DNA from: Natrinema pellirubrum DSM 15624
Lineage (GTDB): Archaea > Halobacteriota > Halobacteria > Halobacteriales > Natrialbaceae
Length of the DNA stretch: 64,000 bases
Assembly: GCF_000230735.2 (NCBI RefSeq)
Contig: NC_019962.1
Span: 3,410,001-3,474,000, forward strand
Direction: 5' to 3'
Each line of letters starts with the position of its first letter. Position 1 is the stretch's first letter. The notes under the pieces were generated by a model that ran no database searches, was not told where the DNA came from, and saw only the letters and a program-made list of their open reading frames with translations. The translations under genes and the position numbers were made by a program. This document shows, in pieces, positions 1 through 64,000 of this stretch.

Positions 1-567
1 TTCCCGAAAGCGGTCGTCGTCGGCCGCCACCGTCGTCGTCCCGTCGTCGGTCTCGACGAGGTATTCGCCGTCGCGCGCCTCCAGAATCGGAAAGAGTTCG
101 TCGTCGCTCCGGACCAGGTGGTGCGAGAGGTACTTCCGGTAGTTGCTCGTCGCGATGCCCCGCCACGCGTGATAGAGGTCCATCGGATTGTACGTCCGCT
201 CGACGTACGCCCTGAGAGCCGCGGGGTCGAACGCGGTCCGATAACGGATCGGGCTCCGGAGCAGGTCGATCGCCCCGTCGTTGGAGTCGGCCAGCAGGCG
301 CGCGAACGTCCGGGCGTCCCAGCCCTGATACTCGAACTCGCCGTACTCCTCGACGACCGTCTCCGGCGGGCCCTCGAGGTGGGCGTATCGACGCAGGTCG
401 GTCGGAACGAAGACGAACCCCACGTCGTAATCGCTGTCGGGACTGGCCGCACCCCACGCGTGGCTGCCGCGGGCGACCGCCAACGGGATCGCGACGTCGC
501 GGTCTCGCTCGATCGTCGTCAAGTGGTCGTCGACGGTCGTACGGACGGCTGCCGAGACGGTAGTCAT
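1..567 (-). CDS. RlaP-like nucleotidyltransferase (3' end outside window)
   Basis: The reading frame opens at an ATG at 567 and runs off the left edge after 189 codons, so the C-terminus is missing. The N-terminal part has a DNA polymerase beta-type nucleotidyltransferase signature: a Gly-Ser pair at residues 34-35 (RGSHAWG) followed by an S-D-Y-D-V motif with the presumed metal-binding aspartates at 46 and 48. Further on there are aromatic and basic residues typical of the RlaP/YcgL family (RNA-repair-associated nucleotidyltransferases). The substrate is not known for haloarchaeal members. It is divergent from mptA, with about 300 bases between the starts. The family call is fairly safe; a role in RNA repair is only a family association. 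Confidence 0.75.
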   Translation of the reverse strand, partial: MTTVSAAVRTTVDDHLTTIERDRDVAIPLAVARGSHAWGAASPDSDYDVGFVFVPTDLRRYAHLEGPPETVVEEYGEFEYQGWDARTFARLLADSNDGAIDLLRSPIRYRTAFDPAALRAYVERTYNPMDLYHAWRGIATSNYRKYLSHHLVRSDDELFPILEARDGEYLVETDDGTTTVAADDDRFRE

Positions 568-629
568 AGCTGTCGCTCAAGGCCGGTGAGAACGACACCG
601 CGAGAAGACCGGGTGACGAATGCCCTTCG

Positions 630-666
630 TAGCTTCACCTTGTGACCAGAGGTACTTAAAGAACGA
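630..666 (+). promoter_or_regulatory. Upstream copy of duplicated promoter element
   Basis: This 37-base segment contains GTGACCAGAG followed by a TATA-like TACTTAAAG. It is repeated about 119 bases downstream (749-786) with only a few mismatches. No open reading frame follows it before the second copy, so it either gives a longer mptA transcript or is a duplicated regulator site. Confidence 0.5.
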
Positions 667-748
667 ACCCCAGGCATCGCGATAGCTCGGACGGAGCGTT
701 GCAACTGCCGAACGGAACACCCGGAGAACGGCCGCCGACTTCCCGTCA

Positions 749-786
749 TAGCTCCACTTTGTGACCAGAGATACTTAAAGAAACGA
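749..786 (+). promoter_or_regulatory. Proximal copy of duplicated promoter element (mptA promoter)
   Basis: This is the second copy of the element at 630-666, with GTGACCAGAG then ATACTTAAAG as the TATA box at about 771-779. Transcription would start near 800, giving mptA a leader of about 70 bases, which is unusual in a lineage where most mRNAs are leaderless. The leader holds two hairpins (784-804 and 808-829). Confidence 0.55.
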
Positions 787-869
787 CGGCTCGAGCCGCC
801 GTCGGCACCGGGGCGCAAGCGACCCCCGGTTCCGAAAGGTTGAATCGCCCGCTGCCCTGAATGCGGCCA

Positions 870-1796
870 ATGAGTCATCAGTTGCCGGACGTGCAGGCCA
901 CGTCACCCGACGTCACCGTCGGCCTGAGCCAGGTCGGCGTCACCGGCGTCGACAAACTCGTCAAGATCGCCCGCGAGGGCAAACGACCGATCGTCCTCAC
1001 CGCCGAGTTCGAGGTCTTCGTCGACCTACCGGGCTGGCGCAAAGGGGCCGACATGAGCCGCAACATGGAGGTCATCGACGAGATCCTCGAGGACGCGACC
1101 CGCGAGGAGGCCTACGGCGTCGAGGAAGTCTGTGGCGAGGCCGCCGAACGGCTGCTCGAGAAACACGACTACACCTCGAAGGCGGAGGTCTCGATGGAAG
1201 CGGAGTTCATGCGCCGCGAGCAGACCCCCGCGAGCGACCGCGAGACCCAACACACGGTCGACATCGTCGCCTCGGCGACGGCGACCGACGAGGGGACTCG
1301 CGAGGAGATCGGCGCGACGGTCACCGGGATGACCGTCTGTCCCTGCTCGCAGGGGATGTCCGCCGCCCGCGCGAAGGAGACCCTCGAGGACTTAGGCGTC
1401 GAGGAGGAGACGATCACGGAGTTCTTAGAGGGAGTTCCGCAGCCGGGCCACTCCCAGCGAGGGCACGCGACGCTGACCGTCGAGGCCAGCGGCGACCCTG
1501 AAGTCGATCTGAACGACATCATCGACATCGCCCGGGACTCGATGAGCGCGCGGATCTACAACCTCGCGAAACGGCCCGACGAGGACCACATGACCTACGC
1601 GGCCCACGCCGACGCGAAGTTCGTCGAGGACTGTGTGCGCGCGCTGGCGGAGGGCGTCGTCGACGAGTTCGACCACCTCGACGACGACGCGGTGATCACG
1701 ATGAGCCAATCCAACGACGAGTCGATCCACCAGCACAACGCCCACGCCGAGCGAGTCGTCAAGCTGGGGACGCTGCGCGACGAGATCGACCGTTAA
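870..1796 (+). CDS. mptA: GTP cyclohydrolase MptA (GCYH-IB / FolE2 type)
   Basis: Converts GTP to a dihydroneopterin (cyclic phosphate) precursor; in haloarchaea the family feeds folate and 7-deazaguanine (archaeosine) synthesis. The 308-residue protein shows the type IB hallmarks: KGADMSRN near residues 58-65 (the family's KGxHMSR motif) and [10 protein letters not shown] around 155-164, whose Cys157 or Cys159 is the expected metal ligand, followed by conserved histidines in the second half. I chose the ATG at 870 because MSHQLPDVQ is the typical family start; an in-frame ATG at 861 adds three residues. The gene ends in a 4-base overlap with the convergent TrmB gene. Confidence 0.93.
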
Positions 1797-2596
1797 AACT
1801 CGAGCGGGTCGGCTTCTTCCCACCGCGGGACGAACTCCTCGTGGACGTTCGCGGCGAACTCCGGATCCTTCAGATCGATCATGGCGAAGGCCTCGCCCGA
1901 GGACAGTGGGTTAGGGACCTGAATGCAGACCTCGACGCCGTCGATGATGTTGAACGAGCCCGTGATGTCATCGTTCGTGCGGACGTCGAAGTCATCTCGC
2001 TGCTGGAGGGTTTCCCGGTAGCGCCGCCCCACTTCCTCCGACATCGAGCCGACCATTTCCCGCGTCATCAACAGATCGACCGAGACGCCCCGATCGAGGG
2101 CGTCCTCGAGCTGGGCGTTGATCTCCTCGCTGGCGGCCTGCATGTCCCACTGCGGCGACGGGTGCGACGAGACCATCACGATGTCGCGGTCGGCGGCCGC
2201 CAGCCGTTCCAGGAGCAGGTCCTTCGTCTCCTCGGGGCCGACCGCGGCGGTCCAGAACTGCTCCTCGACGGGCTCGGCCGCGTCGAGTTCGTCCGCCAGG
2301 TCGTCGACGATCGACTCGTACTGATCGGCCTTCTCCTCGAGTTCGCGTTTCTTGTCCTCGAGCAGCCGATCCAGCGCCGTCGAGGGCTCGACGGCGACGT
2401 ACTTCTTCGGCCGGCTGGCGGTCTGGCTGCGGACGAGATTGTACTGTTCGATGCTGTTCAACACGTCGTAGATCCGGCCCATCGGGACGTCGCTCGCCCG
2501 GGACAACTCTTTGGCCGTTGTGGGGCCGGTGTTGAGTAGCGATCGGTAAGCTCGAGCTTCGTACTCGGAGAGCCCGAGATCCCTGAGACTGGCCAT
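1793..2596 (-). CDS. TrmB-family transcriptional regulator
   Basis: A 267-residue protein with an N-terminal winged helix (about residues 1-75, beginning [20 protein letters not shown]). A glutamate-rich coiled-coil segment follows (about 80-110), then the C-terminal TrmB sensor domain with the phospholipase D-like fold (about 115-265). TrmB proteins are archaeal regulators of sugar and central metabolism. The ATG at 2596 is preferred over one four codons upstream because it places the winged helix at the usual distance. Its stop overlaps the stop of mptA by 4 bases in convergent orientation. The target genes cannot be told from the sequence. Confidence 0.88.
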
Positions 2597-2678
2597 GTCC
2601 GAGAGCAACCCGCTGAAGAGACATAAACACTGTGGTAGTTTGGCGTTTCGATGGCGTCGGCCGCGAGGGGACCGAACG

Positions 2679-4316
2679 TCAGTCGAGAAGCTGCTGGACC
2701 GCGTCGCTCAACTCGGCAGGAGTTTCGGCAGTGGCTGACACGGCTTCGCCCAGTTCGGCCCGCGCCGTCCCCGACTCGCGGTCGGCATCGGGGACGACCA
2801 CCTTCTCGTGGTCGGCCATCCGCAGCGCCGCCCGATGGAGGTCCGAGCCGGGGTCGTCGCCAACGCGAATCACCAGCGGGCCCTCGAGCAGTCGGGAGGT
2901 CGCCGTCGCGTACTGGGCGATCTGGACGCCGAAGCGCTCGCTGGCCCCTGCGAAGGCCTCGAGGGCCTCCCGTGCGTACTCGCGGTATCGGTCCTCGCCG
3001 GACAGCACCGCCAGATCGATCAACGCGTCCGCGAGGGCGACGTTGGCGTCCAGCGGCCGTAGCGGGCGATCACAGAGCCCGACGCCCTCGGCGGGGCCGT
3101 CGAGGAACGAATCCCCGTCGTGGAGCCGCTCGATCGTCGCGTCGGCGACCGCGGTCGCGTCCGCGAGCGCGTCCGTCTCGAGGGTACTCGCGACCGTCGT
3201 CAGGGCCGTCAACGCGCGGGCCTGGTTGGTGAGCAAGGGGAGCGCCTCGTCGCGTTCGATCGCGTCCTCGCGTGCGTGTGCGACGACGCCGTCTGCGAGC
3301 AGGTCCGTCCGGAGGGTCTCGAGCGCGCGCTCGGCGTAGCGGCGGGCCCGTTCGTCGTCGGTGTAGGCGTAGTAGGTCAGCAGGCCGTCGATCGCCAGCG
3401 CGTTCGGCCCGGCGAAGACGCCCGAATCGACCGGCGGCTCGTCGGCGGCCGCGCGGTCGGTCGCGTCGAGACTGTGGGCGTCGGCGTCGCCCGGGGCCTG
3501 ACTGTTCGCGAAGGCGTCGACCTCGTCGTTCCACAGCGTCGTCGTCAGGTAGTCGATGGTGTCGGCGGCGGGGTCGCGGTACTCGTCTTTCCCGGTCAGC
3601 AGGTAGGCGTTGGCGAAAGCCCGCACCAACGCGCCGTTGGAGTCGAGCAGTTTCTCGCGCTGGAGTCCCGACCAGTCCCGATCGGTCGCGAACCGGTAGA
3701 ACCCGCCGTCGTACTCGTCTAACAGGTTCGCACTGACCGCGTCGTAGGAGCGAAGCGCCATCTCACGGTCGCGTTTGAGCGCGAACTCCAGCGCGTCGGG
3801 CAGGGGGAACTTCGGGCTCTGGCCCCAGCCGCCGGCGGTCTCGTCGTAGGTGTCGGTGAGATGGCCGAGCATCCCCTGTTCGATCTCGGCGGTCAGTTCG
3901 CCGGCCGGCGGGTTGTCCTCCCGCAGCGGCCGGGGAACGCGGGCCGCACCGCTGCCTTTCGTCTCCCACATGGTCCGGACGCTGTCCAAGACCTGACGCA
4001 TCCCGTCGGGGCCGAGATAGCCCGCGCCGGTCAGGACCTCGCCGTTCGGGGCGAGAAAGACCGTCGACGGAAAGCCGCCCATGTTGTACCGGTCGCGGAC
4101 CCACGGGTACCGGTCGACATCGACCCGGATGGGAACGAAACTGTCGTTGAGGTTGGCCGCGATCCGGGGCTCGGCGTAGGTCTCCTCGTCCATCTCGTGG
4201 CAGTGGTCACACCACGTCGCGGTCAGCGAGAGCAAGACGGGGCGGTCGGCCTCGGCGGCCTCGTCGAAGGCCGCCTGTCCCCACTCGCGCCACTCGACGC
4301 GGGTCGTATCGTCCAT
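2679..4316 (-). CDS. Thioredoxin-fold DUF255 protein (YyaL/SPATA20-like)
   Basis: A 545-residue cytoplasmic protein. The N-terminal 110 residues form a thioredoxin-like domain with a TWCDHC motif (Cys36, Cys39), preceded by PVLLSLTA. The rest is the family's alpha/alpha-toroid, glycoside-hydrolase-like region, including GGWGQSPKFP around 160 and GGFYRFATD around 210. The biochemical role of this widespread family is not established. The haloarchaeal form is shorter than bacterial YyaL (about 670-700 residues). It stands alone between the TrmB gene and the divergent fxsA. Confidence 0.85.
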   Translation of the reverse strand: MDDTTRVEWREWGQAAFDEAAEADRPVLLSLTATWCDHCHEMDEETYAEPRIAANLNDSFVPIRVDVDRYPWVRDRYNMGGFPSTVFLAPNGEVLTGAGYLGPDGMRQVLDSVRTMWETKGSGAARVPRPLREDNPPAGELTAEIEQGMLGHLTDTYDETAGGWGQSPKFPLPDALEFALKRDREMALRSYDAVSANLLDEYDGGFYRFATDRDWSGLQREKLLDSNGALVRAFANAYLLTGKDEYRDPAADTIDYLTTTLWNDEVDAFANSQAPGDADAHSLDATDRAAADEPPVDSGVFAGPNALAIDGLLTYYAYTDDERARRYAERALETLRTDLLADGVVAHAREDAIERDEALPLLTNQARALTALTTVASTLETDALADATAVADATIERLHDGDSFLDGPAEGVGLCDRPLRPLDANVALADALIDLAVLSGEDRYREYAREALEAFAGASERFGVQIAQYATATSRLLEGPLVIRVGDDPGSDLHRAALRMADHEKVVVPDADRESGTARAELGEAVSATAETPAELSDAVQQLLD

Positions 4317-4442
4317 ACCGGAGCGACGGGAGTCGCGGGCGTAAGCCCTTCGTTCGCGTGTCGCAATCGGCCCGCCGGTGGCCGCGATTCCGTTCCTGAC
4401 TGAGAGTAAAAGATTTTCACCCGTCGGCGGCTAGATCGTGGT

Positions 4443-5027
4443 ATGCTCCGGTGGATCTTCGCGCTGTTGCTCATCCCGTTTCTCGACGCCGTGTTACTCG
4501 CGGTGATCGTCACCCAGTTCGAGGCGCTCAGTTGGGTAGGGATGATACTGCTCGTCGTCCTGACCGGCCTCGTCGGCATGCTCCTCGTCCGCGCCGAAGG
4601 CCGGCGGACGATTCGGAAGATGCAGCGATCGTTGGCTCAGGGAAAGCCCCCGACGAACGAACTGCTCGACGGGGGCCTGCTGATCGCCGCCGGAGCCTTT
4701 CTGCTGACTCCCGGACTGGTGACCGACCTGCTCGGATTCCTGCTGGCCGTCCCGCTGACCCGGGTTCCGATCCGAATGGCACTCAAACGGTACGTGGTCG
4801 TCCCCTACGCGGACAAGAAGACCGGCGGATTCGCAAGCGGCGGGGTCTGGACGTTCGGCTTCCCCAATGAGGACCCGACTCGAGAGGCCGCCGACTCGAG
4901 CGACGGCGGAACCTACGACCTCGGTGAGGACGCCTACAGCGTCGACGATGAGGACGCCTACACGATCGACTTCGAGGACGAGCGGCCGGACGACGGCGAC
5001 GACGAGGACGATCCCCTCGCTCGGTAG
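4443..5027 (+). CDS. fxsA: FxsA-family membrane protein
   Basis: A 194-residue protein. Residues 1-50 hold two hydrophobic helices (MLRWIFALLLIPFLDAVLL, then VGMILLVVLTGLVGMLLV), the charged EGRRTIRKMQ loop follows, and a third helix lies near residues 78-105 (LLIAAGAFLLTPGLVTDLLG); together these are characteristic of FxsA. The C-terminal 60 residues are an acidic, probably disordered haloarchaeal extension. The family was named for phage F exclusion suppression when overexpressed in E. coli; its normal function is unknown. A TATA-like TAAAAGATTT at 4407-4416 suggests leaderless transcription from about 4440. Confidence 0.85.
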   Translation: MLRWIFALLLIPFLDAVLLAVIVTQFEALSWVGMILLVVLTGLVGMLLVRAEGRRTIRKMQRSLAQGKPPTNELLDGGLLIAAGAFLLTPGLVTDLLGFLLAVPLTRVPIRMALKRYVVVPYADKKTGGFASGGVWTFGFPNEDPTREAADSSDGGTYDLGEDAYSVDDEDAYTIDFEDERPDDGDDEDDPLAR

Positions 5028-5056
5028 CGGTTCGCACGGGTCGGGAAGAAAGAAAC

Positions 5057-5065
5057 GCTTAAACG
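5057..5065 (+). promoter_or_regulatory. TATA box of tRNA-Ile
   Basis: The sequence GCTTAAACG lies about 40 bases before the tRNA 5' end. It closely resembles the TACTTAAAG boxes upstream of mptA. A start near 5086 would leave a short 5' leader to be removed by RNase P. Confidence 0.5.
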
Positions 5066-5102
5066 TCCCACCGAGCAACTACTGAGTGCGAAGGACGGAC
5101 GC

Positions 5103-5176
5103 GGGCCAATAGCTCAATTAGGTTGAGCGCCACTCTGATAAGGTGGAGGCTCTCGGTTCAAATCCGAGTTGGCCCA
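5103..5176 (+). tRNA. tRNA-Ile (GAT)
   Basis: A 74-base cloverleaf folds fully: acceptor GGGCCAA/TTGGCCC, D stem GCTC/GAGC, anticodon stem CCACT/GGTGG with loop CTGATAA (anticodon GAT at 5137-5139), and T stem CTCGG/CCGAG with the TTCAAAT loop. The discriminator base is A at 5176 and CCA is not encoded. There is no intron. It is not part of an rRNA operon here. Confidence 0.97.
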
Positions 5177-5180
5177 TACT

Positions 5181-5210
5181 TTTGCGGCGAGCAACTCCGC
5201 GAGCCGCAAA
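5181..5210. terminator. Hairpin downstream of tRNA-Ile
   Basis: An 8-bp perfect stem (TTTGCGGC / GCCGCAAA) with a 14-base loop starts four bases after the tRNA. There is no T-run behind it, so it may be a processing or termination structure, or part of the integration scar described next. Confidence 0.35.
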
Positions 5211-5220
5211 TATGGAATCC

Positions 5221-5313
5221 GACTCGGATTTGAATGACGGAAGTCACAGTCCGGGAGCGAACGAAGTGAGCGACCCGGAACGTCTTCCGGTGGTTCAAAT
5301 CCGAGTTAGCCCA
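5221..5313. repeat. Duplicated tRNA-Ile 3' end (attachment-site remnant)
   Basis: Bases 5292-5313 repeat the last 22 bases of tRNA-Ile (5155-5176) with one mismatch. An inverted copy of the T-arm part lies at 5221-5234 (GACTCGGATTTGAA). Between them is a REP-like palindrome (GAGCGAACGAAGTGAGCGA, about 5254-5272) enclosed by CGGAAG/CTTCCG. A direct copy of a tRNA 3' end is the usual footprint of a tRNA-targeting integrase. No integrase is left in the window. Confidence 0.6.
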
Positions 5314-6380
5314 TTTCTACTGCGAACAACGCGAACGTAGAGAGCCGTAAGCGGCGGAACGACGATCGACCCCGGAAGTCATGCGTACATGCTGCCACGA
5401 GGACCTGTGCTATAGCAGCCGCAGTTGTGACCGGACCGTCCGTCTCCGATATGACTCCGAGTCGATCTAGACGGTTGCGGCGAGCGATTCCTCGAGCCAC
5501 ACAGAGAGCGCGACCGGACCGCGTCTCGAGGCGACGGACGTGAGCCGGTGGAAGATCCCATTGTCGCTGAGCGACAGCTGTGGCCGCTTAAAACACAAGG
5601 CACCACTCACGCGAACGCGACGATCCGCAGTCCGAACCACGTGAGTGGTACGATCATACCAGATTTGGAGATAGTTACGAAAGGGTAGATAGAAAGAGGC
5701 GCCGATCTCGAGGACACAGGAACTAAAGAGGGGCTCTATGGAGGCTAAATAATGAATGGCGTTTTCTCTACCGGTTTTAGGTCTCCGATCTCGAAACGGA
5801 TTGAATCACATCAGTGAGAAACACTGTTTGCGTCAAGAGCCGAATACTTCCGTTTTAGGGCTGTTATCAGCACCTTAGTCACGCACGAATCGCCAGAACG
5901 ATAGAGGGCCAGTAGTATGTTAATTCTGGTAGTATCTAAGTATAGTCGGATATGAGACATTCAAACTGTGTTCGTCGAATCGGCCGTACCGAGTCGGTGG
6001 ACGGTATCAGTCCCCGTTACAACCCGGGACCAACGTGGGGCAGTACGGCGAACGGCCGCAGGTATCGCTCGGTTCTGGAGAACCGATCGCCAGTGTATCG
6101 GCCCACCGTGAAACAGCGGCCAGCAGCGGCGAAATCGATCGTATTCGCCGACTACGTGTACGGTACGGCCGATCAAGCGGTCATCGAAAGGGGACACCCG
6201 GCCAGCCGAGTTAGACAGTCATATATCTGTAATAGTTTGAGTGACGGTCGGGCGACTGTCTCGACTGGCAACACCGGACTGGATCCGCCTGCGCGACAGG
6301 GGATATGCGTTTCCCGAGGCTGGCCGCGATTCGAGGGGAACCGAAACGGAGTGACGACTGGTTGCCACAGTCGATGCCGA
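5314..6380. other. Gene-poor region of about 1.07 kb
   Basis: Several frames are open here but none has the acidic composition, third-position GC bias or recognisable domains of the neighbouring genes. The stretch 5640-5960 is clearly AT-richer than the surroundings. Its position just after a duplicated tRNA end fits the remains of a lost integrated element. Confidence 0.5.
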
Positions 6381-6743
6381 TCACGGCATCAACGGCGTCA
6401 GTAGCGGTTCTCGGGAGACCAACAGGACGACGTTGTTGCTCGCGAAGAGGGCGTAGCAGCAGACGATGGCCACGACGAAGCCGACGTCGAACGGCCTCGA
6501 GAGGACGTAGCCGATCGCGATCACGGCACCGGCGTAGATGACGGCGGCGAGGACGACACCGGCGAGCCCGAAGAGATCGTGGAGGAAGACCGTCACGGGG
6601 TTGAGTTCGTAGGCGTACGGGACGGTGAAAAAGCCCACTGTCGCGACGAGGTCGACGAACCAGACGGCAAAGAAAGCGGTACGGAGGCTGGTGGTCCCAG
6701 GCCGATCCAATCCGATTCCGAACGCGTCCGCTGTGTCCACCAT
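6381..6743 (-). CDS. Small four-helix membrane protein, function unknown
   Basis: A 120-residue hydrophobic protein with about four predicted transmembrane helices: FFAVWFVDLVATVGFFTVP, then HDLFGLAGVVLAAVIYAGA, then the segments around residues 70-88 and 92-112. The YELNPVTVFLHDLFG stretch between helices 1 and 2 resembles small DUF5658-like haloarchaeal membrane proteins, but I cannot assign the family with certainty. The composition is convincing for a real gene. It has no obvious operon partner. Confidence 0.6.
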   Translation of the reverse strand: MVDTADAFGIGLDRPGTTSLRTAFFAVWFVDLVATVGFFTVPYAYELNPVTVFLHDLFGLAGVVLAAVIYAGAVIAIGYVLSRPFDVGFVVAIVCCYALFASNNVVLLVSREPLLTPLMP

Positions 6744-6873
6744 CGTGGTCGGATCGAAGGGCCGCCAAGCATTACGCCTTGGACTTGCTGATTCCGGCCC
6801 TGTGAGCAGTTCACACCGCTCAACCGGCAGGACTGTTCCGGGACGATCGGATCGGAGCGACCGTGAAACCGGC

Positions 6874-7305
6874 TTACAACTCCTCCGAAATGCGGTCGAA
6901 TCTGTCGTCGTGACAGTCAGTCGGTTTCGACGGCAGGCGTCGGCGGGCGCGTAACTCGCCGTCGATAACGGCGGTCAGGAAAACGTCGTCCGGTTCCATG
7001 CCGTCGAATCGTTCGGCCGGCAACACGAGTTGGTCGACGACCGCCTCACCGTCCTCGAGCAGGAGGACGACGTGGTCACCGTCGACGATCCGATCCACGA
7101 CGCCGACGTACAGATCGCTGCCGTCGATTTCATCACCGGTCGCCGCGTCGTCGGTTGACGGCCGTCCACGAGCTGGGGAAGCATCGGCATCGGGATGAGC
7201 GTCGTCAACCGCACTGGCAGTCGTCACTGTGGCGGCTGCCCCGATGCCCAGGGCACTGAGCGTTTGAAGGATCGTGCGTCGCGGTCGTCGGGTGTGGTCC
7301 GACAT
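6874..7305 (-). CDS. Exported DUF3006-like protein with Tat-type leader
   Basis: From the ATG at 7305 the protein is 143 residues. The N-terminus has paired arginines (RRPRR) followed by a hydrophobic stretch (LQTLSALGIGAAATV) and an ASA cleavage-like site, so Tat export is likely. After an Asp/Pro-rich linker, residues 55-110 (VVDRIVDGDHVVLLLEDGE, then VLPAERFDG) match the DUF3006 pattern of a small beta-rich domain that recurs in secreted bacterial proteins, often beside metallo-beta-lactamase-fold or thermonuclease domains. Its function is unknown. An upstream ATG at 7353 would lengthen the region before the twin arginines, so it is less likely. Confidence 0.65.
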   Translation of the reverse strand: MSDHTRRPRRTILQTLSALGIGAAATVTTASAVDDAHPDADASPARGRPSTDDAATGDEIDGSDLYVGVVDRIVDGDHVVLLLEDGEAVVDQLVLPAERFDGMEPDDVFLTAVIDGELRARRRLPSKPTDCHDDRFDRISEEL

Positions 7306-7614
7306 ACCCCGCTTGGCCGCGGAATGTCGTATAAACTCTCGGCTGGAGGCCACCGCCTACCCGTTCGGTAGCCACCGTCGGGTCCGGGATCCGTCGCCTC
7401 GGTCATCGTGCGACCGATTGTAGAACGGGGAAACGCGTATGGGTGCTGACGGCGGTCTTCGATCGTTTCGAAAGACGTGTTTCGCATAGCGGAACACTCA
7501 ACCCAAGAATCGGGTCGCGTGACGGATTGTTGGTCGTTCGAGACGAAAGGATCGATCACGTTCCGGCCAGCGGAACAGGGGGACGAACGGCAGTCGGGCA
7601 GCGAGATGGCACAA

Positions 7615-8379
7615 TCACCCGTACGCGAGCGTGACTTTAATCTCGCCCGCCTTGTCCCGAAGGCGAGTCGCCAGATCGTCGTGAACGTAGGCGTCGGTGA
7701 ACCGACTCGTCGGCCCGAAGACGGCCAGCGAGCCGAGGAATTCGTCGTCAGGAGTATAGACGGGCACGGCGATCCCGCGAAGGCCGTCCATGTGTTCCTG
7801 CTCGTTCACCGCGTAGCCGCGGTCCCGAACCCGCTCGAGTTCGTCGAAGAGCGCCTCGGGATCGGTGATCGTGTTCTCCGTGTGTGCCTCGAGGCCGCTC
7901 CGCTCGGCGTAGGCCGCGACGGCGTCGTCGTCCCACTCCGCGAGAATCACTTTGCCGGAGGCCATCGAGTGCAGCGGTCGGCGCTGGCCGATCATCGAAT
8001 TCGAGAGGCTGCCGTAGCGGTGGACGTAGACGGCGTCGTCGTCCTCTTCGACGATGAACACCGCGCGTTCGTCGGTCTCCTTGCCGAGTTCGAACACCGC
8101 TCGCTTCGCGGCCGTGTATCCCGTCCTCCGGGACCGGGCCTGCTCGCCGAGTTCGACAAACCGAAACCCGACGTAGTAGCGACCGTCGCGTTCGATCACG
8201 TACCCTAACTCCGTCAGCGTCCGAAGGTGGCGGTAGACGGTGCTTTTGGGAAGATCCGTCCGCTCGGTGAGGTCGGCGATGGTGACCCCCTCCTCGTCTT
8301 TGAGTGCCTCGAGGAGCCGGAACGTCTTCCGCGTCGTGGAAACTCCGGCCCCGTCGTCCCCATCTCGATCCATGCCCAT
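7615..8379 (-). CDS. IclR-family transcriptional regulator
   Basis: A 254-residue protein: winged helix-turn-helix at about residues 15-75 (TTRKTFRLLEALKDEEGVTI, then LPKSTVYRHLRTL) and IclR effector-binding GAF-like domain at about 85-250 (LHSMASGKVILAEW and the ERVRDRGYAVNEQEH segment). A TATA-like AAATATTAATT lies at about 8402-8413 on this strand, placing the transcript start at or next to the ATG at 8379. It lies downstream of and co-directional with glutaryl-CoA dehydrogenase, separated by about 180 bases, so it probably controls acyl-CoA or organic-acid catabolic genes nearby. The effector is unknown. Confidence 0.9.
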   Translation of the reverse strand: MGMDRDGDDGAGVSTTRKTFRLLEALKDEEGVTIADLTERTDLPKSTVYRHLRTLTELGYVIERDGRYYVGFRFVELGEQARSRRTGYTAAKRAVFELGKETDERAVFIVEEDDDAVYVHRYGSLSNSMIGQRRPLHSMASGKVILAEWDDDAVAAYAERSGLEAHTENTITDPEALFDELERVRDRGYAVNEQEHMDGLRGIAVPVYTPDDEFLGSLAVFGPTSRFTDAYVHDDLATRLRDKAGEIKVTLAYG

Positions 8380-8562
8380 GTGGGATACTGTTCGGAAGGC
8401 GCAATTAATATTTCGGATACTGGAACGGGAGTACTGGCGAGCGGGACGGCCGTTTCCGAAGCCGAGTCGGTTCGGTCGGAGAGATCCCCGCCGGAGCAGA
8501 ATCGGTGGCTGGGACGGAGCGGGGAGAGAAAACGGGAGAGAACGCGAACCGGCGACGCGGCG

Positions 8563-9726
8563 TTACTGGTAGGCGGGGATGCCGGTGAACTCCTCGCCGA
8601 GGACGAGCGTGTGGATGTCGTGCGTGCCCTCGTAGGTGTAGACCGTCTCGAGGTTGGACATGTGCCGCATCGGCGAGTAGTCGGTGGTGATGCCGTTGCC
8701 GCCGAGCATCTCGCGGGCGATGCGGGCCTGGTTTCGGGCCATGCGGACGTTGTTTCGCTTCGACATCGAGACGTGCTGTGGCCGCATCTCGCCGCGCTCT
8801 TTGAGTTCGGCGAGCCGGTGAGCCAGCAACTGTGCCAGCGTGATCTGGGTGCCCATCTCCGCGAGCTTGCGCTGCTGGAGCTGGAACCGACCGATCGGGC
8901 CGCCGAACTGGTCGCGATCCTTCGCGTACTGTCGAGCCTCCTCGAAACAGTCCCGGGCGGCACCGACCGCGCCCCAGGCGATGCCGTAGCGGGCCTGCGT
9001 GAGACAGGACAGCGGCCCCTTCATTCCCTCGACGCCAGGGAGGACGTTCTCCTCGGGCACGTGGACGTCGTTCAGGCCGATCTCGCCCGTGATCGACGCG
9101 CGCAGCGAGAGCTTGTCGTCGATCTTGTTGGTCGTGACGCCGTCGCGGTCGGTCTCGACGAGGAACCCACGAACGGGGTCGTCCTCGGCCGACTGATCAC
9201 GCGCCCAGACGATCGCGACGTCGGCGATCGGCGAGTTCGTGATCCAGGTTTTGGAGCCGTTGAGGACGTAGCCGTCGCCGTCGCGCTCGGCGCGGGTCTC
9301 CATCGCCGACGGGTTCGAGCCGTGTTCGGGTTCGGTCAGCCCGAAACAACCGATCGCCTCGCCCCGTCCCATCTCCGGCAGCCATTCCTCTTTCTGTTCC
9401 TCGCTCCCGTAAGCATGGATCGGGTACATGACCAACGCGCCCTGGACCGACGCCATCGAACGCAGCCCGGAGTCACCGGCCTCGAGTTCCTGCATCAACA
9501 GGCCGTAGGCCGTCTCGGAGACGTTCGGCGAGCCATAGCCCTCGAGATTGGGGGCGTAGAAGCCGAGTTCCCCCATCTTCGGGATGAGTTCCTTCGGGAA
9601 CGTCCCCGCCTCGAAGTGGTCGCCGATGTCGGGCTTGACGTGTTCTTCGACGAACTCCCGGGCCGTGTCCCGGATCATCCGTTCTTCTTGATCGAGGTCG
9701 TCTTCGAGCTGAACGAAATCCAGCAT
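8563..9726 (-). CDS. gcdH: Glutaryl-CoA dehydrogenase-like acyl-CoA dehydrogenase
   Basis: A 387-residue flavoprotein with the complete acyl-CoA dehydrogenase architecture. Features that favour glutaryl-CoA dehydrogenase are CFGLTEPEHGSNPSAMET in the FAD/substrate region, the LGGNGI...MRHMSNLETVYTYEGTHDIHTLVLG C-terminus, and the catalytic Glu366 in YEGTHDIH. The enzyme would oxidise and decarboxylate glutaryl-CoA to crotonyl-CoA, reducing an electron-transfer flavoprotein. The start ATG at 9726 has a TATA-like sequence about 25-30 bases upstream. It is divergent from the TAXI-TRAP transporter and upstream of an IclR gene. Another short-chain acyl-CoA substrate cannot be excluded. Confidence 0.85.
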   Translation of the reverse strand: MLDFVQLEDDLDQEERMIRDTAREFVEEHVKPDIGDHFEAGTFPKELIPKMGELGFYAPNLEGYGSPNVSETAYGLLMQELEAGDSGLRSMASVQGALVMYPIHAYGSEEQKEEWLPEMGRGEAIGCFGLTEPEHGSNPSAMETRAERDGDGYVLNGSKTWITNSPIADVAIVWARDQSAEDDPVRGFLVETDRDGVTTNKIDDKLSLRASITGEIGLNDVHVPEENVLPGVEGMKGPLSCLTQARYGIAWGAVGAARDCFEEARQYAKDRDQFGGPIGRFQLQQRKLAEMGTQITLAQLLAHRLAELKERGEMRPQHVSMSKRNNVRMARNQARIAREMLGGNGITTDYSPMRHMSNLETVYTYEGTHDIHTLVLGEEFTGIPAYQ

Positions 9727-9952
9727 ACCTAGACCTACGGGAATGGCACAATAGGTATTGCGATACCGATTGCCACGTTAGTGATCACCGAAACGACGGC
9801 GGACGCCCACTCAGAACCGTCACTGTCCGAACAGGGAGCCGTCCGTCAGCAATACTGTCGGCTGAATGACTGCAATCCAGTGTCATACAATAAGGATCCA
9901 ATTCCAACAGATAGCGGAAGGACTATAACAGGTAACTATGAAGAGATGCCCC

Positions 9953-10990
9953 ATGGCGAAGGAACACAAGCACACGGATAGGCAGTCGACTCGACGATCA
10001 GTTCTCGCGGCAGCAGGCGTCGGTGCGGCGACGGCAGTAGCTGGCTGCCTCGGCGACGAGGGCGGTGATGTCGAGTCCGGCACGATCCGCATGCGGACGT
10101 CGCAGGCCTCGACGACTGCTTACTCCGCAAACGAAGGCATCGCACAGGTCATTAACGACAATAGCGACGATCTCACCGTCGAAGCACGGACGAGCGAAGG
10201 GACCGAGGCGAACCTCGGTGCGCTCAACAGTCAGGACGCGGAAATGGTCTACATCCAGAACTGGTCCGCCCAAGACGTACAAGAGGGGGCCGGTGACTTC
10301 GACCAGCTCGAGTTCGAGATGGCGCAGGTGTTTCACTTCTACGACCTCCCGTGGTTCTTCCTGGCGACAGGCCTCGACTCCCTCTCGGAGATCGAGTCGG
10401 GAACGACGGTTTCTCCGACGCCGCGAGGATCCGGAACGGCACCTGCACTCGAACACGCGCTCGACTATGCAACCGACGACTACAATCGGACGAGTGTCGG
10501 TTTCGGCGATCAGAGCGGCTCGCTCAACGAGGGCAGTCTCGATGTCGGCGTCGGCACGTACATGAACTTCAGTATCGTCCCCGGCTGGGTGCAGGAGATG
10601 CTGAACTCGACCGACCTGAACATCCTCGACGTGGACGACTCGACCCTCGAGGAGTGGGAGAGCGACGACCGACTCCTCATTCAGTCGTTCAGCGGTGACG
10701 AGATCGACGGCACCCAGAACGCACCGGACCAGGTTCACTGCCCGACCTTCGCGTACAACTTCGTCTCTCGAGCCGACCTCGATTACGATACGGTTTACGA
10801 CTTCCTCGAGACGATGCACGAGAACCGCAGCGTGCTGGAAGACTACAGCGCGGTACTCGCACGGCTCGACGACGAGGAGTTCTGGGTCGAGAACATGTAC
10901 GATGGCGTCCCGTTCCACGCCGCTGCAGCCGACTTCTACCAGGAGATCGGCGTCTGGCAAGACGACTTCGAACGAGCAGCAGAGCCGTAA
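9953..10990 (+). CDS. TAXI-family TRAP transporter solute-binding lipoprotein
   Basis: A 345-residue secreted protein. The N-terminus carries STRRSVLAAAGVG with twin arginines at 14-15 and an AVAGC lipobox (Cys32), typical of haloarchaeal Tat lipoproteins. The mature part follows the TAXI pattern: binding-domain start GTIRMRTSQASTTAYSANEGIAQ, then YDLPWFFLATGLDSLSEI, SPTPRGSGTAP and a DVGVGTYMN segment. TATA-like ACTATAAC at 9922-9929 supports a leaderless start at 9953 rather than the in-frame ATG at 9938. It delivers substrate to the permease encoded six bases downstream. TAXI ligands include glutamate-like and other organic acids; here the ligand is unknown. Confidence 0.88.
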   Translation: MAKEHKHTDRQSTRRSVLAAAGVGAATAVAGCLGDEGGDVESGTIRMRTSQASTTAYSANEGIAQVINDNSDDLTVEARTSEGTEANLGALNSQDAEMVYIQNWSAQDVQEGAGDFDQLEFEMAQVFHFYDLPWFFLATGLDSLSEIESGTTVSPTPRGSGTAPALEHALDYATDDYNRTSVGFGDQSGSLNEGSLDVGVGTYMNFSIVPGWVQEMLNSTDLNILDVDDSTLEEWESDDRLLIQSFSGDEIDGTQNAPDQVHCPTFAYNFVSRADLDYDTVYDFLETMHENRSVLEDYSAVLARLDDEEFWVENMYDGVPFHAAAADFYQEIGVWQDDFERAAEP

Positions 10991-10996
10991 CTAGCG

Positions 10997-13207
10997 ATGG
11001 CCTCCAATAGCCGCCTTTACCGCCGTGTTCGCCAGTCGATCGGACGGACCGGTCCCCTCGACGTCCTCAACGGGATCGTGTACCTGCTTGGCATCGCGTT
11101 GACGCTGTTGACTATCGGGTACGCGATTAAAATCGCGTTCGCGATTCAGATCGATCTGTTCGCGGAGACCGACGAGTACGTGAACGTCTTTCTCGGAATG
11201 GGGCTGGCCCTGTACTATTTCGACTACGCACGCTCTCAGTATGACGACTCTCGGTCGAACGACGACGGTTCGTCCGAGTCATCGTCGGCGAACACGACCG
11301 AACACGGGGCCAGTACCGGTGCCAGGCGAGGGCTCGAGCGGGTCAAATCGGCGTACGCACGGATCGATCCGATCATTGCCCTCGCGCTCGGCGTGGCAGC
11401 GATCGGTGCAGTAGCATACGTCCACGTCAACTACACACGGTTGACCGAGTCCGCCCACCTCCTCGGGTACAACTCGACCGACCATCTCATCGGACTGCTC
11501 CTCATCACGCTGGCGATCGATTCGACCCGGCGCGCGTTCGGGAACGTCATCGCGGCCGTCGCCGTCCTCTCGATCGCCTACGCTCACACGGCGGTCGGAC
11601 CGAACCTCCCCGGACTGTTCTACCACACCGGGATGAACGTCGGGACGATCGCGGAAAACGGCGCAATCAGCGTCAGCGGCGTCTACGACGAGACGCTGAT
11701 GCGGATCGGGTCGACGTGGGTCGCGATCTTCATCATGTTCGCCGGGATCGCGAAGGCCTACGGCCTGATGGACTTCGTCCTCGATATCGGCCGAGAACTC
11801 GGATCGAGCCTGCGGACCGGCGTCGTCCAGATCGCCGTCATCTCGAGTATGGTCATGGGATCGATCACCGGTAGTGCCGCGGCGAACACGGCGACAACCG
11901 GGAGCTTCACGATCCCGATGATGAAAGATCAGGGCATCCGCGACGACTTCGCCGCCTCGATCGAGGCGGTCGCCTCGGCGGGGGGCCAGATGTTGCCGCC
12001 GGTGATGGGAGTCGCGGCGTTTCTCATGGCCGACTTCACCGGTGTCAGCTACGTCGAAATCGTTCAGGCAGGAACGATCCCCGCGGCGCTGTTTTACCTC
12101 AGCGTCTTCGTCGCCGTTCACTTCACGATCCTCAAGTTCGACTGGGTCTCGCGCGACCTGTCGCCGTTCGACTGGCGGACGCTAACCAGTGGGTTACACT
12201 TTACCGTCCCGCTCGGAGTCCTCCTGGTAACGCTCATCTACCTGCAGTACACGCCGCTCTCGGCTGGACTGTATACCATCCTCACGATCATCGGCGTAAT
12301 GTACGTCCGAAACGGTATCGTCGGCGGCTTCGGGATCGGCGACGAAGACGTGACGGCAGAAATCGTCGGCGAGCGAATACGGGCCGACTCGATCGGTCGA
12401 AGCGTCGTCGTGACGACCAAACAGACACTGGACGGCCTCAAACGAGGTGGCACCGAGATGGCGCCCCTCGTCGGCGTCCTCGCTGCGATGGGGCTCATCA
12501 TCGAACTCCTCGAAGGGACCGGCCTCACGCAGGGAATCGCGACGACGATCACCGGCCTGAGCGACGGTGTCTCGTTGTTCGGCCTCGGAAGCGGACTCTT
12601 CATCGTCCTCTTCCTCGCGATGATCGCGAGCATCATGTTCGGGCTCGGAATGCCCACGCCGGCGGCGTACGTCCTCGTCGTCGTCTTGGTGACCCCCGGT
12701 ATCATCGGCATGGGCGTACCCCAGATTACGGCACACATGTTCGTGTTCTACTTCGCGATGCTGTCGGCGATCACGCCGCCGGTCGCGATTTCGGTCGCCG
12801 TCGGCTCGCGGATTGCAGACTCGAGTTTTCTTCGATCCTGCTTACAGGCACTCAAACTGGGCGCACCCGGGTTTGTCATCCCGTACGCCTTCATCACGAA
12901 CAATAGCCTCATCGAGTGGTCGCAGGCAACGCTCGTCGCGTTCCCAGTCGTTCTCGCCGGCACCGTTGGCCTGATCGTCGCGACGATCGGGTTCGACGGG
13001 GCGCGGGACCTCTCCGCGCCGGTCCGCGCGCTCTTCATCGTCGCCGCCCTTGGCGCGATGTTCGGCTCGATCGTCCACGTCGCGGTCCAGCTCGTCGCCG
13101 CAGCAGCGATCGTCGCCGCGTTGCTACACGCCCGATACGTCGTCGGCTACGACCTGCCGAACGACACCGGCACCGAGTCCGGCGTGGATCCGACGACGCT
13201 CGACTGA
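10997..13207 (+). CDS. TRAP transporter fused permease (DctQ-DctM fusion)
   Basis: A 736-residue membrane protein that combines the small and large TRAP permease subunits, as is standard for TAXI systems. The first approximately 200 residues form the small-subunit-like region with an inserted Ser/Asp-rich loop around residues 80-105. The remainder is the large DctM-like domain, with GSITGSAAANTATTGSFTIP and GGQMLPPVMGVAAFLMA near residue 300 and GMPTPAAYVLVVV near 555. It starts 7 bases after the binding-protein stop, so the two are co-transcribed. The pair imports an organic anion with Na+ or H+ coupling. Confidence 0.93.
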   Translation: MASNSRLYRRVRQSIGRTGPLDVLNGIVYLLGIALTLLTIGYAIKIAFAIQIDLFAETDEYVNVFLGMGLALYYFDYARSQYDDSRSNDDGSSESSSANTTEHGASTGARRGLERVKSAYARIDPIIALALGVAAIGAVAYVHVNYTRLTESAHLLGYNSTDHLIGLLLITLAIDSTRRAFGNVIAAVAVLSIAYAHTAVGPNLPGLFYHTGMNVGTIAENGAISVSGVYDETLMRIGSTWVAIFIMFAGIAKAYGLMDFVLDIGRELGSSLRTGVVQIAVISSMVMGSITGSAAANTATTGSFTIPMMKDQGIRDDFAASIEAVASAGGQMLPPVMGVAAFLMADFTGVSYVEIVQAGTIPAALFYLSVFVAVHFTILKFDWVSRDLSPFDWRTLTSGLHFTVPLGVLLVTLIYLQYTPLSAGLYTILTIIGVMYVRNGIVGGFGIGDEDVTAEIVGERIRADSIGRSVVVTTKQTLDGLKRGGTEMAPLVGVLAAMGLIIELLEGTGLTQGIATTITGLSDGVSLFGLGSGLFIVLFLAMIASIMFGLGMPTPAAYVLVVVLVTPGIIGMGVPQITAHMFVFYFAMLSAITPPVAISVAVGSRIADSSFLRSCLQALKLGAPGFVIPYAFITNNSLIEWSQATLVAFPVVLAGTVGLIVATIGFDGARDLSAPVRALFIVAALGAMFGSIVHVAVQLVAAAAIVAALLHARYVVGYDLPNDTGTESGVDPTTLD

Positions 13208-13313
13208 TCGAGGCCCGACAGGGCACTCGAGTCGCGCGTTCTCGAAAACAACCGAAGTAAATGGAAGCGCCGAGTGACAACCCTTTTGCGACCGGGGTAA
13301 CCATACACAAGGT

Positions 13314-14882
13314 ATGACAAACCTCGTGACGGAGGTCGTCGAGACCGTCGATGCGAACCCGGAATCGCCCGCGATCGCGTACGAAGGGACCGAACTGAGC
13401 TACGAGGCGTTCTGGCAGCGAGCCGGACAGTTCGCACAGGCCCTCGAGAATCGTGGCATCGGCGAGGGCGACCGCGTCGGCATCTACCTGCCGAACCTGC
13501 CGCAGTTCGTCACGGCCTTCTACGGGACCCTGCGTGCCGGCGGGATCATCGTCCCGATGAATCCCCAGTACAAGTCCCGTGAGATCAGCCACATGCTGGG
13601 CGACAGCGGGGCGAAAGCCGTCGTGGCGCTTGCCGACCTCGTCCCCAACGTCCTCGAGGTACAGGACGATACGGACGTCGAGCAGGTCGTCAGCGTCGGA
13701 GCCGACGTCGATGGCGCGACCGAGTTCGACGACTTCCTCGCCGAGGACACCAAAGCCGTCGTCGATCGTGCGGACGACGACGTCGCGGTCCAGCCCTACA
13801 CCTCCGGGACGACTGGCACGCCGAAGGGCGTCCTCCTGACCCATCACAACCTGGCCTTTACGACCCGGGCCAACGCCGTCATCCCGCCGGGCGGCTTCCA
13901 GGCCTCCGACCGACTCATCGGGACGCTCCCGCTGTTTCACATCTACGGCATGTCCGTCGTCATGAACGGCGCGATGTACAGCGGCGGTACCTACTACCCG
14001 GTGCCGGAGTGGGACGCCACCGAGGTGATGAACCAGCTCGAGGACGACGAGATCACCATCATGTTCGCCGTCCCCGCGATGTTCAACGACATGATCAACC
14101 ACCCGGACGCCGAGAGCTACGAGTTCGAGTCCCTGCGCTTTGCCAACTCCGGGGGCTCGAGTCTCCCGCTGGAGGTCCTCGAGCGGTTCGAGGACCTCTG
14201 GGACGTCCAGCTCAACGAGGGCTACGGCCTGACCGAGACGAGTCCGGTCACCCACGCCAACACCAACGAGAGCCGTCGGAAGGGCAGCATCGGCCAGCCC
14301 CTCGAGGGCGTCGAGGCGAAGATCGTCGACGAGGACTTCGAGGAGGTCCCCCGCGTTGCGGAGGGTCCGATCGACGAGGAGGAGGCCGCGATCCACGACA
14401 TCACCGGCGAACTCGTCATCCACGGTCCCAACGTGATGAAGGAGTATTACGGCCTGCCGGAGGCCAACGAGGAGGCCTTCACTAACGAGGACGGCAAGCG
14501 CTGGTTCCACACCGGCGACATCGGCTACTGGGACGAGGACGACTTCTTCTACGTCGTCGACCGCGAGAAACACATGATCGTCACGGGCGGGTACAACGTC
14601 TACCCGCGCGAAGTCGAGGAACTCCTCTTCGAACACGAGGACGTCGCCGACGCCGCCGTCGTCGGCGTGCCGGACGAGCGCCGCGGCGAGACGGTCAAAG
14701 CGTTCGTCGTGACGACGCCCGACGCCGAGGCGACGCCCGAGGAGATCAAGCAGTACTGCCTCGAGAACCTCGCGGAGTACAAACACCCCCGTGAGGTCGA
14801 GTTCGTGCAGGCACTGCCCCGGACCACGACCGGGAAGGTCCAGAAGTTCGAACTCCGTGGCGAAGGCGAAAACGACCAATAG
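13314..14882 (+). CDS. Acyl-CoA synthetase (class I adenylate-forming)
   Basis: A 522-residue enzyme that activates a carboxylate to its CoA thioester through an acyl-AMP. The P-loop-like YTSGTTGTPKG is at 162-172, the GYGLTETSP motif follows near 302, the FHTGDIGYWDEDDFFYVVDR hinge is near 400, and the catalytic lysine is Lys508 in TTTGKVQKFE. It lies 107 bases after the TRAP permease and 155 bases before an acyl-CoA dehydrogenase on the same strand. The imported acid could therefore be activated here and then oxidised. Chain-length preference cannot be read from the sequence. Confidence 0.9.
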   Translation: MTNLVTEVVETVDANPESPAIAYEGTELSYEAFWQRAGQFAQALENRGIGEGDRVGIYLPNLPQFVTAFYGTLRAGGIIVPMNPQYKSREISHMLGDSGAKAVVALADLVPNVLEVQDDTDVEQVVSVGADVDGATEFDDFLAEDTKAVVDRADDDVAVQPYTSGTTGTPKGVLLTHHNLAFTTRANAVIPPGGFQASDRLIGTLPLFHIYGMSVVMNGAMYSGGTYYPVPEWDATEVMNQLEDDEITIMFAVPAMFNDMINHPDAESYEFESLRFANSGGSSLPLEVLERFEDLWDVQLNEGYGLTETSPVTHANTNESRRKGSIGQPLEGVEAKIVDEDFEEVPRVAEGPIDEEEAAIHDITGELVIHGPNVMKEYYGLPEANEEAFTNEDGKRWFHTGDIGYWDEDDFFYVVDREKHMIVTGGYNVYPREVEELLFEHEDVADAAVVGVPDERRGETVKAFVVTTPDAEATPEEIKQYCLENLAEYKHPREVEFVQALPRTTTGKVQKFELRGEGENDQ

Positions 14883-15037
14883 ACGGCTGAAACCCGCCCC
14901 GACAGCCTGATCGCGATCGGCCCGCCGCCGGCCGTCGACGGTTTCCATCGTGACCGACGATCCGGCAGTCGGGTTAACAACACCAACCGGGGATTGTATC
15001 CGAAGCTACTTTGTAAGACGAACCCAAGCAATCTATT

Positions 15038-16177
15038 ATGACGTTCCAGCTGTCAGCCGAACACGAAGCGATCCGTGAGGCCGTCCGCGAGTTCGGGGAA
15101 AACGAGATGAAGCCGGTCGCGGAGGAACACGACCAGGAGGGGAAATACCCCGAGGAACTCCGCAAGAAGGCCGCCGAGTACGACTTCGTCGCGCCGAACA
15201 TCCCGCTCGAGTACGACGGGGCCGGGATGGACAAGATCTCCTCGACGATCGTCACCGAGGAACTCTGGCGTGCCGACCCCGGGATCGGCTCCGCCGTCGG
15301 CTCGGCCGGCTTCGGGACGGACATGATCGTCGAGTTCGGTGACGAGTGGATGAAAGAGGAGTGGCTGCCCCAGATCGCCAACGGCGAGACCGCCTCCTGT
15401 TCGATGATCTCCGAGCCCGCCCACGGCTCGAACGTCGCCGGCATCGAGACGGTTGCCGAGAAGGACGGCGACGAGTACGTCCTCAACGGCAACAAGATGT
15501 GGATCACCAACGGGACCGTCGCCGACGTCGGCGTCTGCATGGCCAAGACCAGCCCCGGCGAGGGCCACAAGGGCATCACCGCCTTCCTCGTCGAGATGGA
15601 CCGCGACGGCGTCTCGACCGACAAGATCAACAACAAGCTCGGGATCCGTGCCTCGGACCTCGCGGAAGTCGTCATCGACGACGTCCGCATCCCCGAGAAG
15701 AACGTCATCGGCGAAGTCGACAAGGGCTTCTACCAGCTGATGGAGTTCTTCGCCTCCGGCCGCACCAGCGTCGCCGCACAGGCTGTCGGTGCCGCTCAGG
15801 GCGCACTCGACGCCGCCATCGAGTACGCCAACCAGCGCGAGCAGTTCGACCAGAAGATCTCCGAGTTCCAGGCCATCCAGCACAAGATCGCCGAGATGGC
15901 CACCAAGGTCGAGGCCGCCCGCTCGCTGACCTACCGCGCCGCGACCCAGGTCGAGCAGAACAACCAGGACGTCGCCGCGCAGTACTCGAGCATGGCGAAG
16001 TACTTCGCGAGCGAGATCTCGGTCGAAGTCGCCGACGAGGGCATTCAGGTCCACGGCGGCTCGGGCTACGTCACGGACTACCCCGCCGAGCGCTACTACC
16101 GCGACGCCCGCATTACGAAGATCTACGAGGGCACCAGCGAGATCCAGAAGAACATCATCGCCGACCAGATCCTCTAG
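15038..16177 (+). CDS. Acyl-CoA dehydrogenase (short/branched-chain type)
   Basis: A 379-residue flavoprotein with the full three-domain architecture and standard family length. Visible motifs are CSMISEPAHGSNVAGIET (FAD-binding region, about 125-142), MWITNGTVADVGVCM, REQFDQKISEFQAIQHKIAEM near 270, and the catalytic Glu364 in YEGTSEIQ. Closest in type to butyryl/isovaleryl/2-methylacyl-CoA dehydrogenases that pass electrons to ETF. It follows the acyl-CoA synthetase in the same direction and has its own probable promoter in the 155-base gap. Confidence 0.9.
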   Translation: MTFQLSAEHEAIREAVREFGENEMKPVAEEHDQEGKYPEELRKKAAEYDFVAPNIPLEYDGAGMDKISSTIVTEELWRADPGIGSAVGSAGFGTDMIVEFGDEWMKEEWLPQIANGETASCSMISEPAHGSNVAGIETVAEKDGDEYVLNGNKMWITNGTVADVGVCMAKTSPGEGHKGITAFLVEMDRDGVSTDKINNKLGIRASDLAEVVIDDVRIPEKNVIGEVDKGFYQLMEFFASGRTSVAAQAVGAAQGALDAAIEYANQREQFDQKISEFQAIQHKIAEMATKVEAARSLTYRAATQVEQNNQDVAAQYSSMAKYFASEISVEVADEGIQVHGGSGYVTDYPAERYYRDARITKIYEGTSEIQKNIIADQIL

Positions 16178-16332
16178 ACCGGCACGACGATCGCGGATCC
16201 ACGCCGTCTTTTTCGCGGTGGTTGCCGCCCGCCGAGAGGGCCGTCCCACGGCTCTCGAGGAACGATCAACCGAGTTGAAACGGGTTTTTCCGGCACGGAA
16301 CCCGGAGAAGGACCGCAGACGGAACGGCGTCG

Positions 16333-17475
16333 TTACTGCTCCGGAACGCGGAACTCGACGGCCGCACCCTGCCCGTAGCCGACGCACATCGTCGAGAGCC
16401 CCAGCCCGCCGCCCCGGCGCTGGAGTTCGTGAATCAGCGTGACGGGCAGACGGGCACCCGACGCGCCGAGCGGATGGCCGATGGCGATCGCCCCGCCGTT
16501 GACGTTGAAGCTGTCGTCGTCGAAGCCGAGTTCGTCCCGGCAGTAGATCGTCTGGCTCGCGAAGGCCTCGTTGAGTTCCACGAGATCGTAGTCGTCGGCC
16601 GAGCGGCCGTTGCGCTCCCAGATTCCCCGCACCGCGGGGACCGGGCCGACACCCATGATCGTCGGATCGACGCCCGCGACGTTGTGGTCCTCGATCTCGG
16701 CCATGATCTCGAGGCCCTGCTCCTCGGCGAACGCCTTGCTCGTGATGAGGACGCCGGCAGCGCCGTCGGAGACCTGCGAGGCGTTGGCGGCGGTGACGGT
16801 ACCTTCCTCGCGGAACGCTGGCGGAAGGCCGGCGATCTTCTCTTTGGTCGTGCCGGGGCGGAGCCCCTCGTCCTCCTCGACGAGGCCTGCCTCGGTCTCG
16901 ATCGGGACGATCTCCGTGTCGAACTTGCCGTCCTCGGTCGCTTTACAGGCCCGCTGCTGGCTGCGCGCGCCGTACTCGTCCTGCTCCTCGCGGCCGATGT
17001 CGAACTCCTCGGCAACCTTCTCGGCGGTCTGGCCCATCGCGAGCCCGGCCGCGTCGTACTGCTCGGCGATGCCCGCGTAGGAGTCGATCCCCTTCCGGCG
17101 CTCGTTGCGAGACATGTTCTCGACGCCGCCGGCGACGATGACGTCGCGCTGGCCCGCCCTGACGGCGTCGCTGGCGCTCATGATCGCCTCCGCCGAGGAG
17201 GCACAGAGCCGGTCGATCGTGGTGCCGGGGACGCCCTCACCGAGATCGGACAGGAGGGCGATCACCCGCGCGATGTTGTTGCTCTGCTCGTTGACCTGCT
17301 TTGCACACCCCCACCGGATGTCGTCGACGTCCTCGCCGGTAAGGCCCGTCCGCTCGAGCATCTCGTCGACGAGCGGGACCGACAACTCCTCGCTGCCGGT
17401 CTCGGCGAAGACGCCACCGTGTTTCCCCTGTGGAGTTCTGACTGCCTGCACGACGACTGGCTGGCGATCGCTCAT
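16333..17475 (-). CDS. Thiolase (acetyl-CoA acyltransferase)
   Basis: A 380-residue thiolase with all catalytic residues: nucleophile Cys91 in [10 protein letters not shown], His334 in GHPLGASG, and Cys364 in TMCVGYGQG. The ATG at 17475 gives the standard start [15 protein letters not shown]; an in-frame ATG 13 codons upstream is disfavoured. It either cleaves 3-ketoacyl-CoA in beta-oxidation or condenses acetyl-CoA. It is convergent with the acyl-CoA dehydrogenase gene upstream. The long loop '[17 protein letters not shown]' is normal for the family. Confidence 0.9.
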
Positions 17476-18743
17476 TGGTAACTGTTCCCTCTCGCTACAG
17501 CGGTAAAGACGCACCGTTCTGTACCGCGTCAGTACCCTGACGGCGAACCGCTAAGTAGCGGAGCCAATTGCATACCTGCTTACACAACAGCGTTGCAAGC
17601 AGTATATCGGTGGTTTCAGTTGCTACTAGAGGACATCGATGGGACGAGGTAACTGACGGGTTGGCTCGCGCAACCGGCAGCGATTTCCATAGTATGGGAC
17701 GTAGAGTATAACCTGAGAAGAGTCGACACGACCCGACTAGTTTCCAGTTATTAGCTGTCGATCAGCTTTTCGTCGCTATTTATCCGTTATCGACCCTGCC
17801 ACTCGATAGGGAACAGCTTCAAAGGATAATCATATATAACATGGTATTAATTAGACTGGTGACGACGACACCATTGTCGGTCGCTGTTGACGAATTGCTG
17901 TCAATATAAATGACAGACGATATTGTTTTCCTATAGCAATAACACCCGAGACAAAGTTGATCCTCGATGGTGTCGTAGTTGGTCGATATGGCATGCCTGC
18001 CAGCTGAATTTCTGCAGTTGTTCCACGAAAACGATCGTTCCAAAGCTGGGTTTCCTGTCGATCAATTCGACTACCAGGCTCTCTTTCGATAGACCCGGGT
18101 ATTTGGGCCGATTATGTCGGTTGAACCCGCATCGGAACGTGGGTCTACACGTTCAAACTGAGAGTCGACCGCTTCTACAATTCGTGAGGGACAGTCGGGC
18201 AATCATCCGAGAACGTCTTGATTGTTTCATACATTACTACCACCATCAATGACTGCATTGAAAACCAATTAGAAAAAGCTAGTCGGGGGGAGAGACGGAA
18301 CTAGATCGCACCCAGTTGTCGATAATGAAACTGGTTTCTGAATACACACAAGTACAAATCGGGATGAGATCTGATTTCGAACTGGACTCACTCCGATGAG
18401 GAATTCGTTCTTTCATACATGGAATCCATTCTAGCACAGTTCTTCGATGGCCGGTGAGAGTGTATTTACACATATACGAATGTAATAGAGTAGTGGATCG
18501 AAGCAATGGGACAGGGACGACAATTATCCGTCTTCCGGTTCAATGATTCGGGTAGGAGACCGAAAACGGCCGATTTCTCCCAAGAAGCGGAAAGCGACAA
18601 ATCACGACACACGGTTACCAGGCTGCTCGTATTGAGCAAGGGAGGGGCCCAACGATCGATGTCATCGTGGGGTTGTCGCTGTACTGAATGACAGCAGTTC
18701 CATGATACATGGATTTATAGGGGCTCGAACGGACGGGGAAGGT
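17476..18743. other. Long AT-richer intergenic region
   Basis: About 1.27 kb without a convincing gene. The four short open frames inside it (60-110 codons) are rich in Cys, Ser and Ile and lack the acidic bias of this genome's proteins. Base composition drops well below that of the flanking genes, especially 17750-18500. It probably holds the promoter regions of the thiolase and the IclR gene, plus decayed sequence of unknown origin. Confidence 0.55.
18714..18719 (+). promoter_or_regulatory. TATA box of second IclR gene
   Basis: TTTATA lies 25-30 bases before the ATG at 18744, which fixes that ATG as a leaderless start and argues against the in-frame ATG at 18702, which would lie upstream of the transcript start. 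Confidence 0.6.
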
Positions 18744-19508
18744 ATGACTGACAGCCAACTTCTGACGACGACCGACACATCGTTAGCGGTGATCGAGGCG
18801 ATTCAGGAACTCGACGGGGCGACGCCAGCCGAACTCGCGGCGGCACTCGAGTTATCCGAGAGTGCTGTCTACAAACACCTCTATACCCTCGCGAAACACG
18901 GCTATGTCGCCTCCGAAGGCGACGAATACCGACTCGGGGCGCGGTTCTATCACATCGGGATGTACGTTCGAAACCGCAGCAAAGTATACGAGTTGGCGGG
19001 CAAGTACGTCATCGAACTCGCCGAGCAATCGAACGAGGAATCCGATTTCGGAATCGAGGAGAATGGTCGCATCGTGACGCTATTCGATTCGGTCGGTAGT
19101 TCCGCCAAGCCAAGTTCCCGGCTCAACAACTACGAGTACATGCATACGACGGCCATCGGGAAGGCGATCCTTGCTCGATTGCCGGAGTCACGCATCGACG
19201 AAATCGACGACCGGTGGGGCCTCCCGGAACTCACCGAGGAGACGATCACGTCACGGGCGGAACTCGATGCCGAACTCGAGCGTATCCGGGAACGGGGCTA
19301 CGCGATCAACGATCAAGAGTCGATTCCGGGCAAACGCGTTGCCGGTGTCGTCGCCGAGGGCCCCAATGGGGCCGTCATCGGCGGATTCACCGTCTCCGGT
19401 CCGGCGTACCGGATCGAAGACGCCGATCTCCACCAGGAATTTCCCGACATCCTGCAGCGAGTCGTCCCGAATTTCGAGACAGAACTGGTCTCACAGGGAC
19501 TCCTGTAA
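18744..19508 (+). CDS. IclR-family transcriptional regulator
   Basis: A 254-residue protein with an N-terminal winged helix (LAVIEAIQELDGATPAELAA, then LSESAVYKHLYTLAKHGYV, about residues 10-65) and the IclR ligand domain (HTTAIGKAILARLPESRI near residue 135, GYAINDQESIPG near 190). TTTATA at 18714-18719 supports the leaderless start at 18744. It is followed on the same strand by an NhaC-type antiporter and an asparaginase, so it is the obvious candidate regulator of those two genes. Confidence 0.9.
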   Translation: MTDSQLLTTTDTSLAVIEAIQELDGATPAELAAALELSESAVYKHLYTLAKHGYVASEGDEYRLGARFYHIGMYVRNRSKVYELAGKYVIELAEQSNEESDFGIEENGRIVTLFDSVGSSAKPSSRLNNYEYMHTTAIGKAILARLPESRIDEIDDRWGLPELTEETITSRAELDAELERIRERGYAINDQESIPGKRVAGVVAEGPNGAVIGGFTVSGPAYRIEDADLHQEFPDILQRVVPNFETELVSQGLL

Positions 19509-19673
19509 TCGACCCCGGGATCGACGAGAGAGGAGCTGATCGATCGATTGTAGCCGCTATACGGGCAACTTGAATGGTATACGTATAGATTTTCCCGCGA
19601 TATCCGTTGAATATCCCGCAGCGAACGGCACTACAGGCACCCATCCGCGCCCTCTCCCCATTTTCCTTCAAAA

Positions 19674-19683
19674 GATTAAAATA
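19674..19683 (+). promoter_or_regulatory. TATA box of NhaC-type antiporter gene
   Basis: GATTAAAATA lies about 25-30 bases before the ATG at 19708 and predicts a leaderless mRNA beginning there. Confidence 0.55.
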
Positions 19684-19707
19684 GTACAACTCAGACAGTG
19701 GGTGTGT

Positions 19708-21477
19708 ATGTCATACGAATCCCTTCCGATTGCGGCACTAGCGCTGGCACCGCCGATTATCGCGATCGCACTCGCGATGTATACGCGCCAAGTACTCGTA
19801 TCGTTGTTCGCCGGGGTATGGATCGGGGCGTTGATGATCGCCGACTGGAATCCGATCGCAGCAACAGCGTTGTCAATGGACTGGATCGTCGAGGTCGTCA
19901 GATCACCATTTGACACCAAGTTTCTGATTCTGATTATGTTCATGGGCGCTGGTGCCGCGTTTATTTACAAGTCAGGCGGGATCATCGCACTCCAGAACTG
20001 GATCGGTCATCGGGTGAACACGGCACGAGACTCGCAGATCCTCACATGGCTCATTGGGATTTTCATTTTCTTCGACTCGTATACGAGTACCATCGTGACT
20101 GGAAACGCGACTCGTGAGCTGTCTCAGGAAAACAACACTTCTCGAGAGATGCACGCCTACGTGCTGGACTCGACGACATCGCCGGTGACGACCTTCGGAC
20201 CCGTATCGAACTGGATCGGGTACCAAGTATCGATGATCATCGTTGGGTTCGAAGCTGCCCGGTTCACCGCCGAGGAAGTCGGTATCACCGCATTCGGACT
20301 CTTCCTGCAGAGCATTCCATGGAACATCTACTGTTTCCTAGCGTTCTTTATGGTCGGATTCATTTCGATTACGCAGCGATTCTACGGGCCGATGCTGAAC
20401 GCGGAGTGGCGGGCGCGCAAAGAAAAGAAAACTCGACGGGACGACGCGACGCCGCTCTCGGACATCACGACCGACGTCGGCGAGCCGAGCGAGAAGAACC
20501 CGACGCTGATCAATTTCTTCGCACCGATTCTGTCGCTGCTGGTCGTCGGACTCGTCTCGATGTGGTGGCTCGGTGGCGGCCACCAGTCCGGTGTTGATAT
20601 CGCGACTGCGTTCCAGGAAACCGATGTCGCACTCGGTCTCCTATACGGTTCGTTCGCGTTCATGGCCGTCGGCATGCTCGGTGCCGTCGGATTCGGGACC
20701 ATGGACCTCGAGGAAGCGAGCGATACCGTGATTAGCGGATTCAAGACGATGATGATCGCGGCTGCGATCATCGTCCTTGCGTGGAGTATCGGTCACGCCG
20801 CTGACCAGGTCGGAACCGCCCAGTATATCGTTGACGTCATGGTCGACAGTAGCATCCCCGGCTCGTTCCTACCGCTGCTGATCTTCCTTGCAGCGATGTT
20901 CATCGCATTTACGACGGGAACTTCGTGGGGGACCATGGCTATTCTGACCCCGCTCGCGATTCCGCTTGGCTACGAAATGTCCGGACTGTCGATCCTGCCG
21001 GTTCTCATGGGAGTGCTGTTCGGCGGCGCGATCTGGGGCGATCACGTCTCACCGATCAGTGATACGACCGTCATGTCGTCGATCTTCGCCGGTTCGGACC
21101 ACATCGATCACGTGACGACACAGATTCCGTTCGCGATGACCGCAGCCGGCGTGACGGTCCTCATGTTGCTCCTGTACGCAGTCGGTGTGACGTCGCCGCT
21201 GGTGTTGCTCCCGCTATCAGTCGTCCTCACTGCGGGCGCTGTCATCGCACTGAACAAGTTCGATGCTCGCCGCAAGAACCTGCCCGAAGTCATGCCGACG
21301 ACCGACGCCATCGACAACGGTGAAATCGACGTCGATGCGATCGAGAACGGAAGCAAAACCGACGGAACCCGGATCAACGGACGGTACAGTTTCGTCGAAT
21401 CGATTCCGCTGACCGCAGTCGGGATCGTTATCGCCTATCTCTGCCTGGTATTTGGGTTTATGACCCTCGGCTTCTAG
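19708..21477 (+). CDS. NhaC-family Na+/H+ (or Na+/solute) antiporter
   Basis: A 589-residue polytopic membrane protein with about 11-13 hydrophobic segments. The FFDSYTSTIVTGNATRELS region near residue 115 and TTGTSWGTMAILTPLAIPLGYEM followed by GGAIWGDHVSPISDTTVMSS (about 408-460) are the conserved cores of the NhaC/ion transporter superfamily. The loop at about 230-270 is charged and soluble. NhaC relatives include plain Na+/H+ antiporters and organic-anion exchangers such as MleN. Because it sits between an IclR regulator and asparaginase, a role in moving an amino acid or dicarboxylate is plausible but unproven. Confidence 0.82.
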   Translation: MSYESLPIAALALAPPIIAIALAMYTRQVLVSLFAGVWIGALMIADWNPIAATALSMDWIVEVVRSPFDTKFLILIMFMGAGAAFIYKSGGIIALQNWIGHRVNTARDSQILTWLIGIFIFFDSYTSTIVTGNATRELSQENNTSREMHAYVLDSTTSPVTTFGPVSNWIGYQVSMIIVGFEAARFTAEEVGITAFGLFLQSIPWNIYCFLAFFMVGFISITQRFYGPMLNAEWRARKEKKTRRDDATPLSDITTDVGEPSEKNPTLINFFAPILSLLVVGLVSMWWLGGGHQSGVDIATAFQETDVALGLLYGSFAFMAVGMLGAVGFGTMDLEEASDTVISGFKTMMIAAAIIVLAWSIGHAADQVGTAQYIVDVMVDSSIPGSFLPLLIFLAAMFIAFTTGTSWGTMAILTPLAIPLGYEMSGLSILPVLMGVLFGGAIWGDHVSPISDTTVMSSIFAGSDHIDHVTTQIPFAMTAAGVTVLMLLLYAVGVTSPLVLLPLSVVLTAGAVIALNKFDARRKNLPEVMPTTDAIDNGEIDVDAIENGSKTDGTRINGRYSFVESIPLTAVGIVIAYLCLVFGFMTLGF

Positions 21478-21678
21478 GCGAGGATCGGGACTTCCGTCTC
21501 AGCGTTTTTGGTGAAGAATGCGTATCCGGCTACGCATCGTCCGGGTACCAGAGACAGCACGACCGATTCGTCGAGATATTCGCCGTGCGGTACCCGGCAG
21601 GGTTCTCTTACCGAACGGGGATCGTCGTTGCCAATGTCAATCATAACCGATATAGGTTTTGTTCGGGCAGTACGACGT

Positions 21679-22665
21679 ATGTCGACTGTGTACATCATTG
21701 CTACCGGCGGCACGATCGTGAGTACCTCGAGCGACACCGGGACGGTCCCGACCGAGTCAGTACAGGAGTTAGTGCAGGCCTATCCGGAGACGTTCGAACA
21801 CGTCGATATCGAACTGGAGCAACTCACGCAAGCCCCGAGTTCGGAGTTGACAATCGACGATCTCGTGACACTGAGTGATCGTGTGCGAGCCGTTGCCGAC
21901 GATATCGATGGAGTCGTCGTCCTCCATGGAACCGATACGATCGAAGAGACCGCGTACTACCTCGATCTCGTCCTCGACGTCGACATCCCAGTCGTCCTCA
22001 CTGGCGCACAACGACCGTACGATAGCCGTAGTCCTGACGGGCCGGCGAACATTCACGGGGCCCTCGCGGCAGCGAGTCACGATCACGTTCGGACGGGTGC
22101 CTACGTCTTCTTCAACGACCGTCTTCACGCAGCGCGACCAGTAACGAAAGAACATAGCAGCAATCCCGACGCGTACGGTTCGGGCAACTACGGACCGGTC
22201 GCCGATCGGACACCGAACGGTCTTTGGTTCTACCGGCGACCCGAGAGTCTATCGGTGACGCTCCCGACACGAGATATCACGGCGACCGTGGAGATCGTAC
22301 CGACGTCGACGGACACCGACGGAAGACAGATCAGTCACGCCATCGATCGCGGCGTCGATGGAATCGTCGTCGACGCGCTCGGACTCGGAAATGTTCCCGC
22401 AAACGTTGCAGATGCCATCGGTGACGCCGTTGACAACGACGTTGTCGTCGTTATTGCGACGCGGTGTCACAACGGAGTCGTCTCGCCAGTGTACGGATCC
22501 AAAGGCGGTGGCGCAACTCTCGAGGAAGAGGGTGTGCTGTTCGCATCGAACCTTCCCGCCCACAAGGCCCGAATCAAACTCTTGGTCGCTCTGTCACAGC
22601 AATCAGACGAGACGGTTGGAGAGGCGTTTGATGCCAGCCAAATCGACGGGCACGGGTATGCGTGA
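21679..22665 (+). CDS. L-asparaginase
   Basis: A 328-residue enzyme that hydrolyses asparagine to aspartate and ammonia. All catalytic residues of the asparaginase/glutaminase fold are visible: Thr12 in ATGGTIVS, Thr85-Asp86 in HGTDT, and Lys157 in AARPVTKEHS. There is no signal peptide from the ATG at 21679, which is preferred over in-frame starts up to 57 codons upstream because the fold begins immediately with STVYIIATGG. This suggests a cytoplasmic enzyme. It follows the antiporter gene by 201 bases with its own possible promoter (GATATAGG). Confidence 0.92.
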   Translation: MSTVYIIATGGTIVSTSSDTGTVPTESVQELVQAYPETFEHVDIELEQLTQAPSSELTIDDLVTLSDRVRAVADDIDGVVVLHGTDTIEETAYYLDLVLDVDIPVVLTGAQRPYDSRSPDGPANIHGALAAASHDHVRTGAYVFFNDRLHAARPVTKEHSSNPDAYGSGNYGPVADRTPNGLWFYRRPESLSVTLPTRDITATVEIVPTSTDTDGRQISHAIDRGVDGIVVDALGLGNVPANVADAIGDAVDNDVVVVIATRCHNGVVSPVYGSKGGGATLEEEGVLFASNLPAHKARIKLLVALSQQSDETVGEAFDASQIDGHGYA

Positions 22666-23546
22666 CGGACGTTTTCGAATAGTGAGATGCAGTTGTTTGC
22701 CAGAACGGAGTCGTGTAGCCAATCGCTTCGCGGCGACGATTCCGTGAGACGGAGAGTGGAACCGGACCTGACTCGAGACGTCGGTAATTCGGCGAAATAC
22801 GCAGCAGACTGCCTCTCGAACATCGAAGCAGTGGCCACTTGGCAGGGTACCGTTCGATAGCAGAACGACGTCGAAAGCACCTCACTGTTCCGTACATTCC
22901 GGATCCGATCACCGCTTTTCGTAGCGTATGAACTGGGGCTGCTATCGGGCGCCAATCGATCGCACGTCAGCAACGGGTCCGAACAGAGCCTGTAAAATCG
23001 AAAGCACGTGTACGGAGACAGATAACGACCGGTGACCGGCGACCCAAGGCGAACGCCGGCAAACCCGACCGTCAGTGACAACGAACGCATTCGATGGTCG
23101 TCGATGACCCGAACTGTAATCTGCTCATAGTACATCTGTTTCAGACATATCATCGAAAATAACTCGAGGCAAACGAGGACCCGACCCACGCGACGGGACG
23201 AACGCCTCGTGGCGGAACGACCGTTCGGAGCGCTATCGTCGGACTATCGATCACCTCGAGTTGAAACGGTCTCGAATCGTCGACCGAGTCACTGTGGACC
23301 GCCCGGAGTACAGTACGGCTGCAGACCGGCAATTGTCGGCGAACGCGGCCAGCTACGGGAGTATACTACGTTCGATGGATGGCCCGACGTATTGACTGCA
23401 TAATGGGAGAAATAATATAGGACCTCTTTTTAGCCATCATACTGATAGTATTGACATCGCCAGAAATCGTCCACAGGGAGGCGGCGGCAGCCGGCCGCTG
23501 AGGAGTGATAGGAACGCTTTTGATCGCATCGTCTGTGGATTCGCAC
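22666..23546. other. Intergenic region of 0.88 kb
   Basis: No convincing gene. The longest open frame (minus strand, 22467-23189) runs into the asparaginase gene and has a Ser/Cys/Arg-rich composition unlike real haloarchaeal proteins. The region presumably holds the promoter of the downstream dehydrogenase. Confidence 0.5.
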
Positions 23547-24428
23547 ATGCAAATCGCAGTTCTCGGAGCCGGGAGTATGGGACACGGCATCGCACAGGTC
23601 TCCGCGACGGCGGGCCACGACGTGGTCCTCCGTGACGTCGAGGACGACCTCGTCGAGGACGGCCTCGAGGGGATCCGGGAGAACCTCCAGGGCGGGGTCG
23701 ACCGGGACAAGCTTACCGAAGACGAGATGGCGGCGGCCGTAGAGCGCATCGAGGGGACGACCGACCTCGAGGCGGCGGTTGCGGACGCCGATCTGGTCGT
23801 CGAGGCGGTACCGGAGGACATGGACCTCAAGCAGCAGGTGTTCTCGGACGTCGAGGACGCGACCGGCGAGGACACGGTCATCGCGTCGAACACCTCCTCG
23901 CTGTCGGTGACCGAGATGGCAAGCGCCCTCGAGAACCCGGAACGGGCCGTCGGTCTCCATTTCTTCAACCCGCCCCACATCATGGATCTCGTCGAGATCA
24001 TTATCGCCGAGCAGACCGACGAGCGAACCGAGGAGTTCGCCGTCGACTACGTTCGGGACATCGAGAAGGAGGACGTCGTCGTCCGGGACACGGCCGGTTT
24101 CGCCACCTCGCGGCTGGGACTGGCGCTGGGGCTCGAGGCGATCCGGATGGTCGAACAGGGCGTCGCCAGCCCGGCGGACATCGACGAGGGGATGGAGATC
24201 GGCTACGGCCATCCGATGGGCCCGATCGAGCTGACCGACCACGTCGGACTGGACGTCCGCCTGCACATCGCCGAATACCTCCGCGAGGAACTCGGCGAGC
24301 GGTTCAAGCCACCGCAGTCGCTGCGCCGGAAGGTACGGGCCGGCAAGCTCGGCAAGAAGACCGGCGAGGGCTACTACGTCTGGGAGGACGGCGAACGCGT
24401 CGGCACGAGCGGTGACTGGGACGAGTAA
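23547..24428 (+). CDS. 3-hydroxyacyl-CoA dehydrogenase
   Basis: A 293-residue NAD-dependent dehydrogenase. The Rossmann fingerprint GAGSMGHGIAQ begins at residue 7, the catalytic pair is His138 (GLHFFNPP) and Glu150 (MDLVEII), and the C-terminal dimerisation domain is complete (MGPIELTDHVGLDV, then RKVRAGKLGKKTGEGYYVWE). It oxidises 3-hydroxyacyl-CoA (for example 3-hydroxybutyryl-CoA) in beta-oxidation. The ATG at 23547 puts the Rossmann motif at the usual distance; an upstream ATG adds 14 unlikely residues. It is monocistronic here. Confidence 0.92.
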   Translation: MQIAVLGAGSMGHGIAQVSATAGHDVVLRDVEDDLVEDGLEGIRENLQGGVDRDKLTEDEMAAAVERIEGTTDLEAAVADADLVVEAVPEDMDLKQQVFSDVEDATGEDTVIASNTSSLSVTEMASALENPERAVGLHFFNPPHIMDLVEIIIAEQTDERTEEFAVDYVRDIEKEDVVVRDTAGFATSRLGLALGLEAIRMVEQGVASPADIDEGMEIGYGHPMGPIELTDHVGLDVRLHIAEYLREELGERFKPPQSLRRKVRAGKLGKKTGEGYYVWEDGERVGTSGDWDE

Positions 24429-24539
24429 CGGGACATGACGGCCGCGGTGTAACAGCCGCAGTCGTCGCTGTTCGAGCGCGCACAACCCCCAACTAGTTAG
24501 GCAGATCGTTTGTTGCGGCGTCCCCCATAGAAGCGGATA

Positions 24540-24669
24540 CCGTCCGTGAGATCGGACGGCGGCCCCGGGGGCGCACGTGGGAAAACGACGGGGCCACTTT
24601 TCGCTCGGTCACCACTCCCAGCACCTCGCCCCCACGTGCGGGCCGGACGGTTCGAGAGCGGCCGTCCGG
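24540..24669. repeat. Cluster of three inverted repeats in the intergenic region
   Basis: Three stems follow each other: CCGTCCG/CGGACGG (24540-24546 with 24553-24559), GCACGTGGG/CCCACGTGC (24573-24581 with 24631-24639), and CCGGACGG/CCGTCCGG (24643-24650 with 24662-24669). The region ends about 95 bases before the next start codon. It could be a structured leader, a small RNA, or a terminator for the upstream gene. Confidence 0.45.
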
Positions 24670-24765
24670 TCACTTCCCATTGACTCGTGCGTGACCGTAC
24701 GCCGGCGAGCCCCAGTACTGTCGGCAATGCGGGCGCTTTTAGCCGCGCCTGTGGAAGGATAACGC

Positions 24766-27700
24766 ATGTCCCTCGAGCCGAGCGCTGACCCGGCCGCCGA
24801 CCGGCGCGCGAACTACGACTACCGGAGCGACGACATCGACCGCCCGGCGCTGGTCGCGGACCTCGAGGCCGTCGTCGACTGCGAAGTGCGGGGCGACTCC
24901 TACTCCCGGCAGCTGTACGCGACCGACGCGAGCGCCTACGAGCTGACGCCGATCGCCGTCTCCTTCCCGGAGTCGACGGCCGACGTCGCGGGGATCCTCG
25001 AGTACTGTGGGGCGCGGGAGATCCCGGTCCTCCCGCGGGGCGGGGGAACGAGCCTCGCCGGACAGACGGTCAACCGGGCCGTCGTCCTCGATTTCACCCG
25101 GCACATGGACGAGATCCGCGGGATCGATCCCGAGGGCCGGACCGCGACGGTCCGGCCGGGGACGATCCTCGGGACGCTGAACGAAGCCCTCGAGCCACAC
25201 GATCTCAAGTTCGCCCCCGATCCGGCGTGGGGCGACAAGAGCGCCATCGGCGGCGCGATCGGGAACAACTCGACCGGCGCTCACTCGCTGCAGTACGGCA
25301 AGACCGACGCCTACATCGAGGCGGTCGAGGCCGTCCTCGCGGACGGCACCGTAACGCGCTTTGGCGAGATTACTCGCGAGGAGGTCGGCGAGCGAGCCGA
25401 TCCCAACGGCGACCTCGAGGCGCGGATCTACGCCGAAGTCGAGCGGATCCTCGCGGAGGACGCGGACCGCATCGCGGACACCTACCCCGACCTCAAGCGC
25501 AACGTCTCGGGGTACAATCTGGACCGGCTCGTCGCCGAGGCCCGCGGCGAGGCGTTGCCGGGCGGAGAAGAGACCGGCGAGCCGGGCACCGTCAACCTCG
25601 CGCGGCTGCTGGCCGGCAGCGAGGGCACCCTGGCGGTCATCACCGAAGCGACGGTTTCGCTCGAGCCGGTCCCCGAGACGAAGGCCGTCTCCCTGCTTTG
25701 CTACCGTGACCTCCACGAAGCGATGGAAGACGTCGAGCCGATCCTCGCACACGACCCCGCGGCGGTCGAGGTGTTGGACGACGTGTTGCTCGATCTGGCT
25801 CGGGACACGGCGGAGTTCGGCCCCGTCACCGAGGCCCTTCCCGAGGGGACCAACGCCGTCCTGCTCGTGGAGTTCTACGCCGCGGACGCCGACCACGGAA
25901 AAGCGCAGGTCGCGGGCCTGCTGGCCGACCGCGTCCCGTCGGCGACGCCGGCGGGGGAGCCGGCCGACGACGCACCGGAAAGCGATGGCGAGCCCCTCGC
26001 GCTCGCGGCGCTCGAGGCCTACGACGCACCCGAGCGCGCCAAGCTGTGGAAGCTCCGGAAGTCCGGCCTCCCGATCCTGCTCTCGCGGACGACCGACGCG
26101 AAGCACATCTCCTTCATCGAGGACACGGCGATCCCGCCTGCGAACCTCCCGGAGTTCGTCGAGCGCTTCGAGGCGATCCTCGAGGCCCACGACACCTACG
26201 CGAGCTTCTACGCCCACGCCGGGCCCGGCGTGCTTCACGTCCGGCCACTGGTGAACTCGAAGACGGAGGTTGGCCTCGAGCAGCTCCACGGTATCGCCGA
26301 CGACGTGACGGACCTCGTGGTCGAGTTAGGGGGCTCGGTCTCGGGCGAACACGGCGACGGCCGCGCCCGTACCCAGTGGAACCGCAAGCGCTACGGCGAC
26401 GACCTCTGGGAAACGTTCCAGGATCTCAAGACGGCGTTCGACCCCGATTGGATCCTGAACCCGGGACAGGTCGTCTTCCGGGAGGCGGAGCCGACCGACC
26501 TCCGGGAGAATCTCCGGTTCGACCCCGACTACGAGTTCGACGCCGGCTTCGAGCCGACACTCGAGTGGGACAACGACAACGGGATGCAGGGGATGGTCGA
26601 ACTCTGTCACGGCTGTGGCGGCTGTCGGGGCGAGCAGTCGACGACCGGCGGCGTGATGTGTCCGACCTACCGCGCGAGCCACGAGGAGATCACGGCCACC
26701 CGCGGCCGGGCCAACGCGCTCCGGGGGGCGATGAGCGGCGATCTCGACCCGGACGAGGCGGTCTCCGACGAGTTCGTCGAGGAGGTGATGGATCTCTGTA
26801 TCGGCTGCAAGGGCTGTGCCATCGACTGCCCCAGCGAGGTCGACATGGCGAAGCTCAAGGCCGAAGTCACCCACGAGTATCACGAGCGAAACGGCGCGAG
26901 CATCCGCGATCGACTCTTCGCCAACGTCGGGACCCTCTCGAAGTGGGGGAGCCGGCTCGCGCCGCTGTCGAACGTCCTCCCGAAGCTCCCGGGCGCTCGG
27001 ACGGCCCTCGAGGCCGTCGTCGGGATCGATTCCGACCGGCCGCTGCCGACGTTCCGCGCGAAGACGTTCCGAGACTGGTTCCACGAGCGGGGAGGGTGCC
27101 GCGTGAGCGAGGCCGAGGCCACCCGCAAAGCCGTCCTCTACCCCGACACCTACACCAACTACAGCCACCCAGCGGCCGGGAAGGCGGCCGTCCGCGTCCT
27201 CGAGGCCGCGGGCGTTCACGTCGCGGTCCCGAACGACCTCGGCGACACCGGCCGGCCGGCGTTCTCGAAGGGGTTCCTCGAGAAAGCCAGAGAGACGGCC
27301 CGGGAGAACGTCACTGCGCTCGCGCCGCGAGTCGCCGACGGCTGGGACGTTGTCGTCATCGAGCCCTCCGACGCGGTCATGTTCCAGTCCGATTACCTCG
27401 ACCTGCTCGGCTCGGACGCCGCCGAGCGGCTGGCGGGCGGTACGTACGGCGTCTGCGAATACCTCGACACCTTCCGACTGGACGAGGGGATCGCCTTCGA
27501 CGAGCGAGCGGCCACCGACGAACTGGTCTATCACGGCCACTGCCACCAGCAGTCGGTCGCGAAAGACCACCACGCCGTCGGCGTCCTCCGCCGGGCGGGC
27601 TACGCCGTCGATCCGCTCGATTCGGGCTGCTGTGGGATGGCCGGCAGTTTCGGCTACGAGTCCGAACACGCCTCGATGAGCGACGCCATCGCCGAGATCC

Positions 27701-27840
27701 TCTACGAGCAGGTCGAAGACAGTCCCGGGGGCCGGGTCGTCGCTCCCGGCGCGTCCTGTCGCACGCAACTCGAGAACCGGCCGGACGCCACCGAGGAACC
27801 GCCGACGCCGATCGAAGTCGTCGCCGACGCGCTCGAGTGA
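24766..27840 (+). CDS. FAD-linked oxidase with Fe-S and CCG domains (D-lactate/D-2-hydroxyacid dehydrogenase-like)
   Basis: A 1024-residue fusion. The PP-loop FAD-binding domain spans about residues 50-230 (PVLPRGGGTSLAGQ; AIGGAIGNNSTGAHS), the FAD-linked oxidase C-terminal domain about 270-560 (GEHGDGRARTQWN), two 4Fe-4S clusters about 610-690 (CHGCGGC...C and CIGCKGCAIDCPSEVD), and the C-terminal CCG-type domain has YHGHCHQQ and DSGCCGMAGSFGY near 925-965. This GlcD plus GlcF-like layout oxidises D-lactate, glycolate or D-2-hydroxyglutarate and passes electrons to the respiratory chain. The exact substrate is not readable. It stands alone behind a structured leader region. Confidence 0.88.
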   Translation: MSLEPSADPAADRRANYDYRSDDIDRPALVADLEAVVDCEVRGDSYSRQLYATDASAYELTPIAVSFPESTADVAGILEYCGAREIPVLPRGGGTSLAGQTVNRAVVLDFTRHMDEIRGIDPEGRTATVRPGTILGTLNEALEPHDLKFAPDPAWGDKSAIGGAIGNNSTGAHSLQYGKTDAYIEAVEAVLADGTVTRFGEITREEVGERADPNGDLEARIYAEVERILAEDADRIADTYPDLKRNVSGYNLDRLVAEARGEALPGGEETGEPGTVNLARLLAGSEGTLAVITEATVSLEPVPETKAVSLLCYRDLHEAMEDVEPILAHDPAAVEVLDDVLLDLARDTAEFGPVTEALPEGTNAVLLVEFYAADADHGKAQVAGLLADRVPSATPAGEPADDAPESDGEPLALAALEAYDAPERAKLWKLRKSGLPILLSRTTDAKHISFIEDTAIPPANLPEFVERFEAILEAHDTYASFYAHAGPGVLHVRPLVNSKTEVGLEQLHGIADDVTDLVVELGGSVSGEHGDGRARTQWNRKRYGDDLWETFQDLKTAFDPDWILNPGQVVFREAEPTDLRENLRFDPDYEFDAGFEPTLEWDNDNGMQGMVELCHGCGGCRGEQSTTGGVMCPTYRASHEEITATRGRANALRGAMSGDLDPDEAVSDEFVEEVMDLCIGCKGCAIDCPSEVDMAKLKAEVTHEYHERNGASIRDRLFANVGTLSKWGSRLAPLSNVLPKLPGARTALEAVVGIDSDRPLPTFRAKTFRDWFHERGGCRVSEAEATRKAVLYPDTYTNYSHPAAGKAAVRVLEAAGVHVAVPNDLGDTGRPAFSKGFLEKARETARENVTALAPRVADGWDVVVIEPSDAVMFQSDYLDLLGSDAAERLAGGTYGVCEYLDTFRLDEGIAFDERAATDELVYHGHCHQQSVAKDHHAVGVLRRAGYAVDPLDSGCCGMAGSFGYESEHASMSDAIAEILYEQVEDSPGGRVVAPGASCRTQLENRPDATEEPPTPIEVVADALE

Positions 27841-27886
27841 GACGGTCCGCTGGAACGATTCGAAGTCCGTATTCCGAAGCGGCCGA

Positions 27887-28450
27887 TCAGTCGTCGGCTG
27901 CGGGCGCTCGGGCGAAGTTCTCGAGGGCGTGGTCGCCCAGCAAGAGGACGACGGCGGCCCCGACGAGATTGAAGACGAGATCCAGCGCGGTATCACGTTT
28001 GCCGTAGGTGACCAGTACCGGTTCGAGACCGAGCCGGTTCGCGGTCGCGTGGATGACGTACTCGAGGAGTTCCCAGCAGCAGCCGGCGACGGCGACGGCG
28101 GCGACGACGCGCGGGGAGGGATCGTCACCGCGGCGACGGGCGGCCGCGAAGGCGGCGCTGCCCACGAGCGTCGACGAGTAGGCGTGAGTCAGGTGGTCCC
28201 ACCACCAGACGTCGTCGTAGGGGCCGAGCATGCCGATGGCGTGGGTAAGCATCGCACCGTCGACGTACGCGCGTTGCCACGGGCGAAACTCGAGTCCGAA
28301 GACGCGTTCGAGGGCGTCGGGGGCGTACGTCGCCGCGAACGCGACGACGGCGTTGACGACCGCGCCCGGATCGCGTTGGCGTACGCCCGCGACGAGGACG
28401 GCGACGAGTCCCGCTCGGACGCCGCGTTCAGCCGCTCGCTCTCCGTTCAT
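27887..28450 (-). CDS. Polytopic membrane protein, function unknown
   Basis: A 187-residue protein with about four to five hydrophobic segments and conserved-looking polar residues in the membrane region (GPYDDVWWWDHLTHAYSSTL near residue 78, CCWELLEYVIHATANRLG near 125, TYGKRDTALDLVFNLVGA near 150). The histidines, acidic residues and the GKRDTxxDLxFNxxGA motif resemble DUF2238/YjdF-like membrane proteins. No enzymatic function is established. It precedes, on the same strand, no close partner; the next gene upstream is another membrane protein 57 bases away. Confidence 0.65.
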   Translation of the reverse strand: MNGERAAERGVRAGLVAVLVAGVRQRDPGAVVNAVVAFAATYAPDALERVFGLEFRPWQRAYVDGAMLTHAIGMLGPYDDVWWWDHLTHAYSSTLVGSAAFAAARRRGDDPSPRVVAAVAVAGCCWELLEYVIHATANRLGLEPVLVTYGKRDTALDLVFNLVGAAVVLLLGDHALENFARAPAADD

Positions 28451-28506
28451 TGCGGAATTAGTCGAATCGCTGACTGATAAAAATATCGTTCAGTCGTGCC
28501 GACCCG

Positions 28507-29106
28507 TCACAGATACCGCGCGGGGACGTAAGGGCGAACCGCCGCCGGGAGCAACGGGACGAGTCGCTCGGCGACGGTCGCGAGCGGCTTGCGTAACAGG
28601 ACGTAGACGGCCGACACTGCGACGAGGCCGGCTGCGAGAGCAGTCACGGGGCCGTCGCCGAGCATGACGAGCGGCACCGCAACGATCCCGGCGACGAAGA
28701 GGTCCTCGGGAGCGCCGTCGTATCGGACCCACCGTCGCGGGCGAACCCAGCGTCCGTGATAGTGGCTGTAGACCGCCCGCTCGGAGGTCCCCTGCCAGGG
28801 CCGCAACTCGAGGCCGCTCCCGGCCGCGTCGGCGACGGCGTGGAGCGCCGCGGCCGCGAGACCGACGGCGATCGCGACCGTGACGGGCGTGGGAACGAGC
28901 GCCGCGAGGACGACCGCCGGCACCGTCGCGATCGAGCCGTACACGGGATAGTGAAGCGTCTTCCGGTGGCCGGTGTAGAGGTCGAGGTCGGGAGCCACCC
29001 CGCCGACCAGTCCCGCGAGGAACGCGGCCGGTGCGAGGTCCGGAGCGACCGCCAGTAGTGGCAGCGCCAGAGCCAAGCCCAACAGCGCGTGGGTCGTCGC
29101 CATCAT
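28507..29106 (-). CDS. YdjM-like membrane-bound metal-dependent hydrolase family protein
   Basis: A 199-residue membrane protein with a characteristic start (MMATTHALLGLALALPLLAV), a GGVAPDLDLYTGHRKTLHYPVYG segment near residue 38-60 with Asp/His putative metal ligands, and several further hydrophobic helices. This is the pattern of the YdjM/DUF457 family, annotated as metal-dependent hydrolases without proven substrates. I chose the ATG at 29106; one at 29103 is equally possible. It is likely co-transcribed with the membrane protein 57 bases downstream. Confidence 0.7.
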   Translation of the reverse strand: MMATTHALLGLALALPLLAVAPDLAPAAFLAGLVGGVAPDLDLYTGHRKTLHYPVYGSIATVPAVVLAALVPTPVTVAIAVGLAAAALHAVADAAGSGLELRPWQGTSERAVYSHYHGRWVRPRRWVRYDGAPEDLFVAGIVAVPLVMLGDGPVTALAAGLVAVSAVYVLLRKPLATVAERLVPLLPAAVRPYVPARYL

Positions 29107-29206
29107 TGTGTCCCCTCGTAAGCGACGAGACGGGAAATACGTTTCCCGCCTCCCGACTTGCTCGAATAGCAGCGTCGACACCGACGAGAGCGGTCGATGC
29201 GCCCGG

Positions 29207-30247
29207 CTACGTACCGAGCAGGTCGTCGTAGCGCGCGCCGGTCTGTTTCAGCGTCTCGGTGGAGTAGAGTCGCTCGTGGTCGACGGGGAGGTAATCGGCG
29301 GCGAGTTCGTCGATCTTCTCGTCGACGGCGTCGGGGTCGCGACCGTGGATCATCGTGAACAGGTTGTACGGCCAGTCCTGCTCGGGCCGGCGGGGTCGGT
29401 GATAGCAGAGGGTGACGTAGGGCAACCCGCCAGCCCGCTCGCCCCACGCATCGAGGTCCTCGTCGGGAACGTCCCAGACGACCATGCAGTTGGCATCGAA
29501 GCCCGTGGCGACGTGGTTGATCACGCAGCCGATCCGCTTGATACAACCGGTCGAAAGCAGGCGTTCGACGGCCGCGAGGACGTCGTCGACGGGGGCGTCG
29601 AGCGCCGCGGCGATGTCCCGGTACGGCGTCGCCGAGAGGGGAAAGCCATCCTGAATCTCGAGCAGGAGGTCGGCCTCGAGCGCGGAGAGATCGCCCGTCG
29701 CGGCCTCGCTGATCCGGGTCGCCGAGGAGTCGGTGCCGGCCTCGAGCGATTCGCGCGCAAAGCGGTCGGCGTTGACGACGGGGAACTCGAGGTCGATGTA
29801 GTAGTCGGTCAGCATCGGCAGGTTCAACACGTCACAGCCGGTTCGGGCCTCGATCTCGGCGAGGATCTCGTCGCGGGCCTCGCGGGAGCCGGCAGTGACG
29901 ACGAACCACATGTTCCACTCGTGGTCGCGGGCGTAGTTGTGGTTGACCTGCCGGTACTCGTTGACGATCGCCGCGATCTCGTCGAAGCGGTCCTCGGGGG
30001 CCTGGATCGCGGCAAGCGTCGAAGAGCCGATCACGGGCGGGTTGAGGACGGCTCCGAACCGGCGGGCGATCCCCGCCTCTCGGAGGGCTCGAACGCGGTC
30101 GACCGCGGCGGATTCGTCGATTCCGAGGTCGGCACCGACGCGGTCGAACGGGCGTTCCTCGATCGGGAACCCGCTCTGATAGCCGTCGATCAGCGCCGCG
30201 TCCACGTCGTCGATGGCGTCGCGCCAGTTCCCCGACAGGGCACTCAT
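29207..30247 (-). CDS. ahbAB: Fused siroheme decarboxylase (AhbA-AhbB)
   Basis: A 346-residue protein made of two tandem Lrp/AsnC-like halves. The first (about residues 1-165) has DDVDAALIDGYQSGFPIEERPF and ARRFGAVLNPPVIG; the second (about 185-340) has LEADLLLEIQDGFPLSATPY and IKRIGCVINHVATGFDANCMVVW. These are the AhbA and AhbB/NirD-L signatures, so the protein should decarboxylate siroheme to didecarboxysiroheme in the alternative haem route used by haloarchaea. The FNxMxH-like segment (YNLFTMIHGRD) near 290 is conserved. I chose the ATG at 30247 because the homology starts right there. It is divergent from the TrpD-family gene. Confidence 0.85.
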   Translation of the reverse strand: MSALSGNWRDAIDDVDAALIDGYQSGFPIEERPFDRVGADLGIDESAAVDRVRALREAGIARRFGAVLNPPVIGSSTLAAIQAPEDRFDEIAAIVNEYRQVNHNYARDHEWNMWFVVTAGSREARDEILAEIEARTGCDVLNLPMLTDYYIDLEFPVVNADRFARESLEAGTDSSATRISEAATGDLSALEADLLLEIQDGFPLSATPYRDIAAALDAPVDDVLAAVERLLSTGCIKRIGCVINHVATGFDANCMVVWDVPDEDLDAWGERAGGLPYVTLCYHRPRRPEQDWPYNLFTMIHGRDPDAVDEKIDELAADYLPVDHERLYSTETLKQTGARYDDLLGT

Positions 30248-30420
30248 TGGTCGTCCTAGGGAGAAGGGGACCGTATCGTTTTCGGGTCGTCTCGGCGGTC
30301 GGGAGCGCCGGACGATCGCCGTGACGCCGCGTCGCTCGAGCGACATCGAACCCGTCGTTTGACGGCCGCGGGAATCCCGGAAACGCGGGGTTTTTGCGGT
30401 GGCCGTCCGAAGCCTCGCCC

Positions 30421-31488
30421 ATGGCGCAGGCATCCCAGGAGTTCGGCGATTGGCCGTTGAAACGCCTGATGACGGAGGTAGTCGGTTCCGGCCCCAAATC
30501 GGCCGACGACATGGATCGCGAGCAGGCCCGCGAGGCCTTCCAGCGGATCCTGGCCGGCGAGCCCGACCAGACCACCCTCGGCGCGTTCTGGCTGGCGAAT
30601 CGCTGGAAGCGCAACAACCCCGAGGAGCTGGCGGCCTACACCGACGTCATGCGCGAGGAGTCGGTCGTGACCGCCGAACCCGAGGCAGATCCGGTCGACT
30701 GCGGCGCGAACTACGACGGCAAGGACACCTCCGCCATCCTCGGCGTCGGTGCCGGCGTCGTCGCCGCCGCCGCGGGCACGCCGGTCGTCGTCCACTCCGG
30801 GGACCGCGTTCCCTCCCAGAAGGCGACCCCCTACAAACACGTCCTCGAGGAACTCGGCGTTCGGACCGAACTCGAGCCGGGCGAGAGCGCCGACATGGTC
30901 GACGAGACCGGCTTCGGCTTCTACTACCAGCCCGCGTTCAACCCCGTCATCGACGACCTCTTCGACCGTCGCGACGAGATGGGCGTCCGAACGTTCGTCA
31001 ACACGATCGAGACCGTCGCCAACCCGGCGAACGCGGACGTCCACCTGGGGTCGTTCTACCACCTCGCGTTCGCGCGGAAGATGATCGACCTCATCCGAGA
31101 GAGCGAGCGACTCGACTACTCGCGGGCCATCTTCTTCCAGGGGATGGAGGGCTACGACGACATTCGACCCGGCTACACGAAAGTCGCCGAGTGGAGTTCG
31201 GGCGAGGACCTCGAGGACTACGAGATCGAGACTGCCGAGTACGGGATGGACATGGAACGCGAGGACCTCGCCGTCGACGACATCGCGGTCGATTCCGCGA
31301 CGATCACCGCGGAGGTACTGTCCGGCGACCGCGAGGACCACTTCGCCGACGCCATCGCGCTCAACGGCGCGTTCCGGATGTACGCCCGCCAGGACGTCGA
31401 GAGCCTGGACGCGGGCCTCGAGCGGGCTCGTGAGGTCATCGACGACGGCAGCGCAGAGGCCGTCCTCGAGGACCTGCAGGCGTTCTGA
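30421..31488 (+). CDS. Anthranilate phosphoribosyltransferase-family protein (TrpD-like)
   Basis: A 355-residue protein of the glycosyltransferase family 3 fold. The helical N-terminal domain (WPLKRLMTEVVGSG...LGAFWLANRWK) is followed by the phosphoribosyl-binding region: NYDGKDTSAILGVGAGVVAAAAGTPVVVHSGDR near 85-120, then a KATPYKHVLEELGV segment where true TrpD has the Ser/Lys-rich PRPP loop. Because that loop is altered and no other trp gene is near, it may be a TrpD paralogue with a different substrate rather than the tryptophan enzyme. Start: ATG at 30421 (MAQASQEFG). Confidence 0.75.
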   Translation: MAQASQEFGDWPLKRLMTEVVGSGPKSADDMDREQAREAFQRILAGEPDQTTLGAFWLANRWKRNNPEELAAYTDVMREESVVTAEPEADPVDCGANYDGKDTSAILGVGAGVVAAAAGTPVVVHSGDRVPSQKATPYKHVLEELGVRTELEPGESADMVDETGFGFYYQPAFNPVIDDLFDRRDEMGVRTFVNTIETVANPANADVHLGSFYHLAFARKMIDLIRESERLDYSRAIFFQGMEGYDDIRPGYTKVAEWSSGEDLEDYEIETAEYGMDMEREDLAVDDIAVDSATITAEVLSGDREDHFADAIALNGAFRMYARQDVESLDAGLERAREVIDDGSAEAVLEDLQAF

Positions 31489-31823
31489 CCGAGCGCCAGT
31501 CCGCTCGCCGATCGATCGGTCCGACGGGAACGGGTTGCCGGGCCGATCCCTCGGCCGCGTTCGGAAACGACGGATCGTCTCTCAGTTGTGCAATCGGATC
31601 GGAACGATTATTCGGGTAACTCTAGCACCCATCGTCCGAAAGACGAGTTTCAGTATGTTTTCAGCGACTACAAGCGCTCGAGCGGTCGCTCCCGGCGCGG
31701 ACTCGATCCCGGAACCGACGGCGACGACAGCAGGATGGTACGTGCCGGCCAGTGACTGGGGTCGTCCGTCGGCCGGGGTGTGAAACGGGACACCTTTTTG
31801 ATCGGTGGCCGTGACCGTCACCC
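31489..31823. other. Intergenic region before enoyl-CoA hydratase
   Basis: No supported gene. A CTTTTTGA box at about 31794-31801 lies 25-30 bases before the next ATG and is the likely TATA element for a leaderless enoyl-CoA hydratase mRNA. Confidence 0.5.
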
Positions 31824-32621
31824 ATGGACGAATCACTCGAGACAGTCCTAGTGGAGTTCGACGAAGACAGCGGCGTCGGCACGCTGACGATGAACCGGCC
31901 GGACGCGTTGAACGCGCTGAGCGCCCAGCTCAGGGACGATATCGTCGCGGGCCTCGAACTGCTCGAGGAGCAAAACGAGGGTGCCGACGGCGTCGCCTTA
32001 CGTGCCGTGGTCCTCGAGGGGGCCGGCGAGAAGGCCTTCTGTGCCGGCGCGGACATCGGCGGCTTCTCCGACGCGTCGGCCGGCGGCACCTCGGCCCGGA
32101 GCCACTACGATTTCATTCGGGACTTCCCCGCGCCGGTCATCGCGAAGATCGATGGCTACTGTCTGGGCGGCGGCTTAGAGACCGCGCTGGCCTGTGACTT
32201 CCGACTGGCCAGCGAGAGCAGTACGTTCGGCTTCCCCGAAGTGAACCTCGGCATCCTGCCCGGTGCCGGCGGCGTCCAGTACGTCACGAAGATTGCCGGC
32301 CCCGCCCTCGCGAAGGAACTCGCGATGACTGGCGAGCATATTTCCGCGGAACGGGCGGGCGAGGAAGGCATCGTCAACCACGTCTACGCCGACGACGAGT
32401 TCGAGGACGAAGTCGACGCGTTCGTCGACGATCTTGCTGGGCAGGCACCGCTCGCGATCCAGGCGATCAAGAAGTCCGCCGACATGGCGGTTCACAGCGG
32501 GCTCGAGGAAGGGCTGGCCTACGACAACCAGCTCTTTCAGGAACTGCTCAAGACCGAGGACCACGCGGAGGGCGCGGCGGCGTTTGCCGAGGACCGCGAG
32601 CCCGAGTTCGACGGGAAGTAA
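31824..32621 (+). CDS. Enoyl-CoA hydratase (crotonase family)
   Basis: A 265-residue crotonase-fold enzyme. The oxyanion-hole segments AFCAGADIGGF (71-81) and GYCLGGGLETALACDFRLAS (111-130) are intact, and both catalytic glutamates of true hydratases are present: Glu119 (GGGLET) and Glu139 (FGFPEVNLGILPGAGG). It hydrates trans-2-enoyl-CoA such as crotonyl-CoA, the product of glutaryl-CoA or butyryl-CoA dehydrogenase. It is the last gene before the insertion-sequence region. Confidence 0.9.
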   Translation: MDESLETVLVEFDEDSGVGTLTMNRPDALNALSAQLRDDIVAGLELLEEQNEGADGVALRAVVLEGAGEKAFCAGADIGGFSDASAGGTSARSHYDFIRDFPAPVIAKIDGYCLGGGLETALACDFRLASESSTFGFPEVNLGILPGAGGVQYVTKIAGPALAKELAMTGEHISAERAGEEGIVNHVYADDEFEDEVDAFVDDLAGQAPLAIQAIKKSADMAVHSGLEEGLAYDNQLFQELLKTEDHAEGAAAFAEDREPEFDGK

Positions 32622-32756
32622 CGCCTTCGCACCGGTATCATTGGTTTTACGCTACCCGACGAACCGGCCTGCGGTGGCGCGCGCTGTGTCGCGGTGAGTG
32701 ACGAACGAACCGCGACGCAACGCTGTGCGAGGGATGAGCGAAGGAACGGAGTGACT
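32622..32756. other. Short spacer with REP-like palindromic sequence
   Basis: A 7-bp stem (GTCGCGG 32688-32694 with CCGCGAC 32710-32716) is followed by a run of GAGCGAAGGAACGGAGTGA-type palindromic sequence (about 32736-32755). Similar palindromes occur near the tRNA (5254) and beyond the IS cluster (35611). Confidence 0.4.
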
Positions 32757-32919
32757 GAGCGAATCGGTTGGGGAGGACGTGGAATCCCTAGTTGCCACGA
32801 TAGCAGAATGCGCTATCTTGGTCGATGACACTCGTCGTGTGGTGTTTAGAACCACAGGGTAAGCGCTCCTGCTATCGTGGCAACACGGAGGGACCACACC
32901 CTCCCCAGCCGATTCGCTC
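32757..32919. repeat. 163-bp imperfect inverted repeat with long arms
   Basis: The left arm (32757-32806) and right arm (32869-32919) pair over about 50 bases. They include a perfect 16-bp core, GTTGCCACGATAGCAG at 32791-32806 against its complement at 32869-32884, and a matching GGGGAGG...CCTCCCC outer part. The 62-base centre contains a further small hairpin (GTGGT...ACCAC). It carries no open reading frame and abuts the IS630-type element 30 bases to the right. It could be a miniature inverted-repeat element or a strong transcript structure. Confidence 0.6.
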
Positions 32920-32949
32920 GCTATGCTCGCTCATCCACCGGAAGACGCG

Positions 32950-34113
32950 TAGTGATTAGCAAATCTTATTGAGAAATCCACTGAGGTGATTGTCAATCCA
33001 CGATGCAGCGAAACTCAGTTTCTCGGTCAGTTGGTCGAACAGTTCGTCAAGGAGTCTCCGGTATTCGTCTTCGCCGTTAACAATCAACGGCGAAGACTCC
33101 CACTTGAGACTTTTCCAGACAGGTTCGATTGGGTTGAGGTCCGGGGAACCAACCGGCAGGAACACCAGATCAATCCCGAGTTCATGAGCACGCTTGCGCG
33201 TGTGCTTGCAGACGTGTGACGAAAAGTTATCCAACACGAGCAGAATCCGCTTGCCGGGATTCTGCTCGCGGATCTCCTCGAAACACCCACAGATTTGTTC
33301 TTTCTCCTGGTTCGGTGGGAACGACAGCACGCTCTCTCCGTTGAGCGCATAGAACCCGGCCGCTGGTGTATCGATTTTCACCAGCGGCCGAGTGATATGT
33401 GGGTCATCGACCGTGTACAGTCGCTGAGAGTTGTCCCATGGTTGTGGATGCGAGACATCGAAAAATCCCACCACAGTCCCGCCATCAGTACAGATGTCCT
33501 CATCGGTGCGCCACTCCTCTTCGTCGTCATCGTCGTCACTGTCGCGCTTATTGTGTGGCTGGTCGTGAGCATCCTCGTCGAACGCGTACTCGACGCGTTC
33601 GTCGAGGATCTCTTCGGCGTTGTCGGGTCGATCAGGCCGTTTTGTCCGAGGAATGGCGTAGGAAAGGCCGAGATTGTATAGGAACGTTGGGAGGTAGTGT
33701 GGATGATATTCAACATCGAACTCCTTGTCGAGAAGATGCTGGATCTCCTGTTTTTTCCACGGTTGTCCCTCGCGAAGTCGATCGATGAGTTCGTCTTGTT
33801 GGTCTTCGTCGAGCTTCGGGGGCCGACCGCCCCCGAAGTTCGGAGTGAGTTTGCCGAGGCCTCCTTCGTTCCAGCGGTTGACCCAGTTGGTGGCGGTGCC
33901 CTCAGATTTCCCAACGTCATCGGCAGCCTCCTTCAGCGTGGCACCCTTGTACAGCCGTTTGATGAACACGAGGCGTTCGAATTCCTTCTGATCGTCTGCC
34001 TCGCCGAGAAGACGATCCAGATCCTCTTCACTCAGGTGTCGCACAATTTTCTTCTCTCGACCAGTCACTACACTAAAGAGATACTTCTGCTCAATAACTT
34101 TCCCGAATCACTA
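32950..34113 (-). mobile_element. Complete IS630-type insertion sequence
   Basis: The element is 1164 bp counting the TA dinucleotides at both ends (32950-32951 and 34112-34113), as expected for the TA target duplication of IS630 elements. The ends are related inverted repeats: TAGTGATTAGCAAATCTTAT reading in from the left and TAGTGATTCGGGAAAGTTAT reading in from the right. It encodes one intact transposase. It has inserted next to, and apparently into, the coding sequence of a related but distinct IS630-type transposase whose 3' half begins at 34114. Confidence 0.8.
32956..34068 (-). CDS. IS630-family transposase
   Basis: A 370-residue DDE transposase. The N-terminal helix-turn-helix (about residues 30-70, GATLKEAADDVGKSEGTATNW) is followed by GGGRPPKL and a second DNA-binding unit. 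An Asp/Glu-rich insert spans about 160-190. The catalytic triad is visible as Asp204 (GFFDVSHPQP), Asp280 (LLVLDNFSSH) and Glu315 (SPDLNPIEPVWKSLK). The frame is intact, so the element may be active. The acidic insert is typical of haloarchaeal members. Confidence 0.92.
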   Translation of the reverse strand: MTGREKKIVRHLSEEDLDRLLGEADDQKEFERLVFIKRLYKGATLKEAADDVGKSEGTATNWVNRWNEGGLGKLTPNFGGGRPPKLDEDQQDELIDRLREGQPWKKQEIQHLLDKEFDVEYHPHYLPTFLYNLGLSYAIPRTKRPDRPDNAEEILDERVEYAFDEDAHDQPHNKRDSDDDDDEEEWRTDEDICTDGGTVVGFFDVSHPQPWDNSQRLYTVDDPHITRPLVKIDTPAAGFYALNGESVLSFPPNQEKEQICGCFEEIREQNPGKRILLVLDNFSSHVCKHTRKRAHELGIDLVFLPVGSPDLNPIEPVWKSLKWESSPLIVNGEDEYRRLLDELFDQLTEKLSFAASWIDNHLSGFLNKIC

Positions 34114-34734
34114 TACGACGCGCTCGACGAAGATGATCAACCCCACAACAAACGTGAAGGAGATGATGAAGAAGGGTGGATCGTCGACGACGATATCTGT
34201 ACAGATGGAGGCACTGTTCTCGGGTTTTTCGATGCATCACAACCACAACCGTATGACAATTCACGACGTGTCTGGTACGTCGATGATCCACACATTGAGC
34301 GGCCGTTAGTGAAGACAGAAGACTCGGCGGTTGGGTTCTACGCAGTGAACGGCACCAGTGTGGTCCAGTGGAAAGAAACCGAGGAGAAAGAGCGGATTTG
34401 CGAGGTGTTAGAGGCGGTACGCGAGCAGAATCCCGGCAAGCGGATTCTGCTCGTCTTGGACAAGCACGGCTCCCACATCTGTGAATACACGCGCAAGCGT
34501 GCGCACCAACTTGGCATCGATCTCGTGTTCCTTCCCTCAGGATCACCGCATCTCAACCCAATCGAACAGGTTTGGAAATACCTCAAGTGGACGATGGCAC
34601 CGATCATCGTTGAGAACGAAGACGAGTTCCACGAACTCGTCAAGGACGTATTTGATCAAGTGACACAACGAGTCAGTTTCGCAAAGAGCTGGTGTGAGAA
34701 GTTTCTTGATTTTCAAAAGTTTCCTTGATCATTA
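34114..34734 (+). pseudogene. 3' half of a second IS630-type transposase
   Basis: An open frame in the plus direction aligns with the intact transposase from about residue 161 to the end and keeps the three catalytic positions: GFFDASQPQP, LLVLDKHGSH and SPHLNPIEQVWKYLK. The stop codon is at 34726-34728. A terminal sequence related to the IS end (reading inward from the right: TAATGATCAAGGAAACTTTT) finishes at 34734. Residues 1-160 are missing: the frame starts exactly at the TA end of the neighbouring intact element and no matching 5' half lies on its other side. It is therefore a dead fragment, divergent enough to be a different IS species. Confidence 0.8.
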
Positions 34735-35112
34735 CGACCCCGGCGATCCGTCAAGCCCGGAAAGCACGATTAGTGGCTGTTCGTCCTGCTCTTCCCTGAG
34801 AGCTACGATTTTACCTTGGCCGCTCCGCTAAACAGATACAACGACGGCTTCGAGTTCAGCAGCAGGAACGGTATGAAGCTGAGCGAGTGTGTAGTCGTCG
34901 GAGTACGTTCCGAGAGTGCTGTCAGTGACAGCCTTGATGGATTTCTGATCGACAGCGGCTTGGAGGAGTGTCTGCCGGATGATCCCGGAGTCGAAGCCAC
35001 AGCCTTCGACTCCAGGGATCGGGACCTCAGAGAGGAGATCAAGCGCTAAGGTTTCAAGGTCAGAGGCCGTAAGAACGGTGTCTGGATGGTATAGGAATTG
35101 CACAACACCCAT
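34735..35112 (-). pseudogene. Decayed transposase-like remnant
   Basis: A minus-strand frame starts at an ATG at 35112 and gives 94 residues (LYHPDTVLTASDLETLALDL at the start, VTDSTLGTYSDDYTLAQLH later) before a stop at 34828. A second short open stretch in another frame (34736-34831, GQGKIVALREEQDEQP) resembles a C-terminal tail. The picture fits an internally deleted transposase gene of a non-IS630 haloarchaeal family that I cannot name with certainty. It lies between two IS630 fragments. Confidence 0.45.
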
Positions 35113-35176
35113 CTAGACGCTTTCTGAGAATCTAACCTCATCAGTCGTAACTAACTGCTGACTCGATGGGAACTAC

Positions 35177-35596
35177 CGAGTGTGGATGATATTCGACATC
35201 GAACTCCTCGTCGAGAAGATGCTGAATCTCCTGTTTTTTCCACGGTTGTCCCTCACGTAGTCGATCGATGAGTTCGTCTTGTCGGTCTTCGTCGAGCTTC
35301 GGGGGCCGACCGCCCCCGAAGTTCGGAGTGAGTTTGCCGAGACCCCCTTCGTTCCAGCGGTTGACCCAGTTGGTGGCGGTGCCCTCAGATTTCCCAACGT
35401 CATCGGCAGCCTCCTTCAGCGTGGCACCCTTATACAGCCGTTTGATGAACACGAGGCGTTCGAATTCCTTCTGACCGTCTGCCTCGCCGAGCAGACGATC
35501 CAGATCCTCTTCACACAGGTGTCGCACAATTTTCTTCTCTCGGCCAGTCACTACACTAAAGAGATACTTCTGCTCAATAACTTTCCCGAATCACTA
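35177..35596 (-). pseudogene. 5' fragment of a second copy of the intact IS630 element
   Basis: This segment is nearly identical to the right-hand 420 bases of the element at 32950-34113, including the terminal repeat and TA at 35595-35596. The transposase frame starts at 35551 and matches the intact protein for about 124 residues, then diverges at the break and stops at 35141. The few substitutions (for example Ser to Cys at residue 13) indicate a recent common origin. It and the intact copy are direct repeats that could recombine. Confidence 0.8.
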
Positions 35597-35765
35597 AGCG
35601 TCTTCCGAGCCGTTCGCTCACTCCGTTCGCGAAGACCTCGCGAAGACCTCGCGCAGTATCGAACCGCAGTTCGCTTATCGCTCACTGCGGTTCAGCGCAC
35701 GCCACCGCATACCGATTCAGCAGTCAAAAACTGAAGCGAATCTGCACCAGTTTGCGAAACCGACC
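35597..35765. other. Spacer with REP-like palindromes
   Basis: Contains GTTCGCTCACTCCGTTCGC (about 35612-35630), a tandem repeat of CGCGAAGACCT (about 35630-35650) and another palindrome-like CAGTTCGCTTATCGCTCACTG. No gene is seen. Confidence 0.4.
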
Positions 35766-36503
35766 TCAGTCCCACTCCTCACCGATGCCGGTCAGCGAGA
35801 ACGGGCCGACGGGGAGGTTGTAGCCGTCCTCGAGCGCCTTGTCGACCTGTTCCTCCGTAGCAATCCCCTCGTCGACGATCTTCTTTGCCTCCTCGCGCAT
35901 CGCCGCGTGACAGCGGTTGGCGAGGAAGCCGTAGGAGCCGGGATCGTCGTCGATGGTAACCCGTGTCTTCCCGAGTTCGTCGACCAGTTCCTCGGCGCGC
36001 TCGACGACGGCTTCGTCAGTCTCCGGTGCCTGGACGATTTCGACCATGTCCATGACCGCGACGGGGTTGAAAAAGTGCGTCACCGCGACCCGAGAGGGGT
36101 CGGAGACGGCGTTGGCGATCGACGTGACGGCGAACCCGCTCGTGTTCGAGTACAGCGGCTGATCGTCCGTGACCTCGTCCAGATCGCGGAAGACCTGCCC
36201 CTTGATCGCCAGGTCTTCGGTAACCGCCTCGATCGTGAAGTCGGTCCCGTCGGTTGCCGCGTCGAGATCCGTCGTGAACGTCATCCGCTCGAGGACCGCG
36301 TCTTTCTCGTCCTCGGAGAGATAACCGCCCTCGACGGCGTCCTCGAGCCCGTAATTGCCCGAGATCACGCGCTCTCGAGCCTCGTCGGCCAACTCCTCGT
36401 TGATCTCGCGGACGGCCACGTCGTAGCCGTTCCGTGCGAGTACCTGTGCGATACCGGCGCCCATGATGCCGCCACCGACGACGGCAGCACTCTTTTGTGC
36501 CAT
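35766..36503 (-). CDS. 3-hydroxyacyl-CoA dehydrogenase, short C-terminal domain
   Basis: A 245-residue protein with a GGGIMGAGIAQ Rossmann motif at residues 10-20 and the catalytic pair His143 (VTHFFNP) and Glu155 (MDMVEIV), so the NAD-binding domain is complete. The C-terminal domain stops soon after GYNLPVGPFSLTGIGEEWD, about 45 residues earlier than in the 293-residue paralogue at 23547-24428. This may be the natural length of a haloarchaeal subfamily or a truncation, since the insertion-sequence cluster ends 170 bases downstream of its stop. The ATG at 36503 gives the normal start. Confidence 0.8.
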   Translation of the reverse strand: MAQKSAAVVGGGIMGAGIAQVLARNGYDVAVREINEELADEARERVISGNYGLEDAVEGGYLSEDEKDAVLERMTFTTDLDAATDGTDFTIEAVTEDLAIKGQVFRDLDEVTDDQPLYSNTSGFAVTSIANAVSDPSRVAVTHFFNPVAVMDMVEIVQAPETDEAVVERAEELVDELGKTRVTIDDDPGSYGFLANRCHAAMREEAKKIVDEGIATEEQVDKALEDGYNLPVGPFSLTGIGEEWD

Positions 36504-36683
36504 GGCACCAACCTTCATGGGAACCGACTTAGTTCTTATCAACGTGCGTGGAGGCCGGTGTCGGTCGCCGGCCCGAGCCGCTCACCGACCCGCCGCCGGA
36601 GCCGCGAACGCGACGCGCCGCTGCGAGGCGGACGCGGTCCCGACACCACCGACCGACGTTCAGCTGGTGTCAACGTCCAGAAG

Positions 36684-36691
36684 CTATTTTA
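36684..36691 (+). promoter_or_regulatory. TATA box of the small membrane protein/permease unit
   Basis: CTATTTTA lies 25-30 bases before the ATG at 36715 and supports that codon as a leaderless start, against an in-frame ATG at 36700. Confidence 0.5.
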
Positions 36692-36714
36692 CCCGTGGTA
36701 TGGTGGGACATTAC

Positions 36715-36966
36715 ATGGCAATCGGAGAGTACCGCGACGAGCCGGCGGAGATGGACGACGTCGAGCGCGAGGTCGCCGCGGCGCAGTATCCCGAAGGCGG
36801 GCTGGTGGTCGGCCTCGGGCTCGGAATCGTCCTCCCGCTGGCGACGGTCCCGGCGCTGCTCGCCGTCGCGCCCGTTCTCGGCGCCGTCGTCGGATTCGCC
36901 CTCGGTCGACGGCTCCGCGACGCCGCCGTCCGACGCCGGCGGGCCGATCGAGCCACGGCGGAATGA
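36715..36966 (+). CDS. Small membrane protein coupled to APC permease
   Basis: An 83-residue protein with a charged N-terminus (YRDEPAEMDDVEREVAAAQY), then one long or two short glycine-rich hydrophobic segments (residues 33-68, with repeated G/A spacing), and an Arg-rich tail. Its stop overlaps the start of the permease gene in an ATGA, so the two are translationally coupled. No function is known for such partners; a stabilising or regulatory subunit of the permease is a guess. Confidence 0.65.
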   Translation: MAIGEYRDEPAEMDDVEREVAAAQYPEGGLVVGLGLGIVLPLATVPALLAVAPVLGAVVGFALGRRLRDAAVRRRRADRATAE

Positions 36967-38399
36967 GCGCCTCCGGCGACACCGACGCGGCGACGCTGTC
37001 CTCGAGCATCGGGATCGTCGGCGTCCTCGCGCTGTTGGTCGGGAACGCCATCTCGGTGCCGATATTCGTCCTGCCGGGGCCGCTGGCGGGGACCGCAGGC
37101 CCGTCGCTCGTGGTGGCGATCCTCCTCGCGGCGATCCCGGCGTCGTTCGTCGTCCTCTACAACGCCCTGCTCGGGTCGGCGATGCCAGTCGCCGGTGGAC
37201 TGTACGTCTATATCTCTCGACTCACTGCGCCGTACTGGGGATTTCTGGTCCCGGTTACCATCCCGCTGGTCGCGTGGGCATCGCTGCTCATCACGGCGAC
37301 GGGCTTCGCGGAGTACATCCGTATTTTCGTCGACGTCCCGTCGACGCCGCTGATTTACGTCCTGTTGGCGTTCGTCCTGCTGGTCAACCTGATCGGGCTC
37401 AGGGTCGTCGCACAGGTCCAACTCGTCTTCTTCGCCGGGCTCGTGATCGCGCTCCTGACCTTTATCGTCCCCGGCGCGACCGCAGTCGACGCCGCCAACT
37501 ACGCGCCGTTTTTCCCGGACTACGGCGCGTTCGGGCTCGCGGTGGTCGCCCTGTTCTATCCGTTCCTTGGCTTCGGGCTGCTGGTCGAACTGGGCGAAGA
37601 GATCGAGGATCCCGGCCGGACGATCCCGCTGGTGCTGGGGCTGGGCATTGGGATCGTCGCCCTGTTTTACGTGGCGCTGATCGCCGTCCTCGTCGGCGTC
37701 GTTCCCTACACCGAACTGGGGGCCGAAGCCGATCTCGCGATGGCCGCCACGCGGTTCCTCCCGTGGTGGGGCGAGTACGTCGTCGCCGCCGGTGCCGTCT
37801 TCGCGGTCGTCACGACCGTGAACACGACGCTTTTGGTCTTCTCCCGGACGCTCATGCGCGCGAGCCGCGACGGTATCCTCCCGGCGTCGCTCGCCCGGAT
37901 CCATCCCCGGTTCGATACCCCACACTACGCCGTTGCGCTGCTCGGCCTCCCGCCGTTCGTACTCGTCCCGATCGCGGACGAGATCGTGGGGCTCTCGGTG
38001 TTCATCGGCCTGGCCAGCCTCACCGCGTACTTCTTCTGTGCGATCGGGCTCTGGAACCTGCCCCGTGAGTTCCCAGCCCACTACGCCAACGCCCCGTTCC
38101 GACTCCGGCGCTACCGCGGGCTCCTCCTCGCGGTCCTCGGCGGGGCCGTCGCGACCGGCGCGTTCTGGATCGTCACGCTGCTCCAGCGACCGATCGTCGG
38201 CGTCGTCCTCGTGGGCTGGTTCGTCGTCGCCTACGGCTACTACCGCTACAGGCTCGCGAAGACCGACCGGATCGAGACCTACCGGACGATGACCTCCCTC
38301 GACCGCCACGAGCGCATCGAGGAAAGCGAGACACACCACGCCTCGGGTGACGCGAGCGGGGACAGCCGGCGAGCGGACGCCGGCGAGGGCGGCGACTGA
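36963..38399 (+). CDS. APC-family amino acid/amine permease
   Basis: A 478-residue transporter with about 12 hydrophobic segments. The first helix carries the unwound motif GNAISVPIFVLPGPLAGTAG, the APC substrate/sodium site region, and the loop between helices 2 and 3 is followed by AGGLYVYISRLTAPYWGF. Later PFLGFGLLVELGEEIEDPGRTIP and TLLVFSRTLMRASRDGILPASLARIHPRFDTPHYA are classical APC signatures. The C-terminus is a hydrophilic acidic tail. The ATG at 36963 overlaps the upstream small gene. The transported substrate is unknown. Confidence 0.87.
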   Translation: MSASGDTDAATLSSSIGIVGVLALLVGNAISVPIFVLPGPLAGTAGPSLVVAILLAAIPASFVVLYNALLGSAMPVAGGLYVYISRLTAPYWGFLVPVTIPLVAWASLLITATGFAEYIRIFVDVPSTPLIYVLLAFVLLVNLIGLRVVAQVQLVFFAGLVIALLTFIVPGATAVDAANYAPFFPDYGAFGLAVVALFYPFLGFGLLVELGEEIEDPGRTIPLVLGLGIGIVALFYVALIAVLVGVVPYTELGAEADLAMAATRFLPWWGEYVVAAGAVFAVVTTVNTTLLVFSRTLMRASRDGILPASLARIHPRFDTPHYAVALLGLPPFVLVPIADEIVGLSVFIGLASLTAYFFCAIGLWNLPREFPAHYANAPFRLRRYRGLLLAVLGGAVATGAFWIVTLLQRPIVGVVLVGWFVVAYGYYRYRLAKTDRIETYRTMTSLDRHERIEESETHHASGDASGDSRRADAGEGGD

Positions 38400-38457
38400 C
38401 CGCTCGAGCGGTTCCGGGTACCCCGACGGACTCGATCCGCGTGACAGGGACTGCACA

Positions 38458-38463
38458 TTTAAT
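38458..38463 (+). promoter_or_regulatory. TATA box of the R2lox gene
   Basis: TTTAAT centred 26 bases before the ATG at 38487 predicts a leaderless transcript that starts the R2lox unit separately from the permease upstream. Confidence 0.55.
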
Positions 38464-38486
38464 AGCCGCGACGAGTAGTATGTGGT

Positions 38487-39419
38487 ATGGCAACTGAGTA
38501 CACGCCAACCGAGATGATGGACCGGGAGTCCCGATCGAACCGCTACTACCGCAACGCGGTCGAGCGCCACTGGGACCCCGGCGAGATCGACCTCGAGCGA
38601 GACGTCGAGAACTTACTCGCGTTCATGGAGGAGACGGACGGATACGACCAGGAGTCGTGGTATGGCACCCTCAACGGCATCGCGAAGTTCGGGGCGGGCG
38701 AGGACGCGGTGACGGAGGACCTCGCGCCGCTGGGGTCCGTCCTCGATAACATCGACGACCAGCTGTTCCTAACGACCCAACTGTACGAGGAGGCCAAACA
38801 CGCCGACTTCTTCGATCGCTACTGGCGCGAGGTCGTCTGGACGGTCGAGGACGAACTCGGCTGGGAGCGGTCGAACCCCCGCCACGAGCGGTGGTTCAAC
38901 GACCCCTACATCGAGCTGTTCGACCGCAACCGGAAAGCGCAGTTCCGACTGCTCGAGGAAGACACCCCCGAAAACAGGGCGAAAGCGTACTGTCACTACC
39001 ACCTCACGGTGGAGGGCATCCTCGCACAGACGGGCTACTACGGGATGCAGACCTCCTACGGCGGCGAGTTCGAGGGGCTGCCACACCTGCCGGGGCTCGT
39101 CCAGGGATTCACCAAGATCCGCAGCGACGAGGGCCGCCACGTCGGCTTCGGGATGAACCAGCTCAAGAAGCTCATCGCCGAGGGGGTCGATCCCCACCTC
39201 ATCGAGGAGACCGTCGAGGAGTTGCTCCCGCTCGTCCAGGGGATCACCGAGGACGAGCGGTTCCAGCCCGACGACCCCGCGGATCGCCGCGGCCTCGAGT
39301 CCGGCGAACTGGCCGAGTACGCGATCGAAAAACACACCGACCGGATGCAACAGATCACCGACGCCGCGGCAGACATCCCGTCGGTCGACGACCTGGTGGC
39401 GCTCGAGGGCGACGACTGA
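38487..39419 (+). CDS. R2-like ligand-binding oxidase (R2lox)
   Basis: A 310-residue ferritin-like protein related to ribonucleotide reductase R2. All six expected metal ligands are in place: Glu72 (GAGEDAVT), Glu102 and His105 (YEEAKHAD), Glu176 (TVEGILAQTGYYG), Glu215 and His218 (SDEGRHVGFG). Val75 and Tyr171 sit at the same offsets from the first and fourth ligands (3 and 5 residues) as the Val-Tyr ether crosslink of characterised R2lox proteins, which use a Mn/Fe cofactor and hold a long-chain fatty acid at the site. It should therefore be an oxidase, not the RNR subunit. It is followed on the same strand by racemase, ligase and dehydrogenase genes for acyl-CoA. Confidence 0.85.
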   Translation: MATEYTPTEMMDRESRSNRYYRNAVERHWDPGEIDLERDVENLLAFMEETDGYDQESWYGTLNGIAKFGAGEDAVTEDLAPLGSVLDNIDDQLFLTTQLYEEAKHADFFDRYWREVVWTVEDELGWERSNPRHERWFNDPYIELFDRNRKAQFRLLEEDTPENRAKAYCHYHLTVEGILAQTGYYGMQTSYGGEFEGLPHLPGLVQGFTKIRSDEGRHVGFGMNQLKKLIAEGVDPHLIEETVEELLPLVQGITEDERFQPDDPADRRGLESGELAEYAIEKHTDRMQQITDAAADIPSVDDLVALEGDD

Positions 39420-39506
39420 GCGATTCGCGCCGATCGCGGCTGGGGGGCCACAGCCCCGGCCGACCACCGACAGTAGACTTTTGGGATCGGATCGGGACGT
39501 GGTACC

Positions 39507-40670
39507 ATGCAGCTCGATTCCGTTCGAATACTCGACCTGTCGCGGCTCTTGCCGGGTCCGTACGCGACGCAACTGCTCGCCGACGCGGGTGCCGACGTGA
39601 TCAAAGTCGAGGACACGGACGCGGGCGACTACGCCCGCTATACGCCGCCGACGACGGAGCGTGACGTCGGCGCACTGTTCGACAGCGTCAACCGCGGCAA
39701 ACGCAGCGTCGCGCTCGACCTGAAATCGGGGGGCGGCCGCGAGGCGTTTTACGACCTCGTCGCCGAGGCCGACGTCGTCTTCGAACAGTTCCGCCCCGGC
39801 GTCGCCGACCGCCTCGAGATCGATTACGAGACGCTCGTCGCGTACAACGAGGACCTGGTCTACTGCTCGCTGTCGGGCTACGGGGGGACCGGACCCTACG
39901 CCGAGCGCGCGGGCCACGACCTCAACTACGTCGGGGTGGCCGGCTTACTCGATATGACCCGGGAGGACGAGGAAATGGCCCCACAGATCCCGGGCTATCA
40001 GATCGGCGACCTCGGCGGCGGGCTGTTCGCGGCGTTTTCGATCGTCGGCGGGCTCCTCTCGCGGGAACTGGGCAACGGCGGCGAGTACGTCGACGTGGCC
40101 ATGACCGACGTGGTCACCTCCTTCTCGCAGGCGATCAGTCACGAGGCGCTGACCGGCGACGATCCCCGTCCCGGCGAGACGGCGCTTACTGGCCAGTTCC
40201 CCTGGTACGACGTCTACGAGACCGCCGACGGCCGCTATCTGACGCTGGCGGCCCTCGAGCCGAAGTTCTGGACGGCCTTCTGCGAGGAGGTCGGCCGCGA
40301 GGAGCTGATCGACGCGCACAGGACCGACGACCCCGCCGAACTGACCGCCGTCCGTGAGGAACTCGAAGCCCTGTTCGCAACCCGCACGCGGGATGACTGG
40401 CTCGACGAACTGAGCGACGAGACGATGACCGGGCCGGTCTGTACGCCCGCCGAGGCGCTCGAACATCCGCAACTCGAGGCCCGCGGGCTGGTCGAACGGC
40501 CCGACGACGCGCCGCCGCGGGTCGGGTTCCCGGCGCTGGGGTCGAACGCCCCCGAGGGCCGCGACGAATCGGTCCCCGGCCACGGCGAGCATACGGACGA
40601 ACTGCTCGCCGCCGCGGGATACGACGCGGACGAGCTGGCCGCGCTTCGCGACCGCGGTGCGATCCGTTGA
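39507..40670 (+). CDS. Class III CoA-transferase family, alpha-methylacyl-CoA racemase-like
   Basis: A 387-residue CaiB/BaiF-fold protein. The active-site pattern fits alpha-methylacyl-CoA racemase (AMACR/MCR) better than a CoA-transferase: AGHDLNYVGVAGLL with His137 (His126 of MCR), IGDLGGGLF with Asp168 (Asp156), and ALEPKFW with Glu251 (Glu241). Such an enzyme interconverts R and S 2-methylacyl-CoA so that branched chains can be beta-oxidised by S-specific dehydrogenases. It lies 87 bases behind R2lox and 72 bases before an acyl-CoA ligase. A true CoA-transferase with a succinyl- or glutaryl-type donor remains possible. Confidence 0.82.
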   Translation: MQLDSVRILDLSRLLPGPYATQLLADAGADVIKVEDTDAGDYARYTPPTTERDVGALFDSVNRGKRSVALDLKSGGGREAFYDLVAEADVVFEQFRPGVADRLEIDYETLVAYNEDLVYCSLSGYGGTGPYAERAGHDLNYVGVAGLLDMTREDEEMAPQIPGYQIGDLGGGLFAAFSIVGGLLSRELGNGGEYVDVAMTDVVTSFSQAISHEALTGDDPRPGETALTGQFPWYDVYETADGRYLTLAALEPKFWTAFCEEVGREELIDAHRTDDPAELTAVREELEALFATRTRDDWLDELSDETMTGPVCTPAEALEHPQLEARGLVERPDDAPPRVGFPALGSNAPEGRDESVPGHGEHTDELLAAAGYDADELAALRDRGAIR

Positions 40671-40742
40671 TCGCCGCGTCGACGGCGCAACCGCCGTCTC
40701 GCCCCAACTCATAAGGTACTGGACAGAATAGTGGCGACGACC

Positions 40743-42401
<1,659 letters not shown>

Positions 42402-42422
42402 GCGGTTTTGACGTATTTCACT

Positions 42423-43643
42423 ATGGTAGCAAACACCACAGGCGGCGTGAGTTTCGACACCGACGACGAGACCGAACTGATCCTCGAGAGCATCGACGAG
42501 TTCATCGAACGGGAGGTCGAGCCGATCGTCGAGGAGTTGGGCGATACCTACACCAACCCTCGAAAGGGCCACCACGAGAACGGCCGGTGGACCGACGAAC
42601 TGCTCGAGGCCCGCGAGGAGATCAGGCGGAAGTCCGCCGAGGCGGGCTTCTACGCGATGAACCTGCCCGAGGACGCGGGCGGCGACGGCATCTCACCGGT
42701 CACCTGGTATCGAGCGAAAAAGCACCTCGCGAGCCACGGCGGCGGCCTCGAGCGGTACGTCCTCGCCGGCCCCGAGGGGCCGAAGCCACTGCTGTTACAG
42801 GCCGAGGGCGACCAGCGCGAGAAATACCTCGAGCCCGTGGTCCGCGGCGAGAAGTCGACGGCGTTCGGCCAGACCGAACCCGGCGTGGGGTCGGATTCGC
42901 CGAATATGGAGACGACGGCGGAACGGGATGGGGACGGGTGGATACTCAACGGGCGCAAACAGTGGATCACCAACGCGCCTTACGCCGACTTCGTCCAGCT
43001 GTTCGCCCGGACGACGCCCCAGGAGGACGTCGGCCGCTACGGCGGCATCACCTGCTTCATCGTCGAGGAAGACGAGTACGAGATCGGCTCGTACAACAAC
43101 GCCGTCGGCGCGGAGGGGTCGCAGGCCGAAATCGTTCTCGACGGCATTCGCGTCCCCGAGGACCGCGTCCTCGGCGAAGTCGACGAGGCCTTCTACGCCG
43201 CGATGGAGTTCCTCTCGCTCGGGCGACTCGAGCTGGGTGCCGAGGCCGTGGGGTACAGCGAGTACCTGCTCTCCGAGGCCGGCGAGTACGTCACCGAGCG
43301 CGAGGCCTTCGGCGAGCCGATCGGGAACTTCCAGCAGGTCTCCGCGAAGCTCGCGAAGGGGAAGGCAAAGACCTACGCGGCCGACGCGGCGGGGCTGAAA
43401 CTCGCCTGGAAGATGGCCCAGGACGAGCGGACGATCATGGACTCGTCGGTGCTGAAGTGGTTCGCCACGAACGTCCTCTGGGAGGTCGCCGATGCGGCGG
43501 TGCAGGTCAACGGGGCCAACGGGCTGGCCGAGGAGAGCCCCTACATGGATCTGGTCCACCAGGCGCGGATCCTACGGATCGTCGAGGGAACCGACGAGAT
43601 CCAGCTCAACACGATCGCGAAGACGATGGGCATCACGGAGTAA
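42423..43643 (+). CDS. Acyl-CoA dehydrogenase
   Basis: A 406-residue flavoprotein. FGQTEPGVGSDSPNMET (about 145-160) and RKQWITNAPYADFVQLF are the FAD and substrate region, and the C-terminal VEGTDEIQLNTIAK holds the catalytic Glu388. The N-terminal helix bundle is longer than in short-chain enzymes, with an extended PEDAGGDGISPVTWYRAKKHLASHGGG segment. It follows the acyl-CoA ligase stop by 21 bases, so the two are co-transcribed. It probably oxidises the product of that ligase, with electrons leaving through ETF. Confidence 0.9.
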   Translation: MVANTTGGVSFDTDDETELILESIDEFIEREVEPIVEELGDTYTNPRKGHHENGRWTDELLEAREEIRRKSAEAGFYAMNLPEDAGGDGISPVTWYRAKKHLASHGGGLERYVLAGPEGPKPLLLQAEGDQREKYLEPVVRGEKSTAFGQTEPGVGSDSPNMETTAERDGDGWILNGRKQWITNAPYADFVQLFARTTPQEDVGRYGGITCFIVEEDEYEIGSYNNAVGAEGSQAEIVLDGIRVPEDRVLGEVDEAFYAAMEFLSLGRLELGAEAVGYSEYLLSEAGEYVTEREAFGEPIGNFQQVSAKLAKGKAKTYAADAAGLKLAWKMAQDERTIMDSSVLKWFATNVLWEVADAAVQVNGANGLAEESPYMDLVHQARILRIVEGTDEIQLNTIAKTMGITE

Positions 43644-43779
43644 CTACCTTCCACTGCTTCGCTCGAGGGGATAGCTCCGCTCGCTCGTCGGGGGAGGGGT
43701 TTTCGCGTCCCAGCTCGCGGTCGCAACTGCGGTTCGCCGAGACGAACGCTTTTCATCCGGTACGCTGATAACTCGTATC

Positions 43780-45216
43780 ATGGTAACAGGACCCACAGAC
43801 CGGACTGCCGCCGGGCTCGCGCGGGCGATCCGTGACGGCGAGTTCTCGCCGACCGCGGTCGTCGACGCGGTCCTCGAGCGAATACACGAACGAAACGAGC
43901 GGACGAACGCCTTCGTGACGGTGACCGACGACCTCGCCCGCGAGATGGCCAACGAGGCGGAGCGGGCGATCGACGAGGGCGAACCGCTCGGGCCGCTCCA
44001 CGGCGTCCCGGTCGCGATCAAGGACTTGGACGACGTCGAAGGAGTCCGAACGACCTCCGGCTCCCTGCTCTTCGAGGACCGCGTTGCCGAGTCGGACTCG
44101 CCGTTCGTCGCCCGGCTCAAAGAGGCGGGTGCGATCATCGTCGGGAAGACCAACACCCCAGAGTTCGGGCTCGGCGTCACGACCGATAACCGCGTCGCCG
44201 GGCCGACGGGGACCCCGTTCGATCCGGACCGGGTCTCGGGGGGCTCCTCCGGCGGGGCCGGCGCGGCGCTTGCCGATCGGCTCGTCCCGCTCGCGCCCGG
44301 CTCCGACGCCGGCGGTTCCGTCCGGATCCCGGCGAGTTTCTGCGGCGTCTACGGGCTCAAGCCCACGCAGGGCGTGATCCCGAACGTCACGCGACCGAAC
44401 GCGTTCGCGAGCCACACTCCCTTCTCCACGCACGGGCCGCTGGCCCGCACCGTCGGGGACGCGGCGCTCTCGCTGGACGTAATGGCGGGATCCCACCCGC
44501 GGGACCCGTTCTCGGTCCCGAAGGGAGACGAGTACCGCGACGCCGTCGACCGGCCGATCGACGGGATGGAGATCGCCTTCAGTCCCGACATGGGGGTCTA
44601 TCCCGTCGACCCCGCCGTCCGCGAAGTCCTCGAGGACGCCGTCTCGGCGTTCGAGCGCGCCGGCGCGACGGTCGATCGGGTCGATCCGGACCTGGGACAC
44701 GACAACGAGGCAATCCTGGACGCCTACTACACCATGGCGACCGTGCGGTGGGGGTCGCTGCTCGAGAATCTCAGGGCGGAGGGGTTCGACCCGCTCGGCG
44801 AGGACCGCGACCGCCTGCGGCCGTATCTCGTCGAACTGATCGTCGACGCCGAGGAGCCGACGACGCGGGAGTACAAGCGCGCTGACGTGGTCCGGACCCA
44901 CGTTCTCGACGGACTGGTCGACCTGTTCGACGAATACGACCTCCTCGTGACGGCGACGGCGGGGACGACGCCGTTCCCCCACGACGAGGAACCGGAAGAG
45001 ATCGACGGCGTCGAGATCGAGCCGTATCGGGGCTGGGTCCTCACCCAGCCGTTCAACCTCACCGGCCAGCCGGCGGCCTCGGTCCCGGCCGGCTTCGCCG
45101 ACGGGCTCCCCGTCGGGATGCAGATCGCGGGGCAGCGACACGACGACGACGCGGTCATCGCGGCCAGCGCCGCCCTCGAGCGCCAGCGGCCGTGGCACGA
45201 CGCGTATCCCGCGTGA
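43780..45216 (+). CDS. Amidase-signature family hydrolase
   Basis: A 478-residue enzyme with the Ser-cisSer-Lys triad of amidase-signature hydrolases: Lys81 in PVAIKDLDD, Ser156/157 in VSGGSSGGAGAA, and nucleophile Ser180 in GSDAGGSVRIPAS. The FCGVYGLKPTQGVIP motif follows. Substrates of the family range from simple amides to fatty-acid amides and acyl-amino acids; nothing in the sequence picks one. It is not GatA of the tRNA amidotransferase, because no gatB/C partner is near and the C-terminal region is that of stand-alone amidases. It follows the dehydrogenase by 136 bases. Confidence 0.87.
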   Translation: MVTGPTDRTAAGLARAIRDGEFSPTAVVDAVLERIHERNERTNAFVTVTDDLAREMANEAERAIDEGEPLGPLHGVPVAIKDLDDVEGVRTTSGSLLFEDRVAESDSPFVARLKEAGAIIVGKTNTPEFGLGVTTDNRVAGPTGTPFDPDRVSGGSSGGAGAALADRLVPLAPGSDAGGSVRIPASFCGVYGLKPTQGVIPNVTRPNAFASHTPFSTHGPLARTVGDAALSLDVMAGSHPRDPFSVPKGDEYRDAVDRPIDGMEIAFSPDMGVYPVDPAVREVLEDAVSAFERAGATVDRVDPDLGHDNEAILDAYYTMATVRWGSLLENLRAEGFDPLGEDRDRLRPYLVELIVDAEEPTTREYKRADVVRTHVLDGLVDLFDEYDLLVTATAGTTPFPHDEEPEEIDGVEIEPYRGWVLTQPFNLTGQPAASVPAGFADGLPVGMQIAGQRHDDDAVIAASAALERQRPWHDAYPA

Positions 45217-45252
45217 GGCCGACGGCGTCACCACCGCATTTCCGACCCGCGA

Positions 45253-46038
45253 TTAGAAGCTAAAGAGGTCGATCCCGCCCGTCACCCCGATCACCTGCCC
45301 GGTCACGTAGGAGGCCTGCTCCGAGCAGAGGTAGGTGACCATGTTGGCGACGTCCTCCTCGGTCCCGAGGTGGCGCATCGGCGTCGCGTCGGCGATGCGG
45401 GCGTAGTACTCGTCGACGTTCTCCCGGAGTTCGTCGGGGCTCATGTCGGCCCAGTCGCCGACGACGATGTTGGGCGCGATGACGTTGGAGGTGACCCCCG
45501 ACTGGGCCCCCTCGAGCGCCATCGTCCGGCCGACGCCGATCATGGCGGCCTTCGTCGCGGAGTAGGAAAACTGGCCGAAACCGCCGTACCAGCCGGCCAT
45601 CGAGGACATGTTGACGATCCGGCCCCAGCCGCGTTCACACATCCGCGGGAACAGCTCCTTGCTGATGTTGTAGGTGCCGGTGAGATTGATCTCGACGTCG
45701 CGGTCCCAGACGTCGTCGTCGTAGTCGCCGACGCGCGAGCGGGCGTCGACCATCGCGGCGTTGTTCACGAGGACATCCACGCCGCCGAACGCGTCGCGGA
45801 CCGCGGCCATCGAGTCGGCCACGTCCGCTCGGTCGGTCAGATCGCACTCGAGGGCCATCGCCTCGCCGCCCCCGGCGGTCTCGTTGATCTCCGCGGCGGT
45901 CTCCCCTGCGCCGTCGGCGTCCACGTCGAGGACGACGACGTCCGCGCCTTCCTCGGCGAGCAGTCGACAGTCTGCGCTTCCGATGCGTCCGGCCCCGCCG
46001 GTGACGACGGCGGTCCGGTCCTGTAGTCCGAAATCCAT
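45253..46038 (-). CDS. SDR-family oxidoreductase (3-oxoacyl reductase-like)
   Basis: A 261-residue classical short-chain dehydrogenase. It has TGGAGRIG at 13-20 for the dinucleotide, Asp38 after the second strand (VVVLDVD, suggesting NAD preference), NNAA at 92-95, and the catalytic Ser145/146, Tyr159 and Lys163 (YSATK). The C-terminal YVTGQVIGVTGG is standard. It is likely to act on 3-hydroxyacyl or other secondary alcohols. It lies convergent with the amidase and divergent from the thiolase. Confidence 0.88.
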   Translation of the reverse strand: MDFGLQDRTAVVTGGAGRIGSADCRLLAEEGADVVVLDVDADGAGETAAEINETAGGGEAMALECDLTDRADVADSMAAVRDAFGGVDVLVNNAAMVDARSRVGDYDDDVWDRDVEINLTGTYNISKELFPRMCERGWGRIVNMSSMAGWYGGFGQFSYSATKAAMIGVGRTMALEGAQSGVTSNVIAPNIVVGDWADMSPDELRENVDEYYARIADATPMRHLGTEEDVANMVTYLCSEQASYVTGQVIGVTGGIDLFSF

Positions 46039-46199
46039 CGCCCGAGCGAATACTACACTATCTGATTTAATCGTTGTGGAGGGCTACCAACCGACACGCC
46101 GATCAGCGAACCTGAGTCCCCCGAAAAGAGTCCAGCACGGTCGATCACGAATATATGCACAACTTCTATGACGGATCGCGGAATACTCAAGTCCACGTC

Positions 46200-47348
46200 A
46201 TGAACTCCGCAGTCATCGTCGACGCCGTCCGGACACCGTTCGGGAAACGCGACGGGTCGTTCAGCGACACGCACCCGCAGGACCTGGCCGCCGAACCGCT
46301 CGAGGCCCTGCGCGAGCGCAACGGGTTCGAGCCGGAAACGATCGAAGACGTCATCTACGGCTGTGTCACGCCCGTCGACGAGCAGGGGCTGAACATCGGG
46401 CGGCTCGCGCCGATGGTCGCCGGCTGGGGCGATGTCGTCCCCGGCGTCCAGCTGAACCGGATGTGTGGATCGGGCCAGCAGGCCGCGAACTTCGCCGCCG
46501 CGAACGTCATGGCCGGCCAACACGACATCCTCATCGCCGGCGGGGTCGAACACATGACCCGCGTGCCGATGGGGTCGGACGGCGACGCACCGACTGACAC
46601 GTATTTCGAGTACTTCGACGAACTGACCACGCAGGGCGAGGGGGCCGAACGCATCGCGGAGAACTACGGCCTCACGCGCTCGGAACTCGACGAGATCGCC
46701 GCCGACTCCCAGCGCCGTTGGAAGCGGGCCTGGGACGAGGGCCGCTACGACGACCAGATCACGCCCGTCGAGACCGAACTCGACGGCGAGGAGGTCGTCG
46801 TCGAACAGGACGAACACCCGCGGCCAGGCACGGACGAGGAAACGCTCGCCGAACTCCCGCTGTCGTTCCGCGAGGAAGGGGAGGGCGTTCACCACCCCGG
46901 CAACTCCTCGGGGATCGTCGACGGCTCCTGTGCGCTGTTGATCACGAGCGAAGCGGCCGCCGAAGAACACGGCTGGGAGCCGATGGCCCGCATCGTCCAG
47001 ACCGAGGTCGTCGGCGTCGACCCCGTCACGATGCTTCGCGGCCCCATCCCGGCGACCGAGAACGTCCTCGAGAAAGCCGACATGAGCGTCGGCGATATCG
47101 ATCTCTTCGAGGTCAACGAGGCCTTCGCCTCGGTCGTCGCGGCCTGGCTCGAGGAGACCGGCGCGTCCTGGGAGGACGTCAACGTCAACGGCGGGGCGAT
47201 CGCCCACGGTCACCCGCTGGGCGCGACCGGCGCGATGTTGCTGACCAAGCTGGCCCACGAACTCGAGCGCACCGGCCAGGACACCGCGCTCTCGACGATG
47301 TGTATCGGCTTCGGCCAGGGCGTCGCGACGATCCTCGAACGGGTCTGA
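46200..47348 (+). CDS. Thiolase (acetyl-CoA C-acyltransferase)
   Basis: A 382-residue thiolase with Cys89 in NRMCGSGQQA, His338 in GHPLGATG and Cys368 in TMCIGFGQG. The substrate loop contains MTRVPMGSDGD, as in FadA-type degradative thiolases. The ATG at 46200 gives the canonical start MNSAVIVDAVRTPFGK; an upstream ATG at 46155 would add 15 residues and overlaps a TATATG promoter-like sequence. It would release acetyl-CoA in beta-oxidation. The next gene in the same direction is an acyl-CoA dehydrogenase. Confidence 0.9.
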   Translation: MNSAVIVDAVRTPFGKRDGSFSDTHPQDLAAEPLEALRERNGFEPETIEDVIYGCVTPVDEQGLNIGRLAPMVAGWGDVVPGVQLNRMCGSGQQAANFAAANVMAGQHDILIAGGVEHMTRVPMGSDGDAPTDTYFEYFDELTTQGEGAERIAENYGLTRSELDEIAADSQRRWKRAWDEGRYDDQITPVETELDGEEVVVEQDEHPRPGTDEETLAELPLSFREEGEGVHHPGNSSGIVDGSCALLITSEAAAEEHGWEPMARIVQTEVVGVDPVTMLRGPIPATENVLEKADMSVGDIDLFEVNEAFASVVAAWLEETGASWEDVNVNGGAIAHGHPLGATGAMLLTKLAHELERTGQDTALSTMCIGFGQGVATILERV

Positions 47349-47475
47349 GCGGACGACCGCTGTCGGAAGCCGAGTGGAAGCGGGCGTCGCTTCGGAACGC
47401 GTAGTCGATTCACCACCCGTTCGTTGCCAATGTATGCGTTTCCTTACCTATAGCTTTACAATGCTGTATGCGGTT

Positions 47476-48735
47476 ATGGATGATATGGAGTACCACGACT
47501 CCGAGAAAGCAAAAGAGGTTGCGGGCCGCGTAGAGGACTTCATGGACGAAGTCGTCATTCCACGCGAGCGAGAGGCACTCGCGACGGGTGAGACGATCTC
47601 CATGGACGAGATCCACGAGATGTGGGAGATGGCCAAGGAGCGCGACCTGTTCGCGCCCCAGGTCCCCGAGGAGTACGGCGGGCAGGGACTGGACTTCAGC
47701 GACATGCTGCCGTCGTTCGAGCAGGTCGGCCGCTCGCTGATCGGCGCGATCGCGATCCGGGCCAACGCGCCCCAAGAGGGGAACATGCACACCCTCGAGA
47801 TGGTCGGCACGGACGAACAGAAAGAGGAGTACCTGCGCCCGCTCGTACAGGGCGAGATCTCCACTGCCTTCGCGATGACCGAGCCCAAGGTAGGTGCCGG
47901 CTCTGACCCGAAGATGCTCCAGAGTACCGCCGTCAAGGACGGCGACGAGTGGGTCATCAACGGCCACAAGTGGTGGACCTCCGACGGGCTGGGTGCGGAC
48001 TACTATCTGACGATGGTCCGGACCGATCTGGACGCACACCCCTACGAGGGTGCCTCGATCATCCTCGTGCCGCGTGACGCCGACGGCGTCGAGGTCGTCC
48101 GCAACGTCGATCACCTGGGCGGCCACGGGATCACCGAGCGCGAGGGCGGGCACGCCGAGATGAAATTCGACAACGTCCGCGTCCCCGTCGAGAACACGCT
48201 CGGCGAGGAAGGCGACGGGTTCCGCATCGCCCAGATGCGCCTCGGCGGCGGTCGGCTCACCCACTGTATGCGCTACTCCGGAATGGCCCAGCGCTCGCTC
48301 GAGATCGCGAAGGCCTACCTTCAGGAGCGGGAGGCCTTCGGCTCGAAACTCGAGGACAAGCAGGCGCTGCGCCACCGCATCGCCGACGCCGAAACCCGCC
48401 TGCACGCCGCACGAACCATGGTTCGCCACGCCGCGCGGGAACTCGATCGCAGCGACGCACGCATCGAGGTCGCGATGTCGAAGATGTTCACCGCGAACGT
48501 CACCAACGACACGATCGACCTCGCGCTACAGTGTTGTGGCGGCAACGGGATCGGGAAGGACATCCCGATCGCACACTTCTACGAGAACGTCCGCGCGTTC
48601 CGTATCGTCGACGGGGCCGACGAGGTCCACCGTCGCTCGATCGCCCGCTGGGCGTTCGAGGACGTCGACGAGACCGAGATCGAGAACACCCTCCAGTTCG
48701 ACGAGGACCTGCGAAACGACGAACTCAAGGAGTAA
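47476..48735 (+). CDS. Acyl-CoA dehydrogenase, ACAD10/11-like
   Basis: A 419-residue flavoprotein. It has AMTEPKVGAGSDPKML in the FAD region, NGHKWWTSDGLGADYYLTMV, and CGGNGIGKDIPIAHFYENVRAFRIVDGADEVHRRSIARW at the C-terminus. The VDGADEVH motif has Asp where short- and medium-chain enzymes have the catalytic Glu, the pattern of ACAD10/ACAD11-type dehydrogenases, so long or branched substrates are likely. Several in-frame ATGs exist (47461, 47476, 47485); 47476 fits a leaderless start behind the CCTATAGC box. It follows a thiolase gene. Confidence 0.88.
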   Translation: MDDMEYHDSEKAKEVAGRVEDFMDEVVIPREREALATGETISMDEIHEMWEMAKERDLFAPQVPEEYGGQGLDFSDMLPSFEQVGRSLIGAIAIRANAPQEGNMHTLEMVGTDEQKEEYLRPLVQGEISTAFAMTEPKVGAGSDPKMLQSTAVKDGDEWVINGHKWWTSDGLGADYYLTMVRTDLDAHPYEGASIILVPRDADGVEVVRNVDHLGGHGITEREGGHAEMKFDNVRVPVENTLGEEGDGFRIAQMRLGGGRLTHCMRYSGMAQRSLEIAKAYLQEREAFGSKLEDKQALRHRIADAETRLHAARTMVRHAARELDRSDARIEVAMSKMFTANVTNDTIDLALQCCGGNGIGKDIPIAHFYENVRAFRIVDGADEVHRRSIARWAFEDVDETEIENTLQFDEDLRNDELKE

Positions 48736-48938
48736 CGCTCGCCTCGAGTCCTCGGCCTCGCCGCCGGGTTCCACGTGCCCCATCGTCGCCGACTCGACGG
48801 GTGTCGCCGTCGGCCTGTTTTGTCGGGGGGTATTGCCATTGCCGAGCCGCTGGCCCGTCTGCCCGTGTAACCCCGTCGGCGAAATCGTGTCACCTGTACC
48901 CATAGATATTTACTTCTCGGAAGGAATGCCAACACTAT

Positions 48939-49220
48939 ATGAGTGGAGATACCACATCACGCAAATCCGATAGCGCGGGGCTCGAGAACATCCGCAAGGC
49001 GTCGGATGCGGTCGAGAAGTCCACGGCGGGAATCGCCGTCGAGAAAACGATCGAACGCTGGCGGACGCTCGGTGCCATCGTCGTGCTGGCGATCACGAGC
49101 GTCTTGCTGTACCAGATCGACGGCTACCTCTCGATCGACTCGCAGGTGTTCGGCGGCATCACGCTCGCTCTTTTCGCCTACTTCCTCGTGACGCTGCGAA
49201 CGGACATCCGGATGGAGTAA
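48939..49220 (+). CDS. Small membrane protein, function unknown
   Basis: A 93-residue protein: a hydrophilic, charged first half (residues 1-42) and two transmembrane helices (LGAIVVLAITSVLLYQI and FGGITLALFAYFLVTL) separated by a short loop. The TATA-like AGATATTTA about 30 bases upstream supports the start. It has no recognisable domain. Confidence 0.6.
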   Translation: MSGDTTSRKSDSAGLENIRKASDAVEKSTAGIAVEKTIERWRTLGAIVVLAITSVLLYQIDGYLSIDSQVFGGITLALFAYFLVTLRTDIRME

Positions 49221-49294
49221 CGCCGTCGGACGACGGCAGCTATTTCCCGTCCGCTACTGAATGACTCCCGCATGAACGCCGAGGCGGTCGCACC

Positions 49295-49870
49295 GTGATC
49301 GACTGGACGCTGGACGGGTTCCTCCCGACCCGGCGACAACCGGCCCCAAGAGTCGAAACTGCGGCCGACCGAGACGTGCTGTTCGCCCGCGTGGCGGCGG
49401 CGGCGATCGACCTGTTTCTCTGTTACGTCCTGCTCGAGTTCCCGCTGATCTACGCCGCGAGCGTGGTCCTCAGCGGGCCCTACGAGGCGCTGGGTGGGTA
49501 CGTCGTCTTCCTGTCGCTGGTCGCGCTCTTGCCGCTCTATGTTACCTACTCCTTCGTCTGTGAGTGGCGCTACGGGCGGACGCCGGGGAAAGTCAACCGC
49601 GGTCTGCTGGTCGTCATGGCCGACGGTCGCGAGTGTACGCTCCGGGCAAGCGCCGTCCGAAACCTCTGTCGGTACGTCGATCTGCTCGGCGTCCCGCCGC
49701 TGGTACTCGGGCTCGTCTCGGCGCTGGTGGCCGACGGCCGACGCGTCGGCGATCTCGCCGCCGGCACGATCGTCGTCCGCTCGACGGCACCGGCGGATCT
49801 CGAGACGGCAGTCGCTGCCGACGCGGACACGAGCGCGGCCGCTCGAGCGAGCGGCGACGAAAAGAACTGA
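49295..49870 (+). CDS. RDD-family membrane protein
   Basis: A 191-residue protein with three to four transmembrane helices and the RDD signature: an R-x-A-A-A-x-D segment at the start of helix 1 (RVAAAAIDLFLCYVLL), EWRYGRTPGKVNRGLLVV near residue 90, and LVADGRRVGDLAAGTIVV near 145. RDD proteins are poorly understood; some act in Na+ transport or stress. The start is a GTG at 49295 that overlaps the stop of an 8-codon frame beginning with ATG at 49272. It is convergent with the ABC ATPase gene, 6 bases apart. Confidence 0.75.
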   Translation: MIDWTLDGFLPTRRQPAPRVETAADRDVLFARVAAAAIDLFLCYVLLEFPLIYAASVVLSGPYEALGGYVVFLSLVALLPLYVTYSFVCEWRYGRTPGKVNRGLLVVMADGRECTLRASAVRNLCRYVDLLGVPPLVLGLVSALVADGRRVGDLAAGTIVVRSTAPADLETAVAADADTSAAARASGDEKN

Positions 49871-49876
49871 CCGGAA

Positions 49877-50962
49877 TCAGGCGATCCGGACGCCGGAGTC
49901 GTTGTCGTACAGTTGGATGTAGTCGTCCTCGAAGACGAGGCCGTACTCCCCACCGTTGCCCTCGAAGTCGGGATCGGTGACGACGACGATCTCGCCGAAC
50001 TCGGTGTCGAAGAAGCTGTGGGTCGCATCGCCCAGCGGCTCGTCGAGCAGGTGTGTCGCCGGGATACCGGCGTCAGGATCGTCGCTGACCCGGATGTACT
50101 GTGGCCGAAGGCCGACGCGGACGTCCTCGCCGGCCCAGCCCTCGAGGCCGTCGCGGGCGAGGGCGTACTCGTAGCCGCCGACGTCGAGTTCGGCGGTTCC
50201 GTTGACCGCGCCGACGTTGCCCTCGAAGAACTGCGTCGACGGCTGGCCGATGAACTGGCTGACGAACTGCGAGGCCGGCTCGTCGTAGACCTCCTTCGGT
50301 GGAGCGACCTGTGCCAGTTCGCCGTCGTTGATCACGGCGACGCGGTCGGACATGGTCATCGCCTCCTCCTGGTCGTGGGTCACGTACAGCGTCGGACAGC
50401 CGATTTCGTCGGTCACCTTCTCGATGACTGGCCGCAGTTCGGCCTTGAGTTTCGCGTCCAGGTCCGACATCGGCTCGTCGAACAGGAAGATCTCCGGGTC
50501 CCGCACGAGCGATCGCCCGAGTGCGACGCGCTGTTGCTGGCCGCCCGAGAGATCCGCGGGCATCTTCTTTAATTGGTCCGTGATCTGGAGCAACTCGGCG
50601 GCCTCCTCGACGCGGGCCATGCGTTCCTCCCGGGAGAAGCCGGAGATCTTGAGCCCGTAGGCCATATTCTCCTGAACGCTCATATGGGGGTAGAGCGCGA
50701 TGTCCTGGAACAGCAACGCGATGTTGCGTTCCTGAACCGGCTTCTGTGTGACGTCACGGTCGCCGAATTTGATCGTCCCGCTGGTCGGCTTGTTCAGCCC
50801 CGCGACACAGCGTAGGGTCGTGGTCTTGCCACAGCCCGAGGGGCCGACCAGCGTCACGAACTCGCCGTCCTCGATGGTGAGGTCGACGTCGTCGACGGCG
50901 ACGATGCTGTTACCCGATTCGTTGTACACTTTCGTCAGGTTCCGGATCTCGATGTCTGGCAT
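49877..50962 (-). CDS. Carbohydrate ABC transporter ATP-binding protein (MalK/UgpC type)
   Basis: A 361-residue ATPase: Walker A GPSGCGKTT at 40-48, Q-loop segment near 85, signature LSGGQQQR near 137, Walker B IFLFDEP followed by MSDLDAKLK near 160, and H-loop TLYVTHDQEEAMT near 193. A C-terminal TOBE/regulatory region occupies about 235-361. It energises uptake of a sugar through the two permeases encoded upstream. It is the last gene of a minus-strand operon (binding protein, MalF, MalG, MalK), in which MalF is disrupted. Confidence 0.93.
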   Translation of the reverse strand: MPDIEIRNLTKVYNESGNSIVAVDDVDLTIEDGEFVTLVGPSGCGKTTTLRCVAGLNKPTSGTIKFGDRDVTQKPVQERNIALLFQDIALYPHMSVQENMAYGLKISGFSREERMARVEEAAELLQITDQLKKMPADLSGGQQQRVALGRSLVRDPEIFLFDEPMSDLDAKLKAELRPVIEKVTDEIGCPTLYVTHDQEEAMTMSDRVAVINDGELAQVAPPKEVYDEPASQFVSQFIGQPSTQFFEGNVGAVNGTAELDVGGYEYALARDGLEGWAGEDVRVGLRPQYIRVSDDPDAGIPATHLLDEPLGDATHSFFDTEFGEIVVVTDPDFEGNGGEYGLVFEDDYIQLYDNDSGVRIA

Positions 50963-51006
50963 ATGTTGGTATGTCTCGTGGTGTTAGTTGTAAAGGTGAT
51001 GCACGC

Positions 51007-51879
51007 TCAGAGGGCTCTGACCTGGAACCCCTTCAGCAGGTAGCTCTGCATGAAGTAGGCAAACAGCAGCGGCGGCAGCGTCATGGCCAGCGAGATCGCC
51101 ATCAGGTAGGCCTGCGGCAGGAACTGTGCCTGCCCCATCGCTCGGAGGATACCGGGTGCGAACGTCGTGGTATCGGTCTGGGGCAGGAGGATCTGCGCGA
51201 ACGTGAAGTCGTTCCACGCGAGCGCGAAGGCGAACAGCGCCGCGGCGATGATCGCCGGTCGGCACTGCGGCACGACGACGTCACGAAAGCCCCGCCACCG
51301 CGAGGCGCCGTCGACCCACGCGGCTTCCTCGTGGGCTTCCGGGATCGTCATGATGTACTTCCACATCAGCCAGACCGCGAAGGGCATCGAGATCGCCGAG
51401 AGGGCGATGATGAGCCCGAATCGGGTCCCGAGCAGGCCGATGGTCTGCCAGATCTGGTAGAGCGGGATCCCGATGACGATCGGGCTGAAGAGGTAGCCGA
51501 TCAGGAGGATCCGCGCGAAGTTCTCCTTTTGCGGGAACTCCAGTCGCGCGAGGCCGTAGCCGGCGATCAGCGAGACGAGGACGACCGTCACGATGGTCCC
51601 GATAGCCACCACGACCGTGTTGAACATGTAGGTGTACATCTCCGGTTCGGTCAGGACGTTGAAGTTATCCAGCGTGAAGATGTCCGGCGTGGGGAAGACG
51701 GTGACTGTGTCTTCGACCGTCTCGTACTCGGTAAAGGCCAACTGGGTCATCCAGTAGATCGGCCAGGCACCGACGAGGACGATGATCGCAGTGCTGACGA
51801 CTTTCAGTGATTCGATAACACTCGTCTCGCGGTCGTATGAGAGGCCGAAGACGCCTCCCGGTGGTTCGCTTTGGCTCAT
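51007..51879 (-). CDS. Carbohydrate ABC transporter permease (MalG type)
   Basis: A 290-residue CUT1-family permease with six hydrophobic helices. The EAA loop that contacts the ATPase is seen as EAAWVDGASRWRGFRDVVVPQCRPA (about 200-224), and LLKGFQVRAL closes the protein as in other MalG proteins. The start overlaps the stop of the MalF-type gene by an ATGA. It would pair with that protein, which is broken in this genome. Confidence 0.92.
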   Translation of the reverse strand: MSQSEPPGGVFGLSYDRETSVIESLKVVSTAIIVLVGAWPIYWMTQLAFTEYETVEDTVTVFPTPDIFTLDNFNVLTEPEMYTYMFNTVVVAIGTIVTVVLVSLIAGYGLARLEFPQKENFARILLIGYLFSPIVIGIPLYQIWQTIGLLGTRFGLIIALSAISMPFAVWLMWKYIMTIPEAHEEAAWVDGASRWRGFRDVVVPQCRPAIIAAALFAFALAWNDFTFAQILLPQTDTTTFAPGILRAMGQAQFLPQAYLMAISLAMTLPPLLFAYFMQSYLLKGFQVRAL

Positions 51880-52368
51880 GTCGTCGTCTCAACCTCCTCG
51901 CTGGGGTTGAACAGTTGGAAGTAGATGATCGCCGACGCTAGCAGGAACAGGAACATGACCACGGCAATCGCGTTGGCGAGGCCGTAGGCCTGGTCCGTGT
52001 ACACGGTCTTGTAGGCCAGCACGGGCAGCGTCGTCGTGGCGTTACCGGGGCCACCCTCAGTGAGCTGCCAAATGATGTCGAACTTGTTGAACATGAAGAC
52101 CGACCGGAGCAGGACGACGACCGTCACGATCCCCATGAGACGCGGCAGCGTGATGTCGCGGAACATCTGCCAGCGGTTCGCGCCACAGACCTTCGCCGCC
52201 TCGTAGAACCGATCGGGAATCGCGCGCAACTGCGCGAGCGTGAAGATGGTGACGAAGACGGCGAACTTCCAAGTCCCGACGAGGATCAGCAGCCGCATCG
52301 CCCAGTCGCGCGAGCCCAGCGGGGCCTCCCGTCCGCCCCACAGGCCGAGCCACTCAGCACCGATCATC

Positions 52369-53755
52369 AGTACATCACAAAGCCGCTTAGTTAGAACGTC
52401 TGCTTGCTGAAGGTGTGTCTACGACCCAGCAAGCAGACAGTGAGATTCACGAGGACCAGCTCCTTAACTTCCTCGTCAACTGCCTTGACGAGGAAGTTTC
52501 TCTCAACCTCGCCAACAACGCTGAAATCGGTGCAGAGGACATCTACGAGGTCCTCGTCGGCGCGACCGCCGACGGGACCTCGATCTCGACGCTGTGCAAC
52601 TCCAGTGAAGACTCCCCATCGGCGAACACGATTCTCTATCATCTACGGACGAAGTTCGAGCCGGAACGGCTCGAACGCGTCGCTAACACGCTTCTTCGCC
52701 GAGACATCGTCGAACTGCTCCCCGAGCAGGTGGAGGTCTGCGCAGACCTCCACCTGCGGCCCTACTACGGTGATGAAGACGACACGGAGAACCTCTATCA
52801 CTCGGAAGCCAAGCGTGGAACCACCGCATTCCACGCCTACGCCACACTCTACGCGCGTGTGAAGAACAAACGCTACACGCTGGCGGTGCGCCGTCTCGAA
52901 GACGGCGACACCGCCAGCAGCGTCCTCGCTGAGTTCCTCGGTGTCCTCGACGGCCTTGACACCGACGTCAAGGCCGTCTATCTTGATCGCGGATTCTACG
53001 ACAGCAAGTGTCTCACGCTGTTACAGACGCACAACTACGCCTACGTTGTCCCGATCATCCGGTGGGGTGAAGCGATTCAGCAGGAACTCTCGGAAGGGTG
53101 GAGTCGCGTCATCCAACACGATCTGACGGGGAAACTCGACGGTCACAGCTGGACCGTCGAGTTTCCCGTCTACATCGACTGTACGTACCTGAACGGACGG
53201 TACGACGAGCACGGCGTGGCGCGTCACGGCTACGCCGCTGACGCGCCGTTCATCGAGAATCCACGCGACGCTCGATACCACTACTCGAAACGGTTCGGTA
53301 TCGAGTCGAGCTATCGGTTGTCTGAGCAAGCGATAGCGACGACAACGACGCGAGACTCCACGGTGAGACTGCTGTACGTCGTGGTGAGTCTGCTGTTGCA
53401 GAACACGTGGCGGTATCTGCACTACGAATACGTGGCGACGCCGCGCCGAGGCGGGCGTCGCCTCTGGTGGTGGCCGTACAAGGAGTTCGTGAATATGGTT
53501 CGACGGGCAGCGTGGACGGCCCTCGCGGTGCGTCGGGCCGTCCCCGCGAACCGGCCACCAGACGACCGGTTCCACCGGTAGTCACCCACCGAGTACGGCG
53601 TCTCCGCAAGTGGCAACGCTGTCGCGTCGGCGGCTGAGCGCCGCCGACAGCGACAGCTCCGCCTTCGATCAGCGTTGCTCAACCGTGATCGACGACTCAC
53701 CACAACAGAACAGATGGCTCAAGTCGGATTAGCCGGCGATGCTTTGTGAGGTACT
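52369..53755 (+). mobile_element. ISH3-family insertion sequence
   Basis: A 1387-bp element with 15-bp terminal inverted repeats differing at one position (AGTACATCACAAAGC on the left, AGTACCTCACAAAGC reading in from the right). It is flanked by direct repeats GATCATC at 52362-52368 and 53756-53762. It carries one complete transposase gene in the direction opposite to the disrupted permease. Confidence 0.9.
52415..53581 (+). CDS. ISH3-family transposase
   Basis: A 388-residue DDE transposase that opens at a GTG at 52415 (MSTTQQADSEIHEDQLLNF). Catalytic-type residues are visible as Asp in CADLHLRPYYG, Asp in VYLDRGFYDSK, and Glu in KRFGIESSYRL. The C-terminal region is Arg/Trp-rich (RRLWWWPYKEF). 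Length and frame are intact, so the element is probably active. Confidence 0.9.
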   Translation: MSTTQQADSEIHEDQLLNFLVNCLDEEVSLNLANNAEIGAEDIYEVLVGATADGTSISTLCNSSEDSPSANTILYHLRTKFEPERLERVANTLLRRDIVELLPEQVEVCADLHLRPYYGDEDDTENLYHSEAKRGTTAFHAYATLYARVKNKRYTLAVRRLEDGDTASSVLAEFLGVLDGLDTDVKAVYLDRGFYDSKCLTLLQTHNYAYVVPIIRWGEAIQQELSEGWSRVIQHDLTGKLDGHSWTVEFPVYIDCTYLNGRYDEHGVARHGYAADAPFIENPRDARYHYSKRFGIESSYRLSEQAIATTTTRDSTVRLLYVVVSLLLQNTWRYLHYEYVATPRRGGRRLWWWPYKEFVNMVRRAAWTALAVRRAVPANRPPDDRFHR

Positions 53756-54327
53756 GATCATCTGGAAGACGCCGCCGGCCGGATCGAACACCCGCAGCGC
53801 CACCAGCGAGACGATGATCGTCGGGATCAGGTAGGCCGTAAAGACCACCGCAGTGAGCAGTTTCTGTCCGCGGGTGATGCGGTTCAGCACCAGCGCCATC
53901 CAGAGCCCGACGGCGAGCTGGAGGAGGGTACTGCCGACCATGTAGACGATCCCCCGCCACAGCGAGCCCCAGAACGTGGAGATGTTCAGGACCTCCCGGT
54001 AGTTCTCGAGGCCGGCCCACTGCCACTCCGGATTGAGCGTGTGGATCTCGTGTAACGATGCCCAGAACGCGAACGCGACTGGCAACACCGCGATGAGCAA
54101 GTACAGGACGACGACCGGAAGCACGGTCCCGATTCCCGCGACCGTCTCCCGCTTTACCGGCAGGTCGTCCCACGGAATGTACGCCCTGCCAGGCCGTATC
54201 GATTCTCCGGTTTCACTGGCCATATCTAGATTTCCTCTGCGTGCATGTATGTTAATCTCACGGTTGGCTATAAACGATTCCCTCCGGCGCTCACACGGCC
54301 GAAAGAGGGTCGGCCGTCCGGCACCGA

Positions 54328-55746
54328 TTATCCGAACGTGTCCTGTGCCTCTGCGAAGGCGTCCTCGAGTTCCCCGTACCCCCAGTCGTAGGCCTCCTGT
54401 GGCGTCATCGAGTCGGTGACCACGTTGTTGATCATCTCGCCGTAGAACCACTGCCGTTGCATGTACAGTGATACCGGCGAGGAGGTGTTGGCCTCGTCAA
54501 CGCTGCCGTAGTGGTTGCCCCAGATCTCGTCCTGGACGTACTGGAGTTTCTCGAGCAAGTGGCCGTGATTCTCGAAGATGTCCTGGTTCTGGAACGCGTC
54601 CGATTCCAGCACGTCGGAGTAGGTCGGCAGGAACCGACCGGGGTCCGTCTCGTAGAAGCTCACGGTGCGCTCCATGCTATCGGCGTAGAGCCACTCGAAC
54701 CACTCCTTGGCGTCGCCCGGCCGCTCGGAGTTCGCGAAGATGTGGTAGCCGTCGGGGGCCGGCGCGGACAGCCAGTTCTCGTCCGGATCGACGCCGTCCA
54801 GCATCGGATAGGGGATGATCTCGGTGTTCTCGGCGACCGAACGCAGCCCGTCGCTGTCGTTGGCCTCGGCAGTCTGTGCGGTGACGCCGACCGGCCACGC
54901 GTTGAGGTGGTAACACTGGGCGTATTCCCCCTGTACCCAGCTGCTGAGCGAGCTGGCCCAGCCGATATTGGTCGGATCCGGCGAGTACTGTGAGAGTTCA
55001 TCCACGTACTCCAGTACCTCGATCACCGTGTCTTCGGGCCACGAGATCTCGAGCTCCTCGCGGGTGTCCGGATCCTGCCAGACGAGGCCGGTCCCGGAAA
55101 TGCCCGCGCTCGCGAGCAAAACGAGCATTTCGTCTTGACTCTTGCCGGTCTTCGCCCCGGCTAGCCCGTAGCCGCGCATGCCCTCGAGATCACCGCCGGC
55201 GTTGTCGATCACCTCGGCGTTCTCGAGGACGTCGCTGAACGTCTCGGGCTCGTCCAGTCCGAGTTCGTCGTAGACGTCCTGGCGGTACTGGAAGTTCGAG
55301 ACGTACACGCCGTGGGGGATCTGATAGATGTCGTCTCCCTCACCGAGGAACGCGCCGCCGGCGTTCAGTTCCCCGTTTACCTCTTCGATCGACGAGACGA
55401 CGTCGTTGACGGTCTCGAGCTGGTCCGTCTCCCAGATGTCGGCCACCTGGTCGAACGTAGACGTGTTCGCTTCCGGCGGATTGCCCGACTGAATCAGCTG
55501 GGAGAGCCGCGACTCCTGACTTCCGGACATCCCCGCTTCCTCGATAGAGACCGGGATGTCGGTCTCGTCCTCGAACTGGGGCTCGAGGTCGTCCCAGACC
55601 GATTGCCACGCGTCGTTGTAGTAGTCCGTCAGGAATTGGACGTCGTCGTCACCGCCACCGCCACCGAGACAACCGGCCATTGCCCCCGCAAGTCCTACAC
55701 CTGCACCCGTAAGCACCCGTCGCCTGTTGATGGAATCCCGTGTCAT
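54328..55746 (-). CDS. Carbohydrate ABC transporter substrate-binding lipoprotein
   Basis: A 472-residue extracellular solute-binding protein of family 1. The N-terminus has NRRRVLTGAGVGLAGAMAGC with arginines at 8-10 and a lipobox cysteine at 26, so Tat export and lipid anchoring are expected. A Gly/Asp stretch follows, then the binding lobes. The TATA-like TTTATATG at about 55791-55798 (minus strand) gives a start just upstream of the ATG at 55746 and excludes the ATG at 55779. It heads the operon with malF-like (broken), malG-like and malK-like genes. The sugar is unknown. Confidence 0.9.
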   Translation of the reverse strand: MTRDSINRRRVLTGAGVGLAGAMAGCLGGGGGDDDVQFLTDYYNDAWQSVWDDLEPQFEDETDIPVSIEEAGMSGSQESRLSQLIQSGNPPEANTSTFDQVADIWETDQLETVNDVVSSIEEVNGELNAGGAFLGEGDDIYQIPHGVYVSNFQYRQDVYDELGLDEPETFSDVLENAEVIDNAGGDLEGMRGYGLAGAKTGKSQDEMLVLLASAGISGTGLVWQDPDTREELEISWPEDTVIEVLEYVDELSQYSPDPTNIGWASSLSSWVQGEYAQCYHLNAWPVGVTAQTAEANDSDGLRSVAENTEIIPYPMLDGVDPDENWLSAPAPDGYHIFANSERPGDAKEWFEWLYADSMERTVSFYETDPGRFLPTYSDVLESDAFQNQDIFENHGHLLEKLQYVQDEIWGNHYGSVDEANTSSPVSLYMQRQWFYGEMINNVVTDSMTPQEAYDWGYGELEDAFAEAQDTFG

Positions 55747-55790
55747 TGGTTCACAATCACTCTTGTCCACTGCTAACATCCTGCTACTCC

Positions 55791-55798
55791 CATATAAA
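55791..55798 (-). promoter_or_regulatory. TATA box of the ABC transporter operon
   Basis: TTTATATG on the minus strand, about 45-50 bases upstream of the ATG at 55746, would give a leader of roughly 20 bases. Confidence 0.5.
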
Positions 55799-55969
55799 CG
55801 TTCATGTTTTTTCCACCAGTTTACTCGGGGGATTCACCCGAAGCACCTCCGTTATCCGTCCTGATGGGGAATTATCATAATATCTCGTACAGGTATAAAA
55901 CGTGGATGCGGACAGGTCACGGGGGTGGGTGGCCGACGTTCAGGCGGGGAAACACCCGGTCATGGCCGG

Positions 55970-57514
55970 TCATTGCGGGCCGACGGTTTCGGACACCCAG
56001 CCGGTCGCGCCGTCGGGCTTCGGGCCGTCCTCCTCGGGGATCTGGAGGTTCCCGTCCCCGTCGCGGGCCCGGACGATCACCTCGTGGCGCCCGCCGGCCC
56101 CGTACTCGTGACGCCACTGCCGCCAGACGTCGTCGCCGGGCAGGGGCTCGGAGAGGTCGGCCTCGGTCCAGGTGTCGCCGCCGTCGGTCGACACCTCGAC
56201 GGCCTCGATCCCCCTGGTGCCGGCGTAGGCGTGCCCGGCGACCTCGTACCGGCCGCCGTCGAAGCGATTGACCTGCCAGAGCTTGGCGACCGTTTCGACC
56301 GGCCCGGTGCCGTGCCAGCCGCGGTGTTCCCAGTAGCCCATGGTGTCTTCGTCCCGGACCTCGATCTCGGTCAACCACTTCACGTTGATCTCGCCCCAGT
56401 GGCCCGGCACGAGCGCGCGCAGCGGCGCACCGTGTGCCCGGGGTAGCGGCCGGCCGTTCATCCGGTAGGCCAACAGCCCCGGCCACAGCGCGTCGATCGG
56501 GAACTCGTTGTAGTAGTCGTCGGCCCCGTGCAGGATCACCCGATCGCCCAACGGCTCCGCCGCCTCGAGCAGGTCGGCGACGGGCACGCCGCTCCAGAGG
56601 GCGGTGTCCATCTGGCGACCGTTGAGTTGGTCCCCAACACACCGCAACGTGACGAAGCGGTCTTCCAGTGCCATCGCCTCGAGGTCCCCGAAGTCGTACT
56701 CCTGCTCCTCGGCGACTGCCCCCGTGATCGAGAGCGACCACTCGTCGCGGTCGACGGCAGGATCGACGTTGCCGATGTCCACCTGATAGAAGTCCGTACT
56801 GACGAGCGGCTCGAGGCCCTCGACTGCGAGCGATTGCTCTTTCGCGCGTGTCAGCGATTCCCGGACCGCGGGGCGGGCGTCCTCGGGGATCTCGAGGGGC
56901 GAGGGGAACGACTCCTCGCCGGTCCCGTGGACGAAAACGGCGAGCGCGCTCACGCCGATCGCCGTCCCGAGGGAACCGAGAACGCGTCGCCGCTCGAGCG
57001 AGCCGAGTGGGCGATCCGTGCCGGCGGCGAGGACGGTCGCCACGGCGGCCACGAGCAGGACGATCCCCGCGCCGGCGGCGGTGCCGAGCGCCGACGGCCG
57101 GGAGCGCGTGAGTCCGAACGCGAGCGCCGACGGCAGGGCCTGTCCGAGGAGGACGCCGACGACGGCTTTCCCACGTCCCCGGTCCAGTAGCCCGGCGGCG
57201 GGACCGCGTCCCAGCAGGAGCGCCACCCCGGGGAGAGCAGCCAATCCGAACGCGAGACAGGCCACCGCGATGGCCAGCAGAAACGCCAGCTGATGCCCGA
57301 GCGTCCCGAGTTGGGTGATCGCGAAGGTGATGAGCGCGTCGGGGCTGAGCGCGACGACGAGTCGGTCGAACGGCGTCACGACGAACGCCGGCCGCCGGCC
57401 GACGGCCAGATACGACCCCGCGACGGCAGCCAGTCCCGCAGCGAGCGCCACCGCGACCGCGGGCAGCCACGGCCGCACCCGGACGACCGCACTCCGCAGG
57501 CGTGAACCCACCAT
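55970..57514 (-). CDS. Membrane-anchored sulfite oxidase-family molybdopterin enzyme
   Basis: A 514-residue protein with two parts. Residues 1-195 hold about five transmembrane helices. Residues 205-514 are a sulfite oxidase-like domain: molybdenum-ligand Cys292 in TLRCVGDQLNG, LLAYRMNGRPLPRAHGAPLRALVPGHWGEINVKWL near 390-425, and a C-terminal Mo-co dimerisation (Ig-like) domain with HAYAGTRGIEAVEVSTDGGDTW near 455. The N-terminal helices probably anchor it on the outer face and may carry electrons. The substrate could be sulfite or an S/N-oxide. Start: ATG at 57514; another in-frame ATG at 57529 adds five residues. Confidence 0.82.
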   Translation of the reverse strand: MVGSRLRSAVVRVRPWLPAVAVALAAGLAAVAGSYLAVGRRPAFVVTPFDRLVVALSPDALITFAITQLGTLGHQLAFLLAIAVACLAFGLAALPGVALLLGRGPAAGLLDRGRGKAVVGVLLGQALPSALAFGLTRSRPSALGTAAGAGIVLLVAAVATVLAAGTDRPLGSLERRRVLGSLGTAIGVSALAVFVHGTGEESFPSPLEIPEDARPAVRESLTRAKEQSLAVEGLEPLVSTDFYQVDIGNVDPAVDRDEWSLSITGAVAEEQEYDFGDLEAMALEDRFVTLRCVGDQLNGRQMDTALWSGVPVADLLEAAEPLGDRVILHGADDYYNEFPIDALWPGLLAYRMNGRPLPRAHGAPLRALVPGHWGEINVKWLTEIEVRDEDTMGYWEHRGWHGTGPVETVAKLWQVNRFDGGRYEVAGHAYAGTRGIEAVEVSTDGGDTWTEADLSEPLPGDDVWRQWRHEYGAGGRHEVIVRARDGDGNLQIPEEDGPKPDGATGWVSETVGPQ

Positions 57515-57575
57515 GGTAACATGTAGCAATACACCCGGCCGAACATGAAAGCTTCGCGCACGAGCGTAGGGAGAC

Positions 57576-57602
57576 GGGTTCGGGTTCGGGTTCGGGTTCG
57601 GG
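57576..57602. repeat. Tandem hexanucleotide repeat
   Basis: Four copies of GGGTTC plus a partial fifth, in the 99-base gap between the sulfite oxidase-like gene and the MFS transporter gene. On the minus strand it lies downstream of the MFS stop codon at neither a start nor an obvious promoter. Confidence 0.7.
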
Positions 57603-57613
57603 CCTCGGCAACC

Positions 57614-58909
57614 TCAGTCCGCTTTCACGCCCGTCCGCGTGACCTCGGGGTTGCGAAGCAGCGGCAGCGAGACGATCGTCAGGCAACTGAGGACGAGCGC
57701 CGCACAGAGGACGTAGGTCAGCTGGTACCCGAACCAGAGGTCCACCGCGGGGATGGCGACGAGGGGGCCGAGACTGAGCCCGACGTCGCCCATCACCTGA
57801 TAGACCCCGCCCATCCGGCCGAGTTCGTCGCCGGGGGTGAGATCGCCCATGATCGCCAGCAATGCGGGCGCGGCCGCCCCCATCCCCGCGCCGACGAGGA
57901 CGATCGCCCCGAGCAGCGCCTCGATGGTGGGCACGTAGGCGATCACCAGAAAGCCCGCCCCCATCGCGAGAAACGCCGGCACCGTCAGTAGCGTCCGATC
58001 GCTGACCATGTCCGAGAGCCAGCCGGTCACGATCGTCATAGACCCCGAGGTGATCACGCCCAGTCCCATCACGATCCCGCTGATGCCGGCCGCGCCCAGC
58101 GCCGACAGCTCGAGGCCGTAGTCGCTGGCGTAGCGGGCCAGCGTCGAGAGGATGATCCCGCCCCAGAGAAAGCGGACGGCGAAGTTGCCGTAGCCGATCA
58201 GGACGACGGTCGGGTTGGCCGCGAGCAGGGCGGGGACCTCGCGGAGCTTGGCAGCTCTGCCCTCGTCGGCACCGCCGTGAACGTCGGGGAGGACGAGCGT
58301 CGCGACGGTGCCAGCGACTAAGGCGAGAACGCCCGCCGTGAGGAAGGCGGTCTGCATGCTGGCGAGGTCGGTCAACAGACCGCCGAGGACGAGCCCGGTC
58401 GGGAAGCCGAGCGACTGCCCGCCCCGCATGTAGCCGACCCAGCGGCCGCGGTTGTCCGCCGTCGTGACGTAGGTGATCGTCGCGAACGCGCCGATGAAGA
58501 CGAAGGCGCTGCCGACCCCCCAGAACAGCCGCGCCAGCACGAAGACCAGCCCCGGCAGCGACACGTCGCCAAGCAGGGGGAGCGTCCCGAGGTGGGTCGG
58601 CGGCGTGTGCAGCCCGACGATGTATCCAAAGGGCGCGAGCGCCTGCGTGAACAGCCCGAAGATCATCGGCGTCCGCGCGCCGTACTGGTCGATGATCGTC
58701 CCCGCCGGCGTGTTCATGAACAGCCGTCCGATCCGGTTCGCCGAGAGGATGATGCTCAACATCACCGCGGAGATGACGAGTTTCTCGTCGAGCAACGGCA
58801 GCGTCGGGAACGCGACCCCGGTCGCGACGCCGCCGAAGAAAACCCCCGCGATAACCGCGAGCGCGATCGTCCGGATCTCCCCCGTCGAGTAGGTGGCCTC
58901 CTCAGACAT
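57614..58909 (-). CDS. MFS transporter
   Basis: A 431-residue protein with 12 hydrophobic segments in two six-helix halves. Helix 2-3 loop carries SANRIGRLFMNTPAGTIIDQYGARTPM, resembling the MFS motif with G-x-x-x-D-x-x-G-R/K; TADNRGRWVGYMRGGQSLGFPTG near 155 corresponds to motif between helices 4 and 5. The second half repeats the pattern at SDMVSDRTLL. It resembles drug or sugar-efflux-type members. The gene sits upstream of the sulfite oxidase-like gene on the same strand, 99 bases away. Substrate unknown. Confidence 0.87.
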   Translation of the reverse strand: MSEEATYSTGEIRTIALAVIAGVFFGGVATGVAFPTLPLLDEKLVISAVMLSIILSANRIGRLFMNTPAGTIIDQYGARTPMIFGLFTQALAPFGYIVGLHTPPTHLGTLPLLGDVSLPGLVFVLARLFWGVGSAFVFIGAFATITYVTTADNRGRWVGYMRGGQSLGFPTGLVLGGLLTDLASMQTAFLTAGVLALVAGTVATLVLPDVHGGADEGRAAKLREVPALLAANPTVVLIGYGNFAVRFLWGGIILSTLARYASDYGLELSALGAAGISGIVMGLGVITSGSMTIVTGWLSDMVSDRTLLTVPAFLAMGAGFLVIAYVPTIEALLGAIVLVGAGMGAAAPALLAIMGDLTPGDELGRMGGVYQVMGDVGLSLGPLVAIPAVDLWFGYQLTYVLCAALVLSCLTIVSLPLLRNPEVTRTGVKAD

Positions 58910-58951
58910 GGTGGCAGTGGTCGACGACTCGAGCGCGCACGGGTATCCGTC

Positions 58952-60529
58952 TCACGATTCGAGCCCGCGTTCGTCGGCGATCTCGTCGCGCAACTTCGTC
59001 TTGCGGATCTTTCCGCTGCCGGTCTTGGGGAGTTCCGAGCGCACCTCGACGATACGGGGGTGTTTGTAGGGCGCGAGTTCGTCGAGGACGTACGACTCGA
59101 CGTCCTCGGCGGAGATCTCGGCTCCCTCGGCGGGCGTGATCGCGGCGGCGACGGTCTCGCCCCGGCGCTCGTCGGGGAGACCGAAGACCGCGGCCTCGTG
59201 GATCTCGGGGTGGTCGTACAGCAGGTCCTCGATCTCGCGGGGGTAGACGTTGTAGCCGCCGGTCAGGATCATCTCCTTCTCGCGGCCCCTGATGTAGTAG
59301 TAGTTGTCCTCGTCGCGGGTCCCGATGTCGCCGGTCCGGAAGAAGCCGTCCTCGGTGAAGACCTCCTCGTTCGCTTCGGGGTTCTTGTAGTAGCCTTTCA
59401 TCACCTGCGAGCCGGCGATGAGGATCTCGCCTTCCTCACCGGGCTCGACCTCCTCGCCGTCCTCGTCGACGACCTTCGAGCGGGTGTGCCCGACCGGCTG
59501 GCCGACGCTGCCGGGCCGATTGCCGAGCGACGACCACCGGATCGTGTGACTCGTCGCGGTCGTCTCGGTCAGCCCGTACCCCTCGGTAAGCGGTACGTCG
59601 AGGGCCTCCTCGAACCCCTCCCGGGTCGGCTGCGGGAGCTTGTCCCCGCCCTGTCCCGCTCGGACCAGCGTCGACAGGTCGTACTCGTCGGGGTCGTAGG
59701 CCTCGAGCAAGTCGACAAACATCGCGGCGACGCCGACGAAGGCCGGGATGTCGTGTTCGTCGAGTTTCTCGAGGACGAGTTCGGGATCCCACTGATCTGG
59801 CCGCAGCAGGTGCAGCGTCCGGCCGGCACACAGCGAGGACAGCATGCCGACCATCCCCGTGATGTGGTACATCGGCAGGACGATGATGCCGTCGCCCTTG
59901 ATCGGGCCGGCGCTGTAACTGGAGACGGCCTGAGCGATCTGGACCCGGAAGTTGCGGTGGGTCAGCAGGACGCCCTTCGGCTTCCCGGTCGTTCCCGAGG
60001 TGTAGGGCTGGAGGAGGACGTCCTCGTCCTCGCGGTCGACGACCGCCGCCTCGGTATCGGTACCCAGTTCAGGCAGGGAGGGGTGGTCGCTGCCGGCCGT
60101 CGCACTGACGATGTCGGTCTCGAGGTCGGCGACGGCCTCGCGGACGTACTCGTCGGCCGACCCCTCCACGAGGACCGCCTCGGCGTCGGCGTGGTCGAGC
60201 TGGTATTCGATCTCGCGGCGACGGTACTCGGGGTTCAGCGGGCTGGCGATGATCCCGGCGTGACAGCAGGCCCAGACGACGGTACAGAAGTCGATGCCGT
60301 TGGGCATGTAGACGCCGACCCGGTCGCCGGCCGCGAGGCCGAGTTCCCGCAGACCGTCGGCAAAGCGCGCGACGCGGTCGCCGAAGTCGCGGTAGGTGAT
60401 GGTCTCGCCGGCGTGTTCGATCGCGATCGTATCGGGGTGTTCGGTTACGGCCCGCTCGAGAAGGGTGGCGACGTTGCCGTCGTAGGGCGACTCCATGAGC
60501 GTCTCCGCGGAAACGATATCGAGCTCCAT
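58952..60529 (-). CDS. Acyl-CoA synthetase (AMP-forming)
   Basis: A 525-residue ligase with YTSGTTGKPKG at 176-186, GYGLTETTATSH near 318, FFRTGDIGTRDEDNYYYIRGREKEMI near 410, and catalytic Lys507 in KTGSGKIRK. It is similar in architecture to the enzyme at 13314-14882 but clearly a separate paralogue. It is upstream of and co-directional with the MFS gene (42 bases) and downstream of an SDR gene. Confidence 0.9.
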   Translation of the reverse strand: MELDIVSAETLMESPYDGNVATLLERAVTEHPDTIAIEHAGETITYRDFGDRVARFADGLRELGLAAGDRVGVYMPNGIDFCTVVWACCHAGIIASPLNPEYRRREIEYQLDHADAEAVLVEGSADEYVREAVADLETDIVSATAGSDHPSLPELGTDTEAAVVDREDEDVLLQPYTSGTTGKPKGVLLTHRNFRVQIAQAVSSYSAGPIKGDGIIVLPMYHITGMVGMLSSLCAGRTLHLLRPDQWDPELVLEKLDEHDIPAFVGVAAMFVDLLEAYDPDEYDLSTLVRAGQGGDKLPQPTREGFEEALDVPLTEGYGLTETTATSHTIRWSSLGNRPGSVGQPVGHTRSKVVDEDGEEVEPGEEGEILIAGSQVMKGYYKNPEANEEVFTEDGFFRTGDIGTRDEDNYYYIRGREKEMILTGGYNVYPREIEDLLYDHPEIHEAAVFGLPDERRGETVAAAITPAEGAEISAEDVESYVLDELAPYKHPRIVEVRSELPKTGSGKIRKTKLRDEIADERGLES

Positions 60530-60669
60530 GTTCGCCCTGATTTGTCGTTCGACCTGAAAAGTGTGCAGGTACTGGTAACACAGTTCGTGTTTCGGTCCCG
60601 TCTCGAGCGGTCGGGCGTCGGCTCCGAGGCCACCGTGAACTCGAGTCGGGCGCTCGCGGCGACGCGTCG

Positions 60670-61443
60670 TTACTCGCCGAGGCGGGGGATGCCCTTGATC
60701 TCGATCGTTTCGCCGACCATGTACGATGAGGCGGGGCTGGCGAGGAACTGCGCGAGGTCGGCGACTTCCTCGGGTTTGCCGATGGTACGATCCGGCGAGG
60801 TGCGGGCGATTTCGTCGGCGTCGTCCTCAACGCCCATCTGGGTGCGGACGCCCTCGGTGGCGACGAGTCCGGGCGCGATACAGTTGACCCAGATCCCGTC
60901 CTCGGCCCAGTCGGCCGCCGACGATGTGGTGAAGTTGACGACGCCGGCCTTGGCCGCGCCGTAGTGGCTCATCGTCTTCGAGCCCCGGGTGCCCGCGACG
61001 CTGGCGAAGTTGACGATCCGGCCGCCGCCGTTGTCGCGCATGTACTCGACGGCCAGTTGCGAGCAGTGGAAAGTGCCGTGCAGGTTGATGTCGACGATGG
61101 TCTTCCAGCCGTTCTCGCTGATCTCCGAGGGCGGGGCCTGGAAGCTCGCCCCCGCGTTGTTGATCAGGACGTCGAGCCCGCCGAACGTCTCGACCGTCTC
61201 GTCGATCAGGTCCCCGACCGCGTCGCGGTCGGTCACGTCGCACTCGATCGCGATCGCCTCGCCCGGCCGCTCGCTCTCGTTGATGTCGTCGGCGACCGGC
61301 TGGACGTTATCGATGTCCCGCGAGGTGACGACGACGTTCGCCCCGTCGTCGGCGAATCGCTCGACGATCGTCTTCCCGATCCCGCTCGAGGAGCCGGTGA
61401 CGATCGCGGTCTCTCCGTCGACGCTGAACTGGTCGACCGTCAT
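60670..61443 (-). CDS. SDR-family oxidoreductase
   Basis: A 257-residue classical SDR: TGSSSGIG at 16-23, Arg42 after the second strand (VVTSRD, suggesting NADP preference), NNAG at 95-98, Ser148, Tyr161 and Lys165 (YGAAK), and YMVGETIEIKG at the C-terminus. Probably a 3-oxoacyl-CoA/ACP reductase or 3-hydroxyacyl dehydrogenase of lipid metabolism. It is divergent from the MaoC gene. Confidence 0.88.
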   Translation of the reverse strand: MTVDQFSVDGETAIVTGSSSGIGKTIVERFADDGANVVVTSRDIDNVQPVADDINESERPGEAIAIECDVTDRDAVGDLIDETVETFGGLDVLINNAGASFQAPPSEISENGWKTIVDINLHGTFHCSQLAVEYMRDNGGGRIVNFASVAGTRGSKTMSHYGAAKAGVVNFTTSSAADWAEDGIWVNCIAPGLVATEGVRTQMGVEDDADEIARTSPDRTIGKPEEVADLAQFLASPASSYMVGETIEIKGIPRLGE

Positions 61444-61613
61444 CGGTCGCCCTCCACGATGTGCGTTCGTTCTACTGACTGGTCTCCATACCCGAGTGTA
61501 ATAGTCACTGCCATGAGCGTCTCCGTGTTCATCGACCGCCGGTATAAGCTATTCGACCAGTCGGGACGAAGGGCGTCCGAGAAGGGTACTGTTATGTCAG
61601 TCGTCCACAAACC

Positions 61614-61718
61614 ATGGCGGCAATGAAGCGCGGACACAGCACCGAGGCGCGACGCGACGCGACGACCGACCAGCCCGCGACGACCGGAAGAGCCACGGAG
61701 GGCCACGATGCCGAATAG
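61614..61718 (+). CDS. Possible 34-residue basic peptide overlapping the MaoC gene
   Basis: An ATG at 61614 opens a 34-codon frame (starting MAAMKRGHSTEARRD) that ends within the first codons of the MaoC gene, giving an 11-base overlap with its ATG at 61708. The composition is Arg/Thr-rich and does not resemble a known family. It may be only untranslated leader, or a small upstream frame coupling translation. Confidence 0.25.
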   Translation: MAAMKRGHSTEARRDATTDQPATTGRATEGHDAE

Positions 61719-62724
61719 ACCAATCGAGGAACTCGAGGCGATGGTCGGCGACACCACGGTCACGGCCGAGGAATTCCGGATCGAGCCGGGCAAAGTCGAG
61801 GAGTTCGCGCGGGCGATCACCGCCGAGGATCCCGTCTTCCGCGACGAGTCGGTCGCCGCCGAGCGGGGCCACGATCGCGTTCCCGCGCCGCTGACCTACT
61901 CGCAGGTCGCCCGGTTCCCGCGGTACACCCCCGCCGACATCGACGGCAAGGGCTTCGACCTAGCCTTCCAGCCGGAGTACGTTATCCACGGCGAGCAGGC
62001 CCACGAGTACGAACGCCCGGTCTACGTCGGCGACGTTCTCGAGGGGACGACTACCCTCGCCGACGTCTTCCAGCGCGAAGGGGGTCGAGCGGGGACGATG
62101 ACCTTCGCCGTCCTCGAGACCGAGTACCGAACCCCGGAGGGCGAACTCGTCCTGACCGACCGCTCGACGGCGATCGAAACCGAGGGCGCGATCGACGACG
62201 GCGACGAGAGTGCGGCCGAGGACTCCGCGAGCGACGGCGAGCCGGCCGAGCCCGACGGCGGTACCGCCGAAGCGGATCCCGCGATGCCCTCGCCGACCGT
62301 CGACGACTTCGAGCGGGTCCGGGAGGTCGACGGCCTCGAGCCCGGCGATGCCGGCCCGACGGTCGTCGTCGAGGACCTCGAGCGAAAGCACTTCGTCAAG
62401 TACGCCGGGGCAAGCGGCGACTTCAACCCGATCCACTACGACGAACCGTACGCGACCGGGGCGGGCAACGAGAGTGTCTTCGGCCAGGGGATGTTCACCG
62501 CCGGCGTCACCTCGCGGGTCGTCGCCAACTGGTTCGACCTGCGGGACGTGACGAGCTTCGGCGTCCGGTTCCAGTCACGGGTCTTCCCCGGCGACACCGT
62601 CGTCGCGAGCGGCGAGGTCGCCGAGGTCGACCCCGACGCTGGCACGGTCGAGGCGGCACTCGAGGCCCGGACGACCGACGGCGAGACGCTACTGACCGGG
62701 ACGGCGACGGCCGACCTCGAGTAA
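61708..62724 (+). CDS. Double-hotdog MaoC-family dehydratase
   Basis: A 338-residue protein made of two hotdog domains. Residues 10-155 are the FAS1/N-terminal dehydratase-like half (APLTYSQVARFPRYTP, then PEYVIHGEQAHEYERPVYVGD). Residues 158-200 are an acidic low-complexity linker. Residues 205-338 are the catalytic MaoC half with the hydratase pair Asp238 and His243 in GDFNPIHYDEP. This layout is that of (R)-specific enoyl-CoA hydratase/3-hydroxyacyl-CoA dehydratases. It is divergent from the SDR gene; together they could interconvert enoyl-, hydroxy- and oxo-acyl-CoA. Confidence 0.85.
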   Translation: MPNRPIEELEAMVGDTTVTAEEFRIEPGKVEEFARAITAEDPVFRDESVAAERGHDRVPAPLTYSQVARFPRYTPADIDGKGFDLAFQPEYVIHGEQAHEYERPVYVGDVLEGTTTLADVFQREGGRAGTMTFAVLETEYRTPEGELVLTDRSTAIETEGAIDDGDESAAEDSASDGEPAEPDGGTAEADPAMPSPTVDDFERVREVDGLEPGDAGPTVVVEDLERKHFVKYAGASGDFNPIHYDEPYATGAGNESVFGQGMFTAGVTSRVVANWFDLRDVTSFGVRFQSRVFPGDTVVASGEVAEVDPDAGTVEAALEARTTDGETLLTGTATADLE

Positions 62725-62743
62725 AAAAGACGCGTTCGAACTC

Positions 62744-63169
62744 TTACTCCGGTACGAACACCGGAATCGCGGCTTCCTCTGAGACCTGCCAGAACGCCAC
62801 CCCGACGGCCGCGCCGATCTCGAGATCGTCGGGATCGGCGTCGAGCAGCGCAAGCAGGCGCGGTCCCTCGGCGAGGTCGATCGCGCCGACGACGTAGGGG
62901 ACCCGGTCGCCGAAGCCGGGTTCGCCGGGGACGTGACAGACGGTGTAGGTGTAGATCGTCCCGACACCCTCGCTCGCCTCGAACGGCGGGTCCTCGGCCC
63001 CGCAGGCGGTACAGATCGCTCGCGGGTACAGCTGGCGGTGGCCGCACTCGCATTCTTGATAGCGCAGTTCGCCCTCGAGCGTACCTGCCCAGAAGGGGGC
63101 CGTCGAGCCGGTCGGGACCGGCACCGGCCCCTCCCAGTCCTCGCGGCGGTCCTCGACCTGCCCGGTCAT
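62744..63169 (-). CDS. DUF35 OB-fold protein with zinc ribbon (thiolase partner)
   Basis: A 141-residue acyl-CoA-associated OB-fold protein. The N-terminal rubredoxin-like ribbon has cysteines at 40, 42, 53 and 56 (the first pair spaced C-x-C rather than the usual C-x2-C), then the OB domain (TIYTYTVCHVPG, then PYVVGAIDLAEGPRLLALL). DUF35 proteins form complexes with thiolases and HMG-CoA synthase. Its start overlaps the stop of the upstream thiolase by ATGA, so the two are made together. A role as CoA-substrate channel or scaffold is known for archaeal relatives. Confidence 0.87.
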   Translation of the reverse strand: MTGQVEDRREDWEGPVPVPTGSTAPFWAGTLEGELRYQECECGHRQLYPRAICTACGAEDPPFEASEGVGTIYTYTVCHVPGEPGFGDRVPYVVGAIDLAEGPRLLALLDADPDDLEIGAAVGVAFWQVSEEAAIPVFVPE

Positions 63170-64000
63170 GATTCCCTCCGGAGGACGACGGTGCTACTCG
63201 AGGAAAGTAACCCCCCGGTACCGTGGGCGACCGCCACCTCGGCGTCGTCGACCTGGCGGTCGCCCTCGTAGTCGCCCCGGAGCTGCCGGGCGGCCTCGAT
63301 GAGGACGAAGATCCCGAAGTGACCGGGGTGACAGTACGAGAGGCCGCCGCCCTGGGTATTCATCGGTAACTCGCCGCCCGGCGCGGTGGTGCCGCCCGAG
63401 ACGAACTCGCCGCCGTCGCCTTTCTCGCAGAAGCCCAGGTCCTCGAGGGTCACGAGGGCGGTGTAGGTAAACGAGTCGTAAATCTCGGCGACGTCGACGT
63501 CGTCATGGGTAATCCCGGCTTGGTCGAACGCCTTCGGGCCGGTCACCGCTGCCCCGGTGGTCGTCATGTCGGGCATCTCGCTGATGTCTTGGCGGTGGGT
63601 ACTCGTCGACGCCACGCCCGCGACGCCGATCTCCGGCACACCCAGTTCCGCGGCCTTTTCCTCGCTGACGAGGACGACCGCGCCGCCGCCGTCCGAGACG
63701 AGACAGCAGTCCAGCAGGTTGAACGGTTCGGCGATCTCCCGGGACTCGAGGACGTCGTCGACCGTGATCGGCTCCCGCTGGGCGGCCTTGGGGTTCATCG
63801 ACGCCCACTCGCGGGTCGCGACGGCGACCTCCGCGAGCTGTTCCTCGGTGGTGCCGTACTCGTGCATGTGTCGGCGCGCGGCCATCGCGTAGGCCCCCGG
63901 CGGCCGGAAGAGGCCCGTCGGCCGAACGAAGCCGTCGATCGGGTGGGTCTCCTCGAGCGACTGGTCCCTGCCGGGGCCGGTCTTGCTCGTCGAGCCGTAG
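63166..64000 (-). CDS. Thiolase-family protein (SCP-x/lipid-transfer type), 5' end outside window
   Basis: The frame is open through the right edge, so the N-terminus is missing and 278 codons are visible. The sequence shows the thiolase C-terminal half: CCLVSDGGGAVVLVSEEKA, EIYDSFTYTALVTLEDLGF, and GGLSYCHPGHFGIFVLIEAARQL with the catalytic His, followed by AVAHGTGG. It is of the SCP-x/acetyl-CoA acetyltransferase subfamily that works with DUF35 proteins. In this subfamily the second catalytic Cys is replaced by the HGxGG segment. It overlaps the DUF35 gene by four bases. Confidence 0.88.
   Translation of the reverse strand, partial: YGSTSKTGPGRDQSLEETHPIDGFVRPTGLFRPPGAYAMAARRHMHEYGTTEEQLAEVAVATREWASMNPKAAQREPITVDDVLESREIAEPFNLLDCCLVSDGGGAVVLVSEEKAAELGVPEIGVAGVASTSTHRQDISEMPDMTTTGAAVTGPKAFDQAGITHDDVDVAEIYDSFTYTALVTLEDLGFCEKGDGGEFVSGGTTAPGGELPMNTQGGGLSYCHPGHFGIFVLIEAARQLRGDYEGDRQVDDAEVAVAHGTGGLLSSSSTVVLRRES

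Follow-up and report, generated by a model that had tools for sequence, protein, structure and literature searches.

The window, i.e. the whole stretch of 64,000 nucleotides from Natrinema pellirubrum DSM 15624 that was analysed, carries a long palindrome at 32757-32919 in the region separating two convergent genes, which by Pfam match encode an enoyl-CoA hydratase and a 3-hydroxyacyl-CoA dehydrogenase. In a preliminary description, this feature had been presented as an inverted repeat with a perfect 16-nt core and a 62-nt centre, lacking coding capacity and differing from the ends of the nearby IS630 element. The repeat is indeed real, as an inverted-repeat search of the window yields outer arms of 26 nt (32757-32782/32894-32919) with 88% complementarity as well as inner arms of 16 nt (32791-32806/32869-32884) with 100% complementarity, 62 nt separating the latter two. 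The folding energy of region 32740-32940 is -117.5 kcal/mol, compared to a mean of -66.8 kcal/mol for 200 dinucleotide shuffles (z -11.6). Since none of the shuffles equals this value, the palindrome is not due to chance; on the other strand, the palindrome region folds with z -10.0. None of the genes predicted by a codon-score gene finder overlaps it, which agrees with the stated lack of coding capacity. The palindrome arms correspond to the innermost ~50 nt of each of two longer, inverted units, being head-to-head copies of an intergenic unit of ~139 nt, of which the right-hand one resumes 2.7 kb off, past an IS cluster. The features of the locus are as follows:

31824-32621, plus strand: flanking gene, enoyl-CoA hydratase (Pfam PF00378), which stops 47 bp upstream of unit 1
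32669-32806, plus strand: unit 1, full length (covariance model match with 150.3 bits, E 4e-33; alignment A1, see below), running from the closing stem through the variable hairpin P2, the conserved block GCGAGGGATGAGCGA, hairpin P3, which contains tandem G-A mismatches, and block GAATCGGYTGGGGAGG to the 3' block TTGCCACGATAGCAG
32757-32919, no strand: palindrome of the preliminary description, comprising the spacer and the inner portions of both units
32807-32868, no strand: spacer of 62 nt separating the 3' ends of units 1 and 2
32869-32951, minus strand: 3' half of unit 2, forming the right arm of the palindrome, as far as the TA of the IS cluster insertion
32952-35594, no strand: IS630 cluster (Pfam DDE_3 and HTH matches; ends and flanks), whose insertion point is a TA within the loop formed by the GGAAGACGC/GCGTCTTCC hairpin cassette in unit 2
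32956-34044, minus strand: transposase of the IS630 cluster
34132-34728, plus strand: fragment in the IS630 cluster
35141-35551, minus strand: fragment in the IS630 cluster
35595-35710, minus strand: unit 2, 5' half, past the IS cluster
35766-36518, minus strand: flanking convergent gene, 3-hydroxyacyl-CoA dehydrogenase (Pfam PF02737)

Similar ends are present at three positions of the IS630 cluster (32952, 34100-34111 and 35583-35594), which suggests two copies, one of them broken. The IS ends are flanked by TA, as is expected for the IS630 family. These ends (TA-GTGATT...) are absent from the palindrome arms, bearing out the earlier remark that the two differ. At the matching site of Natrinema mahii (L037), the halves of unit 2 are contiguous, and both the IS cluster and the GGAAGACGC/GCGTCTTCC cassette are absent; the same cassette is found in another unit of the own genome (L121). 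Elsewhere in the window, a tRNA gene is located at 5103-5176.

The repeat unit: fold and distribution

Reading of the copies gives a self-contained unit of ~139 nt, in which TGCGGTGGCGCGCGCTG is followed by a hairpin whose sequence varies, then by GCGCGAGGGATGAGCGA, another hairpin, GAGCGAATCGGYTGGGGAGG... and finally TTGCCACGATAGCAG. For alignment, 43 units of 117-145 nt were gathered, 35 of which were aligned by sequence using MAFFT (alignment A1); the eight units left out resulted from thinning of near-duplicates and dropping of truncated ones. RNAalifold applied to A1 returned 31 pairs, 16 of them with both sides changed, and addition of three outer pairs by hand gave a structure of 34 pairs. 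With this structure, 95.8% of the cells of A1 pair (83.9% after shuffling), 16 of the 34 pairs display changes on both sides, and covariation amounts to 0.401, compared to 0.185 for shuffled and at most 0.132 for slid alignments. Alignment A2, comprising 113 units from several families, was fitted to the covariance model, unlike the sequence-based A1; here, 22 of 31 pairs are changed on both sides at a covariation of 0.458 vs 0.187. Compensatory base pairs exceed the control in both alignments. As judged from these data, one strand of the unit maintains a conserved branched fold composed of a closing stem, a freely varying hairpin, a hairpin with tandem G-A mismatches and a short 3' helix. In the first hairpin, nearly every pair varies with pairing preserved, and the second one contains two tandem G-A/A-G mismatches, found in 34 and 33 of the 35 units in A1, respectively. 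G-U pairs outnumber A-C mismatches by 104 to 15 in A1 and by 399 to 22 in A2. As a G-U pair would read A-C on the complementary strand, the sense strand of the unit is therefore the folding one, a pattern that fits RNA and single-stranded DNA equally. Five single units folded alone reach z values of only -1.5 to -3.6 vs shuffles; hence, it is covariation that carries the argument for the fold. Part of this covariation, in turn, stems from block exchange, given that whole hairpins are exchanged between copies (see below), and such exchange could yield part of it without structural selection at each site. Of the two proposals made in the preliminary description, a structured RNA is thus supported as far as a covarying secondary structure carried by one strand is concerned.

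A first search with 251 bp of the locus against 61 genomes gave matches in 37 of them, mostly to one arm and its upstream sequence; in the own genome, 74 matches were counted, many of which correspond to a single ~50-nt arm. The further searches of the own genome, the genus, the order and the phylum share one covariance model of the unit, R1, built from units of the Natrinema group. It yields 45 matches in the own genome (E<=0.01), all on the chromosome (C1, the largest contig). These include a few split or overlapping pieces, so that the working set comprised 40 units, merged stretches included, distributed over 34 sites; 27 of these sites hold one unit and not a pair. Inverted pairs of the own genome are located at 449, 470, 487, 597, 1413, 2709 and 3442 kb, and all seven face each other 3' to 3'. 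Pairs with facing 5' ends were seen in other genera (L346 and L353 in G071, L255 in G226). Of 29 genomes of the genus, 25 contain matches (E<=1e-6), and the number per genome ranges from 0 to 88. Across the order, R1 matches at least 126 of 293 genomes and at least 41 of 81 genera, match counts being lower bounds as 11 candidates per genome were scored. Seven chosen genomes from six families contain 13-43 matches each, and 29 copies taken from them exhibit, by eye, the same conserved blocks. In a 196-genome sample of the phylum, no match fell outside the own order (nine genomes match, all belonging to it). No phage record matches the unit, and 3 of 72,556 plasmid records do. One plasmid record of 987 kb, CP031304.1 from Natrinema thermotolerans, carries the unit at five places, as opposed to the own matches on the largest contig alone.

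The further copies sought in the genome and its relatives are hence abundant, and a single copy without variation in relatives, which would have spoken against an element of this kind, is contradicted by the many copies and by strong variation at the window site itself. That the palindrome belongs to a dispersed structured repeat family is virtually certain. The second proposal of the preliminary description, a miniature inverted-repeat element, stands with regard to the multi-copy, dispersed nature of the sequence. The arms, however, are not the terminal inverted repeats (TIRs) of one such element, and the unit is mostly single; a MITE with 50-nt arms as TIRs was rejected because single-arm copies are commoner and hold the whole fold.

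Site history and traces of mobility

The window site was searched in 29 genomes of the genus and the intergenic regions were read. Both units are present in 14 genomes, including the interrupted case of the window itself. One genome (G016) retains the pair minus its deleted inner halves, one (G013) the outer ends alone, and two (G001, G022) the left unit alone. In two genomes (G009, G014), both units are lost with (C)CACCGCA and the outer flanks retained, and two more (G018, G024) have no trace of units. The intergenic region was unreadable in G003 and G002, and five genomes (G012, G017, G020, G023, G025) gave no match at threshold. According to these unit states, the presence of the palindrome here dates back to an ancestor of a large part of the genus, and it has eroded since. 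Breakpoints of the erosion often lie at a hairpin base. Several candidates for virgin empty sites were rejected: G009 and G014 are deletions in view of the retained (C)CACCGCA and outer flanks, L169 compared to G005 is likewise a deletion, and L219 compared to G005 still contains a unit remnant.

For 33 of the 40 own units, flank matches are found at a unit locus in N. mahii (G004), which argues for little recent movement; the family is probably now mostly inherited vertically in the own lineage. Six of 23 aligned unit pairs from the two genomes are 98-100% identical across nearly the whole unit. At own positions 203957, 444193, 525244 and 835592, one whole hairpin is swapped for a different family hairpin with the joints retained, and at 1088591, 2371164, 2709159 and 2821016, long nested hairpin cassettes have been gained or lost. 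The two arms at 2709 kb have traded their first hairpins relative to N. mahii. Such swaps are best explained by recombination or gene conversion, presumably at the conserved joints. Nested cassettes gained or lost within unit hairpins (e.g. GCGGGACC.GGTCCCGC and GGAAGACGC.GCGTCTTCC) were also seen at L064, L121, L188 and L203, and these cassettes may be repeat families in their own right.

In the high-copy genomes G008, G019 and G022, the unit carries conserved extensions of ~45-46 nt before and ~60-67 nt after it, weak versions of which are visible in the window lineage. The ends of these extensions are roughly complementary; the core unit itself has no terminal inverted repeats. Their outer 18-mer occurs at 35 places, compared to 0 for the reversed control. 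Among 30 such loci read, 19 are without the unit core by pattern, and one more turned out by eye to be a unit plus cassette. In the loci L368-L396 of these genomes, a second dispersed motif, ...ACACGTAGTTGCCGTTCAGTACAGGTGAAG, was noticed without the unit at ~19 of the 30 loci, on chromosomes as well as smaller contigs, with 35 hits overall compared to 0 for the reversed control. By eye, translated open reading frames beside the outer 18-mer resemble diverse unrelated proteins, with no transposase- or TnpB-like one recognized among them. When the joined flanks of 14 G022 copies were compared to six genomes, contiguous (empty) matches were obtained for five (L301, L306, L307, L308, L316). In these and in L177, flanks are contiguous, with occupied and empty junctions too diverged for a target duplication to be read.

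Judging by such comparisons, the family was probably mobile in the past, dispersing as non-autonomous DNA. It might even be nothing else, namely a purely selfish miniature mobile DNA without host function; a transposase acting in trans (HUH/IS200-IS605-like or other) would then recognize the hairpins of one strand as single-stranded DNA. The patchy copy number of 0-88 within one genus, units that are variously present, absent or truncated at orthologous sites, the extensions with their complementary ends and recurrent outer 18-mer, and a strand-specific fold with tandem G-A mismatches that single-stranded DNA can form, too, are all in keeping with this. Yet the translated neighbours of the outer 18-mer did not, by eye, resemble transposases and none is linked to the unit, no target duplication was read, and the shared N. 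mahii loci indicate little recent movement. We therefore regard a purely selfish element as somewhat unlikely.

Placement relative to genes and putative role

Gene context was assessed for 126 units (40 own ones, 58 from G008, G019 and G022, and 28 from seven other genomes) by means of a codon-score gene finder that had been trained on the window. All 126 lie outside predicted genes at a tolerance of 30 bp, most of them behind gene ends; 52 are located between convergent genes, 33 are codirectional-sense, 22 codirectional-antisense and 19 divergent. Because convergent and divergent regions are about equally numerous in any circular genome, the ratio of 52:19 represents an excess (p 1e-4; 52:17 without the second members of six own pairs), although this and the following p-values are optimistic since units come from related genomes. 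Counted by site with second pair members removed, codirectional sense and antisense units amount to 33:18 (p 0.049). At convergent sites, the gene on the unit strand is the nearer one in 41 of 52 cases (p 4e-5) and in 38 of 52 with the 46- and 67-nt extensions allowed for, but in 29 of 52 (p 0.49) if the element is lengthened by 45 nt or more at the 3' side only. The orientation preference of the unit is thus moderate. A strict strand-specific 3'-UTR element was not upheld as a rule, as the codirectional units comprise 33 in sense and 22 in antisense orientation.

Ordinary intrinsic terminators of convergent genes would account for a stable hairpin positioned between convergent stops. They are extremely improbable, however, with a conserved, branched fold of ~139 nt and invariant unpaired blocks common to genomes of several families, and with 41 of the 126 units (22 codirectional-antisense plus 19 divergent) lying behind a gene of the other strand. 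Only slightly better placed is the assumption that each unit is an independent non-coding RNA gene with its own promoter. Such genes would be expected to show a compact fold that covaries and contains invariant unpaired blocks; upstream of 98 units, however, neither a conserved AT-rich promoter box nor a TATA-like signal was found, and placement tied to gene ends together with copy numbers of 0-88 makes this highly doubtful. A DNA-level role in the nucleoid, in topoisomerase action or in replication termination has been proposed for some bacterial REP/BIME repeats. A corresponding cruciform or protein-binding palindrome would suit the long, perfect-core palindromes in inverted pairs and the enrichment between convergent genes, where supercoils meet. 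The presence of a single unit at most own sites and a strand-specific mismatch pattern, for which a double-stranded binding site has no need, render it improbable.

The interpretation we favour, and consider reasonably probable, is that the palindrome consists of two inverted copies of a dispersed, once mobile haloarchaeal structured repeat whose sense strand is putatively a folded 3'-end RNA; the 3'-end RNA role of the unit, taken by itself, is put forward tentatively. The unit would have spread as non-autonomous mobile DNA after the manner of bacterial REP/REPIN repeats. Where it lies sense-wise behind a gene, it would be transcribed within the 3' untranslated RNA and fold, and the folded unit might mark or shield the 3' end of the mRNA. 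Where genes converge, as at the window site, two facing units could serve both transcripts, and two units facing each other there make up the long palindrome. Paired units at convergent ends fit either two facing 3' elements or a REPIN-like doublet. A bolder extension, which we deem rather unlikely, is a haloarchaea-wide mobile structured RNA or ssDNA element with a modular ~139-nt fold, i.e. a 3'-end RNA module spreading between gene ends, in which conserved joints would hold interchangeable hairpin cassettes exchanged by recombination at the joints. If true, archaea would possess their own equivalent of REPINs, endowed with an RNA function. With model R1, the family is also a practical annotation target and may account for many intergenic palindromes in haloarchaeal genomes.

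Comparison with known repeat and RNA systems

The unit shares a covarying secondary structure with the structured RNAs of Rfam, but no family of Rfam 15 reaches its gathering score for the window locus or the unit; below threshold, the unit hits microRNA hairpin models and a single UTR model. Like MITEs, it is non-coding, dispersed and small, whereas the palindrome arms are internal parts of two units and not the inverted terminal repeats (ITRs) of one element. In the accessible, mostly open-access part of the literature, no description of the unit was found, and the archaeal strain-table rows of RepRanger that were examined include no haloarchaeon (PMC12306157).

Among haloarchaeal repeats, the PATEs, MITEs and SMRs of Haloquadratum are the closest described ones, although membership is not claimed. 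According to the portions of the report considered, they are dispersed and transposase-free, and other elements insert in their palindromes (PMC3119063), just as the IS630 cluster did here. PATEs are described as having near-terminal palindromes of IS605 type, and SMRs as having ITRs and targeting PATEs. A covarying internal RNA-like fold is not described for any of them in these portions (PMC3119063), the unit having been compared at the level of descriptions.

Most work on extragenic hairpin repeats concerns bacteria. A family whose conserved, covarying fold occurs in roughly half of the sampled haloarchaeal genera would offer a large natural archaeal test set, with which mRNA 3'-end definition and decay, repeat spread and hairpin exchange could be addressed. 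In behaviour, the closest system is that of the bacterial REPINs, again without a claim to membership. As far as the account consulted in part goes, these are short extragenic hairpin units in many copies, found either alone or in inverted doublets whose members are a short spacer apart; REP doublets fold as long hairpins and are patchy across genomes (PMC3116915). RAYT transposase belongs to the REP/REPIN system, and none of the present evidence ties the unit to one. In contrast to the one short palindrome of REP, BIME and REPIN elements, as described there, the unit is ~139 nt long and branched, contains invariant unpaired blocks and resides in haloarchaeal hosts; like them, it is multi-copy, extragenic, patchy and partly arranged in inverted doublets with a short spacer.
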